Assembly: GCA_026394015.1 (NCBI GenBank)
Contig: JAPKZA010000273.1
Span: forward strand, 66,270 to 130,269
Direction of reading: 5' to 3'
Length of the DNA: 64,000 nt
Source of the DNA: Acidobacteriota bacterium
Lineage (GTDB): Bacteria; Acidobacteriota; Terriglobia; Bryobacterales; Bryobacteraceae
Shown in pieces: positions 1 through 64,000 of the stretch. The position numbers were made by a program, and so were the translations under genes. Position 1 is the stretch's first letter; each line of letters starts with the position of its first letter. The notes beneath the pieces are model-generated. The model made no database searches. It was not told the DNA's origin and was given only the letters and a program-made list of their open reading frames with translations.

Positions 1-1273
1 GAGAGTGAACGAGCGAGGGAGTTCGAGAGCGCTGCAATTTCTCGTCTCAGAGGAATTGAGGAAGCCAATGATCTGCTCCGTCTGAAAGAGGAAGAGTTCG
101 CCAAGCAGAGGATGGAACTTGGTTCTCTCCTGGGTCAAGTGGAGATTCAAGGGCGTCTGCTGAACGAGCTGGAACCGGCCGCTCAGAATCGGCTGGCCGC
201 GCTCTCTGCGGCCGCGGCTGAAATCGCTGAAGCCCGCCAAGCCGCCAGTGACCGCTTGGCTGCGATTGATGACGCCAACTCCCTACTGGCCCGCGAGCAA
301 CAGGTCGCCGAGGACTTGCGCCAGAAGCTTGCGCGGTTGGACGGCGAGCTCACCCTCGCTAGTCAACGCCTCGCCGTGGCTGAGCCCGCCGCTGCCGAAC
401 GCCTCACCGCCCTCGAAGACGTCAACCGGCTTCTCGCCACCGAACAAGCCAACGCCGAAACCGTTCGCCAGAAGACGGCCCGCCTCGCGAGCGAACTCAC
501 CCTCGCCACCCAACGCCTCGCCGTCGCCGAGCCAGCCGCGGCCGAACGCCTCACCGCCCTCGAAGACGTCAACCGGCTTCTCGCCACCGAACAAGCCAAC
601 GCCGAAACCGTTCGCCAGAAGACGGCCCCTCGCCGTCGCCGAGCCCGCCGCTGCCGAGCGCCTCGCGGCCCTCGAAGACGTCAACCGGCTTCTCGCCGTC
701 GAGCAGGTCAACGCCGAAGCCCTCCGTCAGGAAATCGTCCGCCTCGTGAGCGAGCTGACCTTGGCCACGCGGAGAGCGATCATTGCGGAGGATGCGGCCT
801 CTGAGCGGTTGCGGTTGCTGGCCGCGGCAAGCCAAGCAAGCCACGAGCAAGGGGAACGGCTGGCTGTATTCGAGTCTGCCGCGTCGGAACGTCTGGCCGC
901 CCTTGAGGCGACCACGAACACCCTCCATCGTCAGGTGGCTGCGTATTCCGCACTCCAATCGGATTTGCAACAGATTGCTCAGGACGCAGGCCACGCTCAG
1001 GCCCTTCAATTGTCGGAACGGGAACATTGGCAACGAGCCATGACGGAACTTCGAAACGATCGGGCCAGCGAACAAGCGGCCCGGCTCGCCGCCGAGGAGC
1101 GGGCCTCTGAACTCCAGCTACGGGCGAGTCAGATCTCCTCGGAGCGGGATCGCTACCTTCGCGCCACTCAAGAATTACAGCGCAGTGAACAGGAGCTAAC
1201 GAAGCAGGTTCTTGCGATTCAGACCGAGACTCTGGTACAGTCAGTGTTCCGCCGTCTACGTCCATTGTTCTAA
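1..1273 (+). pseudogene. Alanine/glutamate-rich coiled-coil protein, 5' truncated by window, with internal frameshift
   Basis: Frame 1 open from base 1 (ESERAREFESAAISRL...), tandem 147-bp repeat LAVAEPAAAERLTALEDVNRLLATEQANAETVRQKTARLASELTLATQR at 370 and 517; the third copy starts at 629 instead of 664, moving the reading frame to frame 2, which continues to 1273. Confidence 0.7.
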
Positions 1274-1313
1274 CTTTCTCGTGCGGAGACACGTCCGCCT
1301 TTCGTTCTCTCCT

Positions 1314-3641
1314 ATGAAGATTGCTGTCAATTTGCGCCAATACTACAAGGGCAAGATTGGTGGCATGGAGAACTACCTTCGCAATGTATTGCGAGGTCTC
1401 AGTCACCACCAATTGTTGATCTGGGTCCATGAAGAAGAAGTCGAACACGTCCGCGAGTTCGCACCCACCGCCGAAATCGTAGGGATCGCTCACGAAAGCG
1501 GCCTGCAGACAATAGAAGCCGGAGTCAAGACAGGCGGTTTCGACCTGTTCTTCTGTCCTTTGCTCGTCCTCGAGCCGCTCGTGGTTTCTCAGCCCTCCGC
1601 TGTCATGATGCCGGATGTGCAGCATGAGTTCTTCCCGGAGTTCTTCGACGCCAACGTCCTGCAATGGCGGAGGCAAACGTATGGGCCGACCGCCCTAAAC
1701 AGCGATATTATTTTCACGCTCAGTGAGCACGCCAAATCGACGATCGTCGAACGGTTCCGCATCGCGCCGGAAAAGATTAGGGTAATCCATCTCGACGCCG
1801 ACGCCGAGTTCAAGCAGCCGCTGCCAAGCGCTCCGACCGCGGCGTGGAAGGCCTTGAACCTGCCGGAGAAGTATTTCTTTTTCCCGGCCAACTTCTGGCC
1901 GCACAAAAACCATGCCAACGTGCTGCAGGCGTTGCGGCATGCCATTGATTCCGGCATGAAGGACGTTCAATTGGTCCTGAGCGGATCACCTGCCGAGTTC
2001 GGTCCTGTCGAAAAGGAGATCGCCCGACTCGGTCTGAAGGGCTCCGTTCGCATGATCGGCTACGTGGACAAGAAATTGATTCCGGAAATCTACCAGCACG
2101 CGCTGGCCCTTGTCTTCGCGACCAAGTTCGAAGGTTTCGGGATCCCCCTGTTGGAGGCCTTCTACTGTAATACGCCGGCCATTACGTCCCACTCCGGGAG
2201 TTGCGTCGAAGTGGCCGGAGACGCCGCAATATCGGTTGATCCACTGGATCCGCCCGATATTGCCCGGGGGATGCGCCGGATCTACGAAGATGCGGCACTG
2301 CGGCAGGATCTGATCGCCAAGGGCCGGGAACGGCTAGCGCTTTTTTCCTGGAAGCGCGCGATTGAGTTGACCGAGGAGTCGTTTAGCCACATCACGAGTC
2401 CCGCCTATTCCAAGCCTTCCAGAATCACCGTCGAGTCCTGGCCCGTGATCGGTATCGTTACCCCCACCTACAACATGGCGCACTTTCTGGAAGAGACAAT
2501 CCAGAGCGTCCTGACGCAGGACTATCCCCATGTCGACTACGTCGTGATGGATGCGGGTTCAAAGGACGGATCCGTCGAGATTCTCCAAAAGTATGGCGAC
2601 CGTTTGCGCTGGTGCTCAGAGAAAGACCGCGGCCAAGCCGACGCCGTCAACAAGGGCTACCACGCGACGACCGGAGAGATCTTTACGTTCCTCAATTCGG
2701 ACGACACGTTTCTGCCAGGCGCGCTGAGCACGATGGCGAAACACTTTAGAGCCAATCCTGGGGTCGGCATGATCTACGGTGAGGCGTACCACGTTAAGCT
2801 CGACGGCGAAATCATTGCCCCGTACCCGACGCAGGCTTTCGATCTCCGCACCCTCAACAACCAGTGCTATATCTGCCAACCAGCGGCGTTCATGCTTCGG
2901 GAGGCGTTTCGCAACACCGGGATGATGAACGTGACGATGCACTTTGCCCTCGATTACGAACTTTGGATTCGTATCGCAAAACAATATGGTGTCGTGAAGG
3001 TAGACGATTTCCTCGCCACCAGCCGGATGCACATGGACAACAAGACCCTGTCCAAACGCAGGCTGGTCTACCAGGAAATCATCAGTACGGTTAAAACGCA
3101 GTTTCAATACGCGCCCTACGAGTGGGTCAACGGCTATGCCTGCTACCTGCTCGACAAAAAAGACCAGTACTTTGATCGATCCAAGCCGACCCTTTCCTCC
3201 TACGCGCTCAGTCTTGCCTTGGGGCTGTATCACAACCCCGGCCAACGAAAGCGGTACTTCGCCGAGTGGCAAGAGATGACTGGGTTTGGGAAAAAATTTA
3301 CGGGGAGATGGGAAGACGGCTGGATCTCCGCGGTTTGGCAATCGGAGCAATCCATTCCCCCCGAAACAACGAGTGTCGCGGTGTCGGGCAAGCACTGGGC
3401 GCCCATCGGGCCAATTGCGCTCACCATCAAGCTGGAAGGCAAAGTAGTGCACCGCCAGGAACTGTCCTCTTCCGGGGACTACGCCTTTGTCGCTGCGGTT
3501 CCTCCTGAGCTATCCGGCAAGGTTTGCAGAATGAGCTTCGAGACCAGCCGTACCTGGCGCCCCAAGGCCAACGGCGACTATCGGCAACTTGGCTGTGTGG
3601 TTGATACGGTCCAGTTCCAAACGACGGGATCGAAGGTGTGA
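1314..3641 (+). CDS. Bifunctional glycosyltransferase: N-terminal GT4-like domain fused to C-terminal GT2 domain
   Basis: ATG at 1314 (MKIAVNLRQYYKGKIGGMENYL); GT4-type FEGFGIPLLEAFYCNTPAITS; GT2-type IGIVTPTYNMAHFLEETIQSVLTQDYP...NSDDTFLPGA. Confidence 0.85.
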   Translation: MKIAVNLRQYYKGKIGGMENYLRNVLRGLSHHQLLIWVHEEEVEHVREFAPTAEIVGIAHESGLQTIEAGVKTGGFDLFFCPLLVLEPLVVSQPSAVMMPDVQHEFFPEFFDANVLQWRRQTYGPTALNSDIIFTLSEHAKSTIVERFRIAPEKIRVIHLDADAEFKQPLPSAPTAAWKALNLPEKYFFFPANFWPHKNHANVLQALRHAIDSGMKDVQLVLSGSPAEFGPVEKEIARLGLKGSVRMIGYVDKKLIPEIYQHALALVFATKFEGFGIPLLEAFYCNTPAITSHSGSCVEVAGDAAISVDPLDPPDIARGMRRIYEDAALRQDLIAKGRERLALFSWKRAIELTEESFSHITSPAYSKPSRITVESWPVIGIVTPTYNMAHFLEETIQSVLTQDYPHVDYVVMDAGSKDGSVEILQKYGDRLRWCSEKDRGQADAVNKGYHATTGEIFTFLNSDDTFLPGALSTMAKHFRANPGVGMIYGEAYHVKLDGEIIAPYPTQAFDLRTLNNQCYICQPAAFMLREAFRNTGMMNVTMHFALDYELWIRIAKQYGVVKVDDFLATSRMHMDNKTLSKRRLVYQEIISTVKTQFQYAPYEWVNGYACYLLDKKDQYFDRSKPTLSSYALSLALGLYHNPGQRKRYFAEWQEMTGFGKKFTGRWEDGWISAVWQSEQSIPPETTSVAVSGKHWAPIGPIALTIKLEGKVVHRQELSSSGDYAFVAAVPPELSGKVCRMSFETSRTWRPKANGDYRQLGCVVDTVQFQTTGSKV

Positions 3642-4807
3642 GCAAACCTCTCGTTACCATCGTAACGCCGTCCTTCAACCAGGGTCATTTCATTCGAGCG
3701 ACGATTGAAAGCGTTTTGAGCCAGGACTATCCGAACGTCGAGTACGTGATCATGGATGGCGGCTCGACGGACAGCACCGCGGCCGTGGCGAGCGAATATA
3801 GCAGTCGCTTAACCTTCATCTCGGAAAAAGATCGAGGCCAGACACACGCCATCAATAAGGGTTTCCAGGCCGCGAAAGGAAGCATTGTGGCCTGGTTGAA
3901 CTCGGATGACGTTTACCTGCCGGGCGCGATCAGCAAGGGTGTCGCCGGCTGTGAAGCCAATCCCCGAGTCGGGGCAATTTACGGCGAGGGCTTTCAGATT
4001 GACTACGACGGCAACGTTCGGCAGCAGTTTCCCTTCACTGAACCATTCAACCTTTGGAAGCTAACGTTCGTCTTGGACTACGTCTTGCAGCAGTCCGTTT
4101 TCTTTCGACGGGATTGCGTCGAAGCGGTCGGTTGGGCGGATGAGTCTCTTCATTTTGGAATGGACTGGGACCTTTTGGTCAAGCTCGGCAAGCGGTATGG
4201 TCTAGCCTACGTGCCCGAGACGTTTGGGTGCATCCGGGAGTATGAGGCCGCCAAGTCCTTCGCCGGCGGGCAGAAACGATTCCGTGAACTTGCCGCGCTT
4301 CTGGAGAAGCAAAGCGGGCAGAAGCGTCCGCCCGGTTGGTGGTTCTACGGACTGGACACCTATGACAAAGTTTGGTCCACCCGGATCCAGCGCTGCCTGC
4401 CTGGCCCGCTAGGGGCCTACGTCGCCAAGCGTTTTGTACACGTTTGCAGGGCCAAGATCGACGACGTCTACTTCCGATCCCAGGGTTTGTATGCCGATCA
4501 ATGGGTGTCACCCCGGCTCCACTGGATGCTGCCCGAGTATGCTCGCTCGGCTGTGATCCACGGCACTTTGCCCGGATGGGCAGTTCCGCTGCAGGATCAG
4601 GAACTCCGGATTTACGTCGACGGCCGACTGGCCGGGAAGGGGAGTCCGTCGTTCGGGGAATTTAGCATCCCGGTTCCCTTAACGCTAGGCCGCGCTTCCG
4701 TGCTGCGGATCGATGCGGAGAAGTATGTCGTACCCGAAGAACAAGGGCTGGGCCCCGACCGACGACGCCTGGCGTGGCAACTGCTCGACATCGAAGCCAT
4801 TGCGTAG
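3638..4807 (+). CDS. Glycosyltransferase family 2
   Basis: VTIVTPSFNQGHFIRATIESVLSQDYPNVEYVIMDGGSTD, LNSDDVYLPGA; GTG start overlapping upstream stop. Confidence 0.85.
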   Translation: MSKPLVTIVTPSFNQGHFIRATIESVLSQDYPNVEYVIMDGGSTDSTAAVASEYSSRLTFISEKDRGQTHAINKGFQAAKGSIVAWLNSDDVYLPGAISKGVAGCEANPRVGAIYGEGFQIDYDGNVRQQFPFTEPFNLWKLTFVLDYVLQQSVFFRRDCVEAVGWADESLHFGMDWDLLVKLGKRYGLAYVPETFGCIREYEAAKSFAGGQKRFRELAALLEKQSGQKRPPGWWFYGLDTYDKVWSTRIQRCLPGPLGAYVAKRFVHVCRAKIDDVYFRSQGLYADQWVSPRLHWMLPEYARSAVIHGTLPGWAVPLQDQELRIYVDGRLAGKGSPSFGEFSIPVPLTLGRASVLRIDAEKYVVPEEQGLGPDRRRLAWQLLDIEAIA

Positions 4808-4821
4808 TTTTCCCGCACCGG

Positions 4822-6504
4822 TTATTTGATGTTCATCGTGGGCCCAGCCGGGCCGGTCAAATTCCCGATCCGAATGCCCAGAGGTACCGATTTGCCCGGA
4901 ACCACGGACATCGGAATCTTTACCGTGATCTGTATGATGCCCACCACCAGGCCCGGACTGGTGCCCGCGTACAGAACTTCCGCCGCCGCGCCGCCCATCG
5001 TAATCGAGACGAGGCTGTTCTGCGGACTGGGACGATCCGCGATCAATCCATCAAGCCCCTCTGGAACCAATGGAAACGGGGGGCGCCCCTCGCCCGTTCC
5101 ATAAATGACAACAAATCCCCCTCTAAGAGCTGGAGCCGTGTCCGAAACCAGAAAGTATTCGCCTTTCACTTCGTCAAAGCCGTAAGCGGCCACCGCGCCC
5201 GCCCCCGTTCCGGAAGTGGTGAATAGGCTCGGCGCCGTAGCCGTGATTAACACGGGCCATGGATTGGATCGTAGCCCCCCGACGCTCGCTTGGATCATAT
5301 AAGGTCGGTTCGGCTCTAATCCGTACGGTACGGTCACACAGATTTGGTCTTTGCCCGCGTATAGGACGGGTGCGGGCTCCCCTTGGAAGGATACCGTCAC
5401 CCCGCTGAGTTCCATCGGCAGTCGGGTGAGCCAGGGATCAAAGGATGCAAGAATGTCCGGTCCCAGGCCCTGCCCGTAAAGAACCAGCAACGATCCTGGT
5501 GCGGCGGCAGGCTGTTGGGAGGCGGCGTTGCCAATGCCTCGGATGATTGGGCCGGCCATCGTCACCACAAGGCCGGCGGTGGCAGTCCCGCCACCGGCAC
5601 CCGGGTTGGTCACCGCAATCGGAAGTACACGTGAGACCGTCATCATCGCCGCCGGCACGGTAATCTCCAAAAGGCGATCTCCCAATACCCTGGTCGTGAC
5701 AGCCACGCCGTGGATTCGCGCGACCGTGGCCGGGAAGAAACGCGCTCCGCGTACGGTCAGAATACTCGTGGGAGATTGGGCGGGCAAACTGGCCGGCCAG
5801 ACTGAGGTTACCTCTGGCTCTCCTGGCTCTACCGTCAGAGTCACATTCAACGTGGTCGTCTTGGTGACCGCCGTCGGAACGTTGACGGTAATCGAGCCCT
5901 TGTACGTTCCTGGGGCGAGGCCACTCGGATTGGCGATCGCCTGCAGGGACGTTCGGAACCCCGGGAAGACGTTTCCGGTCGTCGGGTTGGCCGTCAGCCA
6001 ATCGGTCCCTTTTGTCGAAAGGCTAAACGACTGCAGGCCGCCACCAGTCCCCAAGTAGAATGGCTGGCTGATTCCGTCGGTGTCATAACCCAACCGCGAG
6101 ACGAACTCCAGCGTCGTTGGGGCGAGCACCACGTCGGACGGAGGAGCCGTAATCGTGAGAGTGATCGGAACCACGACTGGTTCAAGATTCGTGCCCTCCG
6201 TTGGGACAATCGTCAACCGTTCGGAATAGGTCCCCGGCAAGAGTGACGTGCTATTTACGAAGACCCGCACAACCAGCGTCGTCCGCCCGTTACCCGGTGT
6301 GACCGTCAGCCATTGGCTCCACGGTGCGCTGATCACGAACGGAATGACCTGTCCGTTGGCAACGGCGGCCACCGAGATCGTTTGGACGGCGGTCGACGCC
6401 CCTGCACCTTGCACAAATGAGAAGGTGAGCCCAGCCGGCGCTACCTTGATCGCGGGCGCTCCCCATAGAGCCATCGTGACGCAGAACATACCCAGCATTC
6501 GCAC
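4822..6504 (-). CDS. Secreted protein with BACON/Ig-like repeats and TIGR03437-type C-terminal domain
   Basis: Signal peptide; GIGNAASQQPAAAPGSLLVLYGQGLGP and YAGTSPGLVVGIIQITVKIP typical of acidobacterial TIGR03437 proteins. Confidence 0.75.
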   Translation of the reverse strand: MRMLGMFCVTMALWGAPAIKVAPAGLTFSFVQGAGASTAVQTISVAAVANGQVIPFVISAPWSQWLTVTPGNGRTTLVVRVFVNSTSLLPGTYSERLTIVPTEGTNLEPVVVPITLTITAPPSDVVLAPTTLEFVSRLGYDTDGISQPFYLGTGGGLQSFSLSTKGTDWLTANPTTGNVFPGFRTSLQAIANPSGLAPGTYKGSITVNVPTAVTKTTTLNVTLTVEPGEPEVTSVWPASLPAQSPTSILTVRGARFFPATVARIHGVAVTTRVLGDRLLEITVPAAMMTVSRVLPIAVTNPGAGGGTATAGLVVTMAGPIIRGIGNAASQQPAAAPGSLLVLYGQGLGPDILASFDPWLTRLPMELSGVTVSFQGEPAPVLYAGKDQICVTVPYGLEPNRPYMIQASVGGLRSNPWPVLITATAPSLFTTSGTGAGAVAAYGFDEVKGEYFLVSDTAPALRGGFVVIYGTGEGRPPFPLVPEGLDGLIADRPSPQNSLVSITMGGAAAEVLYAGTSPGLVVGIIQITVKIPMSVVPGKSVPLGIRIGNLTGPAGPTMNIK

Positions 6505-6545
6505 GATCTTTCTATCGTCGGCAAAGCGAGAACGCGGGAGATCAG

Positions 6546-7355
6546 TTAATTCTTAAGCTCTTCAGGGAATACCGCGTAGCCTTCCGGTGGAGCAAACTGG
6601 CTGCGCATGTATTCCAGCCGTTTCCGCAGGTGGCGGCTCGCGATCTGCCGTGGACCAGGCTCAACATCGATGTCACAACAGAGCCCATGAAGGTAAAGCG
6701 TCAAGGTGTCGAAGAACGATTCCCGAGCGTACTCACGGAACAGCTTGGTCTCACCCCGGAACGAAGCCTGCTTGTTCAAAAGGTTTTGCTTGGCGGTCCA
6801 ACTCAGTTGGTCGACCTCGCCATGCACTCTGGCTTTCAATTCCGCACGCAAAAGTTCCATGAATCCAGCGAAGGCGGATTCAGGGAGGCGGTCGAATGCC
6901 GCGCGCGCCAGGGCGTTAAAGAGGTGAAAATGATACTCGCTCATATCAATCTCTTTCACCGCGAAAGCCAGGATCCCCGGTTCCCCAGCGCCAGGAGACG
7001 GCACGTAAGCAAGAGTCAACCGCGTCTTCTCGTCCGGCTGGTCCATCACAATCAACGAATCTTGTGGCAGAAAGCTCTGCCGACCCGCCTTATGTTTACC
7101 ACTCGCCGCAGGACGTTCGAGAAACGGTACGAGCAAAATCAAGAGTTTGGGCAGCGCAGCGCGAATGACGTCCGGGAGAGCCTCGGCGGGTTCTTCCAGA
7201 TATTCCTTCATATCCTCTTCGGCAATAGGGGCAGCGGCTACGAAGTAGCTAAAGGTCTCTCCCAGCGGGATAGATTCCCCACGGAAGCGATCAGCGAATT
7301 CACCCAGGTGAAGTTTGGCCACAATTTCTTTGGCCAGGTCGGAGGGAGACGGCAT
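6546..7355 (-). CDS. Hypothetical protein
   Basis: 269-aa ORF with plausible composition; no family recognised. Confidence 0.6.
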   Translation of the reverse strand: MPSPSDLAKEIVAKLHLGEFADRFRGESIPLGETFSYFVAAAPIAEEDMKEYLEEPAEALPDVIRAALPKLLILLVPFLERPAASGKHKAGRQSFLPQDSLIVMDQPDEKTRLTLAYVPSPGAGEPGILAFAVKEIDMSEYHFHLFNALARAAFDRLPESAFAGFMELLRAELKARVHGEVDQLSWTAKQNLLNKQASFRGETKLFREYARESFFDTLTLYLHGLCCDIDVEPGPRQIASRHLRKRLEYMRSQFAPPEGYAVFPEELKN

Positions 7356-7400
7356 CGACAGAATCTCCAGTGTAACAGAGCGTCGCGCTAGACTGGGATT

Positions 7401-8558
7401 TTGCCTTCTGTAAACATCCTTATGTCGGCCGGCGAGGCCTCGGGCGACATGTATGCCTCCCGTCTCGTCGTGGAGTTGCGGAAGTTGATGCCCGATGCGC
7501 GGTTCTTCGGTTGCGCCGGACCCAAAATGCGGGCCGTGGGTGTCGAGTCCGTCGTGGATGCCGAAGCGTTAGCCGTCGTGGGCTTAGTCGAGGTTTTGGC
7601 CCACATCCCGCGGATCTACGGCGAGTTCCGAAAGCTGATCGCCGCGGCTCGGGAACGCCAGCCCCAGCTTGCGATCCTGACCGACAGTCCTGACTTCAAC
7701 CTGCGGGTCGCCCGGAAGCTGAAGCCCCTCGGCATTCCGGTCGTCTACCTGGTGGCGCCCCAAGTGTGGGCCTGGCGTTCCGGGCGGGTGCGGCAGATGC
7801 GACGAGATCTCGCCAGCGTCCTATCCATCTTCCCTTTTGAAAAAGCCTGGTTCGCCTCCCGCGGTATCTCGGTCGATTTTATCGGCCATCCGTTGGCGTG
7901 GAGCGCCGCGCCCCGCTTCAGCAGGGCCGAATTCTGCGCCCGGAATGGACTCGACGAATCGAAGCCCTTCATTACGCTGCTGCCCGGCAGCCGCCTAGGC
8001 GAGGCCCGACGTCACCTTCCCGCGGTCCTTGACGCCGTTGAGATCCTTCGTTCTCATGGGCATACGCAGTTCGTCTGGGCCACGCCGATTGGTTTTTTAG
8101 AGCGCGGCGGCAGTTCGTTTACAACTTTTCGGGAACGCATTTCCGCGCTATCCATCCAAGTCGTAGAGGGGGAAGCGTGGGATGCAATCGCCCATGCTAA
8201 CCTCGCCCTTGCCGCGAGCGGTACGGTGACAATGGAAGCAGCGTTGCTGGGGACGGCAATGGTAACTTTCTACAAGGTCACTGAGATCAGCTGGCGGTTA
8301 GGTAAATTGTTAGTGTCCGTACCGTTTTACACCATGGTAAATCTGGTAGCGGAACGAAAAGTTGTACCCGAGCTCATGCAGAGCGAGTTTACCGGGTTCA
8401 ACCTCGCTCAAGCCGCCCTCGATTTACTCAACAACCCCGCCGCGCTCGCGCAGATGCGCGCAGACCTAGCCACAATTCGCGACTCCCTTCGTCGGGATAG
8501 CGACCCCCTTGCCGAAGCGGCCAGACTCCTCGTAAGCCGCTATCTGAAGGAAGATTGA
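7401..8558 (+). CDS. lpxB: Lipid-A-disaccharide synthase
   Basis: ILMSAGEASGDMYASRLVVEL, YLVAPQVWAWRSGRVRQMRRDLASVLSIFPFE, LLPGSRLGE, ASGTVTMEAALLGTAMVTFYK. Confidence 0.95.
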   Translation: MPSVNILMSAGEASGDMYASRLVVELRKLMPDARFFGCAGPKMRAVGVESVVDAEALAVVGLVEVLAHIPRIYGEFRKLIAAARERQPQLAILTDSPDFNLRVARKLKPLGIPVVYLVAPQVWAWRSGRVRQMRRDLASVLSIFPFEKAWFASRGISVDFIGHPLAWSAAPRFSRAEFCARNGLDESKPFITLLPGSRLGEARRHLPAVLDAVEILRSHGHTQFVWATPIGFLERGGSSFTTFRERISALSIQVVEGEAWDAIAHANLALAASGTVTMEAALLGTAMVTFYKVTEISWRLGKLLVSVPFYTMVNLVAERKVVPELMQSEFTGFNLAQAALDLLNNPAALAQMRADLATIRDSLRRDSDPLAEAARLLVSRYLKED

Positions 8559-8578
8559 TACTGGAAGGAAGCCTGTTC

Positions 8579-10543
8579 ATGAAAAATCTTGGGATCGTTC
8601 TCACCGCCACCTTGTTCGCCAGCCTGCTCTCCGGTCAGGAGGCCCGCAGCCGCTCCCGGATCGACGTTGTCAGTTACCAGATCAACGCGGATGTCAACCC
8701 GCGCACCCAAACGCTGGCCGCCACGGCGCGAATTCGCTTCCAACCGGTGGACGACCGGCTCACCGCCATTAGCTTCGACCTCCACAACAGCCTCACCGTT
8801 AAGTCCGTGACGGACGGCAAGGGCGCCCCCCTCACACCGACTCGCAACCAGCAGGACTTCCAACTCCGCATCGCCTTTCCGGACACCCTGCCAAAGGGCT
8901 CTGACCAGGAGGTCGTCGTCACCTACGAAGGCCGCCTCAGTGGGCAGGAGGAGTCTCCCGTCTATGGAGTCAAGTTCGCCGCCATCAAGCCGGAATATGC
9001 CTTCCTGCTCTACCCGGCCCGCTGGTTCCCGGTGAACGAATACACCGCTGATCGTTACACTTCCGAATTCACCATCACCGTCCCCGAGGACTACAAAGTG
9101 ATCGGCGGCGGCATGGAGGCCTCGGCCACCGCGCCCTCCGGCAAGAAGGCGACCACCTTTACTTTTGCCAAACCGTCCCTTGCCGGGTCCATCGCAGTCG
9201 TCCAGGGCGACCCCAAGACGGTCTCTTCCCAGGGTGTCACCGCGCTGACGTATTTTCGCGGAGAGTCCGCGAAGGCAGCCGAAAGCTGGGGCGAGGAGAC
9301 CGGTAAAGTACTCTCGTTTTTGGCGGGAAACTTCGGCTTGGCCCCCAATGCGTCCATCGGCCTAGTCGAGACTGAGGATGGCGCTCCCAATGGCTATGCC
9401 GCTCCGGGCGTCTTGTTCCTCAACCCCAGGGCCATTGGCAGTCAAGCAAACCCCCGGCTTCTCGTGAACCAGTTATCCCGCCAATGGTGGGGCCTACAAA
9501 TCTCCCCGGTCTCCCGAAACCATCTCTGGATCACCAACGGAATGGCTCGCTACGCGGAACTGCTCTGGGTGGAACAGTCCCAAGGGCCCGGCGCCCTCGA
9601 AGGCGAGGTTCGCGACACCTACGTCGAGGCCATGACCGTCGACAATCCCCCGTTGATTCAGTCCGCCCGCTTTGAAGATTACTCTCCCGAATACTGGGCC
9701 ACCACGGCAGGGAAAGGCGCCGCCGTTTATCACATGCTTCGCAGTGTCCTCGGCGAGGATAAATTCAAAGAGTTCCTGAAAATCGTCCCGGATAAGTTCG
9801 CTGGCCGTAGCGTCTCCACCGAAAACGTCAAGGACGTCGCCAGCCAGTTAGCCGGCCAGGACCTCGGCTACTTCTTCATCCAGTGGATTGAATCAAGCGG
9901 GGCTCCCGAGTTCAAGCTCGAATACACCGTCTACCGCACGAAAAAGGGTTTCCGCGTGATGGGAAAGATCACGCAGGATCTGGACACCTTCCGCATGCCC
10001 GTCACGCTTAAGATCGAGACCGAAGGAAACCCCGAAGAAAAAGTTGTCGACGTCTCCGGCACCTCCTCGGAGTTTCTCGTCGAAACCTTCGGCAAGCCCA
10101 AGCGTGTCGAGATCGACGTGAACAATCGGCTCCTGCGCATGAGCCGAACGATGCGCGTTGCTGTCTCCATCCGCAAGGGCGAGATGTTCGCCGAAATCGG
10201 GGAGTACGGCGAGGCCCTCAAGGAGTACACCAAGGCTCTCGAAGTGGCGCGCAATAGCTCATTGGCCCACTATCGAGTGGGAGAGGTGTTTTTCCTCCAG
10301 AACAACTACCAGTCTTCGGCGAACGAGTTCCGCGAGTCGCTCAACGGCGACTTGGAGCCGAAGTGGACCGAGGTGTGGGGCCACATCAACCTCGGGAAAA
10401 TCTTCGACATCACCGGCCAGCGCGAGCGGGCCGTAAACGAATACAACCTCGCCATTCGGACGAAAGACAATACCCAGAATGCGCAGGAAGAGGCCGCTAA
10501 GTTCCTGAAGGACCCCTTCAAGCGCGCTCGAATGTCGAACTAG
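8579..10543 (+). CDS. M1-family aminopeptidase-like protein with C-terminal TPR region
   Basis: ATG at 8579 with signal peptide; M1-like N-terminal fold and C-terminal TPR-like segment (EYGEALKEYTKALEVARNSSLAHYRVGEVFF). No HExxH zinc motif seen (LLVNQLSRQWWGLQ at its place), so possibly non-catalytic. Confidence 0.7.
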   Translation: MKNLGIVLTATLFASLLSGQEARSRSRIDVVSYQINADVNPRTQTLAATARIRFQPVDDRLTAISFDLHNSLTVKSVTDGKGAPLTPTRNQQDFQLRIAFPDTLPKGSDQEVVVTYEGRLSGQEESPVYGVKFAAIKPEYAFLLYPARWFPVNEYTADRYTSEFTITVPEDYKVIGGGMEASATAPSGKKATTFTFAKPSLAGSIAVVQGDPKTVSSQGVTALTYFRGESAKAAESWGEETGKVLSFLAGNFGLAPNASIGLVETEDGAPNGYAAPGVLFLNPRAIGSQANPRLLVNQLSRQWWGLQISPVSRNHLWITNGMARYAELLWVEQSQGPGALEGEVRDTYVEAMTVDNPPLIQSARFEDYSPEYWATTAGKGAAVYHMLRSVLGEDKFKEFLKIVPDKFAGRSVSTENVKDVASQLAGQDLGYFFIQWIESSGAPEFKLEYTVYRTKKGFRVMGKITQDLDTFRMPVTLKIETEGNPEEKVVDVSGTSSEFLVETFGKPKRVEIDVNNRLLRMSRTMRVAVSIRKGEMFAEIGEYGEALKEYTKALEVARNSSLAHYRVGEVFFLQNNYQSSANEFRESLNGDLEPKWTEVWGHINLGKIFDITGQRERAVNEYNLAIRTKDNTQNAQEEAAKFLKDPFKRARMSN

Positions 10544-11463
10544 TGGCCTTCGGCTTCTAGAAATCGTTCGGCTTCAATCGCCGCCATGCAGCCAGCCCCG
10601 GCGGCGGTGACGGCCTGCCGATAGACTCGGTCCTGCACGTCGCCGGCATGATAGACGCCAGCGATTTTGGTCCGGGCTCCTCCGTGGGAGAGCAGGTAGC
10701 CTTCCTCGTCCGTATCCAGTTGGCCACGCAGGAACTTCGTATTCGGGATGTGCCCGATCGCGACGAAGAAGCCGTCCACGGGCCGGTCCCACGTCTCGCC
10801 GGTAACCAGATTCCGCAATTTGGCCCCAGTGACAAAACCCTTTTCCACGTCGTAAACATCGTCGACGACCGTATTGGTCAGAATTTCGATCTTCGGGTTG
10901 GCCCGCGTGCGGTCCACCATGATTTTCGACGCTCGAAACTCTTCGCGCCGATGGACCAGGGTCACCCGTCTGCCGAACCGCGTGAGAAAATTGGCCTCTT
11001 CCATCGCCGTGTCTCCGCCGCCGATCACCATGATCTCTTTCTCGCGATAGAAGAACCCATCGCAGGTGGCGCAGGAGCTGACGCCATGCCCAATCAGCTT
11101 GTACTCATTCGGCAAGCCCAACCAACGCGCCGAGGCACCCGAGGCCACAATCAAAGTCCGCGTCTCGATCCACTCGCCGTCGATCTTCAGCTTAAAGGGC
11201 CGTTGCGAAAGATCGCAGTCTTCCACCGTTCCATTGATGAACTCGGCGCCGAAGCGAATGGCCTGCAGTTTCATGTTTTCGACAAGCTGCGGGCCCATCA
11301 CGCCATCCGGAAAGCCGGGAAAGTTTTCCACTTCAGACGTGATCGAGAGTTGTCCGCCGGGTTCGTGGCCAGAGACAACCAGTGGCGAGAGCGAAGCGCG
11401 AGCAGAATAAACAGCGGCTGTATTTCCGGCACAGCCCGAACCGATGATGACTACGTTGCGCAT
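10540..11463 (-). CDS. trxB: Thioredoxin-disulfide reductase
   Basis: VIIGSGCAGNTAAVYSARA, CATCDGFFYREKEIMVIGGGDTAMEEANFLTRF, GVYHAGDVQDRVYRQAVTAAGAGCMAAIEAERFL. Confidence 0.93.
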   Translation of the reverse strand: MRNVVIIGSGCAGNTAAVYSARASLSPLVVSGHEPGGQLSITSEVENFPGFPDGVMGPQLVENMKLQAIRFGAEFINGTVEDCDLSQRPFKLKIDGEWIETRTLIVASGASARWLGLPNEYKLIGHGVSSCATCDGFFYREKEIMVIGGGDTAMEEANFLTRFGRRVTLVHRREEFRASKIMVDRTRANPKIEILTNTVVDDVYDVEKGFVTGAKLRNLVTGETWDRPVDGFFVAIGHIPNTKFLRGQLDTDEEGYLLSHGGARTKIAGVYHAGDVQDRVYRQAVTAAGAGCMAAIEAERFLEAEGH

Positions 11464-11532
11464 AAGAGGAAGTAAGGGTCTGAAGCCAGGAATGGCTCCA
11501 AACCCTCAGGGTAACACTTACCTTCCCTCTAA

Positions 11533-12240
11533 CTACACAACATTCCGGCGACGAATCATCCCTAGCCCGATCAGCCCCGCACCCATCAGCGCCCAGGTGC
11601 CCGACTCCGGGACGTTTCCGGTGATCACATCGTTTCCGCATGTCGCCGCCGAGAAGGCGAAGCTGGAAGAATCGAAACCGTTGATGAAGGCATTGTTCGC
11701 CGCAAAATCCAGCGTCACCTTCAGATTGGTCGGGCCGCCGGTGGAAACCACCGTCGACGTGCCCGTGCCGATCAACGTCGCACTGGTCGTGTTGCCCCAA
11801 ACCGCTTGGTTGGGCCGATAGTTGCCGTCCTGGTCGCTGCCGAGACCCAGAACCTGCTTTGCCGTTTGCGTGCCAGTCACTTGGTAGAGGTTACCGGCCG
11901 TCAGTCCACCGCGGGATCGCAACTGGACCGCGTAGTTGAAGCCGCCATTCGAGAACAACAGCTCGCCGACGTTGAGCGCGTTGAACGCGCCACCGACAGA
12001 GAACTCATTCAGCGAAGTGCCGCCGCCGTAGTTGAAAAGGATTTCCACCGTAAACCGCTTGGTGCCCGAGTTGAACGAAGCGAAAGTCAGCGATGCGATG
12101 TCGAAAAAGTTCGGGTCGCCAATCACGTCGGCCGGGTCCGCGGAAGCGAGCGGATCAGTGAACACCAACGGGAACGTTGGAAGGGAGAAAGCCGGGACGG
12201 TCAGCGAAGCAGCAAGTAACAAAAGTGAGGTGATACGCAT
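11533..12240 (-). CDS. PEP-CTERM sorting-domain protein
   Basis: Start MRITSLLLLAASLTVPAFS; C-terminus VPESGTWALMGAGLIGLGMIRRRNVV. Confidence 0.75.
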   Translation of the reverse strand: MRITSLLLLAASLTVPAFSLPTFPLVFTDPLASADPADVIGDPNFFDIASLTFASFNSGTKRFTVEILFNYGGGTSLNEFSVGGAFNALNVGELLFSNGGFNYAVQLRSRGGLTAGNLYQVTGTQTAKQVLGLGSDQDGNYRPNQAVWGNTTSATLIGTGTSTVVSTGGPTNLKVTLDFAANNAFINGFDSSSFAFSAATCGNDVITGNVPESGTWALMGAGLIGLGMIRRRNVV

Positions 12241-12416
12241 TGGGGGTTCCTGCCTCTGAGAGTGACAAGGGTATCCCGCGAGCCAAATGGGACTACAGGC
12301 TAGTCGGTTACATAACAAATGATCTGCTGGAACGGGCCGAGCAAACAGTACCGCAGACTCATGCTTGGCATAAACGTTTTTCTTTCATACACTTGCACCC
12401 CAAGCGGACGCCAGTA

Positions 12417-14315
12417 CTAGCGGAACGCGATCCAAACCTGGTTCGTAAGCAATGCCCCGAAGTACGCAAGAAAACCCATATAGGCGAACTGCACCGCCGG
12501 CCAAGCCCAGCTTCCTAGCTCCCGCCGAACGATCGCGACCGTCGAAAAGCACTGCATGGCGAACGCAAAGAAGATCATCAGCGCGTACGCGCCACCCGGC
12601 GTCAGATCCTTCCGCAAAGACTCAATCAAAGGGGGAGAGTCCTTGTCCGCATTCTCGATCCCATAGATCGTACCGAGGGTCCCCACGATCACTTCCCGCG
12701 CCGCGAGGGAGGTGATCAAACCAATTCCAATCTTCCAGTTAAAACCCAACGGCAGAATCACCGGCTCCACCGCCCGGCCGATCCGGCCCGCGATGCTCTG
12801 TTCAATCGCCGGCGGCTTTCCGTTTTCATACGGCAAATGCGCCAGAATCCAAAGCCCTACCGAAACCAGCAGGATCACCGTCCCCGCCCGCTGTAAGAAA
12901 ATCACCGCGCGGTCCAGCAGCCGAAGCAGCAGCGTCTGCACGGATGGTCGGCGATAGGGCGGCAGCTCCATCACGAACATCGTCTTCGCATGCCGCAAAA
13001 CACTCGACCGGAGCAGCAACGCCGTGCCCACCGCGGCTACGAAACCCAGGACGTAAAGACCCAGCAACACGGCCGCCTGTAGGCCCAGAAACTGCCCCAG
13101 CAGCGGGGTATTCGGCACGAAAGCCGCAATCAGCAGGGTATAGATCGGCAATCGAGCTGAACACGTCATGAACGGCGCAATCAACACCGTCGCCAATCGA
13201 TCGCGCTTGTCTTCAATAGTCCGCGTCGCCATGATCGCCGGCACTGCGCAAGCATAGGCCGAAAGAAGCGGAATAAACGCCTTGCCCTGCAGCCCCACCC
13301 GGGCCATTGTCCGATCCGCAATCACCGCGGCCCTGGCCAGGTAGCCGGAGTCTTCCAAGATCCCGATAAAGAGGAACAGCAGCAGAATCTGCGGCAGGAA
13401 TACCACCACACTGCCCACCCCACCCCATATGCCCTCGACCAAGAGACTGCGGAAGACCCCTTCCGGCAGATACGATCCCAGCAGCCCGCCGGACCAATTG
13501 ATCAGTTGCTCTACCCCATCCATCATTGGCTGCGCCCCGGTGAAGATGCCCTGGAACACCCCGAGCACGACGACAAGGAAGATCAAAGGACCGGCAATGG
13601 GATGGAGAAAAACTCGGTCGAGTCGACGGGTCCACTCCGGTGGCGCCGGAGCCGTGTAGCCGGCTTGCAAACCCACCCGCCCCGCCCATCGACGCCGCGC
13701 TGGAAGAGTCTGCAAAATCGGAAATACAAATTTGGGCTCGGGTGCAGTCGGTCGCGCGCCGGTACCACGCAGAAAGTGAGTGACGCGTTCAACGCCCTCC
13801 CCGGTGCTGGCGGAAATCAAAGCCACCGGCGCTCCAATCTCTTTCGCCAGGGCGGCGGGATCCACGCTCCCGCCCCGGGCCGCTAGATCGTCGGCCATAT
13901 TCAGAACCACCAACGTGGGCATTCCCAGGGCCAGCACCGGTGCCGCCAGCACCAGGTGCCGCTGCAGGTTCGTCGAGTCGAGGATTAAAATAATCGCGTC
14001 GGGCTTTCCCAAGGAGGCGTTCGCCCCAACGAGTACATCATGCGTGACTTTTTCATCCTCTGAGCGAGGCGTCATGCTGTAGATGCCAGGAAGATCCACA
14101 ACAAACAGATCCCGACCGCTCTCGTCGCGCACCCGCCCCACATGGTGTTCAACGGTCACCCCGGGGAAATTAGCCACCTTCTGCCGCAGTCCCGTAAGCC
14201 GATTGAACAAGGTCGATTTGCCCGCGTTCGGTGGACCAACCAACGCAACATAGTGGCCTGCCTTGCGGGGTACGGTTTGCGGTGCGGCCCCGTGGCAGCT
14301 CCCGCTATCGCTCAT
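12417..14315 (-). CDS. feoB: Ferrous iron transport protein B
   Basis: VALVGPPNAGKSTLFNRLTGLRQKVANFPGVTVE, DLPGIYS, multiple TM segments with FLPQILLLFLFIGILEDSGYLARAA. Confidence 0.95.
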   Translation of the reverse strand: MSDSGSCHGAAPQTVPRKAGHYVALVGPPNAGKSTLFNRLTGLRQKVANFPGVTVEHHVGRVRDESGRDLFVVDLPGIYSMTPRSEDEKVTHDVLVGANASLGKPDAIILILDSTNLQRHLVLAAPVLALGMPTLVVLNMADDLAARGGSVDPAALAKEIGAPVALISASTGEGVERVTHFLRGTGARPTAPEPKFVFPILQTLPARRRWAGRVGLQAGYTAPAPPEWTRRLDRVFLHPIAGPLIFLVVVLGVFQGIFTGAQPMMDGVEQLINWSGGLLGSYLPEGVFRSLLVEGIWGGVGSVVVFLPQILLLFLFIGILEDSGYLARAAVIADRTMARVGLQGKAFIPLLSAYACAVPAIMATRTIEDKRDRLATVLIAPFMTCSARLPIYTLLIAAFVPNTPLLGQFLGLQAAVLLGLYVLGFVAAVGTALLLRSSVLRHAKTMFVMELPPYRRPSVQTLLLRLLDRAVIFLQRAGTVILLVSVGLWILAHLPYENGKPPAIEQSIAGRIGRAVEPVILPLGFNWKIGIGLITSLAAREVIVGTLGTIYGIENADKDSPPLIESLRKDLTPGGAYALMIFFAFAMQCFSTVAIVRRELGSWAWPAVQFAYMGFLAYFGALLTNQVWIAFR

Positions 14316-14590
14316 ATCAGTTCCGCTTCCGACAGTGGCTCCGCCGAAATGTACAACCGGCTGGCAGTGTCCCGCCGCAACGCAATGTCAGAACCGTCTA
14401 CCCGAAAAATCCGCGGATCGCCACCCGGAGCACTTCCCGCCGCAACCACGATTGTGCCCGGCAAGAAGCCCAACTCCATCAAACGCTGCGACATCTCCTC
14501 GGGGAGGTCCAATCGATGCAGGTAAGCCCGATCGCCGGTTCGCAATTGCGCCAACGTCTCGCCGCCGCCCTTGTTGAAACTGAGTTGCAT
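14312..14590 (-). CDS. feoA: Ferrous iron transport protein A
   Basis: DLPEEMSQRLMELGFLPGTIVVAAGSAPGGDPRIFRVDGSDIALRRDTASRLYI; overlaps feoB start. Confidence 0.88.
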   Translation of the reverse strand: MQLSFNKGGGETLAQLRTGDRAYLHRLDLPEEMSQRLMELGFLPGTIVVAAGSAPGGDPRIFRVDGSDIALRRDTASRLYISAEPLSEAELI

Positions 14591-14706
14591 CGCACCTTCA
14601 GGATAGGACCGTCATTCGCCGGTGTCAACCGTCCCCTCGAAACGTTTTACTTCGATGCTACACTCAGAGGTGCTAATCTCCGGAGTCCGCAGCTAGCCAA
14701 TCTCAG

Positions 14707-15645
14707 ATGACTCCTGAATCCCTCGCCGTTACGATAATTACTCCGTGTCTCAACGCGGAGAGATTTCTCGTGGAAACCATCGAGAGCGTCGTTCAGCAGG
14801 ACTATCCGAATTTCGAATACATTGTTCTCGATGGCGGCTCCACCGACAGAACTTGTGAAATTCTGGAACATTACTCCGCGCTCTACCCCGGGCGCTTTCG
14901 GTTCATTTCGGAGCCCGACGCCGGTGCCTCCGACGCGATCGCCAAAGGCTTTGCCATGGCGAAAGGCACCATCTTCGCGTATTTGAACGCTGACGATACC
15001 TATTTCCCCGGCGCGATCCGAACCGCCGTCTCCCACCTCAGCGATCGGCCCGACCTGGCAGGCGTCTACGGCAACGCCTACTGGATCTCCGACAAAGGCG
15101 ACTTCATCGGCAGTTACCCCACCAAGTCCTTCCAGCCCGAGGATCTCGGCCGGGAGTGCTTTATCTGCCAACCGACCTGCTTCGTCCGTACGAAGGCCAT
15201 TCGAGAAGTCGGTGGTTTCGATCCCCTCTTGCATTCGGCCTTCGACTACGACCTTTGGCTCCGTCTCGCCCGCCGTCATCAGTTATCTCGCATCGATGCC
15301 CTCCTGGCGAATTCGCGCATGCATCTCGATAACAAGACGCTCAGCGGCCGCCGCACCGTCTTCCGCGAAGCAATCGCCTGCGTGCGTCGCCATCTGGGTT
15401 ACGTGCCGTTCCAATGGATCCATGGCTATTGCTCCTATTTGGTGGATGGTCGGGATCAGTTTTTTGACCCGTTACGGCCCTCCTTCACTAAGTTCGCCTT
15501 TAGTCTGGTTCTGGGAACCGTCTGCAATTGGCGGCACCCGGTTCGCTACTGGCGCGAATGGTGCAGTATCATGAGCCGAGATGCCTTTGTTCGCCGATGG
15601 AATAGCACCTGGATCGCTCGGCGAATCGGTATCCACATCAGATAA
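14707..15645 (+). CDS. Glycosyltransferase family 2
   Basis: VTIITPCLNAERFLVETIESVVQQDYPNFEYIVLDGGSTDRT; paralogous to the GT2 domains at 1.3-4.8 kb. Confidence 0.87.
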   Translation: MTPESLAVTIITPCLNAERFLVETIESVVQQDYPNFEYIVLDGGSTDRTCEILEHYSALYPGRFRFISEPDAGASDAIAKGFAMAKGTIFAYLNADDTYFPGAIRTAVSHLSDRPDLAGVYGNAYWISDKGDFIGSYPTKSFQPEDLGRECFICQPTCFVRTKAIREVGGFDPLLHSAFDYDLWLRLARRHQLSRIDALLANSRMHLDNKTLSGRRTVFREAIACVRRHLGYVPFQWIHGYCSYLVDGRDQFFDPLRPSFTKFAFSLVLGTVCNWRHPVRYWREWCSIMSRDAFVRRWNSTWIARRIGIHIR

Positions 15646-16634
15646 TGCCAACTAAGCGAGCCCTTATCACGGGCGTCAATGGACAAGACGGCTCCTATTT
15701 AGCCGAACTGCTGCTCCGCAAGGGGTATGAGGTCCACGGCCTCGTGCGACGCGTCGGGCTCGAAGCCCCGGAACGTCGACTGGAAAGAGTGCTCAGCTTC
15801 CGCGACCAGATCAAGCTCCATCCGGCTTCCCTCGAAAGCTACGCCGCGCTCTACCAGGCGATCGTCAAAATCCGCCCCGATGAATGCTACCACCTCGCCG
15901 CCGCCAGCTTCGTCAGCTACGAGTTCGACGACGAGTTTTCCACCCTCACGACTAACATCAACGGCACCCACTATCTCCTGGCCTCGCTGAAGGACCTCGC
16001 GCCGCAGTGCCGCTTCTACTTCGCCGGCACCTCCGAAATGTTCGGCGCCGCCGAAGCCTCGCCCCAGGACGAATCAACGCGCTTTCGTCCCCGTTCGATC
16101 TACGGCATCAGCAAAGTGGCGGGCTTCGAACTCACCCGTAACTACCGCGAACGGTACGGCATGTATACCGCCAGTGGCATGCTGTTCAACCACGAATCGC
16201 CCCGCCGCGGCTACGAGTTCGTCACCCGCAAGATCACCAACACCGTCGCCCGCATCCTGGCGGGAAAAGCTACCGAGTTGCGTCTGGGCAATTTAGAACC
16301 TCTCCGCGATTGGGGCGATGCCCGCCAATACGTCGAAGCCATGTGGCTCATGCTGCAGCAGGAAAAAGCCGACGACTTCGTCATTGCTACCGGTCGTCTC
16401 CACTCCGTCCAGCAGTTCGTCGAAATCGCCTTCTCCAGCGTCGGACTCGATTGGCGGAAGTTCGTCGTCGTCGATCAGGACTACTACCGGCCCGCCGAAA
16501 AGATCCCCCTCTGCGGTAACCCTTCCAAGGCGAAGCGGGTCCTCGGCTGGGAAGCGACGACTGACTTTGCCCTTCTCGTCCGCGAAATGGTGGCCGAAGA
16601 TTGCCGCCTCCTGGGCCTGGTTTTACCCAAATGA
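15645..16634 (+). CDS. gmd: GDP-mannose 4,6-dehydratase-like NAD-dependent epimerase/dehydratase
   Basis: RALITGVNGQDGSYLAELLLRKGYEVHGLVRR; YGISKVAGFELTRNYRERYGMYTASGMLFNHESPRRGYEFVTRKIT. Confidence 0.88.
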   Translation: MPTKRALITGVNGQDGSYLAELLLRKGYEVHGLVRRVGLEAPERRLERVLSFRDQIKLHPASLESYAALYQAIVKIRPDECYHLAAASFVSYEFDDEFSTLTTNINGTHYLLASLKDLAPQCRFYFAGTSEMFGAAEASPQDESTRFRPRSIYGISKVAGFELTRNYRERYGMYTASGMLFNHESPRRGYEFVTRKITNTVARILAGKATELRLGNLEPLRDWGDARQYVEAMWLMLQQEKADDFVIATGRLHSVQQFVEIAFSSVGLDWRKFVVVDQDYYRPAEKIPLCGNPSKAKRVLGWEATTDFALLVREMVAEDCRLLGLVLPK

Positions 16635-16644
16635 ACTTGCCTTC

Positions 16645-17862
16645 ATGAACTTCACCCGCCGATCCCTCCTCTCCGTTCCCGCCTCCGCCTTCGCCGCCGC
16701 TCCCGCGTTGGGCCCCAAGCTAGCCGCTGCCATGTCCGGCCCGGTCCTGAAGCAGGATCTGGTGAAAGAGCCCGTCAAGATCGCCTCCGTAGAACTGCTG
16801 CGCAACGGCAAAAGCTTCATCGTCCGCGTCCGCTCCACCTCCGGAGTCACCGGCTACGCCGACGCCCATAGCAGCGTGATGAGTGTGGCCTACCCAATCT
16901 TGCTCAAGAAGGTTGCCCCATCGTTCGTCGGGAAAGATGCGCGAAATCTGGAGTCGCTCCTCGAAGACGTCTACCTCGCCAGCTCCAACTACAAGTGGCA
17001 AGGTCTGCCCTTCTGGGTCAGTGTCGCCGTCGTCGAAATTGCGATTCTCGACCTCCTCGGCAAAGTATCCGGCCAATCCATCGGGTCGCTGATCGGGACG
17101 CCGCGTCACCAACCGATCCCGGTCTATCGCGCCAGCGGCCATCGCGGCAACTCCCCCGAAGACGAAATCGCCTACCTACAAAAAGTCGTTGCCGAAACCG
17201 GTGCGACCGCCATCAAATTCCGGCTAGGCGCCCGTATGAGCTTCAACGCCGACTCAACCCGTCGCGACTTGGCCCTCATCCCCCTCACCCGCAAAACATT
17301 CGGTCCCAATTTCTCGATCTACGCCGACGGCAATGGCTCCTATGACGTCCCCCTGGCCATTCGCATCGGCAAGGTCATGGAAGAGTACAAACTGGCCTTC
17401 TTCGAAGAACCCGTCCCCTTCGACTACTACGACGAGACCAAACAAATCGCCGCCGCGCTGAAGATTCGCATCGCCCTCGGCGAGGAGGAAGCCAGTCTCC
17501 GTGGCTTTCGTCGCATCATTGAGCAAGGCATCGCCCGCGTCATCCAACCCGACCTGCTCTATTTCGGCGGCCTCATCCGTTCGATGAAGGTGGCCCGCAT
17601 GGCCGCCGCCGCCGGGCTCGAATGCACGCCCCATATGTCGGATGGCGGCCTCGGCTTTCTCTACGTCGCCCACTTCGCTGGGTGCATCGCAAATGCCGGT
17701 GCCCATCAGGAGTATAAGGGCGAGGGCGACACCCTGCCCGTGCACTCCGCCACCAGTTCGCTCAGAAGCGAAAAAGGCTTGCTCACCGTTCCTACCGGCC
17801 CTGGCCTCGGCATCGAGATTGACCCCGCCTTCCTCGCCAAGGCCCAGCCCGTCACCGCTTAG
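16645..17862 (+). CDS. Mandelate racemase/muconate lactonizing enzyme family protein (enolase superfamily)
   Basis: ATG at 16645 (MNFTRRSLLSVPASAFAA, Tat-like leader); KFRLGARMSFN, YADGNGSYDVP, FFEEPVPFDYYDETKQIA, HMSDGGLG. Confidence 0.82.
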   Translation: MNFTRRSLLSVPASAFAAAPALGPKLAAAMSGPVLKQDLVKEPVKIASVELLRNGKSFIVRVRSTSGVTGYADAHSSVMSVAYPILLKKVAPSFVGKDARNLESLLEDVYLASSNYKWQGLPFWVSVAVVEIAILDLLGKVSGQSIGSLIGTPRHQPIPVYRASGHRGNSPEDEIAYLQKVVAETGATAIKFRLGARMSFNADSTRRDLALIPLTRKTFGPNFSIYADGNGSYDVPLAIRIGKVMEEYKLAFFEEPVPFDYYDETKQIAAALKIRIALGEEEASLRGFRRIIEQGIARVIQPDLLYFGGLIRSMKVARMAAAAGLECTPHMSDGGLGFLYVAHFAGCIANAGAHQEYKGEGDTLPVHSATSSLRSEKGLLTVPTGPGLGIEIDPAFLAKAQPVTA

Positions 17863-18265
17863 TTTTTGACAGCGTCTGGACGTACTCCACCAGTCGCCGA
17901 ACCCTTACCAGGCCGAGGTCCTTATCGTCCTCCACCCGCCGGAAGACCGGCCCCCACACGGGCATCTCCCGCGTCCCGTGTGCCGCCTGGCTGGCCGTCT
18001 CGCTCATAATCATCTTCTCTAGATCGGCCCCCGGGAACTTGCCGCCGCGCCGCGCCGCCAGCGTGGCCAGATCGGGGATCTTCGTCTGCAACGCCGACGA
18101 TACCGGGCCATCCCCGCGACCGGCCATGCCGTCGCACGAAGCGCAGTACGCCACGAACAAATCTTTGCCCTCAACGGAAGTGATGAGCTTACGCGGGGAT
18201 GAGTCTTGCGCCGCCACCGGCAGCAACGTCGAAACAACCAGAACCAGATACCGTAAGGTTCGCAT
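17852..18265 (-). CDS. Cytochrome c class I-like protein with altered heme motif (CASCD)
   Basis: Signal peptide; GKDLFVAYCASCDGMAGRGDGPVSSALQTKIPDLATLAARRGGKFP...EMPVWGPVFR matches the class I cytochrome pattern except D in place of the axial H. Confidence 0.75.
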   Translation of the reverse strand: MRTLRYLVLVVSTLLPVAAQDSSPRKLITSVEGKDLFVAYCASCDGMAGRGDGPVSSALQTKIPDLATLAARRGGKFPGADLEKMIMSETASQAAHGTREMPVWGPVFRRVEDDKDLGLVRVRRLVEYVQTLSKTKR

Positions 18266-18303
18266 CGCAAATCTCCTCTGTGTATAGAAGATTCTACGTC
18301 GCC

Positions 18304-20250
18304 CTATTTGTTACGCACAACCCCACGCAACGTGTACGGAACTTCGCCCGGCCGCACGTCGTGCTGCTTGTACTCGTTACCCTCTTTATAAAGGCGATTT
18401 GCGGTATTCGAATCGCTGCCGAGTCTGGCGTTCGGCTGTTGGGGATCAAGGAAGGTCAGGTACTGTCTTCCTTGCTTGTCCACGCCCGACCCAGTAACTA
18501 CGAGGTAGTGATCGATATCGTTCACATTGCTCTTTCCCGTGCCTTCTTTGTAGTCCACCCCGATCATCACCGGCTTGCCGGCTTTCAACTGGTCGAACAG
18601 ATAGTCCGAAGCGGCCTTCGTTCCTTTCAGATTTCCGCCGCCACATTGGATCACATTGTCGTTTCCGTCGCGCGGCGTTACTCGATTCGCCGGATTTGGC
18701 GCCGTCTCCATCATCTCCTGGCAGGCATTGTCACAATCAGACGATTTCGCCCGCGGGCTCCCCTTTGAAAGCTGCGAAAGAAAGTTCACGGGAACATGCA
18801 AGGTCGGAAACTCGGTGCTCTGCGAAATCGCCTTCAAGGTCTCCGGACCGGCAATATCTTTCGGCCCGCCCAATCCCAATTGCGCCTTCGCCTTTTCGAG
18901 CGCCGCAATCCCATCGTTGCCCATCTTGTCGTTCAGTGCGCCGTTGTAAAATCCAGCCGCCTTCAAATCTTTCTTCAGTTGCAGAACCTCCGGACCCTGG
19001 GAACCGAAACCGATCTTGCCCGCGGAGGCCGGAGTATATTCCCGTAGTGGGGCACCAACTGTCTCGTCGCGCCGAAGCTTGTCCAGAACTCCCTTCATCT
19101 CCCGGTCCTGGCCGGTCAGTAGATCATGGTCCGACCGCCAATTCTCCTCTCCACCAGCAAGAGCATCCAACCGCGCGCGCGTCAAGCTCGCCGCATTGAC
19201 CCCTTGGCTTGCCACCCGCGGCAGCTTGCTGAGGAGACCGCCGTCAGCCGTAGTGGCCTTTGGATACTTGTCGTAGAAGTCGTAGCAAGTAGCCTTGACC
19301 AGTTTATCGTTTGGATCAATTCCCGCCTTCCTACACGCCACTTCGTACTGATTGCGAAACTTTTCCATCTCCTCGGGCCGTTTGTGGGCAGGCACTGGAG
19401 CGCTAGACTTCGGAGCGGCCACGGTAGGCTCACCACCCCCAACCTTACCCGCGAGGACAGACATCCGGCGCGCCTGATCTTGCCCCAACTCCTTAATCGA
19501 CCCGAATGTCGTATCGTACTTTCCGGTGGCGGGATCGAAAAAGGATTCCTTCCGCGCCTTCGCGAAGTTCTCTTCGGTTAGCCCCTTTTTCGCCAGCGCC
19601 GGCAGTTGCTCCAACAATCCGCCCTTCCCCGTTGCCGCTTCCGGAGCCTGATTGTAGAGGTCGAAACAAGCGGCCGCTACGAGCTTGTTGCCCGGATCAA
19701 TTCCCGCCTTCCGGCAGGCCTCCTCGTATTGAGGACGAAACTTCCGCATACTTTCGAGCTGCTTCTGGTCCGCCTCACGCGCGTTCTTCGACTCACCCTG
19801 ATAGGAAAACGTTCCCTTATTATTCGCCTTGTTGCCGGGATCCTGGTGCCCCGCGTAGGCTGGGGTCTTTCCTCCGTCCGCGGTCCGCGTCCCTTCCGCC
19901 ATCCCGATCGCAACCGAGAGTTCGGAGTCAGGGCTCGCCAACTCTTTCGTCAGGTCGAATTTCGCTACCGGTTTCTCTCCGGTCCCAGCTCCTTTGACCC
20001 CCAACAGCGCCGTAAGGGTCTCATCCCCAACTTTACCGTCCACCTTAAGGCCATTCTTGGCTTGAAAGCTTTTCACGGCGGCGGTCGTTTCGTCTCCGAA
20101 ATCCCCGTCGACCTTCAATTTTTCACCGGCGTTAACCAGTTGTTCCTGGACGGCCTTTACCAGCGGGCCACCCGCGCCCTTGGCGAGGTCCGGTGCCGCG
20201 TCGATTACCGCCGCAGCCAATTTCGAGGTTGTTGATCCTACAGGTCCCAT
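18304..20250 (-). CDS. Multidomain peptidoglycan-binding protein with duplicated central domain and C39-like C-terminal domain
   Basis: PG_binding_1-like LQ..G.KLKVDGDFGDETTAAVKSFQAKNGLKVDGKVGDETLTALLG, second PG-binding-like segment IGFGSQGPEVLQLKKDLKAAGFYNG; repeated FRxQYExACRKAGIDPxxKLVxAxCxDxY; C-terminal DCDNACQEM...DHYLVVTGSG...FLDPQ. Confidence 0.7.
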   Translation of the reverse strand: MGPVGSTTSKLAAAVIDAAPDLAKGAGGPLVKAVQEQLVNAGEKLKVDGDFGDETTAAVKSFQAKNGLKVDGKVGDETLTALLGVKGAGTGEKPVAKFDLTKELASPDSELSVAIGMAEGTRTADGGKTPAYAGHQDPGNKANNKGTFSYQGESKNAREADQKQLESMRKFRPQYEEACRKAGIDPGNKLVAAACFDLYNQAPEAATGKGGLLEQLPALAKKGLTEENFAKARKESFFDPATGKYDTTFGSIKELGQDQARRMSVLAGKVGGGEPTVAAPKSSAPVPAHKRPEEMEKFRNQYEVACRKAGIDPNDKLVKATCYDFYDKYPKATTADGGLLSKLPRVASQGVNAASLTRARLDALAGGEENWRSDHDLLTGQDREMKGVLDKLRRDETVGAPLREYTPASAGKIGFGSQGPEVLQLKKDLKAAGFYNGALNDKMGNDGIAALEKAKAQLGLGGPKDIAGPETLKAISQSTEFPTLHVPVNFLSQLSKGSPRAKSSDCDNACQEMMETAPNPANRVTPRDGNDNVIQCGGGNLKGTKAASDYLFDQLKAGKPVMIGVDYKEGTGKSNVNDIDHYLVVTGSGVDKQGRQYLTFLDPQQPNARLGSDSNTANRLYKEGNEYKQHDVRPGEVPYTLRGVVRNK

Positions 20251-20278
20251 GTTTGCTTTCTCCTTGGTTACGCCCTCG

Positions 20279-21170
20279 TTATCGGTGCTCTCCCTCCCAC
20301 GTTGCGTCTAGAAACCGAAGAATTCTCCCCCCAAGAAACTCCCGGAACTCCGCCGTCAACGGAGGGCAGTGTTTCGAGCCCCGCAACAGTTCCGCCTCCG
20401 CCTGGGGAAACCACTCCCGCAACCGCCCCAGCAGAGCCTCCCCCGGCGCATGAACGTCCAACTCCGCCCCAAACGCCAACACCGGGCACGCAATCCGCTC
20501 CCACCCATCGCCCCTCCCCAACCGCGGCACTTTGAAGTCCAGCCGATAAGCCAGCAACGCCTCCCCCAGATATCGCTCCCACTCTCCGTGCCGCGTCGTG
20601 AACTGCGTCGCCAGGATCCTCTCCAATCGCTCCCCCGTCGGCCACCACCGGTACGACATCACCGGCCAAGCGCCATCGCGCAACCCCGTCCAGACTGGCC
20701 CCGTCACCACCCCCACCGGCACCACCAGCACCAAATGCGTCAACCGCTCCGCCACGCTCAACGCCGCCCGCAGCGCCACCCGCCCTCCCCAACTCTCCCC
20801 CCCCAACGCAAATCGCGGCAACCCCAACACCGTCGTCACCTCCCCCAACCACCCGCCACAATCGTCCAGCCTCCGATCCTCGCTCCACGGCGATTGCCCC
20901 ACCACATCCAATGCATAAACCCGGCAGCAATCCAGCAAAGGACCGCAAAGGACCCAACTCCGGCAGCACATGCGACGCCGACGCCATCGCCCCATGCAAC
21001 ACAACCAGCGGAGGGCCCTCCTCCGGCCCGGTTACCAGCACCCGTGTCCTCCCCCATCGAGTCTCCACATACCGCGCCTCCACCACCCCCGGTACCTGCG
21101 CCAGAAACCAACCGCTCGCCTGCCGCATCCGCTCCCGATCTTGGTCACTCTGAAACAAAACCGATCCCAT
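20279..21170 (-). pseudogene. Alpha/beta hydrolase, frameshifted
   Basis: N-terminal half (MGSVLFQSDQ...GPPLVVLHGAMASASHVLPELGPLRSFAGLLPG) in one frame; remainder (VYALDVVGQSPWSEDRR...GGESWGGRVALRAA...) in another; switch near 20918-20925. Confidence 0.75.
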
Positions 21171-21754
21171 CACCGCTTCTCCATATGCTGCGCCAGAAGC
21201 TTGCGGAACAAACCCAACGGATCTGGATGGCCGCCCTGCAGCCAAGCCAGCAGCGCAAAATAGTAGAACGAAAAGAAGGCCGCCCCAAACAACGCCGCCG
21301 CCGCCGCGCTCGATCCCAGTGCCGCCCGGTGCAACCCCGCCACATGCTGATGCACCTCCGCCACCTGCGCCGCAAACCGCTCGCTCCACGGCGGCCCCGC
21401 GAACAAAGATTCCCGCAACAACGCCCGCGACAGCGTCGGCCGCTTGGCATAAAAGCCAAAGAAGGTCTCCGCAATCTTCACTAAGTCCCGCTCCAGCGAT
21501 CGCCCCCGCGCCGTCGCCCGCGCCGCCGCCCACGTCCGCTCCAAGTCATCGAACAAAGCCGCATGCAACAAGTCCTGCTTATCCCGAAAGTGCGCCAACA
21601 CTGCCCCCGTCGATACCCCAGCCATCCGCGCCACCTCCCTCAGGTTCGTCGCCTCATATCCAGCCGTCTCGAGCGATTCCCGCGCCGCATCCAGAATCCT
21701 CACCCGCGTCGCTGCCTTCTGTGTTGCCCGTGTCATTTCAGATAACATGTTCAA
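21170..21754 (-). CDS. TetR/AcrR family transcriptional regulator
   Basis: TRVRILDAARESLETAGYEATNLREVARMAGVSTGAVLAHFRDKQDLLHAAL. Confidence 0.9.
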   Translation of the reverse strand: MNMLSEMTRATQKAATRVRILDAARESLETAGYEATNLREVARMAGVSTGAVLAHFRDKQDLLHAALFDDLERTWAAARATARGRSLERDLVKIAETFFGFYAKRPTLSRALLRESLFAGPPWSERFAAQVAEVHQHVAGLHRAALGSSAAAAALFGAAFFSFYYFALLAWLQGGHPDPLGLFRKLLAQHMEKR

Positions 21755-21793
21755 CGAACAGGTTATCTAGCTTCGACATGGGATAGTGACGAA

Positions 21794-23518
21794 GTGAACC
21801 GTCGCGCTCTTCCCTGGGCTTACGCGATCGCCATCCTCTGGCTTAACCTCTATCTCGTCCGCCAGATCTTCGCCATCGATTTCTCCGCCCAACCCCAATC
21901 CATGCACGGCTACTGGCTGGCCATTGCCCACCTGGCCGACGACCATTGGTGGTCGCCCCACTGGTGGCCCTACTGGTACGGAGGCATGCCCTTCGAACTG
22001 ACGTACGCCCCGCTCGTCCCCTGGCTCGCCCGCCATCTCGGCCTCTACGTCGTCATGGGCCTCGGCCTCGCCTTCGGCCCGCTGGCGCTCTTCTGGTTCG
22101 CGTGGCGCCTCACCGAAAAGCCCGGCTGGAGCTTTATCGCCGCCCTGGTCTACTCCCTCACCGCTCCCACCGAACTCCTCCTTCCCGATGGCGCCTTCGC
22201 CTGGGCCCACCTCGCCGATGCGCGCCGCCTCTATCTCCACTTCGTCTGGGATGAGGCCCCGCACTACCTCGCCCTCAGCCTCCTCCTCCTCGGCTGGCGC
22301 TGGTGGGCCATCGCCTTGGCCGCGCTCGCCAGCGCCTTCGGCGTCACTGGAGCCGCCATCCTGGGCCTCTGCTGGACCATCGTATCCGGCCAATGGAAGA
22401 AGGTCGCCGTCGCTGGCCTACTCGGCTATCTCATCGTGTGCCCCTTCTATCCGCCCTCGCTCTTCCGCATCCTCAGTGCCAACGCCGCTCTCTACCCGGA
22501 GAGCGCCTGGACCGCCCAATCCTGGTGGGGGCTCGCCGCCGTCGCTGCGCTCATCGCCCTACTCGCCCTAACCACCCGCCGCCTACCCAACTACTATCGC
22601 CTCTTCCTGATCCTCGCCGCCGTCTTCGCCGCGATTCCATGGCTCGAGGTCCGCTGGGGCATTCACTTTCTCCAACAGCCTCTTCGCTACAAGATCGAGC
22701 TCGAGTTCGCCCTCGTTCTCCTCGCCGTCTTCTCCGTCGCCTTCCTCGCCGACCGCGCCCCCGTATGGCTTCGGATCGCTCTCGCTCTCGCCGTACTCTG
22801 GCCCGCCACCCATCAGATCGTCCACCTACGCCGGTTCTCCAAGGACGTCGTCCACAGCTCCAATCCGACCACCACCATCGAATACCGCGCCGCCCGCTGG
22901 ATGCAACAGGACATCCCCGACAAAATCGTCTTCGCCCCCGGCTCCATCGCCCAATGGATGAACGCCTTCTCATCCGTCCATCAGTACACCGGCGGCTCCT
23001 ACCCCACCGCCCCCACCACCATGCAGCAAACGCTCATGAATAGCGTCTTCGCCGAAACCAACCCCGACCGCGCCGTCGCGATGCTCCAACAGGTCGGCGT
23101 CGAAGCCCTCGTGGTCTCCGGTAAAGCCAGCCCCGAATTCTGGAAGCCCTACGCCAAGCCAACCCAATTCGCCGACCGCCTCACCGTGCTCTGGGAAGAA
23201 CAGGACACCCGCATCTACGCCGTCCCCCGCGGCCCCACCGTCCCCCTAACTTGGCAAGATAATAACCACGTCTACGCCGCCGGACCCGGCACCGCGCCCA
23301 TCAACTGGCACCCCGGTTGGCGGGCCTTCAACGCCAACGGCCAACCCTCGCCCCTAACGAAGGACCCCCAAGGCCAAATCGTTACCGCGGAACCCGTCCT
23401 CCTCGTCTACGACGGAGGAACCGAGGCCAAGCTCTGCCGCCTCATTAGCGTTCTCACGCTCCTCGGCTGCCTCGCTTGGCCCTTACGTCGTCGCCGACGT
23501 TTACCAGTCGATCACTGA
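21794..23518 (+). CDS. Multi-pass membrane protein of unknown function
   Basis: 574 aa, many TM segments (YAIAILWLNLYLV, LYVVMGLGLAFGPLALFWFAW). Confidence 0.7.
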   Translation: MNRRALPWAYAIAILWLNLYLVRQIFAIDFSAQPQSMHGYWLAIAHLADDHWWSPHWWPYWYGGMPFELTYAPLVPWLARHLGLYVVMGLGLAFGPLALFWFAWRLTEKPGWSFIAALVYSLTAPTELLLPDGAFAWAHLADARRLYLHFVWDEAPHYLALSLLLLGWRWWAIALAALASAFGVTGAAILGLCWTIVSGQWKKVAVAGLLGYLIVCPFYPPSLFRILSANAALYPESAWTAQSWWGLAAVAALIALLALTTRRLPNYYRLFLILAAVFAAIPWLEVRWGIHFLQQPLRYKIELEFALVLLAVFSVAFLADRAPVWLRIALALAVLWPATHQIVHLRRFSKDVVHSSNPTTTIEYRAARWMQQDIPDKIVFAPGSIAQWMNAFSSVHQYTGGSYPTAPTTMQQTLMNSVFAETNPDRAVAMLQQVGVEALVVSGKASPEFWKPYAKPTQFADRLTVLWEEQDTRIYAVPRGPTVPLTWQDNNHVYAAGPGTAPINWHPGWRAFNANGQPSPLTKDPQGQIVTAEPVLLVYDGGTEAKLCRLISVLTLLGCLAWPLRRRRRLPVDH

Positions 23519-24697
23519 CCCATCGTCCGTGTCGTACTGCGTCAAGTACGGCCTCGGCTCGCCCACCTGCGCCCGCAGCTTATCTTCGTCAATCGTGATT
23601 CCTAACCCCGGATCCGTCAACAACGGCCGATACCCGTTCACCACCGGCGGCAGCGGCTTCTTCAGCAGATCCAAATACTCGTTGTCCCCCCGCTCCTGAA
23701 TCAGGAAGTTCGGGATCGAAGCAGCGAGTTGCAAGCTGGCTGCCAAAGAACAAGGCCCCTGCGGATTATGCGGTGCCATCGGCGTGTAATAAGCCTCCGC
23801 CATCCCCGCAATAATCTTCAGCTCGGTGATCCCTCCGGCGTAGCAAATATCCGGCTGCAGAATCATCGCCGCCCGTTTCTCCAGGATCTCTTTAAAGCCC
23901 CACTTCGTGAAGATGCGCTCGCCCGTCGCCAGCGGAATATGCGTTTTCTTCGCTAGCTCCGCCATGATGTCCACGTTCAGCGCCTGCACCACCTCTTCGT
24001 AGAACCATGGGAAGTACGGCTCCAGCGCCTTCATCAAAACGATCGCCGTCGGCGGCTGCACCGCCCCGTGAAACTCCACGCCGATGTCCACGCTCTTGCC
24101 CACCTTCTCCCGCAGAGCCTTGAACCGCTCCACCACCTCTTCGACGAACATCTGCCCTTCGTTGTACTTGAACGGGTAGCGCTTTTTCCCCTGCAAGCGC
24201 ACCTTGATCGCGTTCACCCCAGTCTTGTCGCTCAGCGTTCCATACACCCGCACCCTGTCCCGCGTCGGCCCGCCGAGCAGCTTATAGACGGGCACACCAT
24301 ACACCTTGCCCTTGATGTCCCACAGCGCTTGGTCGATCCCGCTTTGAATCGCCGTCTTCACCGGCCCCCCGCGGTAGAACGCCCCGCGATGGATCGCCTG
24401 CCAGTGATGGGTCACCCGGCAAGGGTCCTGCCCAACGAGATAGTTGGCCACCTCCATCGCCCCGGCCGCGCAGGCCTTTGCGTCGTCTTTCAGCATCTCG
24501 CCCCACCCGGTCACCCCGGCGTCGGTCGAAACCTTCACGAACACCCACGAGTTCTTCAGCACGAAGGTTTCCATCTTCGTAACTTTGATCACATCGTTCG
24601 GGCCTACAGCCGCGGCGTCCGTCCGCGCGGCAGTGAACATCGCATCCAAGCCGAGCAGCCCGGCCCCCCGCAACAAATTTCGGCGGTCAATTGCCAT
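23501..24697 (-). CDS. Mandelate racemase/galactonate dehydratase-like enolase superfamily protein
   Basis: Tat-like leader MAIDRRNLLRGAGLLG; GVEFHGAVQPPTAIVLMKALEPYFPWFYEEVV, LATGERIFTKWGFKEIL, QPDICYAGGITELKIIAGMAEAYYTPMAPHNPQGP. Confidence 0.85.
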   Translation of the reverse strand: MAIDRRNLLRGAGLLGLDAMFTAARTDAAAVGPNDVIKVTKMETFVLKNSWVFVKVSTDAGVTGWGEMLKDDAKACAAGAMEVANYLVGQDPCRVTHHWQAIHRGAFYRGGPVKTAIQSGIDQALWDIKGKVYGVPVYKLLGGPTRDRVRVYGTLSDKTGVNAIKVRLQGKKRYPFKYNEGQMFVEEVVERFKALREKVGKSVDIGVEFHGAVQPPTAIVLMKALEPYFPWFYEEVVQALNVDIMAELAKKTHIPLATGERIFTKWGFKEILEKRAAMILQPDICYAGGITELKIIAGMAEAYYTPMAPHNPQGPCSLAASLQLAASIPNFLIQERGDNEYLDLLKKPLPPVVNGYRPLLTDPGLGITIDEDKLRAQVGEPRPYLTQYDTDDGSVIDW

Positions 24698-24711
24698 CGT
24701 CGTTCTCTCCT

Positions 24712-26094
24712 CTAAGCCAACAGATCTTTAACTACCCGCCCATGCACGTCCGTCAACCGGAAGTCCCGCCCCGCATACTTATACGTAAACTTCTCATGGT
24801 CGAAGCCCAGCAAGTGCAGCATCGTCGCATGTAGATCATGCACGTGCACCTTGTTCTCCGCCGCCGCAAACCCGAACTCATCCGTCGCCCCGTACGCCAA
24901 CCCCTTCTTCACCCCGCCCCCCGCTAGCCACATGCTGAACCCGTACGGGTTATGATCCCGCCCGTTCACCATCCCCGTGTTCGCCCCCAAGTCCGGCAGC
25001 TCCACTGTCGGCGTCCGTCCAAACTCCCCGCCCCACAGCACGAGCGTATCCTCCAACATCCCCCGCTGCTTCAAATCCTTCAGCAACGCCGCAATCGGCT
25101 GATCGCACTCGCGCGCCAACCGCCCGTGGTTCGTCTTGATGTCGTCATGGCTATCCCACGGCTGCCCCGCCCCGTGCCACACCTGCACGAACCGCACGCC
25201 CCGCTCGAGCAATCGCCGCGCAATCATCATCTGCCGCGCCTGCATCCCCTCGCCATACAGCTTGTGCATGGAAGCCGGCTCCTTCGTCAAATCAAACGCG
25301 TCGTCCGCCTCCATCTGCATCCGATACGCCAACTCAAACGACTGCACCCTCGCCTCCAGTAACGCGTCGTTCTGCCGCCGTTCCTGAAACCCCTGGTTCA
25401 ACTCCTTCAGCAGATCGAGCTCCCGCCGCTGCTCCTTCGCCGTCGTCGTCGTGTTGCGAATGTTCTCAATCAACTTCTCGATCTGCACCTCGCGCGTATC
25501 GATGTGCGTCGCCTGAAACGCTCCCGGTAGAAACGCGCTCCGCCAGTTCTGATTCCCCTGCGTCGGCAGTCCATCCGGGCACAACACAATGAACCCCGGC
25601 AGGTTCTCATTCTCCGTCCCCAGCCCGTACGTCACCCACGACCCAAAGCTCGGCCGCACCTGCCGTACATCGCCGCAGTTCAACATCATCAACGACGGCT
25701 CATGATTCGGAATATCCGTATGCATCGACCGGATCACACACAAATCGTCCACGCACTCCCCGACGTTCGAGAAGATCTCGCTCACCTCAATCCCGCTCTT
25801 TCCGTACGGCTTAAACGAAAACGGCGAAGCGAACGCCGACCCGGTCCGCCGCTCCGTCTTCAACGTAATCGGGATCGGCTTCCCGCCAAACTTGGTCAAC
25901 TGTGGCTTCGGGTCAAACGTGTCGACGTGCGAAACGCCGCCGTTCATAAACAGGTGCAGCACCCGCTTCGCTTTGAACGGCAGAGGAGGCCGCTTCGCCC
26001 CCTGCAATTCGGACGTCAGAGCCAGCGCCCCCATTCCCATCCCGCATCGGGTCAGCATCTCGCGCCGTGTGATCAGAAATTCTTTGGGTTTCAT
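24712..26094 (-). CDS. DUF1501 domain-containing protein
   Basis: Tat leader RREMLTRCGMGMGALALTSE; RVLHLFMNGGVSHVDTFDPKPQL, DTLVLWGGEFGRTP, GRDHNPYGFSMWLAGGGVKKGLAYGATDEFG. Confidence 0.9.
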   Translation of the reverse strand: MKPKEFLITRREMLTRCGMGMGALALTSELQGAKRPPLPFKAKRVLHLFMNGGVSHVDTFDPKPQLTKFGGKPIPITLKTERRTGSAFASPFSFKPYGKSGIEVSEIFSNVGECVDDLCVIRSMHTDIPNHEPSLMMLNCGDVRQVRPSFGSWVTYGLGTENENLPGFIVLCPDGLPTQGNQNWRSAFLPGAFQATHIDTREVQIEKLIENIRNTTTTAKEQRRELDLLKELNQGFQERRQNDALLEARVQSFELAYRMQMEADDAFDLTKEPASMHKLYGEGMQARQMMIARRLLERGVRFVQVWHGAGQPWDSHDDIKTNHGRLARECDQPIAALLKDLKQRGMLEDTLVLWGGEFGRTPTVELPDLGANTGMVNGRDHNPYGFSMWLAGGGVKKGLAYGATDEFGFAAAENKVHVHDLHATMLHLLGFDHEKFTYKYAGRDFRLTDVHGRVVKDLLA

Positions 26095-28967
26095 TCGACA
26101 AAAGCAAATTCGTTGGTTTGGAACAACACATGTGCCAGCCGCGCCAGCACGTTCGGCCGAGCCGCCGCCGGCCCCGCGAATTCATCCTTCGAGCTCCACG
26201 TTTGGCCCCCAGCTTTCACCGTCGGGGCCCAATTGAAGCCATCGCTCTCCGGGTCCTTCCGCGGATCCACGACAAAGTCCAGCGTCTCGCCCTTCTCCAC
26301 CTTGATCCCGGCCATCTTCGTCTCCGCCGACGATCCATTAACCACCCAACTTGCGAGCTCTCCCTGCCGCGAAGACACCACCCGCCCTCTCACCCCGTCC
26401 CCATACGGAACCGCCCCTTGGTTGTGCCGCAGCGAGCCGTCAATCGAAATCGTCCCCGTCACCGGACTCACCCACCGCCGCGTTACCACCGTCGAATCCC
26501 CTGGCTCTCCGCCCGTCGCCCGCAGAAATGCTTTACTAAAGACCCCGGCCGGCGAAGCGTAGCCGCCCTGCCACCGGTCCGCGTTGTAGATCGGAAACGC
26601 CATGAAGCGGCCGCCATCGATCACCCCATACTCCCAAGCGCCGACCTCTGCCGCCGCTAACTTCTCCGTGTCGCCACTTACAAAACGGGTTCCCGCGGCC
26701 AACTCCCCCGCCGCCGGGCTCCTGCCTAAAATCGAGCGGTACAGCTCCACGACCTGGTCGGAAGCCTCCCGGCTCTTCACCGCGCCCGCCGCCCGCACCG
26801 CCTGCTCCATCACAAACGGACTGTTCAAAAAGAACAGCGCCTGCTGCGGCACCGTCGTCACAAACCGCAGCGGCGCATGTTGATCCGGCGACGAAAAATC
26901 AAACGCGCTCAACATCGCCGGAACCCTGCCCCTTTCGACAAAACCATACACCGACCGCCGCCCCGACGACGGCAACGCCGAAAGCGAAAACGGCAACCCG
27001 CCCACACTCCGGTCCAGCTTCCCCGCCGCCAACAACATATTATCCCGCAAGCTCTCAATCTCCAGCCGCCGCCGATTCATCCGCCACAGCAGCCGATTCT
27101 CCGGATCCACCGCCCGCGCCGCCTCGTTGTTCCCGCTTCCCTGCCGATACGCCGCCGAAGTCAAGATCCGCCGATGCAGCTTCTTCAACGACCACCCGCT
27201 CTCCATCAACTCCACCGCCAGCGAATCCAACAATTCCGGATGCGACGGCAGATCCCCGCGAAACCCAAAATCGCTCGGCGTCGGCACCAAACCCATCCCG
27301 AAATGGTGCATCCACACCCGGTTCACGATCACCCGCGCCGTCAGCGGATTCCCCTCATCCACCACCGACCGCGCAAACTCCAACCGCCCCGATCCTTCCC
27401 GAAACGCCTTCTCCTCGCCCCCACCCAAACACGTCAGCGCATGCGGCGGCGTCACAGCCCCCGGATTATTGGCGTTACCTCGCACAAACACATGCGCCGC
27501 CACCGGCTCCGGCACATCTTCAATCGCCATCGCTCGCGGCACCGCGCCGTCGTAGGCCGCCTGCGCCAACATCGTGTTGTACCGCACCCGCAGCGCCCGC
27601 GTGTTGTTGCTGTCGCCCTCCGTATAAATCTGCTCGAACTCCGCGAGCGGCACCGCCGAAGGATTCTCGACCCCCTTCCGCCAACGATTCAACACATGCA
27701 AATTCAACTGCCGCTGCCGTACCAACTCTTCAATCTCAGTGTTCGACAACCCCTTGGCGTCCACCGTCGCCTTCTGATACTCCGCATCCTGCGTCTGAAA
27801 GAAAGCCACCATCTCGGCATGCCGCCGCTTCCGATACTCCTCCTGCGCCTCCCGAATCTTCGCCAACCGCGCTCCATACTCCGCCGGCTCCGCGCCCTTC
27901 CCGATCACCGGCAACTGCTCCGGCTCCCGCAAGTTCGAAAAGATCGAGTACAACGAGTAGTAATCCTTCGTCGGAATCGGGTCGTACTTATGGTCGTGGC
28001 ACCGCGCGCAAGCCACCGTCAATCCCAACATCCCCCGCGTCGCCGCGTCGATCCGGTCGTCCACCGTCTCCGGCACGCTCTTCGGAAATTCGCGCCCGAG
28101 CCGAATAAACCCCAACGCCGCCAAGTGCTTCTTGTCCACGTTCGGCACTCGATCCGCCGCCAACTGATACAGCAAAAACTGGTCGTACGGCATGTCCGCG
28201 TTCAACGCCGCAATCACCCAATCCCGGTACGTATACGACCACGGATACCGCTGCCCCGCATTCACCGAATCATTCACCGAATCCGCATACCGCGCCACAT
28301 CCAGCCAATGTCGCCCCCATCGTTCCCCATAGTGCGACGAAGCCAACAACCGATCCACCAACTTGCCATACGCATCCGGCGAACGGTCCGCCACAAAGGC
28401 CTCCGTCTCACTCGCCGTCGGGGCCAATCCCGTCACGTCCAGACTCACCCGCCGAATCAACGTCCGTCGGTCCGCCTCCGCCGACATCGCCAACCCCTTC
28501 TCCGCCAGCCTCTTCATCACAAAATCATCTATGCTACCCGGCTGCCGCACCGGCTTCTGCAGGGACCATAGCGTCTTCCCCGCCTTAGCCCGCGCCTGCG
28601 CCGCGTCCACCGGCATCACCGCCCCGTCCTTCACCCACTTCTCAAAGTCCGCCACCACCTCTTTGCTTAACCCCGGCCCCGGCGGCATCTGCAAGCTTTT
28701 ATCGGTCCGCCGAATCGACCGGATCAGCACGCTCCCATCCGCATCGCCCGCCACCAGCACCGGCCCCGAGTTCCCGCCCCGCTGCATCGCCGCCGCCGAA
28801 TCCAGGCGCAATCCGCCCTGAATCGCCGCCGCCCCCGCGCTATGGCAGCCGTAACATCGCGCCGCCAACACCGGACGAATCTTCGTTTCGAAATGGTCAA
28901 CCGCCGGCGACTGGGCCAGCGCCACGCCGGCAAAACACAAGGCTAAAATTTCACTACGCGCCCACAT
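26091..28967 (-). CDS. PSD1/planctomycete cytochrome c, DUF1549/DUF1553 domain protein
   Basis: RPVLAARCYGCHSAGAAAIQGGLRLDS; LLASSHYGERWGRHWLDVARYADS; GLTVACARCHDHKYDPI; NRVWMHHFGMGLVPTPSDFG. Confidence 0.92.
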   Translation of the reverse strand: MWARSEILALCFAGVALAQSPAVDHFETKIRPVLAARCYGCHSAGAAAIQGGLRLDSAAAMQRGGNSGPVLVAGDADGSVLIRSIRRTDKSLQMPPGPGLSKEVVADFEKWVKDGAVMPVDAAQARAKAGKTLWSLQKPVRQPGSIDDFVMKRLAEKGLAMSAEADRRTLIRRVSLDVTGLAPTASETEAFVADRSPDAYGKLVDRLLASSHYGERWGRHWLDVARYADSVNDSVNAGQRYPWSYTYRDWVIAALNADMPYDQFLLYQLAADRVPNVDKKHLAALGFIRLGREFPKSVPETVDDRIDAATRGMLGLTVACARCHDHKYDPIPTKDYYSLYSIFSNLREPEQLPVIGKGAEPAEYGARLAKIREAQEEYRKRRHAEMVAFFQTQDAEYQKATVDAKGLSNTEIEELVRQRQLNLHVLNRWRKGVENPSAVPLAEFEQIYTEGDSNNTRALRVRYNTMLAQAAYDGAVPRAMAIEDVPEPVAAHVFVRGNANNPGAVTPPHALTCLGGGEEKAFREGSGRLEFARSVVDEGNPLTARVIVNRVWMHHFGMGLVPTPSDFGFRGDLPSHPELLDSLAVELMESGWSLKKLHRRILTSAAYRQGSGNNEAARAVDPENRLLWRMNRRRLEIESLRDNMLLAAGKLDRSVGGLPFSLSALPSSGRRSVYGFVERGRVPAMLSAFDFSSPDQHAPLRFVTTVPQQALFFLNSPFVMEQAVRAAGAVKSREASDQVVELYRSILGRSPAAGELAAGTRFVSGDTEKLAAAEVGAWEYGVIDGGRFMAFPIYNADRWQGGYASPAGVFSKAFLRATGGEPGDSTVVTRRWVSPVTGTISIDGSLRHNQGAVPYGDGVRGRVVSSRQGELASWVVNGSSAETKMAGIKVEKGETLDFVVDPRKDPESDGFNWAPTVKAGGQTWSSKDEFAGPAAARPNVLARLAHVLFQTNEFAFVE

Positions 28968-28980
28968 GCCCTGGATTGTT

Positions 28981-31311
28981 TCACAATTTCGACCGGCGTT
29001 TCTCCCGCACGGCTTCCCGATAGCTCTCCGCCAACTGCGCCGTGATGGTCGCCATGTCCCAGTGCTCCACCACCTCCGCCCGCGCCCTCCCCGCCAACGC
29101 CGCCGCCAACGCCGGATCTTCCATCAATTGCAGCACCTTGTCCGCAAACGCCTGCGGCTCATCTGCCAACAGACACGTATCACCATCCGTCTCCGCCAAC
29201 CCCTCCGCTCCCACCGTCGTCGACACCACCGGCATCCCCGCCGCATACGCTTCCAGCAGCTTCACCCGCACCCCGGACCCCGTTAGAATCGGACAAATAA
29301 ACACCGCATACCGCGCCAACGCCTCGCGCACGTCATCCACGAAACCGATCATCTCAATCTGCCCCACCTCCGGCAACGAGTGTCGCGGAGGAGGATCGCT
29401 ACCAATAATCACCAACTTCACAGAAGGCCGCGCCGCTACCAACCCCGGCCACACCTGCTGCAAAAACCAAGTCAAAGCCTCCCGGTTCGGGATATGCCGA
29501 AACGAACCCAAAAACAACAAAGTCTCCGGCTCCCGACCCGCCGGCTCATATCGATACCGAGTCGTATCGATACCCGCCCGCAGCCCCGATTGCATCTTCC
29601 CCCGCAGCTCCGGCGCAAACTCCCCCAGGTACTTCTCGTTCTCCCGACTGCACATCTGCACCCGGTCCATCTTCGGCAACATCATCAGCTCGTACCGCAG
29701 CGCCCGCAGATATTCATACGCCGCCGACACCTTTCCCAACGGATTCCCCGGCTTCGCCAAGCTCCGTCCTATCGACTGGAAGTACACATCGTGCTCGAAC
29801 AGAATGTTCACGATCTGCCCAAACTCCTCCGCGTACTGCCCCATATTCGTATACTCGATCTGCAACACGTCCACCCGATGCAGCAGCATCGTCCGATGGA
29901 TTGCCCACCGCAAATCATCGTTCGCAAACTCCCGCACCGCAAACGGCGTCAGCGACCCGAACCCCTTCGGCCGCCCCTCCATCCGCACAAAATACTCCGC
30001 CGTCGCGCACACCTCGCTTAGCGGCTCATGAGCCCCCCGCTGCCACTCTTCATCGAGCAGCACAATCAAATGCACCGGCACATGCTTCACCAGTTCATAC
30101 AGCGTCTGCGACATGAACACGGCCCCGCCATGGATCGGCGGCAAAATCGGATAGGGCGAAAGGAACAAAGTCCGCGGCCGCTCCGGGTCCGCCTCCAGCT
30201 TCTCAAAACGGTCCAGGAAGTAGCCAGGTAAAGGCCGACGAAACGCCTCCGTATCGCTCACCGCCGCCAGGTCAAACGCCCGCGCCCGCGCCCGCATCGC
30301 CTCCGGCAATTGTAAAAACGCCCGCCACAAAGCCATCGGATTCGGCCGCTCAAACGACTCCCCAAACAACACGCTCAAAACCGCCCCGGCCCACGAATAC
30401 GCCAAATGCTCCGCCAACCGCGGCCACTCATGAATATTCTTCCAGCAGAACAACAAGAAATTCTTCTTCAGAATCGACTCAATATAAGCCGCCGAAAACT
30501 TCTTCCCAATCGTTCCCCGATGCTCATGAAACACGTGGCTCGCCGGCTGGTACAACACCTTCCAACCCCGCTTCCACGCCATCATCCCCAGGTCCGTGTC
30601 TTCCAAATAGAACGGCTTCAACAACTCATCGAACCCGCCCAACTGCAAAAACTTCCGCCGATCAAACGCACAACTCCCGCCGCCCCCGTAGAAGCACGGA
30701 AACAACCGGTCCACCCGCTCATCAATCCGATGCCGTACCCGTAGCCCGCCGTTCTCCCACCAAGCCTGCGTCAACCCCGTCTCTTCCCGCAACTTCGCAG
30801 GGTCGCTGAAAAAAATCTGGCACGACACCGCAAAAACCTTCTCGTCCGTAAACCCCGCCAGCAGCGGCCCCAGAAAATCCGCCGCCACCCGCATATCGCT
30901 ATTCAGCAGCACCACAATGTCGTTCGTCGCCGCCCGAAACCCCGCGTTCGACCCTCCGCCAAATCCCAGGTTCGTCTTGTTCCGAATCACCCGTACCGTC
31001 GGGAACCGCTCCGCCAAAAACTCCGCCGACCCGTCCGTACTCGCGTCGTCGACGACAATCACCTCGTTCCCCTGCGCTGCCACCAACACGCTCGGTAAAT
31101 ACTTCTCGAGCAAATCCCGCCCGTTCCAGTTCGGAATCACGATCGTCGCCTTCGTCACATCCGGCCGCACGTCCGCCACCAGCGCCTTCCGGCCCCGCAG
31201 CCGAAGCCAAACGTCGGTCAACGCCAGCCCCACCGCGGGCACCCCAATCAGCACCGGCGAAGCCACGAGTAGCGGTAAATTGCGCCCCAGGCGCTGCCAG
31301 AACCCCATCAC
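28981..31311 (-). CDS. Bifunctional glycosyltransferase: N-terminal GT2 fused to C-terminal GT4
   Basis: KATIVIPNWNGRDLLEKYLPSVL...VVDDASTDGSAEFL; C-terminal FLGSFRHIPNREALTWFLQQVWP...PILTGSGVRVKLLEAYAAGMPVVSTTVGAEGL. Confidence 0.87.
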   Translation of the reverse strand: MMGFWQRLGRNLPLLVASPVLIGVPAVGLALTDVWLRLRGRKALVADVRPDVTKATIVIPNWNGRDLLEKYLPSVLVAAQGNEVIVVDDASTDGSAEFLAERFPTVRVIRNKTNLGFGGGSNAGFRAATNDIVVLLNSDMRVAADFLGPLLAGFTDEKVFAVSCQIFFSDPAKLREETGLTQAWWENGGLRVRHRIDERVDRLFPCFYGGGGSCAFDRRKFLQLGGFDELLKPFYLEDTDLGMMAWKRGWKVLYQPASHVFHEHRGTIGKKFSAAYIESILKKNFLLFCWKNIHEWPRLAEHLAYSWAGAVLSVLFGESFERPNPMALWRAFLQLPEAMRARARAFDLAAVSDTEAFRRPLPGYFLDRFEKLEADPERPRTLFLSPYPILPPIHGGAVFMSQTLYELVKHVPVHLIVLLDEEWQRGAHEPLSEVCATAEYFVRMEGRPKGFGSLTPFAVREFANDDLRWAIHRTMLLHRVDVLQIEYTNMGQYAEEFGQIVNILFEHDVYFQSIGRSLAKPGNPLGKVSAAYEYLRALRYELMMLPKMDRVQMCSRENEKYLGEFAPELRGKMQSGLRAGIDTTRYRYEPAGREPETLLFLGSFRHIPNREALTWFLQQVWPGLVAARPSVKLVIIGSDPPPRHSLPEVGQIEMIGFVDDVREALARYAVFICPILTGSGVRVKLLEAYAAGMPVVSTTVGAEGLAETDGDTCLLADEPQAFADKVLQLMEDPALAAALAGRARAEVVEHWDMATITAQLAESYREAVREKRRSKL

Positions 31312-32556
31312 CTAAACCGTCGGCCCCACCCCGAATCGCCGCCCCAACCGCATCCACTTCGATGCGCCCACCGCCGCCAACTGCTCCCGCAACGCCGCAA
31401 TCTCCCGGTCCAGCCCCTGCGCCCACCGCGTCCGCTCTTCCATCAAAACCTCCGCCGCCTCCGCCCGCCGCTGGCACTCCTCATACTCCGCCCGCGCCGC
31501 CGCTAACGCCCCGCTCCACTCCTCTTCCTTCGCCTGCCCCCAAGCAATCGCGGCCCCCCTCTCCGCTTCAATCCGAGCAATCTCCACCTCGTAGCCCGCC
31601 ACCGCCCCCCGCCCCAACCGTTGCTGCTTCTCGATCTCTTCCTGCAACTCCTCAATCCGCGCGTGCGCCACCTTCAAATTCCCGTTCACCGTCTGCGCCC
31701 AGCCGTTCGCCGCCTTCAACTCCTCCACCGTCCCATCGTGCAGCCGCAGCAACTCCTGATGCGCCGTCTGCTCCTTCGCAATCCACCCGTCTTTCGTCAC
31801 CAACTCCGCCGCTAACCGTTGAATGTGCTGCTCCCGCTCCCGCAACACGTTCGCCGAAGACGGCACGTACAAGTACGCCGGTGCCCCCGTCTGCATCTCA
31901 TTCGCGCACACCGCCAAAAAGAAGTGCGAATCCGCCGCCGTCCCCACGCGCCCTTCCATCTTTACCTCGGCCCCGCTCGCTCCCGCCTCCGGCTGAAACA
32001 CAATGCTATCCGCATGGTTCTCCAGAAACATCGAAACGTGCGGAAAAACCTCCCCCAACGCCCCCCGAAACTCCTCAATCTCAAACTCGTGCGTATGGAA
32101 CGGATTCGGCCCCGACTGCTCCCGCGACTCCGCATAGTAAAGCTTGTTCGGCGTCGAAACCACCAACTGCCCGCCCGGTGCCAGCACCCGCCGTGCCTCC
32201 GTCAGCAGTTGCGGCCAATTCTCCAGATGCTCAATCACCTCGAACGCCACCACCAAGTCGAAGCTCGCGTCCGCAAACGGCATCTCCGTCGCCGACCCCA
32301 CCTCAAACCGCACATTCGCCCGCCCATAGTGCGCCTGGGCGTACTCCACCGCTTCCGCGCTCACATCAATCCCCGTCGCCTCGCGCGCCGTCTGCGCCAA
32401 CTCCGCCGTCCCATACCCAGCCCCGCACCCCACATCCAACACGCGCTTCCGCCGCGCCAACCGCGCCGCAAACGTATACCGCGAAATGTGCTCGTTCCAC
32501 AGGTCCACGTCCACCAGACCCGGAATCACCCGCTCGCCCGTAAACTCAGTGCTCAT
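31312..32556 (-). CDS. Class I SAM-dependent methyltransferase with C-terminal coiled coil
   Basis: RVLDVGCGAGYGTAELAQTA, VVAFEVIEHLENWPQLLTEARRVLAPGGQLVVSTPNK. Confidence 0.87.
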   Translation of the reverse strand: MSTEFTGERVIPGLVDVDLWNEHISRYTFAARLARRKRVLDVGCGAGYGTAELAQTAREATGIDVSAEAVEYAQAHYGRANVRFEVGSATEMPFADASFDLVVAFEVIEHLENWPQLLTEARRVLAPGGQLVVSTPNKLYYAESREQSGPNPFHTHEFEIEEFRGALGEVFPHVSMFLENHADSIVFQPEAGASGAEVKMEGRVGTAADSHFFLAVCANEMQTGAPAYLYVPSSANVLREREQHIQRLAAELVTKDGWIAKEQTAHQELLRLHDGTVEELKAANGWAQTVNGNLKVAHARIEELQEEIEKQQRLGRGAVAGYEVEIARIEAERGAAIAWGQAKEEEWSGALAAARAEYEECQRRAEAAEVLMEERTRWAQGLDREIAALREQLAAVGASKWMRLGRRFGVGPTV

Positions 32557-33850
32557 GCGGAACCGTCTCCTTCGCCCCCATCCGCGAATTCACCTCCACC
32601 TTACACGGCAAATGCAGATATCCGTAAATCTGCCCCTCCCCATGCCCCATCTGCAGCGTCAGCGCGTTGTCAATCCAATCGCACATCTTGTAATGCGTCA
32701 GGTTCCCATCCGCAATCGCCGGCGACAACGAAAACGAAGCCGGATACAACTCCGGCAGCGTCACGTGAAAATCCACCGTCACCGTGTCCCCCGGCCATAG
32801 CTCGGCCAACTGGTGCCCCTCCCGCAACGTGTTCGTCCCCGCGAAGTCCACGCCCAAATGGTTCCGCATCATAAACCCCACATTCGGGTTCATCACCGCC
32901 TCCGTCGCCCGCGCGCTGATCCGGATCACCACCTGCGACCCCGGCTCCATCAAATGCAGCTTCCGCCCCTCCTCGTCCATCACCACAATGCCGATAATCT
33001 TCGCCCGGCCATCCCCATACCGATGGTCCACGTTCGGAATCGATTCCACCACCTCCGGCGCCACACTCGCTCCCACGGGCTGCTCCCCTACCCTGGTCCC
33101 CAACTCCAAAAACCGCGAATCCTTCTCCACCATGTACGCCAAATACTGCGAGACGACGTTCTCCGTCTCCCCAATCGCCCGGATCACCCCGTTATCCAGC
33201 CACATCGTCCGATCCCCAATCGCCTTCACATCGCCAATCGCGTGCGATACGAACAGGATCGTCACACCCCGCTTCCGTAGCTCATGCACCTTCCGCATGC
33301 AGCGCTGCCGAAAGTAGATATCCCCCACCGCCAGCGCCTCGTCCACCAACAGAATGTCCGGGTCCACATGAATCGCCACCGAAAACGCCAACCGCACCGC
33401 CATCCCACTCGAGTACGTTTTCACGGGCTGATCGATAAACTCATCAATCTCCGCGAAAGCTTCAATCTCGGCGTAGCGAGCATCAATCTGCGCCGTCGAC
33501 AAACCCAGAATAGCCGCGTTCAGGTAGACGTTCTCCTTCCCCGAAAACTCCGGATTAAACCCCGAACCCAGTTCGAGCAGCGCCGACACCCGCCCGTTCA
33601 CTACCGCGCTGCCGGAACTCGGCTGCAGAATCCCCGCCACCATTTGCAGCAACGTCGACTTCCCCGACCCGTTCTCCCCAATAATGCAAAACGTCTCGCC
33701 CTTCTTCACTTCAAACGACACGTCCCGCACCGCCCAAAAGTCCCGATGGAACGAGACACGGTTGAACGTGGCCAACTCTTTTAACCGCTGGCCCGGCGAC
33801 GCGTAGATGGGGTAACTCTTCGAAACCCGCTGAAAATAAATCACATTCAT
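32546..33850 (-). CDS. Polysaccharide ABC transporter ATP-binding protein with Wzt-like C-terminal domain
   Basis: CIIGENGSGKSTLLQMVAGILQPSSGSAVVNGRVSALLELGSGFNPEFSGKENVYLNAAILGL; YSSGMAVRLAFSVAIHVDPDILLVDEALAVGD. Confidence 0.9.
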   Translation of the reverse strand: MNVIYFQRVSKSYPIYASPGQRLKELATFNRVSFHRDFWAVRDVSFEVKKGETFCIIGENGSGKSTLLQMVAGILQPSSGSAVVNGRVSALLELGSGFNPEFSGKENVYLNAAILGLSTAQIDARYAEIEAFAEIDEFIDQPVKTYSSGMAVRLAFSVAIHVDPDILLVDEALAVGDIYFRQRCMRKVHELRKRGVTILFVSHAIGDVKAIGDRTMWLDNGVIRAIGETENVVSQYLAYMVEKDSRFLELGTRVGEQPVGASVAPEVVESIPNVDHRYGDGRAKIIGIVVMDEEGRKLHLMEPGSQVVIRISARATEAVMNPNVGFMMRNHLGVDFAGTNTLREGHQLAELWPGDTVTVDFHVTLPELYPASFSLSPAIADGNLTHYKMCDWIDNALTLQMGHGEGQIYGYLHLPCKVEVNSRMGAKETVPHEH

Positions 33851-33883
33851 GGTGTGCTATATAGCATTTAAAAAGAGGGCATA

Positions 33884-33912
33884 TTGACATTGGCCGCGCG
33901 GTTGCCTAACCT
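33884..33912 (+). promoter_or_regulatory. Sigma-70-like promoter of tRNA-Met
   Basis: TTGACA (33884-33889), 17-bp spacer, TAACCT (33907-33912), 9 nt before the tRNA 5' end. Confidence 0.55.
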
Positions 33913-33921
33913 GGAAAGGTT

Positions 33922-33998
33922 GCCGCTGTAGCTCAGGTGGTTAGAGCGACGGTCTCATAATCCGTAGGTCGTAGGTTCGAGTCCTACCGGCGGCACCA
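33922..33998 (+). tRNA. tRNA-Met (anticodon CAT)
   Basis: GCCGCTGTAGCTCAG...CTCATAA...GGTTCGAGTCCTACCGGCGGCACCA; acceptor stem pairs, encoded CCA. Confidence 0.93.
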
Positions 33999-34012
33999 AA
34001 CCCTTCCGACGT

Positions 34013-34945
34013 CTAATCGAAGTTGTCCCCCGTGATCACGGCGTAAATTCGGTCCAAATCAGCCTGCGAGTAGTAGTCGATTTCGATCTTGCCTTTCCCG
34101 GGTGCTTTTTCCAGGATTCTCACTCGGGTTCCCAGCGCCCCTTCCAACTCCCCAATCGCGGCCTTCACGTTGGGGTCAATCGGCGTCGGCTCTTCCACCT
34201 TCTTCGGCTCGGCTGGCTTCATCAACTTCTGAGCCATCTGCTCCACTTGCCGCACCGAAAGCCCCTGCGCCGCGGCTTGGCTCGCCACCTCGCGTTGCAG
34301 TTCGTCCGAAGGCAGACCAACGATCGCCCGGGCATGTCCCATGGAAAGCCGACGTTCCGCCACCAGCAGTTGCACCTCGACCGGTAGCCGCAGCAGCCGC
34401 AGCATGTTCGTGATCGTCGTCCGATCCTTACCGGTTCGCTTGCCAATCTCTTCGTGGCTCAGGCCAAGGTCGTTCGCCAGCCGTTCAAACGCCACCGCCA
34501 TTTCAATCGGGTTCAGATCCTCGCGCTGAATGTTCTCAATCAGCGCCACTTCCAAAACCCGGTTGTCGTCGATGTCGGCCACCACCACCGGCACCTCTTT
34601 CAGGCCGGCCAGCCGGGACGCCCGCCACCGCCGCTCCCCCGCGATCAGGTGATACTTCTCCCCAATCTTCCGGACGATCAGCGGCTGGATGATTCCGTTC
34701 GCCTGAATCGATGCAGCCAACTCCTGTAGCCGCACGGTGTCGAACACCGTCCGCGGTTGGTTCGGATTCGGCTCAATCTGGTCGATCAGCAGCCTGGTAG
34801 TCGCCGCCGGCTCTGCTGCCGCGGCCGGGGTCGCCGAAACGGTTGGAGGCGCGGGAGCCGCCTGGGCCGCCGGTCGGGCCGGCAGTAGCGACGAAAGGCC
34901 TTTACCCAGCGCTCTGCGCGGATTGTTGTCTGGCGCGTTGGTCAT
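34013..34945 (-). CDS. parB: Chromosome partitioning protein ParB
   Basis: [82 protein letters not shown]. Start at MTNAPDNNP preferred. Confidence 0.95.
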
Positions 34946-35732
34946 TAGCGAGGATCTCCTGCGCAAGTTGGATGTAGCATTCAGCACCCTTGGAACGGAT
35001 GTCGTAAAGTAAAATCGGTTTGCCGTGGCTCGGCGCTTCCGCCAGCCGGACGCTTCGCGGAATCACGGTCTTGAAGACTTCGTCCTGGAAGAACTCTTTC
35101 AGATCCTGCGCCACCTGCCGGGTTAAATTCGTCCGGTCGTCGAACATGGTCAGCAGAATCCCCTCGGTCTTCAGGTTGTGTTGGAACGACTCTTTGATCC
35201 GCTCCACCGTGTCCATCAACTGAGAGATCCCTTCCAGCGCAAAGAATTCGCACTGAATCGGCACCAGCAGCGAATTGGATGCCACCAACGCATTCAGCGT
35301 CAAAAGATCGAGCGCCGGCGGACAGTCAATGAGAATGTAGTCGTATCGATCCTGGATCGATTCCAGAGCCGTCTTCAAGCAAAGCTCCCGATTCGGCCGA
35401 CTCACCAAATCGATATTGACCCCCACCAGGTTCCGATCCGCCGGCAACAGTTCCAGACCATCGCACTCGGTCGGTACAATTGCCTCGGCTGCCTCACGCT
35501 CTCCCAGCAACACGTGATACAGCGTCACATTGTTGTCCGGATCTTTCGCGATTCCGAGTCCCGTTGTCGAGTTCCCCTGCGGATCGGCATCCACCAGCAG
35601 GACTCGCAGCTCATTCGCAGCCAGAGAGGCCGCCAAATTAATAGCGGTGGTCGTCTTGCCAACTCCACCCTTCTGATTGGCTATTGCAATCGTTTTTGCC
35701 AATGGTTCTGGTTCCTCGACTAATCCTATCAT
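34902..35732 (-). CDS. parA: Chromosome partitioning ATPase ParA (Soj)
   Basis: [60 protein letters not shown]. Confidence 0.95.
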
Positions 35733-35766
35733 GGGTGGCCGGAAAGGCTTCTATCCTGGACTATCT

Positions 35767-35780
35767 GTTCCACGTGGAAA
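35767..35780. promoter_or_regulatory. parS-like site 1 (GTTCCACGTGGAAa, one mismatch)
   Basis: Matches the parS-type palindrome GTTCCACGTGGAAC at 13 of 14 bases; directly upstream of parA. Confidence 0.75.
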
Positions 35781-35822
35781 TATCTGCCACCACAGGCCTC
35801 GTCCACCCCCCCCCATCCACAC

Positions 35823-35836
35823 GTTCCACGTGGAAC
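35823..35836. promoter_or_regulatory. parS-like site 2
   Basis: Perfect palindrome GTTCCACGTGGAAC. Confidence 0.85.
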
Positions 35837-35930
35837 CCTGATTCATTCCTCACCCCCTTCGTTTGAATCGACCAGCGCCCGTCCCAAACACGGCCGCGGA
35901 CCCTCCCCTCGAACTCATCCCCCCTGCTAC

Positions 35931-35944
35931 GTTCCACGTGGAAC
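35931..35944. promoter_or_regulatory. parS-like site 3
   Basis: Perfect palindrome GTTCCACGTGGAAC. Confidence 0.85.
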
Positions 35945-36016
35945 ACCCCTTACACCTAGCCATCAACGGTCAAAGCCCAGCGCTTCTCTCCAGATCCCCC
36001 GTCCCTACCCAACCCC

Positions 36017-36030
36017 GTTCCACGTGGAAC
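36017..36030. promoter_or_regulatory. parS-like site 4
   Basis: Perfect palindrome GTTCCACGTGGAAC. Confidence 0.85.
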
Positions 36031-36284
36031 ATCCCACCACTCTACAAGAGGCAGATATCCAACACCGAAACGGCAGCCGGAGTAACCCGAGGTACCCTCG
36101 CCACCCGACTCTCCTCCCCCAGCAAATACACCCAGTACTTCATACGCGTCTCCGCCACCCCCAACAAGCCAACTACCACGCCCGAACGCTCCATCCACGT
36201 CGCCTATGCCACGTTCTCCCCCCCCCCAAAGGCCGAATTGTCCGCAAACTACCGCACCTCCAACCGCCCTTTCCCACCCACTCC

Positions 36285-36298
36285 GTTCCACGTGGAAC
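36285..36298. promoter_or_regulatory. parS-like site 5
   Basis: Perfect palindrome GTTCCACGTGGAAC. Confidence 0.85.
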
Positions 36299-36612
36299 AC
36301 CCTCCGCTCAACCAAAGCTACATATCCAACACCGAAACCGCCGCCGGAGTCAACCCAAGTATCCGCGACGCCTCACCCTTCGTCACCGGCCTCAACCGCC
36401 GAAACTTGTCCACCATCTCCCGCGACAACCCCGGAATCCCACCAAAGTCCAACTCCACGAGAATTGAACGAGCCTCCGACGCTTGCAACCCAACCACCTG
36501 CCGCCCTCCCGTCGCAAGTACCCGCTGTACTTCAAATGGATCTCCACCACCCCCCAAAGTCCAAAACGCCCAGAAAGTTCCGCACCGCCAGCCGCCGTCC
36601 CCCACCCACCCC

Positions 36613-36626
36613 GTTCCACGTGGAAC
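36613..36626. promoter_or_regulatory. parS-like site 6
   Basis: Perfect palindrome GTTCCACGTGGAAC. Confidence 0.85.
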
Positions 36627-36971
36627 ACCCCACCGCTTTACGAAAGGCAGATATCCAACACCGAAGCCGCCGCCGGAGTCACCCCAGGTATCCGCGACGC
36701 CCACCGGCCTCACCCGCCGAAACTTCTCCACCATCTCCCGCGACAACCCAGGAATCCGACCATAATCCTACTCCACCGGAATCGAGCGCGCCTCCGACGC
36801 CTGCAACCGCGCCACCTGCCGCTCCTCCTGTCGCGAATACCCGCTGTACTTCAAATGCGTCTCCACCGCCCAGAACGCATCACCCACCTCGCTAATGCTG
36901 GATCCGCCGCCCCCCAAGGCCGAAATGCCCAGAAAGTGCCGCACCGCCAGCCACCGTCCCCCACCCACCCC

Positions 36972-36985
36972 GTTCCACGTGGAAC
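36972..36985. promoter_or_regulatory. parS-like site 7
   Basis: Perfect palindrome GTTCCACGTGGAAC. Confidence 0.85.
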
Positions 36986-37362
36986 ACCCCACCACTCTAC
37001 GAAAGGTAAATATCCAACACCGAAACCGCCGCCGGAGTCACCCCAGGGATCCGCGACGCCTGAACCACCGTCACCGGCCTCACCGGCCGAAACTTGTCCA
37101 CCATCTCCCGCGACAACCCCGGAATCCGACCATAATCCAACCCCACCGGAATCGAACGAGCCTCCGACCCCTACAAACGCGCCACCTGACGCTCCTCCTA
37201 ACGCAAATACCCGCTGTACTTCAAATGCGTCTCCACCGCCCCCAGCAACCCAATCACCGCCCCCAAACTCTTCGCCCACGTCGCCAATGCCTGATCACGC
37301 GCCGCCCAAGGCCGACAGGCCCCGAAACCGCCGCACCGCCAGCCACCGTCCCCACCCACCCC

Positions 37363-37376
37363 GTTCCACGTGGAAC
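37363..37376. promoter_or_regulatory. parS-like site 8
   Basis: Perfect palindrome GTTCCACGTGGAAC, immediately downstream of the mnmG stop. Confidence 0.85.
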
Positions 37377-37387
37377 ACCCCACCGCT

Positions 37388-39250
37388 CTACGAAAGGTAG
37401 ATATCCAGCACCGAAACCGCCGCCGGAGTCACCCCAGGTATCCGCGACGCCTGCCCCAACGTCACCGGCCTCACCCGCCGAAACTTGTCCACCATCTCCC
37501 GCGATAACCCCGGAATCCGACCATAATCCAACTCCACCGGAATCGAACGAGCCTCCGAAGCCTGCAACCGCGCCACCTGACGCTCCTCCTGACGCAAATA
37601 CCCGCTGTACTTCAAATGCGTCTCCACCGCTCCCAGTAACCCGTGCTCCGGCTCCCCCACCTGCGACTCAATCCACGGACGCAACAGCCCAATCACCGCC
37701 TCCGGACGCTTCAACCACGTCGCCAAGGTCGGATTCTCCGTCCCACAAAACGAAACATCCGGAAATTGCCGCGCCGTCAACCGCGTCCCCTCCAACAAAG
37801 GCAACAACGTCGCAAACTGCCCCTGCTTCCGCTCAAATCGCTCCCAACGGTCGTTACCCACCAATCCAAGCGCCCGACCACCCGGCGTCAACCGCGAATC
37901 CGCATTGTCAATCCGCAAATGCAACCGAAACTCCGCCCGCGACGTAAACATCCGATACGGCTCATCCACTCCCTTGCTAATCAAATCATCAATCAAAATC
38001 CCGATATACCCCTCCGTCCGACCCACCACAAACGCCTCCAACCCGCCCACACTCCGCGCCGCATTGATCCCCGCAATCAACCCCTGCGCCGCCGCCTCCT
38101 CATATCCCGACGTCCCATTAATCTGCCCCGCCAAAAACAAACCCGCAATAGTCTTACACTCCAACCCATGATTCAACTCCCGAGCGTCAATCGCGTCATA
38201 CTCAATCGCGTACCCCGGCCGAATCATCTCCGCGTCCTCCAACCCCGGCACCGAAGCCAACATCGCCACCTGCACATCCACCGGCATCGACGTCGACATC
38301 CCGTTCACATACACCTCGTACGTGTCCAATCCCTCCGGCTCCAAAAACAACTGGTGCCGCTCCCGATCTGGAAACTTCACCACCTTGTCTTCAATCGACG
38401 GACAATACCGCGGCCCAATCCCCTCAATCGCTCCCGAATACAGCGGCGACCGATGAATGTTCTCCCGCACCACCGCGTGCGTCGCCTCCGACGTGTACGC
38501 GATGTGACACCGAATCTGCTCCCGCTCAATCTTCCCCGTCAAAAACGAAAACGGCGTCGGCACCGCATCCCCCTCCTGCGGCTCAAATCGCGACCAATCC
38601 AAACTCCGCCCGTCCAACCGCGGCGGCGTCCCCGTCTTCAGCCGCGTCCACGCCATCCCCAAATTCCGCAACTGCTGCCCCAACAAGTTCGACGGAGCCT
38701 CCCCGTTCCGCCCGCAATCCGTCTTCGCCTCCCCGACATGCGCCAACCCATTCAAAAACGTCCCCGTCGTCACCACCACCGCCCCGCTCAACGCCGTCCG
38801 ACCATCCCGCAAACGAACCCCTCGCACCCGCCGCCGAGCCCCATCGGTCTCCAATACCAACTCCGCCACCTCCGCCTGCAAAAAATGCACGTTCGGCTCC
38901 CGCTCCAATACCTCCCGCATCTTAATCCGATACTGCTTCTTATCGCACTGCGCCCGCGGCGACCACACCGCAGGACCCCGACTCGTATTCAACAACCGAA
39001 ATTGAATCCCCACCGCATCCGCCACCTCCCCCATCACCCCACCCAACGCATCAATCTCCCTCACCAAATGGCCTTTCGCAATGCCCCCCACCGCCGGATT
39101 GCACGATAACTGCGCAATCAAGTCAATGTTCATCGCCACCATCGCTGTCCGCAACCCCAGTCGCGCACTCGCCCGCGCCGCCTCACAACCCGCATGACCG
39201 GCCCCAATCACGATCACATCATATTGCAAAGGCTTTAAAACGATAGGCAT
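37388..39250 (-). CDS. mnmG: tRNA uridine-5-carboxymethylaminomethyl modification enzyme MnmG/GidA
   Basis: [65 protein letters not shown]; intact C-terminus. ATG at 39250 preferred; GTG at 39265 possible. Confidence 0.95.
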
Positions 39251-39300
39251 AAGGGAAAACGGCACCGCCTGTTCTATTCTAACTTGAGGAGCATCCCCCT

Positions 39301-40572
<1,272 letters not shown>

Positions 40573-40587
40573 AATTTTAAGCAAGGC

Positions 40588-40664
40588 GGGGACGTAGCTC
40601 AGATGGATAGAGCGGCCGCCTCCTAAGCGGCAGGCCGGCAGTTCGAATCTGCCCGTTCCCACCA
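40588..40664 (+). tRNA. tRNA-Arg (anticodon CCT)
   Basis: GGGGACGTAGCTCAGATGGATAGAGCGGCCGCCTCCTAAGCGG...GTTCGAATCTGCCCGTTCCCACCA; acceptor pairing and CCA encoded. Confidence 0.93.
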
Positions 40665-40726
40665 AGCACTCTCCTTAAGTCCGCAAATGTTGTCACGATT
40701 CCACGCCCTCCGGACACCTAATACCC

Positions 40727-41305
40727 GTGGCCATACCCGACAATAACGAAGTTACGCAACTCCTCGCCAACCTCCGTAGTGGCGAAAACCAGGCGCACGA
40801 TCAGCTCTTCCCCATTGTTTACAATGAGTTGCGGAAGATCGCCGCCAACTACATGCGCCGCGAACGCGCCGATCACACCCTCCAGGCCACCGCCCTCGTC
40901 CACGAAGCATACATGCAACTCGTCGACCAAACCCGGGTCACCTGGCAAAGCCGTGCCCATTTCTTCGGCGTCGCCGCCCAACTCATGCGCCGCATCCTCG
41001 TCGATCACGCCCGCACCCAAAACGCCCTCAAACGCGGCGGCGACGCCCAAAAACTCTCCCTCGACGATTCCCTCGGTCTCGCCTCCGGACCACCCGTCGC
41101 CTTCGACGAACTCGACGAAGCCCTGAATCGCCTCCAACAACTCGACCCCAACCAAGCCAAAATCGTCGAACTCCGTTTCTTCGGCGGACTCACCGTCGAA
41201 GAAGTCTCCGAAGTCATCGGCTCCTCCACCGCCACCATCGAACGCGAATGGCGAATGGCCAAGGCTTGGCTCCACGCCCAACTCACCGCCAAACGGCCTT
41301 CGTAA
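40727..41305 (+). CDS. ECF-type RNA polymerase sigma factor
   Basis: VTQLLANLRSGENQAHDQLFPIVYNELRKIAANYMRRERADHTLQATALVHEAYMQLVDQ; LDPNQAKIVELRFFGGLTVEEVSEVIGSSTATIEREWRMAKAWL. Confidence 0.92.
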   Translation: MAIPDNNEVTQLLANLRSGENQAHDQLFPIVYNELRKIAANYMRRERADHTLQATALVHEAYMQLVDQTRVTWQSRAHFFGVAAQLMRRILVDHARTQNALKRGGDAQKLSLDDSLGLASGPPVAFDELDEALNRLQQLDPNQAKIVELRFFGGLTVEEVSEVIGSSTATIEREWRMAKAWLHAQLTAKRPS

Positions 41306-41433
41306 AACAATTGATGGGTTTCCACCCCCAATTCCGCCCTACTCATTGAGCGGCTAATCGCCACTTACAGCCGTCGGAGGACACTGGGGCCGAATTAGAA
41401 GTTCAGCTCTTTCTGTTATCATCGGTCCTTCGA

Positions 41434-43908
41434 GTGACACCACAACGTTATAGCCAGGTCAAAAGCCTTTTCCAACTGGTCCTGGACCAACCACCCGACC
41501 AACGCCCAGCCTTCCTCGACAAAGCGTGCGGAGCCGATCGCACTCTCCACCACGAAGTCCGCCAACTCCTCGCCTCCGATTCCTCATCGGCCGACTTCCT
41601 ATCCCACCCCGCCGCCACTCCCGTCTCGCAGATCCTCCAACAAGCCGCCCGCGATCAGGAAGAAGCTCTCCCCCCCTCCATCGGCCCTTACGCCGTCCAA
41701 CGCCAAATCGGCGTCGGAGGCATGGGCGCCGTCTATCTCGCCTCCCGCGCCGACCAACACTACTCCAAGTTAGTCGCCATCAAAGTCATTCGCCGGGGCA
41801 TGGAGCAAGACCGCATCATCCAACGCTTCCGCCGCGAACGCCAAATCGTCGCCTCCCTCGATCATCCCAACATCGCCCGCCTCCTCGATGGCGGAGCCGC
41901 CGAAGACGGACGACCCTACTTTGTCATGGAGTATGTCGAAGGCCACCCCATCGACACCTTCTGCGACCAAAACAAACTCTCCACCGAAGCCCGCCTCCGC
42001 CTCTTCTGCGATGTCTGCGCCGCTGTCCACTACGCCCACCAAAACCTCGTCGTCCACCGGGACCTCAAACCCGGCAATATCCTCGTCAAACCGGACGGTA
42101 CCGTCAAACTCCTCGATTTCGGCATCGCCAAAATCCTCACCTCCGACTCGACCGCCACCACCGACAAAACCGCCACCTCCATGCGTCTGATGACGCCCCA
42201 ATACGCCAGCCCCGAACAAATCCGCGGGGAAACCGTCACCACCATCTCCGACGTCTACTTACTCGGCATCATCCTCTACGAGTTACTCACCGGCCATCGC
42301 CCCTACCCCCTCACCGACGGCATCACTCTCGAACAATTGAAAGCGATGTCCCAATCCGAACCCGAACCACCCTCCACCGCCATCTCCCGCGTCGTCCCCG
42401 GCCCCCACACCAAAAACCCCGCCACCATCTCCGCCACCCGCGAACCATCCCCCCATGTCCTCCGCCGCAAGTTGGCCGGCGACCTCGACGCCGTCGTCCT
42501 CAAGGCCCTCCGCCGCGACAGTAAAGAACGTTACCAATCCGCCGCCCAACTCTCGGACGACCTCCGCCACTACCTCGCCCTCGAACCCGTCTCCGCCCTA
42601 CCCGAAAGCCCCCTCTACCGCGTCCGCCTCTTCTTCGCCCGCAACCGCGCCCTCGCCCTCACCGCCTCCGCCGCCCTCCCCCTCATCCTCATCTTCGCCA
42701 TCTTCGCCGGCTGGCAAGCCCGCACCGCTCGCATCCAACGCGATCTCGCCGACCGCCGCTTCGAAGAAGTCCGCAAAATCGCCAACTCCTTCCTCTTCGA
42801 AGTCCACGACGCCATCGCCCCCCTCCCCAGCACCACCCCCGCCCGCCGCCTACTCCTCGCCAAATCCATCGAATACCTCACCAACCTGTCGAAGGAGGCC
42901 AACAACGACCCCACCCTCCAAACCCAACTCGCCGCCACCTGGGTCCGCGTCGGCAACCTCCAAGGAAACCCCAACTTCCCCCACCTCGGCGACCCCGTCG
43001 GCGCCCAGCAAAGCTACCAAAACGCCCTCCAACTAACCGCCGCGCCTCTCGACCGCGCCGCCGCCCACGAAGGCCTAGCCGACGTCGCCGCGGCCATCGG
43101 AGACCCCACCACGGCCCTCACCCATTACCAGAAAGCCCGCACTCTCCTCGAAACCAACCCCGCCCCGCCGGACGCCCTCATCACCAACTACCAAAACCTC
43201 AGCACCCTCCTCGCCCAAGCCGGTCACGCCTCCGAAGCCCTCGCTCTCCTTCAGAAAGCCCCCTCCACCACCAACCCCCGACTCCTCGCCCTCCAACAGG
43301 CCCGCCTCGCCGCCATCCACCCCACCGAAGCCCCTCAACACCTCACCACCGCCCTCACCCTCACCGAAGCCCTCCCCCCCAGCGCCGTCAACCAAAACGA
43401 CCTCGCCAACCTACTCCAAATCCCCAACCCCTCCCGCGCCCTCACCATCCGCCGTCAACTCGCCGCCGCCGACCCCCAAAACCTCCTCGCCAAACGCGAC
43501 CTAGCCACCGCCCTCCTCCGCCAATCCGACCTCCCCTCCGTCCAACTCGCCGTCTCCCTCTTCGATGAACTAGCCGCCCCACGCGACTTAGCCCAAGCGC
43601 GCCAACGCCTCGGCGACGCCCTCCTCGCCTCCAATCAACTCCTCGCCGCCGTCGAACAATACCGCCAGGCCCTCCAAATCACCCAAGCCCTCCCCACCAA
43701 AGACCCCCAATCCATCCTCCTCCTCGCCACCACCCACCGCCGTCTCGCCGAAGCCCTCCCCAAACTCGCCGACACCCAAAGCGCGCTCACCTCCGCCCGC
43801 CAAGCCGTCAGCCTCCTCGCCGACCTCCTCAAAACCGATCCCTCCTCCACCCTCTTACAACGCGAACAGACCCAGGCCCAAACCACCCTCCAAGCCCTAC
43901 CAAAATAA
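41434..43908 (+). CDS. Serine/threonine protein kinase with C-terminal TPR-like repeats
   Basis: IGPYAVQRQIGVGGMGAVYLASR, VVHRDLKPGNILVKPDGTVKLLDFGIAK, TPQYASPEQIRGE; TM segment then TPR-like region. Confidence 0.93.
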   Translation: MTPQRYSQVKSLFQLVLDQPPDQRPAFLDKACGADRTLHHEVRQLLASDSSSADFLSHPAATPVSQILQQAARDQEEALPPSIGPYAVQRQIGVGGMGAVYLASRADQHYSKLVAIKVIRRGMEQDRIIQRFRRERQIVASLDHPNIARLLDGGAAEDGRPYFVMEYVEGHPIDTFCDQNKLSTEARLRLFCDVCAAVHYAHQNLVVHRDLKPGNILVKPDGTVKLLDFGIAKILTSDSTATTDKTATSMRLMTPQYASPEQIRGETVTTISDVYLLGIILYELLTGHRPYPLTDGITLEQLKAMSQSEPEPPSTAISRVVPGPHTKNPATISATREPSPHVLRRKLAGDLDAVVLKALRRDSKERYQSAAQLSDDLRHYLALEPVSALPESPLYRVRLFFARNRALALTASAALPLILIFAIFAGWQARTARIQRDLADRRFEEVRKIANSFLFEVHDAIAPLPSTTPARRLLLAKSIEYLTNLSKEANNDPTLQTQLAATWVRVGNLQGNPNFPHLGDPVGAQQSYQNALQLTAAPLDRAAAHEGLADVAAAIGDPTTALTHYQKARTLLETNPAPPDALITNYQNLSTLLAQAGHASEALALLQKAPSTTNPRLLALQQARLAAIHPTEAPQHLTTALTLTEALPPSAVNQNDLANLLQIPNPSRALTIRRQLAAADPQNLLAKRDLATALLRQSDLPSVQLAVSLFDELAAPRDLAQARQRLGDALLASNQLLAAVEQYRQALQITQALPTKDPQSILLLATTHRRLAEALPKLADTQSALTSARQAVSLLADLLKTDPSSTLLQREQTQAQTTLQALPK

Positions 43909-44925
43909 CTAGTCTCCGCTCGCCCGCCGAGCCGACCCCGCCATCCCCATCGCCCGACCCACCGGCTTCCGCTGCGGCAGACCCATCTCCGCCCGAATCG
44001 CCGAATTCACCCGCACACACAAATCCATATTTTCCCGCAGCTCCTCCAACCCGCTCTCCTCCCCTTCAAACCGAACCTCTCCCCCTACCCGGCCCAACAC
44101 CCCATGCCGCAAACCCAACTCCAACAGCTCCAACTCCGCCGAAAACCCCTCCCCCTCTAAAAACTCAAACTCGGCCTGACTAGCCGCCGCCAACTGATTC
44201 TTCACCATCTTCAACACCACCCGTCGCCCCACCTTGCCCCCCGCCACCTCCCGTAAATCCGCCCGCACCGCCGCATGCAGCTTCAATCCCCACCCACCGG
44301 TCGAAGTCTCCGTGTACCCAAACCCGTGGTAAGCCCGCACCTGGTTCAGCAGCAACAAACAAGCCGGACTCTGCGCCATCACCCGTGCAATCCGCCGCAG
44401 TCCATTCGACAACATCTCGCTATGCCCAAACGTCGGCCCGTCCAGCAACGAACCTGCCAACTCCGCCGCCGGAGCCAACGCCGCCACCGAATCCACCACC
44501 ACCAAGTCCACACCCTGGCTCGAAACCAGCCGCTCCACCATCCGCAGCGCCTGCTCCCCGCCGTCCACCTTCAAAACCACCAACTGCTCCACGTCGACGC
44601 CCAACTGCCGCGCGTAACCAGCGTCAAACGTACACTCCACGTCCACCAACGCCGCCGTCTGCCCCTCCGCCTGCGCCGCCGCAATCACCTGCAACGCCAA
44701 CGTAGACTTCCCCACCCCCGCCGGCCCAAACAACTCCACCATGCGCCCACGCGGCAACCCGCCGATCCCCAGCGCCGCGTCAATGCCGATCGAGCCGCTA
44801 GGGATAACTCCCGACACGGAACGTCCGCGCACACCAAATGCGGCTGCGTGCCGCAGTTCTGTTTGTAGACGGGTATCCCACAGGCCAAGTTGGCCCGTCA
44901 AACCCCGCGTCGAATTGTTTTCCAT
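43909..44925 (-). CDS. Divergent RecA-like recombinase
   Basis: GPAGVGKSTLALQVIAAAQ (Walker A), LVDVECTFDAGYARQLGVDVEQLVVLK, VDLVVVDSVAALAP, LLLLNQVRAYHGFGYTETSTGGWGLKLHAAVRADLRE. Confidence 0.85.
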   Translation of the reverse strand: MENNSTRGLTGQLGLWDTRLQTELRHAAAFGVRGRSVSGVIPSGSIGIDAALGIGGLPRGRMVELFGPAGVGKSTLALQVIAAAQAEGQTAALVDVECTFDAGYARQLGVDVEQLVVLKVDGGEQALRMVERLVSSQGVDLVVVDSVAALAPAAELAGSLLDGPTFGHSEMLSNGLRRIARVMAQSPACLLLLNQVRAYHGFGYTETSTGGWGLKLHAAVRADLREVAGGKVGRRVVLKMVKNQLAAASQAEFEFLEGEGFSAELELLELGLRHGVLGRVGGEVRFEGEESGLEELRENMDLCVRVNSAIRAEMGLPQRKPVGRAMGMAGSARRASGD

Positions 44926-45016
44926 ACCAGAGCTTCTCTAGTGTCCTTCAAACACCGTAGTTCTGGATCTCAGAAAACCCTCACCCCTCTCTAAGACTTG
45001 CCTGCCGCAAGTCCCC

Positions 45017-46285
45017 CTATGCGCGTGGAGCCGTACCCGCCTCAACCGGTCGGAATTGCCCCATCAATAGATGCAAAGCCAGAACCCCGGTCAGATGAAA
45101 CAGCCCGAAAGTCAGAAAAATTGGCTTATAACCCACTATCGGGATCAAAACCCCCGGCAACCAAGTAGCAAACAGTACCCCCCCCAGGCTACCCGCAAAT
45201 CCCCCGATCCCCGTCACACTCGCCACCGCCGGCCGAGGAAACACATCGCTCACCACCGTATACAAATTCGCCGAAAACCCCTGGTGCGCCGCCGTCGCCA
45301 AACTCATCAACGCAATCGCCAGGAGAGGGCTATCCGCCAAAACACTACAAACCGCCACCGGCATACACGCCGCGCAAATCAACATCGTCACCTTCCGCGC
45401 CTTCCCCACCGCCATCCCCCGCCGCATCAGAAACCCCGATAACCACCCTCCTCCCACACTCCCAATGTCCGCCATCAAATAGATCACCGGCAGCACCCAA
45501 CCCACCTTCTTCATATCGAACCCCCGTACGTCATACAGATAAATCGGCAACCAATAGCTGTAAAACCGCCACACCGGGTCGCTCAAGAACTTCCCCAGCG
45601 CAAACCCCCACGTCTCCTTCTGCCGCAAAGCATCCATCCAACCAATCACCGGCTCCGCCTCGGAACTCGTCACGTCCGACACGATATACGCCCGCTCCGC
45701 GTCATTCAACGACTTGTGATCCGCCGGCAACCGATAGCTAAACCACCAAATCACCATCCAAATAAAACCCAACGATCCGGTAACCAAAAAGCAACCCTGC
45801 CACCCAAACCCGGCGACCATGTAAGCGAACACCGGCGGACCCACCATCGCCGCCACGTTCGTCCCCGCGTTAAAGATCCCCGTCGCAAACGCCCGGTCCC
45901 GCTTCGGAAACCACTCCGCCACGCTCCGGATAGCAGCCGGAAAGTTCCCCGCCTCCCCCAACCCCAGCATCCCCCGCCAAAACCCAAGCTCCAAGGGAGT
46001 CTTCGCAATCGAATGCAACACCGCCGCCACCGACCACCAAGCCACCGCCACCGTATACCCAATCCGCGTCCCGTACCGTTGCACGAACTTGCCCATGATC
46101 AAAAACCCGATCATGTACGTCATCTCGAACGCCAGCGTCAACCGCCCGTACGTCGGGTCGTCCACCAGCATGTCTTTCCGAATCTCCGGCACCAGAATGC
46201 CGAAAGCGATCCGATCCAGATAGTTGATCGTCGTCGCCACAAAAAGCAGCGTCAGAATCCACCAGCGAACCCGAGTTGGAGGCAT
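45017..46285 (-). CDS. MFS transporter (ACS/hexuronate-like)
   Basis: VRWWILTLLFVATTINYLDRIAFGILVPEIRKDM; RGMLGLGEAGNFPAAIRSVAEWFPKRDRAFATGIFNAGTN. Confidence 0.88.
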   Translation of the reverse strand: MPPTRVRWWILTLLFVATTINYLDRIAFGILVPEIRKDMLVDDPTYGRLTLAFEMTYMIGFLIMGKFVQRYGTRIGYTVAVAWWSVAAVLHSIAKTPLELGFWRGMLGLGEAGNFPAAIRSVAEWFPKRDRAFATGIFNAGTNVAAMVGPPVFAYMVAGFGWQGCFLVTGSLGFIWMVIWWFSYRLPADHKSLNDAERAYIVSDVTSSEAEPVIGWMDALRQKETWGFALGKFLSDPVWRFYSYWLPIYLYDVRGFDMKKVGWVLPVIYLMADIGSVGGGWLSGFLMRRGMAVGKARKVTMLICAACMPVAVCSVLADSPLLAIALMSLATAAHQGFSANLYTVVSDVFPRPAVASVTGIGGFAGSLGGVLFATWLPGVLIPIVGYKPIFLTFGLFHLTGVLALHLLMGQFRPVEAGTAPRA

Positions 46286-46371
46286 CAGGCAATCATACAC
46301 TCCCGACGCCTGTTACCCCCAACTCCCCATTCCGCCAGATTCACCACGAAAACCAACTACGAACAACTGGG

Positions 46372-46970
46372 CTACTTGCGGCGACGGGCCACCAAGCCCA
46401 CGCACAACCCCAAACCGAGCATCACCAGCGTGCTTGGCTCGGGCACCGCGGAACCGCCAAGTGTTGCCGTGAACGTAGTTGGAGCTGTAAAGGTAGAAAT
46501 AACCACCGGCCCTAGATTAGTCGCCGTGGATCCTGACGCAAACTGCGTCGCCGAAAGCGGACCGATACTGCTCACCACGTTCCACGCCCCAGAACCGGCT
46601 ACCTCAAACGTCTGACCAATAAAAGCATCGACATTCGTAAGACCAACGCGGTTAGGCACGCCATAATTAGCATTAACCGAATACATTTGAATACTTGCGG
46701 TCGCTGTGGCAAATCCGTTGATGGTGAAAGACATCGATGAAAGCGGGACGGCCGGAAGGTTATTGGCGGTCACGGTTGTCAAACCTACGGTGTCACCGAC
46801 CCCCATAATCGTGAAAGCCTGGTTCGTAAAACCCGTTCCATTCACGGTGCCAGACACACTTCCCGACAGGGTGTAAGTAATCGGAGCCGCCTGCGCATTC
46901 TGCGGCATAACCCCGATGTCACTAGCGCAACAAGACCACTCAAAACCGAAACAAAAGGAGATCGAAGCAT
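46372..46970 (-). pseudogene. PEP-CTERM protein with probable frameshift in the signal peptide
   Basis: C-terminus VPEPSTLVMLGLGLCVGLVARRRK; signal-like MLRSPFVSVLSGLVALVTSG from 46970 lies in a different frame from QNAQAAPITYTLSGSVSG. Confidence 0.55.
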
Positions 46971-47046
46971 AAAGACAATACCTTAGGCCAGAAGGCTAAC
47001 AGCAGGCTAACACGCCTCCCGATCCTCTCGCCTCCCCCGCGGCGGC

Positions 47047-47475
47047 CTATCCCAGCACCGTCACCCCTAACCCCGGAAACTCCCGAAACCCCTGATCAAA
47101 AGTCACCAACCGCCGCCCCGTACTCAACGCCAAAGCCGCCAAATAGCCGTCATTCACAAGCTGCGGAGTCGGCTGCGCATACCGCCACATCATCGGCAAA
47201 ATAACCCCAATCTCTGCACCTTCCTCCACCCAGGCCACCCGGACATCCCCCATAACATCCTGCAACATCCGCCAACCATCCGCCGCGCTCATCGTCTCTT
47301 CGCCCATCACGCGGCGGGTCGCCAACAGCCGAATCACACTAAGCTGCACACTCCGGCAGATTCCCAACTCCCCGTCCCCGAGCCCTTCACTCCAACGGGA
47401 AGCAGCCACATGATGCTTGTGCTGAACCGCAAACATCGCCAACAGCACGTTCACATCAACCAAACAGGAGTTCAT
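47047..47475 (-). CDS. PIN-domain toxin (VapC-like)
   Basis: CLVDVNVLLAMFAVQHKHH; ALALSTGRRLVTFDQGFREFPGLGVTVL. Confidence 0.85.
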   Translation of the reverse strand: MNSCLVDVNVLLAMFAVQHKHHVAASRWSEGLGDGELGICRSVQLSVIRLLATRRVMGEETMSAADGWRMLQDVMGDVRVAWVEEGAEIGVILPMMWRYAQPTPQLVNDGYLAALALSTGRRLVTFDQGFREFPGLGVTVLG

Positions 47476-47686
47476 CTAGCTCTTCGCTCGAAAACACAGG
47501 AATCTCCGGACCACCCGCACTCCCCACCGTAGGCCACGGACGCCGCTCCTTCGTCTCCACCTTCCCCCCAGCCAACTTCATCTCCAACGCCATCACGAAA
47601 AACTCCCGCATACTCTTTCCCTCGCGCGCCGACTCCACCTTCACCCGCCGCATCAATTCATCCGACAACTCTACAGTAGTCCTCAT
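47456..47686 (-). CDS. Ribbon-helix-helix antitoxin (VapB-like)
   Basis: MRTTVELSDELMRRVKVESAREGKSMREFFVMALEMKL; overlaps the PIN toxin. Confidence 0.8.
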   Translation of the reverse strand: MRTTVELSDELMRRVKVESAREGKSMREFFVMALEMKLAGGKVETKERRPWPTVGSAGGPEIPVFSSEELDELLFG

Positions 47687-47687
47687 A

Positions 47688-47703
47688 TGGCACAATTATG
47701 CCA
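47688..47703. promoter_or_regulatory. Palindromic candidate operator of the VapBC-like module
   Basis: TGGCACAATTATGCCA (TGGCA/TGCCA arms) immediately 5' of the antitoxin ATG. Confidence 0.5.
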
Positions 47704-47727
47704 CACCCCCTGCAAAACCACAATCCC

Positions 47728-47839
47728 CCCCATCAAACAAAAGCTCCTCCAACTCCGCACTCGAAAACACCGGGATACGCGGCCCATCCGAGCCCCCCAC
47801 AGTCGGTGGTTCCCGACGAACCCCCAGCTCAACAGTCAC
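47728..47839 (-). pseudogene. Internally deleted second VapB-like antitoxin remnant
   Basis: Reverse-strand VTVEL-GVRREPPTVGGSDGPRIPVFSSAELEELLFDG versus intact MRTTVELS...ERRPWPTVGSAGGPEIPVFSSEELDELLFG. Confidence 0.7.
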
Positions 47840-47875
47840 TAGTTCAACAACTTCCCTCGGAATTCACATATGCCA

Positions 47876-48805
47876 CTATTGTGCCATATTCCCCGCCCGC
47901 ACCAACCGATCCCGAACCCCGTCCCATCCCCCCCCCTCCGGCACCGCCTCCACCACAATCTCCTCCAGCCCCGCCGCATCCAGCAAATGCAACGCCTCAT
48001 ACAACCCCGCCGCGTACCCCCCCGCCTCCGCCGGCAGCCTCACCGCCATCTCCGCCTCACACTCCCGCGTATGCCACAAATACCCGGACGCCCTCCCCGG
48101 CTCCCCCACCCGCAACCGCGTCTCCGGCGCATAATGCCGAGCATGCATCCCCGGCGCCGCATGAGCCTCCCCCTCCGCAACCTCCCCCAAAACCTCCACC
48201 GTCCCAATAACCGCCTCAATCTCCGCCCGGCTCACCATCCCCGGCCGCAACAAAACCGCCCTCCCCCCCACGAGCGACAACACCGTCGACTCAATCCCCA
48301 CGGCACAAGCCCCCCCGTCCAACACCATATCCACCGCCTCCCCCAACCCCGCCCGCACATGCTCCGCCCGCGTCGGCGACAATCCCATAAACTTGTTCGC
48401 ACTCGGAGCCGCCACCGGCACCCCCGCCAGTCGAATCAACTCCGCCGCCACCGGATGCGCCGGATGCCGCACCCCCACCGTCCTCAACCCCGCCGTCACC
48501 GAATCCGGCACCAAGTCCCGCTTCTCCAATACCAACGTCAACGGCCCCGGCCAAAACGCCGCCGCCAACCGTTCCGCCGCCTCCGGCCACTCCGCCACCA
48601 CCGTCCGAGCCATCGCCACACCCGCCACGTGAACGATCAAAGGAGACGTCGCCGGTCTCCCCTTAGCCGCGTAGATCTTCCCCACCGCCACCGGGTCAAG
48701 AGCATTCGCCCCCAACCCATAAACCGTCTCCGTCGGAAACCCGACCAACCCCCCGCCCCGCAGCACTTCCGCTGCCCTCTCCAACTCAATCTTCGGAATC
48801 ATCAT
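47876..48805 (-). CDS. L-threonylcarbamoyladenylate synthase (Sua5/YwlC/YrdC)
   Basis: AEVLRGGGLVGFPTETVYGLGANALDPVAVGKIYAAKGRPATSPLIVHV; PSANKFMGLSPTRAEHV; C-terminal Sua5 region GMHARHYAPETRL. Confidence 0.92.
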   Translation of the reverse strand: MMIPKIELERAAEVLRGGGLVGFPTETVYGLGANALDPVAVGKIYAAKGRPATSPLIVHVAGVAMARTVVAEWPEAAERLAAAFWPGPLTLVLEKRDLVPDSVTAGLRTVGVRHPAHPVAAELIRLAGVPVAAPSANKFMGLSPTRAEHVRAGLGEAVDMVLDGGACAVGIESTVLSLVGGRAVLLRPGMVSRAEIEAVIGTVEVLGEVAEGEAHAAPGMHARHYAPETRLRVGEPGRASGYLWHTRECEAEMAVRLPAEAGGYAAGLYEALHLLDAAGLEEIVVEAVPEGGGWDGVRDRLVRAGNMAQ

Positions 48806-49917
48806 CCGACCCAGCCACCTTCCCGGTCCGCTTCCAAACCAGAAACGCGTGAATCAAATCCCCCAGATCGCCATCCAGCACCCGATCCACATCGCCAATC
48901 GACTTCTTCGTCCGATGGTCCTTAATCATCCGATACGGCGCCAACACATAACTCCGAATCTGGCTCCCGAAATTGATCTCCATCTTCGTGTCTTCCAGCT
49001 TCCGCTCTTCCACCCGCCGCTTCGCCAGCTCATGCTCGTACATCCGAGCCTTCAACTGCTTCAACGCCGTCGCCCGATTCTTATGCTGGCTCCGTTCGCT
49101 CTGGCATTGCACCACAATCCCCGTCGGCATATGCGTCATCCGCACCGCGGACTCCGTCCGGTTCACGTGCTGCCCGCCCGCCCCGCTCGCCCGAAACACA
49201 TCAATCTTCAAGTCATCCGGCTTCACTTCAATGTTGATATCGTCATCCACCAGCGGAATCACGAAAACGCTGGCAAACGAGGTATGCCGCCGCGCCGCCG
49301 AATCAAACGGAGAAATCCGCACCAACCGATGCACCCCAATCTCACTCTGCAACAGACCGTACACGTTCTCGCCCGTAATCTCCACGGTCGCCGATTTGAT
49401 CCCCGCACCTTCGCCTTCCAACCGATCCGTCACGTCGCATTGAAAGCCATTCCGCTCCGCCCACCGCAAAAACATCCGCAGTAGCATCTCGGCCCAATCC
49501 TGACTCTCCGTCCCGCCCGCGCCCGGATGAACCGTCAAAATCGCGTCCCGATGATCATTCTCACCGTTCAGCAACATCCCAGTTTCCAACTGACCCAAAC
49601 GAGCCGCCAGCCGGTCCAACCCCGCTCCAATCTCGCTCCCCACCGACTCACCTTCACGCCCAAGCTCGAACAAAGTATCTAACTCGTCCGTCATGCCCAG
49701 CACTTCGATATCCTCGGCCACCGCCTTCTCCAGGCGCTTCCGCTCCTGCATCACCCTCTGGCTGTTCTCGGGATTATTCCAAAACCCCGGCGCCGCAATC
49801 ACTTCCTCAGTCGACTCGAGCTGTAACCGCTTCGCGGCAGCGTCAAAGATAGCTCCGCACAGCGATGGCCTGCTGGCGGAGCGGACTGTACTCCCTATCA
49901 AACTCTTCGAGTGTCAT
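48786..49917 (-). CDS. prfB: Peptide chain release factor 2 with programmed +1 frameshift at an in-frame TGA (49843-49845)
   Basis: Zero frame MTLEEFDREYSPLRQQAIAVRSYL-TGA at CTTTGAC, then +1 frame DAAAKRLQLESTEEVIAAPGFWNNPENSQRV...GAGGQHVNRTESAVRMTHMPTGI. Confidence 0.93.
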
Positions 49918-49924
49918 CACTCTC

Positions 49925-50383
49925 TTATTTTAACCTGTCTCGCAATGCCTGCTCCAACGCCGGGCTCTTCATCCCCGCTTTCCTTGCTTCTTCCACCGCC
50001 TTCTCCACCCCCACACCCTTCTCCTTCGCCTGAAAAAGCCCCCAAACATAACCCACCCGATTCGACGACGCGCAATGCAACACAACCCGCCCCTCCGGCT
50101 TCGCCCCCGCCAACAGCTTCATCAGTCCCGCCAACTCCTCGTCCTTCGGCGGCGCCGTCGCTAAAAACGGCACACTCAAATACTGCATCCCCGCCTTCTC
50201 CACAATCCCCTTCTCATCCAACCCCAACTTCGACATCTCATCGTCCGTCCGCAGGTTCACCACCACCTTCACCCCATCCTTCTTATAAGCGGCCAACTGC
50301 TCCGCACTCGGCTGCCCACTGAACACAACGTCCTGTCCCCAAGACATCATCACCACCAAGAAGAACACCGAAACAATTCTCAT
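49925..50383 (-). CDS. Secreted protein tyrosine phosphatase-like protein
   Basis: VFSGQPSAEQLAAYKKDGVKVVVNLRTDDE; VVLHCASSNRVGYVWGLF. Confidence 0.7.
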   Translation of the reverse strand: MRIVSVFFLVVMMSWGQDVVFSGQPSAEQLAAYKKDGVKVVVNLRTDDEMSKLGLDEKGIVEKAGMQYLSVPFLATAPPKDEELAGLMKLLAGAKPEGRVVLHCASSNRVGYVWGLFQAKEKGVGVEKAVEEARKAGMKSPALEQALRDRLK

Positions 50384-50415
50384 GACCAGAGTCTCTCACA
50401 CCAAAGAAACGAATC

Positions 50416-51262
50416 GTGGATTACACTACAGCGGTGACTCAGTTCCCGTGCCCAATCTGCGAAACGCGTTGCGACACCCGATACCTCAACGCCTCCGACC
50501 CGCTCACCAGCCACAACTTCTCCGTGCACGGCTGCGCCAAATGCCACCACGGCTACACCCAACCCGTACCCGAAGACCTCGGACGCTATGACGGTGACCG
50601 CTACTACGGAAATCGCCACTCACTCACCTCCCGCTGGTGCTCCTGGCGCCGCATGCGCGTCGTCTCGCAATCAGTCCAAGCAAATTCTCCCGGCAAGATC
50701 CTCGATATCGGCTGCGGCGACGGCAGCTTCCTCCTCGCCGCCCAAGCCCGCGGCTGGAACGTCTACGGCACCGAACTCAATCTCGACGGTCTCCGCGACC
50801 CCAAAAACGCCGTCGTCTCCACGATCGGCGACGCCCAACAATTCGCCCCCTTCGACTGCGCCCCGTCAAGCCCTCCTCGATCTCCACCCGCTCCTCGCCC
50901 CGAATGGCACCCTCCTCATCGCTGTCCCCAACGCCTACGGCTCCCAAGCCCGCCTCTTTGGCACAAACTGGCTAGCCCTCGACGTTCCCCGCCATCTCCA
51001 TCACTTCAGCTCCCAATCCCTGCAACTCCTTCTCACCCAAACCGGCTTCAAACCATCGCGCCTCCGGCATCACGAAGCCGAATACGACATCTTCGGCTGG
51101 ATGCAGAGCGTCATCAACAAAGTCCACCACAAACCCAACGTCCTCTTCGACCTCCTCACCGGCCGCAAACTCCAACTCTCTCCCCTCGCCCGAACCACCC
51201 AACTCCTCGCCGGCGCCCTCCTCTTCACTCCGGCCTTTATCCTCACTGTTATCACCACTTAG
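50416..51262 (+). pseudogene. Class I SAM methyltransferase (zinc-ribbon type), frameshifted/deleted
   Basis: CPICETRCDTRYLN...GKILDIGCGDGSFLLAAQARGWNVYGTEL...FDC (frame 1) then PRQALLDLHPLLAPNGTLLIAVPNAYGSQARLFGTNWLALDVPRHLHHFSSQSL (frame 2); switch near 50859-50864. Confidence 0.75.
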
Positions 51263-51316
51263 CTACAAGTCGGCGGGACACGATTACAATCCTCAAAACC
51301 TGTGCGATAAAAAGAT

Positions 51317-52591
51317 ATGGGAAAATCCATACTCTCACTCAGTCTCTGCGCCGCCACTCTCTTCGCCGCTAAGCCCGCGGCTGTCACATACCATAAGGAT
51401 GTCTTACCCATCCTCCAGGCCAAGTGCCAAGGTTGCCATCGCCCCGGCGAAGCCGCCCCCATGGCCTTCCTCACCTACCAACAGACCCGCCCCTTCGCCA
51501 AAGCCATTCGCGAAGCCACCGCCGTCAAACGCATGCCCCCCTGGTTCGCTGATCCCCACATCGGCAAGTTCACGAACGATTCCTCCCTCTCCCTCGAACA
51601 GATCGCCACCCTCGCCGCCTGGGCCGAACAAGGCGCTCCCGAAGGCCTCGCCAAAGACGCCAAACCAAACCCCACCTTCGCCGCCGGCTGGCGCATCCCC
51701 CAACCTGACCTCATCCTCGAAGTCCCCGAGGCCTTTGATATCCCCGCCTCCGGCACGATCGAATACGTCTACACCATCGTCCCCACCGGCCTCACCGAAG
51801 ATAAGTGGATCCAGTTCGCCGAGCCCCGCCCGGGCAACCGCGCCCTGGTTCACCATATCCTCGCTTTCGTACGCGAACCCGGCTCCAAGTGGTTCACCGA
51901 ATACCCTCTTAACAAACCCTTCATCCCCACCAAAGGCAATAACAAAGGTGGCCCCTCCGCCTACATCACCGGCTTTGCCCCCGGCACCATGCCGTACAGC
52001 CTCCGCCCCGGTCAAGCCACGCTCCTCAAAGCCGGCTCCGATATCGTCTTTCAAACCCATTACACCGCCAACGGTAAAGCCGGCACGGACCAATCCAAAC
52101 TCGGCCTCGTCTGGTCCAAAGCCCCGGTCACCCAAGCCGTCCACACCCTCTGGCTCCAAAACAACCGCTTCGTCATCCCGCCCGGAGCCGAAAACTTTCC
52201 AGTCTCCACCGGGGTAACCCTCGGCACCGACGTCGAACTTCTCGACCTGACTCCCCACATGCACGTCCGCGGCATCGCCACCGAAATGAAGGCCCTCTAC
52301 CCCACCGGCGAATCCGAAAAGCTACTCGCCGCCAAGTACGACTTCAACTGGCAGATCAGCTACGAATACGCCCCCGGCAAAATCATGCCGAAAGGCACCC
52401 GTCTCGAAGCCACCAACTTCTACGACAACTCCGCCAACAACAAAAACAACCCCAACCCCAAAGCGGAAGTCCGCTGGGGCGATCAAAGCTGGGAAGAAAT
52501 GATGCTCAACTTCGTCCGCGTCGCCGTCGCTCCCGACGTCAAACCCGGCGCTCTCCTGGCCCGCCCCGCCCCCAAACCCGCCGCCGAATAA
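51317..52591 (+). CDS. Cytochrome c plus copper type II ascorbate-dependent monooxygenase-like domain protein
   Basis: [67 protein letters not shown]. Confidence 0.75.
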
Positions 52592-52626
52592 CGCGGCTGA
52601 ACCCAGCCGGGCGGTATAATACAGGG

Positions 52627-54321
52627 ATGTCTTCCGAGGGATCCCCCGAGGCCGCCCGGCCTTCCAACTTCATCCGCGACATCATCCTCGCCGATCTCGC
52701 CGCCGGTAAAAACGACGGCCGCGTCCACACCCGCTTCCCCCCCGAGCCCAACGGCTACCTCCACATCGGCCACGCCAAATCCATCTGCCTTAACTTCGGC
52801 CTCGCCCGCGAGTTCAACGGTAAATGCAACCTCCGCTTCGACGACACCAACCCCTCCAAAGAAGAAACCGAGTTCGTCAACTCCATCATGGAGGACGTCC
52901 GCTGGATGGGCTTTCAATGGGACGCCCTCTTCTACGCCTCCGATTACTTCGACCAACTCTACGCCTGGGCTGTCCAACTCATCAAATCCGGTAACGCCTA
53001 CGTCTGCGACCTGACTTCCGAACAGGTCCGCGCCACCCGCGGCACCACCACCGAGCCCGGCACCCCCAGCCCCTTCCGCAATCGCACCATCGAAGAAAAC
53101 CTCGATCTCTTCGGACGCATGCGCGCCGGAGAATTCCCCGACGGTGCCCGCACCCTCCGCACCAAAATCGACATGACCTCGCCCAACTTCAACATGCGCG
53201 ACCCCGTCATGTATCGCATCCTCCACGCCCACCATCACCGTACCGGCGACAAGTGGTGCATCTACCCGATGTACGACTACACCCACGGCGAAAGCGACTC
53301 CATCGAAGGCATCACCCACTCCATCTGCACCCTCGAATTTGAAGATCACCGCCCCCTCTACGATTGGTACGTCGAAAACCTCGGCATCCACCACCCCCAA
53401 CAAATCGAGTTCGACCGCCTAAACGTAACCAACACCCTTCTCAGCAAACGCAAACTCCTACTTCTCGTGCAGAAAGGCCTCGTCTCCGGCTGGGACGATC
53501 CCCGCATGCCCACCCTCTCCGGCCTCCGTCGCCGCGGCTATACCCCGGAAGCCCTCCGCACCTTCTGCGCCAACGTCGGCGTCTCCAAAACCAACGGTGT
53601 TATCGAACTCGGCCTCCTCGAACACTTCCTCCGCGAAGACCTCAACAAACGCGCTCTCCGCGCCATGGCAGTCCTCGACCCGCTCAAGGTCGTCATCACC
53701 AACTACCCCGCCGACCTAACCGAGCACATGGAGGCCGTCAACAATCCCGCCGACGAATCCGCCGGCACCCGCTCCGTCCCCTTCTCCCAAGTCATCTACA
53801 TCGAAAACGACGACTTCCGCGAGGTCCCGCCCAAGAAGTACTACCGCCTCTCCCCCGGTACCGAAGTCCGCCTCCGCTACGCCTACTTCATCACCTGCCA
53901 AGCCGTCATCAAGAACGACGCCGGTGAAATCGTCGAAATCCACTGCACCTACGATCCCGCCTCCCGTGGCGGCAACTCCCCCGACGGCCGCAAGGTCAAA
54001 TCCACCATCCACTGGGTCTCCGCTGCCCACGGCGTCGAAATCGAAGCCCGACTCTACGACCAACTTCTCCTCGAAACCACCGGCGACGAATCCGCCGACT
54101 CGGACTTCACCTCCCAACTGAATCCTCAGTCCCTGGTGATCCCCCCGAAAGCCATCGCCGAACCCAGCGTCGCCACCGCCGCACCAGGTACCAAGTACCA
54201 GTTCGAGCGAGTCGGTTACTTCACCGTCGACCCCGACTCAACTCCCGAAAAGCCAGTCTTTAACCGAACCGTCCAACTCCGCGACACCTGGGCAAAAATC
54301 GATAAAGCGCTAACTACGTAA
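52627..54321 (+). CDS. glnS: Glutaminyl-tRNA synthetase
   Basis: [95 protein letters not shown]. Confidence 0.95.
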
Positions 54322-54700
54322 GCCGCGCGAGACGCTCCCCGTTCGCCCAATCCAGCCGACCAACCTGCCGCCCCGCCACGTCCTCGGCGTCCTGCACGTC
54401 TAACGCCCGCCCAGCGAAGAGCGTCATAACCAACAGATCCTCCGCCGAACAAGTCGGTAAATTCCCGCCGTCCTGAAACTCGAAATAACTCGATCTCTCC
54501 ACCGCCATCGCCTCAAACGGCAACGCCCCCTGTGACACGTAAATACCAACCCCATTGCCCCCAACAACAGTAACACCGGGCTCCGCAAATTCACGCGCAT
54601 CACGCAACCGTCCAGCAAACCTCTTCCGAAGTGCCTCGACGAATCATCCTTCGTCTCCAAAGCCCACCATCAAAGTCAGATCCACATCCCGTGTAACCCG
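54314..54700 (-). pseudogene. Nucleotidyltransferase-like gene remnant with in-frame TGA
   Basis: Reverse strand VTRDVDLTLMVGFGDEG*FVEALRKRFAGRLRDAREFAEPGVTVVGGNGVGIYVSQGALPFEAMAVERSSYFEFQDG. Confidence 0.5.
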
Positions 54701-54754
54701 AGGCTCTCCCCCTCACAAAACCACTGAAGCTCCCCAGCCGTCTCAAAATGCCAA

Positions 54755-54970
54755 TCATCGCAACTTCGCAAACAGCGCCTGCATCTCCACCATCCCTGAC
54801 GTCGTCCGCACCGGCAGCGCCCGCAACGCATACTCAAACGCCGGAGCCAACAACCGTAACGTCTCCGCCGGATCAGCCTCCACCATCTCCCTCCACTTAA
54901 TCGCCTCTAACTCCGGACCCGCCGCCGCCCACGTCGCCGACCACCGCTCTCGAAGCTCCCGCTCGTCCAT
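54755..54970 (-). CDS. Small hypothetical protein
   Basis: 71-aa ORF MDERELRERWSATWAAAGPELEAIKWREMVEADPAETLRLL. Confidence 0.5.
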   Translation of the reverse strand: MDERELRERWSATWAAAGPELEAIKWREMVEADPAETLRLLAPAFEYALRALPVRTTSGMVEMQALFAKLR

Positions 54971-55055
54971 GCCCCATTGTAAACCCCACCACGACCCGAC
55001 TCGACCGCCCTGTCCTAAACCGAGCGGTCATCCTCACCAAAAGCATAAACCAGTT

Positions 55056-55172
55056 TCACCCTTGGTTATGGTTGTTGCTCAGCGCCCCGGCCTTCACCCG
55101 AGTCTTCACCACCAACCCCTGACTGTGGTTCGCCGTAATTGCGCCGGCCTTAACTGCTGTCTTGGTCTTCAT
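55056..55172 (-). CDS. 38-aa repeat peptide MKTKTAVKAGAITANHSQGLVVKTRVKAGALSNNHNQG (below ORF-track cutoff)
   Basis: ATG at 55172 preceded by AGGGAG Shine-Dalgarno-like sequence, TGA at 55056-55058; two copies of KTxVKAGA[IL]xxNHxQG. Confidence 0.6.
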   Translation of the reverse strand: MKTKTAVKAGAITANHSQGLVVKTRVKAGALSNNHNQG

Positions 55173-55244
55173 TGTCGTTCTCCCTTATAGAAGAGCTCTT
55201 CGAGCCCTCTATCCATACCCTGCGAAAACACAACAACGATCCAC

Positions 55245-57372
55245 TCACCGCCCCACCGTCTCCGTCAAAAACTTCACCACCACCCCCATCTCCTCCTCTT
55301 TAACTCCCGCCCCCCGCGCCACCATATTCTGCACGATCTCCCGCCACTCCTTCTCATTCCGCCGCTGCGTCGTCACCACCTCAATCGAATGGCAACCCAC
55401 GCCACACGTACGCTGCACCAGCGCCCTCGCCCCACCCGCCGGCAACACCACCGGAGCAAATCCCCCCACCTTCGGCTCACTCTTCCGCGCCGCCACCCCT
55501 CGCGCCACCGCCTCCGATACCGCCACCGGCAACGCCTTCCGCTTCACATCCGGCAACGCAAACCCCACCAACGTATTCGACGATCCGCCCCCTAAAAACC
55601 CACCACCCCCCGCCGCCATCACCACCACATACTGCCGCCCATCCCGGCCCATATACGTAATCGGCGACGTATGCGCACTCGCCTCCACCTTCACCTCCCA
55701 CAATAACTTCCCCGTCGACGACTCATAAGCCCGAAACCGCGAATCATTCGCCGCCCCAATGAAAACCACGCCCCCCGCCGTGGCAATGCTCCCCCCCATG
55801 TTGATCGACCCCGTCCCCATCACCCCCTTCGCCTCCAGCTCCTCAATCCGTCCCAACGGAGACCGCCAATTCACGTCCCCCGTCTTCAAATCCACCGCCA
55901 CCATCTCCCCCCGCCACCATCTCCCCAAACGGCGGGTTGTTGCACGGCAACCGCGTCGCCGGATCCCAAAACCGCCCATAAGTCCCAAACGCCGACGTCC
56001 TCGCATACTCATTCCCCCTCTTCTCCATATGCCCCCACTGCCCAATATGCATCACGTTCACAAACAGCAACTGCTCCACCGGATCAATCGATACCCCGCC
56101 CCAATTCCCCCCGCCCAACGTCGAAGGAAAAAACAGCGCATCCCCCTCCGTCGAAAGCGGCGTATACGGCCCCCCAATCTTCATCTGATACTTCGCAAAC
56201 AGCTCCCGACAAAACTTCGCATGCTCCGGCGACCGGTCGTAAATCTCCTCCTCCCGAAACGTATTCTTCCCAATCGGCTCCGGCTTCACCGGAAACGGCT
56301 GCGTCTTCGCCGTCCTCTCCCCCGGCACGGTCGTCTGTGGAACCGCCCGCTCCTCCATCCCATAAACCGGCGTTCCCGTCACCCGATCAAACACAAACAA
56401 CAAACCCATCTTCGTCGTCTGCGCCACCGCCGGAATGGTCTTACCCTCCCGCCGCATCTCAAACAAAGCCGGCGGCGCCGCCAAATCGTAATCCCAGACG
56501 TCGTGATGCACAAGCTGCTGATGCCAAAGCCGCTTCCCCGTCCGCGCATCCAAAGCCACCAAGCTGTTTCCGTAAAGGTTATCCCCCACCCGGTCCGCCC
56601 CATAAAAATCATTCGTCGGCGATCCCAGCGGCGCATACACAATCCCCCGCGCCACATCCACCGTGAAGAACCCCCAAACATTCGTCCCCGACCGGTTCTT
56701 CCAAGCCCCCTCCGGCCAACTCTCCGCCCCCGCCTCTCCCGGACGCGGCACCGTATGAAAAGTCCAAAGCAGCTTCCCCGTCACCGCGTCCCAACCCCGT
56801 ATGTCCCCATACGCCCCGATCGTCGGAGCCCCCTCCCCGTTGCTACTCCCCGTAATGACAACGTCCCCAAACACCGCCGGCGGAGACTGCAGCGCAAACC
56901 GCCCATCCTTCAGCCCATCCAAAACCCCTTCCTTCAAATCCACCCGCCCCTCCCGGCCAAACCCGGGTGCCGGCTTCCCCGTCGTCACATCCAAAGCCAA
57001 CAACTCATGACCATTCCCCGTAAACACCCGCGGATGTAGGCTCTTCCCCCCCGGCCAATACGCCAACCCCCGAATCGCGACCGGCGACGCCGCGTACTTC
57101 CACAACAACTCCCCCGTCTCCGGCACCAACGCATAAACCCCATCCGGCGCGTTCACATACATCACCCCGTTCACCACCACCGGAATCGCCTCGCTCCCCG
57201 GCTTCCCCATTCGGAACGTCCAAGCCGCCGTCAGCTTCCCCACATTCTCCCGGCTGATCTGCCGAAGAGGCGAATACCGCGACGCCCCCGCGTCATTCCC
57301 AAAGTAGGGCCAATCGCCCTGCCCCCCACAAACCCCGCTCCAAACCACAAAAAGAAAGGATAACTGCCTCAT
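55245..57372 (-). pseudogene. PQQ-dependent quinoprotein dehydrogenase with C-terminal cytochrome c, frameshifted by a 16-bp tandem duplication
   Basis: DWPYFGNDAGASRYSPLRQISRENVGKLTAAWTFRMG...LPCNNPPFGEMVA (frame 1) then VDLKTGDVNWRSPLG...GGSIATAGGVVFIGAANDSRFRAYESSTGKLLW...CGVGCHSIE (frame 2). Confidence 0.85.
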
Positions 57373-57423
57373 CGAAGCATAATATCTCAAACCACCCACC
57401 CCATCGATCCCTCATCCGGAAGA

Positions 57424-57678
57424 CTATGACGCGCACCTCCCCATCCAACGCCTCCCCAAAACCCCACTACCAACCACCGCCATTAGCTCGAAATAAAACG
57501 GATAGGGGATCGCGTCACCATCCTCACGCATCGCAGTAAGGTGCATCTCCATCGCCTTCGCCATCCGCGCCCGGGTCTCTTCCAGGGTGCGGCCAGTGGC
57601 CACGCAACCACGAAGGTCCGGCGCGTATGCCCCATACCCAGTAGATGACTTCTCAAAAACGACCACAACTTCACTCAT
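57424..57678 (-). CDS. HicB-like antitoxin
   Basis: MSEVVVVFEKSSTGYGAYAPDLRGCVATGRTLEETRARMAKAMEMHLTAMREDGDAIP. Confidence 0.8.
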   Translation of the reverse strand: MSEVVVVFEKSSTGYGAYAPDLRGCVATGRTLEETRARMAKAMEMHLTAMREDGDAIPYPFYFELMAVVGSGVLGRRWMGRCAS

Positions 57679-57774
57679 GGAATACCCGCCCGCTTCAGTA
57701 CTAACTGCAACGTCCCCAGCGACCGTCACCTTTCCACTCTTCGTCGGGTGAACAAAATGCCGATGACTACCCAC
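57676..57774 (-). pseudogene. HicA-like toxin remnant
   Basis: GSHRHFVHPTKSGKVTVAG followed, in another frame, by GTLQLVLKRAGIP* overlapping the hicB start. Confidence 0.7.
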
Positions 57775-57930
57775 CGGATTAGCACATCACGAACCTGCAT
57801 TCCGCCCTCCAATCATCCCCGCCACCGCATACACCACCACGCTTAGCTGTGCCACCAACCGCCAGGTTCCGTGGATTCAAAGATCCAAACTCCCCAAACA
57901 TCCCCCACCCACCGCGATACAGTGAAAGGA

Positions 57931-58860
57931 ATGAAACTCCTCCTCGCGTTTTCCCTCGCTCTCGCCGCCTCGGCGCAAGACATGAAACCCTTCCTCGGCC
58001 GCTGGGACTTCAACGCCACCCCCGCCACCGGTAAACCCTACCCCCAATGGATGGAACTCGTCGAAAAAGACGGCCAGATCCAGGGCCGCGTCCAACCCCG
58101 CGGCGGCGGCTGGAAGCCCATCCTCAGCGCAAAACTCGAAGGTGCCAAACTCACCCTCGCCCTCGCTCCCACCCTCACCTGGGAACTCACCTCCCCCGCC
58201 CCCAACTCCCTCTCCGGCCTCGAAAAGCGCGGCACCGAAAACGGCCCCACCCTCGCCGCCGTCCGCGCTCCCAAGCTCGACCGCCCCATGCCCAAGTCCT
58301 GGACCAAACCCCGCCCCATCTTCAACGGCAAAGACCTCACCGGCTGGGAACCCATCGCCAACATCACCAATAACAAATGGGTCGCCCGCGACCGCGAACT
58401 CATCAACGACAATCCCATGATCGACGGCAAACGTGGCCCCGCCGCCGCCAACATCAAAACCATCGAAAAGTTCCAGGACTTCAAACTCCACATTGAAGTC
58501 AACTGCCCCGACCACGGCAACAGCGGCATCTACCTCCGCGGCCGCTACGAAATCCAAGTCGGTACCGAAGGCGGCAAACTCCCCGACCACGAAATGGGTG
58601 CCGTCTACAGCCATTACCCCCCGCCCGCCACCGCCCCCCTCAACCTCGGCAAGTGGACGTCCTTCGATATCACCTTCGTTGGCCGCCGCGTCACCGTCCT
58701 CCGCGACGGCAAAATGTACCACGACAACGTCGAAATCCCCGGACCCACCGGCGGCGCTCTCGATAGCAACGAAGCCGAACCCGGCCCCTTCTTCCTCCAG
58801 GGCGACCACTACGGCGTCATCCGCTACCGCAACATCACCATCTCCGTCCCCAAACCTTAG
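57931..58860 (+). CDS. DUF1080 (3-keto-disaccharide hydrolase-like) secreted protein
   Basis: PIFNGKDLTGWEPIANITNNKWVARDRELIND; FKLHIEVNCPDHGNSGIYLRGRYEIQV; ALDSNEAEPGPFFLQGDHYGVIRYRNITI. Confidence 0.88.
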   Translation: MKLLLAFSLALAASAQDMKPFLGRWDFNATPATGKPYPQWMELVEKDGQIQGRVQPRGGGWKPILSAKLEGAKLTLALAPTLTWELTSPAPNSLSGLEKRGTENGPTLAAVRAPKLDRPMPKSWTKPRPIFNGKDLTGWEPIANITNNKWVARDRELINDNPMIDGKRGPAAANIKTIEKFQDFKLHIEVNCPDHGNSGIYLRGRYEIQVGTEGGKLPDHEMGAVYSHYPPPATAPLNLGKWTSFDITFVGRRVTVLRDGKMYHDNVEIPGPTGGALDSNEAEPGPFFLQGDHYGVIRYRNITISVPKP

Positions 58861-59489
58861 TCTTTCACTAACTCCCGAAACCGCTTCATCACCTTCACCA
58901 CGTACTGCCGGGTCTCCCTATAGGGCGGTATCCCACCAAACCGATCTACCGCCCCATCCCCCGCATTGTACGCCGCCAGTGCGAGAGCCAAACCATTCTT
59001 CCGGCTCTCGTACTTCTTCATCAAATAATCCAACAGCCGCGCCCCACCCTCCACGTTCTCCCCCGGTTCGTGCGCGTTCACCTTCAAATGCTTCGCCGTC
59101 TGCGGCATCAACTGCATCAACCCGATCGCCCCCACCCGACTCCTCGCCCCCACCTGATAGCCAGACTCCACCTCCATCACCGCCTGAATCAACTCCGGAC
59201 GCAAATTATGCTTCCCCGCATTCGGGCCAATCAAGCGAGCCACCGGCTCCGGAACACTCTTCCCCACCACCACTCCCTTAGCCGGCATCACCACCGGCGC
59301 CGGAGCCACATCCCCCGCGTCGATCATCACCGATTGCCCACCCGTCCGCACAAAATACGTCTCCCCCTCCCGGCTCAACTCGTCGTACACAATCCGCTGC
59401 CCGCTCTTCAACACCAACACCTGCACCGGGCGCTCCTCCGCCCCCAGACACCACCCTGCCGCCAAAAACGCGAGCACACAATTCCGCAT
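58857..59489 (-). CDS. Lytic transglycosylase (SLT domain)
   Basis: LIQAVMEVESGYQVGARSRVGAIGLMQLMPQTAKHLKV; ALALAAYNAGDGAVDRFGGIPPYRETRQYVVKVMKRF. Confidence 0.9.
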   Translation of the reverse strand: MRNCVLAFLAAGWCLGAEERPVQVLVLKSGQRIVYDELSREGETYFVRTGGQSVMIDAGDVAPAPVVMPAKGVVVGKSVPEPVARLIGPNAGKHNLRPELIQAVMEVESGYQVGARSRVGAIGLMQLMPQTAKHLKVNAHEPGENVEGGARLLDYLMKKYESRKNGLALALAAYNAGDGAVDRFGGIPPYRETRQYVVKVMKRFRELVKD

Positions 59490-59585
59490 ACTCCCATCAT
59501 CGACAACAAAAATAAAAATCAAAATAGATGTAACACCTTAGGACCAACGCCTCTCTATCAAACTAAATGCAATCCAGGTAACAAT

Positions 59586-59960
59586 ATGCGCCTTTTCGTA
59601 TCCATTTTGATGATGCTAGCCCAGCCTTCAAACGCGGAAGCCCCCACCCCACTCCCTATCGAGGTCTACTTCCGCCCCGTCGACGTCACCCTAATTACCC
59701 GCTCTTCCTACGCGTCCACCCTCGCCTCCCCCGCCACTCAAAAACTCACCCGCAACTCCACCCTGCCTCCCGGTTGGGAAAAGCACTACCGCCCATTCCC
59801 CTACTCCATCGAATCAAAATTGCCCCCCATCTGCAAAACATGCGCACGCGGCTACTACGACGACTACGCCATTGTCTTCGACAAAGAAACCACCATCATC
59901 TACGACCTCACCCAGCTCTTCCTTCGCCCCGCGCCGACCGCCGCCAACTCCATCCGATGA
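59586..59960 (+). CDS. Small secreted protein of unknown function
   Basis: Signal peptide MRLFVSILMMLAQPSNAEA; LPPGWEKHYRPFPYSIESKLPPICKTCARGYYDDYAIVFDKETTIIYD. Confidence 0.6.
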   Translation: MRLFVSILMMLAQPSNAEAPTPLPIEVYFRPVDVTLITRSSYASTLASPATQKLTRNSTLPPGWEKHYRPFPYSIESKLPPICKTCARGYYDDYAIVFDKETTIIYDLTQLFLRPAPTAANSIR

Positions 59961-62079
59961 ACAAAACCCCCAACAAACTCAACCCCCCACCCGCCAACGC
60001 CGACCATGGCCGATACACCATCTCGATCCGGTGCTCGCCCTTCTCCACCACCACCCCCCGCAACGCCCCATAAACTTCCAAAATCTCCGCCGGCTTCCCG
60101 TCAACCATCGCCGTCCAACCCGGGAAATAAGTGTCCGACACCACCGCCAAACCCCGGCACCCCATCTTCACCTCCATCCGCACCCGGTTCGGACTCGATA
60201 GCGGCACCAACCGTCCCTCCTCCTCCCCCTCACAACTCTCCAGCACCGGCGGAACCCCCAACGTCAACGCCTCCCGCCGCGCCACATACTCCGGAGCCTC
60301 CAACCGCATCCGCAGATGATCGTACGAAGGTACCTGCGTAACTTGATGCACCGTCCAAACCCGCGGCAGCGCCATCGGGTTCCGATACACATTCACCCCG
60401 TTCTCCCCCGCCAACGCCAGCACCAACTCCGGCCGCGACGGAGTCTTACTCACATAAAAGCTCGCCCCAAACAAATCATGCATCCGCGGCCGATGCCGTT
60501 CCAGCTCCACCAAGTTCGTCGTCCCGCTCGCCGCATACCCCGCCGTCGTCGGAATCCCGTGCCAATCCCCAAAGTTGTACGGAACATCCGCATCCGCCAC
60601 CTCCACCCTAAGCGGCTGCGCCTGCCCCCGCAAGAAATTCACTAAATCCTGATGATGAAACAGCCGCTCCAAATAACCCGGCCGCTTCTCCCCCACCCGG
60701 CTCGCCATCGCCGCCCCGCTCACATTCCCAATCTCCATAGTCACGAGCAACACCACCGCCACCCCCAACCAACCCCGCGTCACCGTCCCCGCCCGCCAAC
60801 CCGCCAGCAATGCCGCCCCCAACGTCGCCATCATCGCAGTCAACATCGCCGCGTTCGAAACCTGCCCCACCCCCAAAGTCAAAGCCGCATAGATCACTCC
60901 CCCAATCCCCGCCAACCCCCAAATCGTCCGCCCCAACCAAACGCTGGACCGCCGTCCCAACGCGTCAAACCCGAACGCCACCAGCGGCGCAACCCCGAAA
61001 CTAAACAAAGCCAATGCCCGCGCCGGAACCCGCGCCTTCCCAAACACCGGCAACACCGAATACAAAACCCCATGCAGGAAGTTACTCGTCGCCAAAGCCA
61101 AAAACACCCCCGCCAACGCCACCATCACCACCACCCGCACCTGCAGCCGCCGCCGCCACCCATGATAAACCCCCAGCAACGCCAGTCCAAACGACAAAAT
61201 CCCAATAAACGGCGTCACATGCACCTCCGGCCGCGGCGTCGCAATCCCCAACACCGCCGTCGGCGTCCACGAAAACTCCTGATGCACCTGATAAGGAATA
61301 GGCACGTTCCACGCAATCGGATCCGCCATCCCCGCCCACCGCTTCGCCAGCGGGGCGTACTCCTGCGCCGGCAAAACCTGCCCCGCCGCAATCAGACACA
61401 ACGCAACCCCCGCCACCACCGCCAACCGCCAATTCGCCCCCCGCCAAACCGCCACCATCCAAATCCCCGCCACCACCACCGTCGAATAAATCGGCACCTC
61501 ATGATGTCCGCTCAGCCAAGCCACCCCCAACAACGCTCCCGACATCGCCGCGCTAAACAAAGCCCGCTCCCCCCGCAACGCCCGAAACAAAAACATCACC
61601 ACGAGCGGCAGCCACAAAATCCCGTTCAAAATCTGCGGCCAGTCCGTACACCCCAAAAACCCGCCAAACGAAAACACCGCCCCGCCCAGCACCGACGCCG
61701 CCCGGCTCCGCCCCCAATCCCGGCACAAAAAGTAGCAAAACAATGCCGCTTGAAAGTGAATCAGCACAAAGTACCAATGCACAACGTTCACATTCAGCTT
61801 CCCCTCCCGAAACGGAAACACCCCCAGCAACCAGTTCGCCGGATATGCCGCCCCCGTCACCTGTCCCAAAAACGGCTGCCCAATCCAATGGTTCGGATCC
61901 CAAAGCGGAAACCGAAAATGCCGCCACTCGCTCGCCTGAAACTGCAACCGCGGCAAATCCAAGTACGCCAAATCCGGGCTGTCCAAAAACGAATACTGAT
62001 TCGTCAAAGTCAGCTTCCAATAAAAGCCGACGCACAACAAGAAAAGAAGGAACGGCGCGCCAAGTCTACGAATCATCAT
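59908..62079 (-). CDS. YfhO-family membrane protein
   Basis: SYLDSPD-like SFLDSPDLAYLDLPRLQF...WRHFRFPLWDPNHWIGQPFLGQ; many TM segments; C-terminal VVSDTYFPGWTAMVDGKPAEILEVYGALRGVVVEKGEHRIEMVYRP. Confidence 0.85.
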   Translation of the reverse strand: MMIRRLGAPFLLFLLCVGFYWKLTLTNQYSFLDSPDLAYLDLPRLQFQASEWRHFRFPLWDPNHWIGQPFLGQVTGAAYPANWLLGVFPFREGKLNVNVVHWYFVLIHFQAALFCYFLCRDWGRSRAASVLGGAVFSFGGFLGCTDWPQILNGILWLPLVVMFLFRALRGERALFSAAMSGALLGVAWLSGHHEVPIYSTVVVAGIWMVAVWRGANWRLAVVAGVALCLIAAGQVLPAQEYAPLAKRWAGMADPIAWNVPIPYQVHQEFSWTPTAVLGIATPRPEVHVTPFIGILSFGLALLGVYHGWRRRLQVRVVVMVALAGVFLALATSNFLHGVLYSVLPVFGKARVPARALALFSFGVAPLVAFGFDALGRRSSVWLGRTIWGLAGIGGVIYAALTLGVGQVSNAAMLTAMMATLGAALLAGWRAGTVTRGWLGVAVVLLVTMEIGNVSGAAMASRVGEKRPGYLERLFHHQDLVNFLRGQAQPLRVEVADADVPYNFGDWHGIPTTAGYAASGTTNLVELERHRPRMHDLFGASFYVSKTPSRPELVLALAGENGVNVYRNPMALPRVWTVHQVTQVPSYDHLRMRLEAPEYVARREALTLGVPPVLESCEGEEEGRLVPLSSPNRVRMEVKMGCRGLAVVSDTYFPGWTAMVDGKPAEILEVYGALRGVVVEKGEHRIEMVYRPWSALAGGGLSLLGVLFIGWSWRRSARGEGRAG

Positions 62080-62122
62080 CGCCTTTAACTGTAACCCTCC
62101 CGGCTGTGACACCATAATCCCC

Positions 62123-63562
62123 ATGCCCACCCGCCGCCACTTCCTCGCCGCCCTCGCCCCCTCCCCCCGACCCAACATCCTCTTCGTCATGACCGACGAC
62201 CAAGCCGTCTCCCTCATGAGCTGCTACGGCAACACGCTCTTGAAGACCCCCCACATGGACCGCCTCGCCCACGAAGGCGTCCGCTTCACCAACGCCTTCG
62301 TCACCAACTCCCTCTGCGCCCCCTCCCGCGCCTCCTGCCTCACCGGAACCCTCTCCCACGTCAACAAGGTCTTCGGCAACTCCGAACGCAAAGACGCGAT
62401 CGAGACAATGGACCCCACTCTCCCCACCTACCCCGAACTCCTCCAAAAGGCCGGTTACCGCACCGGCATCGTCGGCAAGTGGCACCTCAGCCACAATCCC
62501 CGCGGCTTCGATACCTGGCGCGTCCTCCCCGGCCAAGGCGTCTACCTCAACCCCGAATTCATCGAAAACGGCAAACGCAAAACCTACCCCGGCCACGTCA
62601 CCGACATCACCACCAATATGGCCCTCGAATTCCTCGCCCAACCCGACCCCCGGCCCTTCTGCCTCATCTACCAACCCAAAGGCCCCCACCGCCCCTTCAC
62701 CCCCTGCCCCCGCCACGCCAATCTCTTCTCCGACATCGACCTCCCCCTCCCCCCCAACTTCAACGACGATTTCACCACCCGCAAAATCGCCCGCGAAGCC
62801 GAAGACATGCGCCTCGATCTCAGCCTCGCCCCCGACTACCCCGATCTCCCCAAGGAACTTTCTCCGTCCCAACGCAAACACTGGATCTACCAACGCTTCG
62901 TCAAGGACATGTACCGCAACGTCGTCGGCATCGATGAAGGCCTCGGCCGCGTCCTCGCCCACCTCGATAAATCCGGCCAAGCCAACAACACCCTCGTCAT
63001 CTACACCTCCGACAACGGCTTCTATCTCGGCGAACACGGCTGGTACGACAAGCGCTTCATGTACGAACCCTCTCTCCGCGTCCCCCTCTTAATCCGTTAT
63101 CCCCGCGCCGTCAAGCCCGCCCAAGTCTCTCCCGCCATGGTCATGAACATCGACCACGCCCCCACCATCCTCGCCGCCGCCGGCCTCCCCATCCCCACGG
63201 AGATGCAAGGCCAAAGCCTCCTCCCCGTCATCACCGGCAAGCCCCCCGCCACCTGGCGCAAGTCCGTCTACTACCACTACTACGAAAACTCCTGGGCCGA
63301 GCGCATCACCGCCGACGTCGCCTCCGACCCTACCTTCGCCTACTTAACGCCCCACCGCGTCACGCCCCATCGAGGCGTCCGTACCAGCCGTTACAAGCTC
63401 ATCGACTACTACACCGACAACGGCTACAAGGAACTCTTCGATCTCCAAGCCGATCCCAACGAGCTAACCAACATCTACAACGACCCCAAAAACAAACCCA
63501 TCATCAAGAAACTCGAAGCCGAACTCGCCCGCCTCCGCCAGCAATACAAGGACACCGCCTAA
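62123..63562 (+). CDS. Sulfatase (Cys-type)
   Basis: PNILFVMTDDQAVSLMSCYGNTLLKTPHMDRLAHEGVRFTNAFVTNSLCAPSRASCLTG (CxPSR); GIVGKWHLS; YTSDNGFYLGEHGWYDKRFMYEPSLRVPLLIRYP. Confidence 0.94.
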   Translation: MPTRRHFLAALAPSPRPNILFVMTDDQAVSLMSCYGNTLLKTPHMDRLAHEGVRFTNAFVTNSLCAPSRASCLTGTLSHVNKVFGNSERKDAIETMDPTLPTYPELLQKAGYRTGIVGKWHLSHNPRGFDTWRVLPGQGVYLNPEFIENGKRKTYPGHVTDITTNMALEFLAQPDPRPFCLIYQPKGPHRPFTPCPRHANLFSDIDLPLPPNFNDDFTTRKIAREAEDMRLDLSLAPDYPDLPKELSPSQRKHWIYQRFVKDMYRNVVGIDEGLGRVLAHLDKSGQANNTLVIYTSDNGFYLGEHGWYDKRFMYEPSLRVPLLIRYPRAVKPAQVSPAMVMNIDHAPTILAAAGLPIPTEMQGQSLLPVITGKPPATWRKSVYYHYYENSWAERITADVASDPTFAYLTPHRVTPHRGVRTSRYKLIDYYTDNGYKELFDLQADPNELTNIYNDPKNKPIIKKLEAELARLRQQYKDTA

Positions 63563-63951
63563 CTCTTCAACAACCGCAAAGCCATCCACCCGATCCCCAC
63601 CACCGCCACTCCCATCACCCCATAGAGCAACCCCGGAAACCGCTCCGTCCAAGGCGTCACCGGCTCCGGCGCCGGCCGGTATCCCGGGTTCGCCTCCCGC
63701 GCCCCCAACTTCCCCGCCTGCGCCGAACCCCAGAACTCCGCCCCCGCCGTCCGCGCCAAATCATACTCCGGAGCCCGCGCCCCGCCGGCGCCCGAATACA
63801 ACCAATAACTCCCCGCCCCCTCACTCCGGAAAAACACCTCCCGATCCACCCCCGACAGCTTCACACTCTCCAGCACCACCGCCTCATCGTCCCCCTGAAA
63901 CACGCACAACCGCTGCCAAGGCAACTGCGTCTCCGTAAACGAAACCGCCAA
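63559..63951 (-). CDS. DUF3999-like protein, likely 5'-truncated at contig end
   Basis: REVFFRSEGAGSYWLYSGAGGARAPEYDLAR; C-terminal TM segment. Confidence 0.5.
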   Translation of the reverse strand: MAVSFTETQLPWQRLCVFQGDDEAVVLESVKLSGVDREVFFRSEGAGSYWLYSGAGGARAPEYDLARTAGAEFWGSAQAGKLGAREANPGYRPAPEPVTPWTERFPGLLYGVMGVAVVGIGWMALRLLKS

Positions 63952-63959
63952 ACTCTCCT

Positions 63960-64000
63960 CCCCCCCCCCCCCCCAAAAACCCCCCCCCCCCCCCCCCCCC
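63960..64000. repeat. Poly-C low-complexity terminal sequence
   Basis: Runs of C with a single AAAAA interruption at the window end. Confidence 0.9.

Follow-up and report, generated by a model that had tools for sequence, protein, structure and literature searches.

Clusters of five to more than 20 parS sites are established (PMC3899335, PMC7333895). Two described systems come closest to the locus considered here: the chromosome of Myxococcus xanthus, in which 22 parS with the consensus TGTTCCACGTGGAACG lie within 3 kb (PMC3899335), and the sopC locus (parS F) of the F plasmid, in which a 43-bp sequence occurs twelve times in tandem and ParB F binds ten 16-bp inverted repeats (PMC6238139). 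A 2020 review counted among the open questions the reasons for the wide variation in parS number and for the grouping of sites into clusters (PMC7333895).

Here, we examined a parS cluster located between mnmG (gidA) and parA in a 64-kb window (i.e., the whole stretch of DNA that was analysed, 64,000 nucleotides); the genome containing it, that of an uncultured member of the Acidobacteriota, is hereafter called G000. According to our reconstruction, this locus is quite probably a chromosomal ParB-loading centromere, in which parS was multiplied from about two to eight sites by tandem duplication of the mnmG tail, with a founder history, a refreshing of the units at the mnmG end and a selection bearing on parS only.

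Sites, intervals and neighbouring genes

The interval between mnmG and parA contains eight parS-type palindromes (35767-37376), seven of which are exact copies of GTTCCACGTGGAAC while one has a single mismatch, as the initial annotation of this DNA had stated. Eight sites with at most two mismatches were observed against 0.23 expected by shuffling, and shuffles of the array itself yielded essentially zero such sites. Across the 7.9-Mb assembly of G000 (574 contigs), all seven exact occurrences of GTTCCACGTGGAAC fall within the parA-mnmG cluster. The palindromes are of the 14-16 bp type of chromosomal ParABS centromeres (GTTYCACGTGRAAC type) and, with eight of them in 1.6 kb, the locus ranks among the large clusters of Myxococcus type (more than about seven TGTTCCACGTGGAACG-type sites, within a few kb upstream of parA). 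The features of the locus, in window coordinates, are the following.

34013-34987, minus strand: parB (GTG start as listed, internal ATG possible; Pfam ParB_N 6.6e-34, HTH_ParB 7.8e-34, ParB_C 1.8e-9)
34902-35732, minus strand: parA (Pfam AAA_31 1.1e-65, CbiA 2.3e-32)
35767-35780: parS site 1, parA-proximal, one mismatch (GTTCCACGTGGAAA), final base A
35781-35822: old3, inter-site DNA of no recognisable origin
35823-35836: parS site 2, exact
35837-35930: old2, inter-site DNA of no recognisable origin
35931-35944: parS site 3, exact
35945-36016, minus strand: old1, mostly unrecognisable relic; the ~20 nt adjoining site 4 correspond to the start of a unit (repeat family from 35996)
36017-36030: parS site 4, exact
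36031-36284, minus strand: U4, relic of the mnmG tail lacking the shared 48 nt plus another 126 nt; tail 21.6% diverged
36285-36298: parS site 5, exact
36299-36612, minus strand: U3, mnmG-tail relic with a 109-nt deletion spanning the 48-nt one, frameshifted; tail 14.4% diverged
36613-36626: parS site 6, exact
36627-36971, minus strand: U2, mnmG-tail relic with 70-nt and 11-nt deletions and an in-frame TAG; tail 6.5% diverged
36972-36985: parS site 7, exact
36986-37362, minus strand: U1, relic of the mnmG tail with two TAG codons, also lacking the shared 48 nt; tail 6.4% and upstream part 33% diverged
37363-37376: parS site 8, exact, at the position of the congeners' parS just downstream of mnmG
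37363-37801, minus strand: stretch from which the founder unit came (final ~411 nt of mnmG with the stop, then spacer and parS)
37388-39265, minus strand: mnmG (gidA), intact (Pfam GIDA 2.1e-163, SAM_GIDA_C 1.5e-21)
37643-37690, minus strand: 48 nt of mnmG absent, with identical endpoints, from U1, U4 and the unit of the related genome G077

Four of the seven inter-site intervals (36031-37362) derive from the mnmG 3' end and carry stops, frameshifts and deletions. On the minus strand, the four intervals that end at sites 7, 6, 5 and 4 match the mnmG 3' end up to and past its stop codon, including a short spacer and parS. Local alignments to the mnmG 3' end (parS included) give 263/280 identical positions for 36972-37363, 250/264 for 36613-36972, 237/270 for 36285-36613 and 72/84 for 36017-36285, with scores (108-475) far above the maxima reached by shuffles (32-37). 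The three parA-side intervals (35781-36016) show no homology to mnmG in local alignments beyond parS and ~5-20 nt of flank, so that the claim that the mnmG tail recurs between successive sites stands for four intervals and falls for these three. A multiple alignment places the start of the unit at codon ~488 of mnmG, ~411 nt ahead of the stop; the source span given earlier (codons ~495-625) is corrected accordingly to ~411 nt plus stop, spacer and parS. The unit copies contain TAG codons and frameshifts, as well as deletions of one base and, private to single units, of 11, 70, 109 and 126 nt, which confirms that they are frameshifted and interrupted by stops. With four recognisable units bearing one parS each, the array has the organisation of a tandem-repeat centromere, i.e., one binding site per homologous unit. 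It is the only local tandem duplication found in the window, apart from a repeat at 268-768, where 147/112-bp tandem repeats probably lie within a coding sequence for a repetitive protein.

The ParA, ParB, MnmG and PurD proteins encoded beside the array are all ordinary family members (Pfam), and the adjoining parA and parB genes, along with the mnmG neighbourhood, are those of a chromosomal ParABS centromere (Pfam). By sequence, the closest solved relative of the G000 ParB is 7bnk (4.6e-57), which we take to be the ParB of M. xanthus. This comparison identifies the G000 protein as a ParB of the Spo0J kind, its GKDR and MGHAR motifs aligning with GKER and MGHAR of 7bnk. When positions are mapped via this alignment, it appears to have parS-specificity residues of the R173/G201 type, following the parS-reading rule expressed in Caulobacter numbering (PMC7383237). 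On the plus strand, the region 20001-64000 of the window displays a very strong GC skew, of about -0.3 to -0.5, including across the opposite-strand purD.

A single founder unit and its probable exchanges with mnmG

The 48-nt deletion has identical endpoints in U1, U4 and the unit of G077, while the larger deletions of U2 and U3 cover the same stretch. Because an exact deletion is shared, the units are not fresh independent copies: those of G000 and G077 descend from one founder, instead of having been copied anew from mnmG each time. The part of the units upstream of this deletion forms a clade of its own, apart from all mnmG genes (UFBoot 98), and its divergence from mnmG is ~30-33% in every unit of the window, including the unit adjoining mnmG. 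The model of a tandem duplication of the mnmG tail plus parS was therefore right as regards the amplification of a unit, but not as regards repeated fresh copying, given the shared 48-nt deletion.

The tail part of the units behaves differently, its divergence from mnmG increasing from U1 to U4, i.e., towards parA (6.4, 6.5, 14.4 and 21.6%). Within U1, 34/102 positions differ from mnmG in the upstream part vs. 16/251 in the tail (Fisher 5e-10), whereas the mnmG genes of sister species, used as controls for the same two parts, differ by 10/105 vs. 24/251 (9.5 vs. 9.6%) and 8/105 vs. 20/251 (7.6 vs. 8.0%). Since a tree with all units in a separate clade survives the AU test on the short alignment of the tails (p = 0.16), our argument for recombination relies on this contrast in divergence and not on topology. 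The simplest account is that mnmG-proximal units exchange their tails with the gene, or arise there by unequal crossing-over, and then move towards parA while ageing. As a refinement, the apparent gradient of decay would combine the age of the units with the refreshing of their tails by recombination with mnmG. The description of the units as decaying copies thus holds inasmuch as tail decay rises towards parA, with the qualification that the gradient also reflects refreshing.

Since exchange between mnmG and the tail part appears to have taken place, one might regard the copies as a reserve for the repair of the mnmG 3' end by gene conversion. We consider this extremely improbable: the copies contain stops and frameshifts, and conversion would damage mnmG; moreover, the older units conserve only parS, and U3 and U4 persist despite their decayed tails.

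In terms of steps, the last ~411 nt of mnmG and the parS past its stop would have been duplicated once towards parA in the common ancestor of G000 and G077. The founder unit would then have lost 48 nt and been amplified, presumably by unequal recombination. Since then, tail sequence would be exchanged time and again between the functional gene and the units closest to it, and stops, frameshifts and deletions would build up in the older units on the parA side, only the 14-bp parS of each unit being kept by selection.

parS sites and arrays in related genomes

The genus was represented by 19 genomes, the majority of which contain 1-3 parS, and most congeners are devoid of any mnmG-tail copy. In the compact congeners, mnmG is followed by 46-55 nt with two parS, then directly by parA, an arrangement that we regard as ancestral-like. 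Two sister genomes, whose MnmG proteins are 95% identical to that of G000, depart from this arrangement. G077 (an assembly 58% complete) has the same mnmG-tail unit as G000 downstream of mnmG, after which the contig ends inside the array. G070 also has parS-bearing tandem units between mnmG and parA, but without any mnmG-tail copy: its array is made of ~13 periods of a ~115-bp unit unrelated to mnmG, with at least two parS-like sites per period. It totals at least 11 exact parS and ~14 with 1-3 mismatches, i.e., many decayed sites, over two contigs that break inside the array. A unit of this 115-bp type was considered as the source of the unrecognisable parA-side intervals of G000 and rejected, alignment scores being within those of shuffles.

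Several other observations were made on these loci. In G077 (L145, contig C294), 1986-2504 and 2491-2999 form a decayed 505-bp tandem duplication (83% identical) of the purD and mnmG 5' ends, without parS. In the same locus, the mnmG ORF next to the array (2821-4623) is cut short by a TAG within its conserved tail, whereas the tail of the first array unit is open; the TAG is either an assembly error or a real lesion. G070 (L163, contig C81) carries a 161-bp direct duplication (627-787 and 872-1032, 97% identical) on the parB side of the locus. In mnmG, G occupies 61-67% and C 7-8% of third codon positions in G000, G077 and G070, precisely the species with expanded arrays, vs. 16-52% G in other congeners. 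In G000, rsmG (gidB) is found at 14178-14678 of contig C389, i.e., on another contig than mnmG and parAB, while many members of the family have a mnmG-parA gap of ~600-700 nt, a size that would fit rsmG. A former presence of rsmG in the mnmG-parA interval of G000 was nonetheless rejected, since the gene has another location in the genome and since the closest two-site congeners have none in that interval.

At the level of the order, most genomes have about two parS, and at least six were found in 12 of 257. One of the rich genomes, G118 (another genus of the family, assembled in 4 contigs), has 11 exact and two one-mismatch parS within 1.3 kb (L192, contig C3, 2811-4120). This 13-site array is uninterrupted and, as in G000, lies between mnmG and parA, and a search for hidden units detected no homology between its intervals beyond parS and a few flanking bases; it is either fully decayed or was formed another way. 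In seven genomes (G091, G149, G154, G174, G223, G226 and G229), which make up most of the other rich genomes inspected, parS are scattered over many contigs, unlike compact arrays. Six of these (G149, G154, G174, G223, G226 and G229) have 8-55 exact scattered parS, often in groups of 2-6 that are ~20-50 bp apart in the case of G154. Such scattered many-site genomes are unusual with respect to the argument that the clustering of strong parS limits Smc collisions (PMC8357415).

MnmG-tail matches were searched for across the order (257 genomes, 227 with a match), which returned four in G000 and two in G077, as well as two each in G059 (where the gene is split across contigs), G123 and G183. In a sample of the phylum (396 genomes, of which 331 gave a match), tandem copies occurred in G000 alone, and G584 gave two matches. 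A few such double matches aside, tandem copies of the mnmG tail are seen only in G000 and G077.

Because G000 is a draft of 574 contigs, because tandem repeats are hard for short reads and because the contigs of G070 and G077 break in their arrays, one may wonder whether related strains were merged into a chimera here, or repeats misassembled. This is very unlikely. The G000 array is located inside a 181-kb contig, and its units differ by 6-22% and by private deletions, which means that they are not copied reads. Furthermore, G077, a separate assembly, has the unit with the identical 48-nt deletion, so that a one-off artefact, a concern of the initial annotation, is unlikely, while the 4-contig G118 has its uninterrupted array in the same place.

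Conservation and possible role of the sites

Given the tail divergence of each unit, the probability that all four parS of U1-U4 remained unchanged is 5.8e-4, and it drops to ~4e-10 once the two exact sites flanked by unrecognisable intervals are included, with 40% taken as their divergence. Both values are orders of magnitude only, since they assume independence and since recombination makes the parS of the youngest units more alike as well. Partly decayed relics of parS (2-4 mismatches) were searched for inside the G000 array and none was found. This pattern fits purifying selection on the 14-bp parS alone within the units. The parA-proximal site has one mismatch in G000 (GTTCCACGTGGAAA) and a different one in G070 (GTTCCACTTGGAAC), whereas congeners in which two or three sites lie close together have both end sites intact. 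This is what one would expect if each site became less necessary as others were added.

The main rival explanation is neutral growth, according to which the locus near mnmG duplicates easily and the parS copies are passengers, kept because a ParB site that has decayed or half works does harm, or for want of time, and not because more sites are better. The 505-bp duplication of G077, which is without parS, suggests a duplication-prone locus, and the second short duplication of G070 goes in the same direction, eight loci from other congeners being without any; besides, two or three sites are enough for most congeners. Yet, all eight G000 sites are intact or one base off while three intervals have become unrecognisable, and two related species have expanded parS on unrelated units, which fits selection on the sites better than pure drift. 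On balance, we hold purely neutral growth to be rather unlikely, keeping in mind that duplication and selection are compatible: both can be true, the former supplying units and the latter keeping sites.

The outcome of site multiplication under selection would be a single spot beside parAB at which ParB can nucleate on eight sites over 1.6 kb, compared with two over ~50 bp. ParB-CTP clamps would load at all eight, yielding a denser partition complex, and local duplication would add sites without dispersing them, so that SMC loading would not be spread to distant positions. In vitro, ParB condenses DNA with 7, 13 or 26 parS, and not with 1, 2 or 4 (PMC8299390); the change from two to eight sites spans this range, hence an effect that should be measurable. 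Conversely, eight sites may bring no benefit, because a single parS is often enough for segregation in other bacteria (PMC7333895). Both the binding of ParB at the eight sites and a benefit from their number are predictions. That the array is a way to multiply ParB-loading sites, as initially suggested, nevertheless appears to be the best reading, any advantage over neutral growth being something that we infer.

A regulatory role might also be proposed, in which ParB spread across the 1.6 kb would uncouple the transcription of parA-parB from mnmG and tune par autoregulation, segregation being secondary. The array does separate mnmG from parA, which are only 46-71 nt apart in the closest two-site congeners, and has parA and parB directly downstream. 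However, the dispersed expansions of other genera are not in front of parA, and ParB loading would follow either way; we deem this role unlikely as the primary one.

The array among known centromeres

The M. xanthus cluster resembles that of G000 in its identical 14-bp core, its tight grouping upstream of parA and a ParB of the same family (PMC3899335). It differs in lying ~4 kb from parA and, compared by description, in that no gene fragment is reported between its sites, nor is it called "tandem" (PMC3899335). With the same core repeated 22 times in 3 kb in that species, clustered parS near parAB/gidA were rightly presented as established (PMC3899335); the novelty lies not in the clustering of sites with the GTTCCACGTGGAAC core, which was already known, but in the origin of the cluster. 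In the literature searched, which mostly excludes subscription journals, no earlier description was found of a chromosomal parS array derived from the 3' end of a neighbouring gene or of a parS array born by tandem duplication.

Like the G000 array, sopC is a tandem-repeat centromere, but it is carried by a plasmid, its units are short and uniform, and no gene has been identified as their source; the units of G000 are long and decayed and come from a housekeeping gene. Moreover, sopC is of plasmid type Ia with its own 16-bp motif, while the G000 site is of the chromosomal parS type and its ParB of the Spo0J kind. The G000 array would therefore work like sopC without belonging to that class.

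Beyond bacteria, eukaryotic centromeric satellites grow by tandem duplication, have a protein-binding box per unit and are built of lineage-specific monomers. It is conceivable, although we advance it tentatively, that the parS arrays of this clade turn over like satellite DNA, through repeated tandem amplification of any DNA flanking parS (the mnmG tail in one lineage, the unrelated 115-bp unit in its sister), refreshing at one end from a functional gene and ageing until the origin becomes untraceable, as in G118. If so, many-site parS clusters elsewhere among bacteria would have a general mode of formation. The locus and its relatives represent three stages: the two-site congeners, the young and still traceable array of G000 and G077, and the older arrays of G070 and G118. 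The G000 array offers one concrete way for a bacterial centromere to grow, its gene copies having decayed around intact parS. Compared with eukaryotic satellites, it is far smaller and is devoid of epigenetic definition, relying instead on sequence-specific nucleation by ParB.
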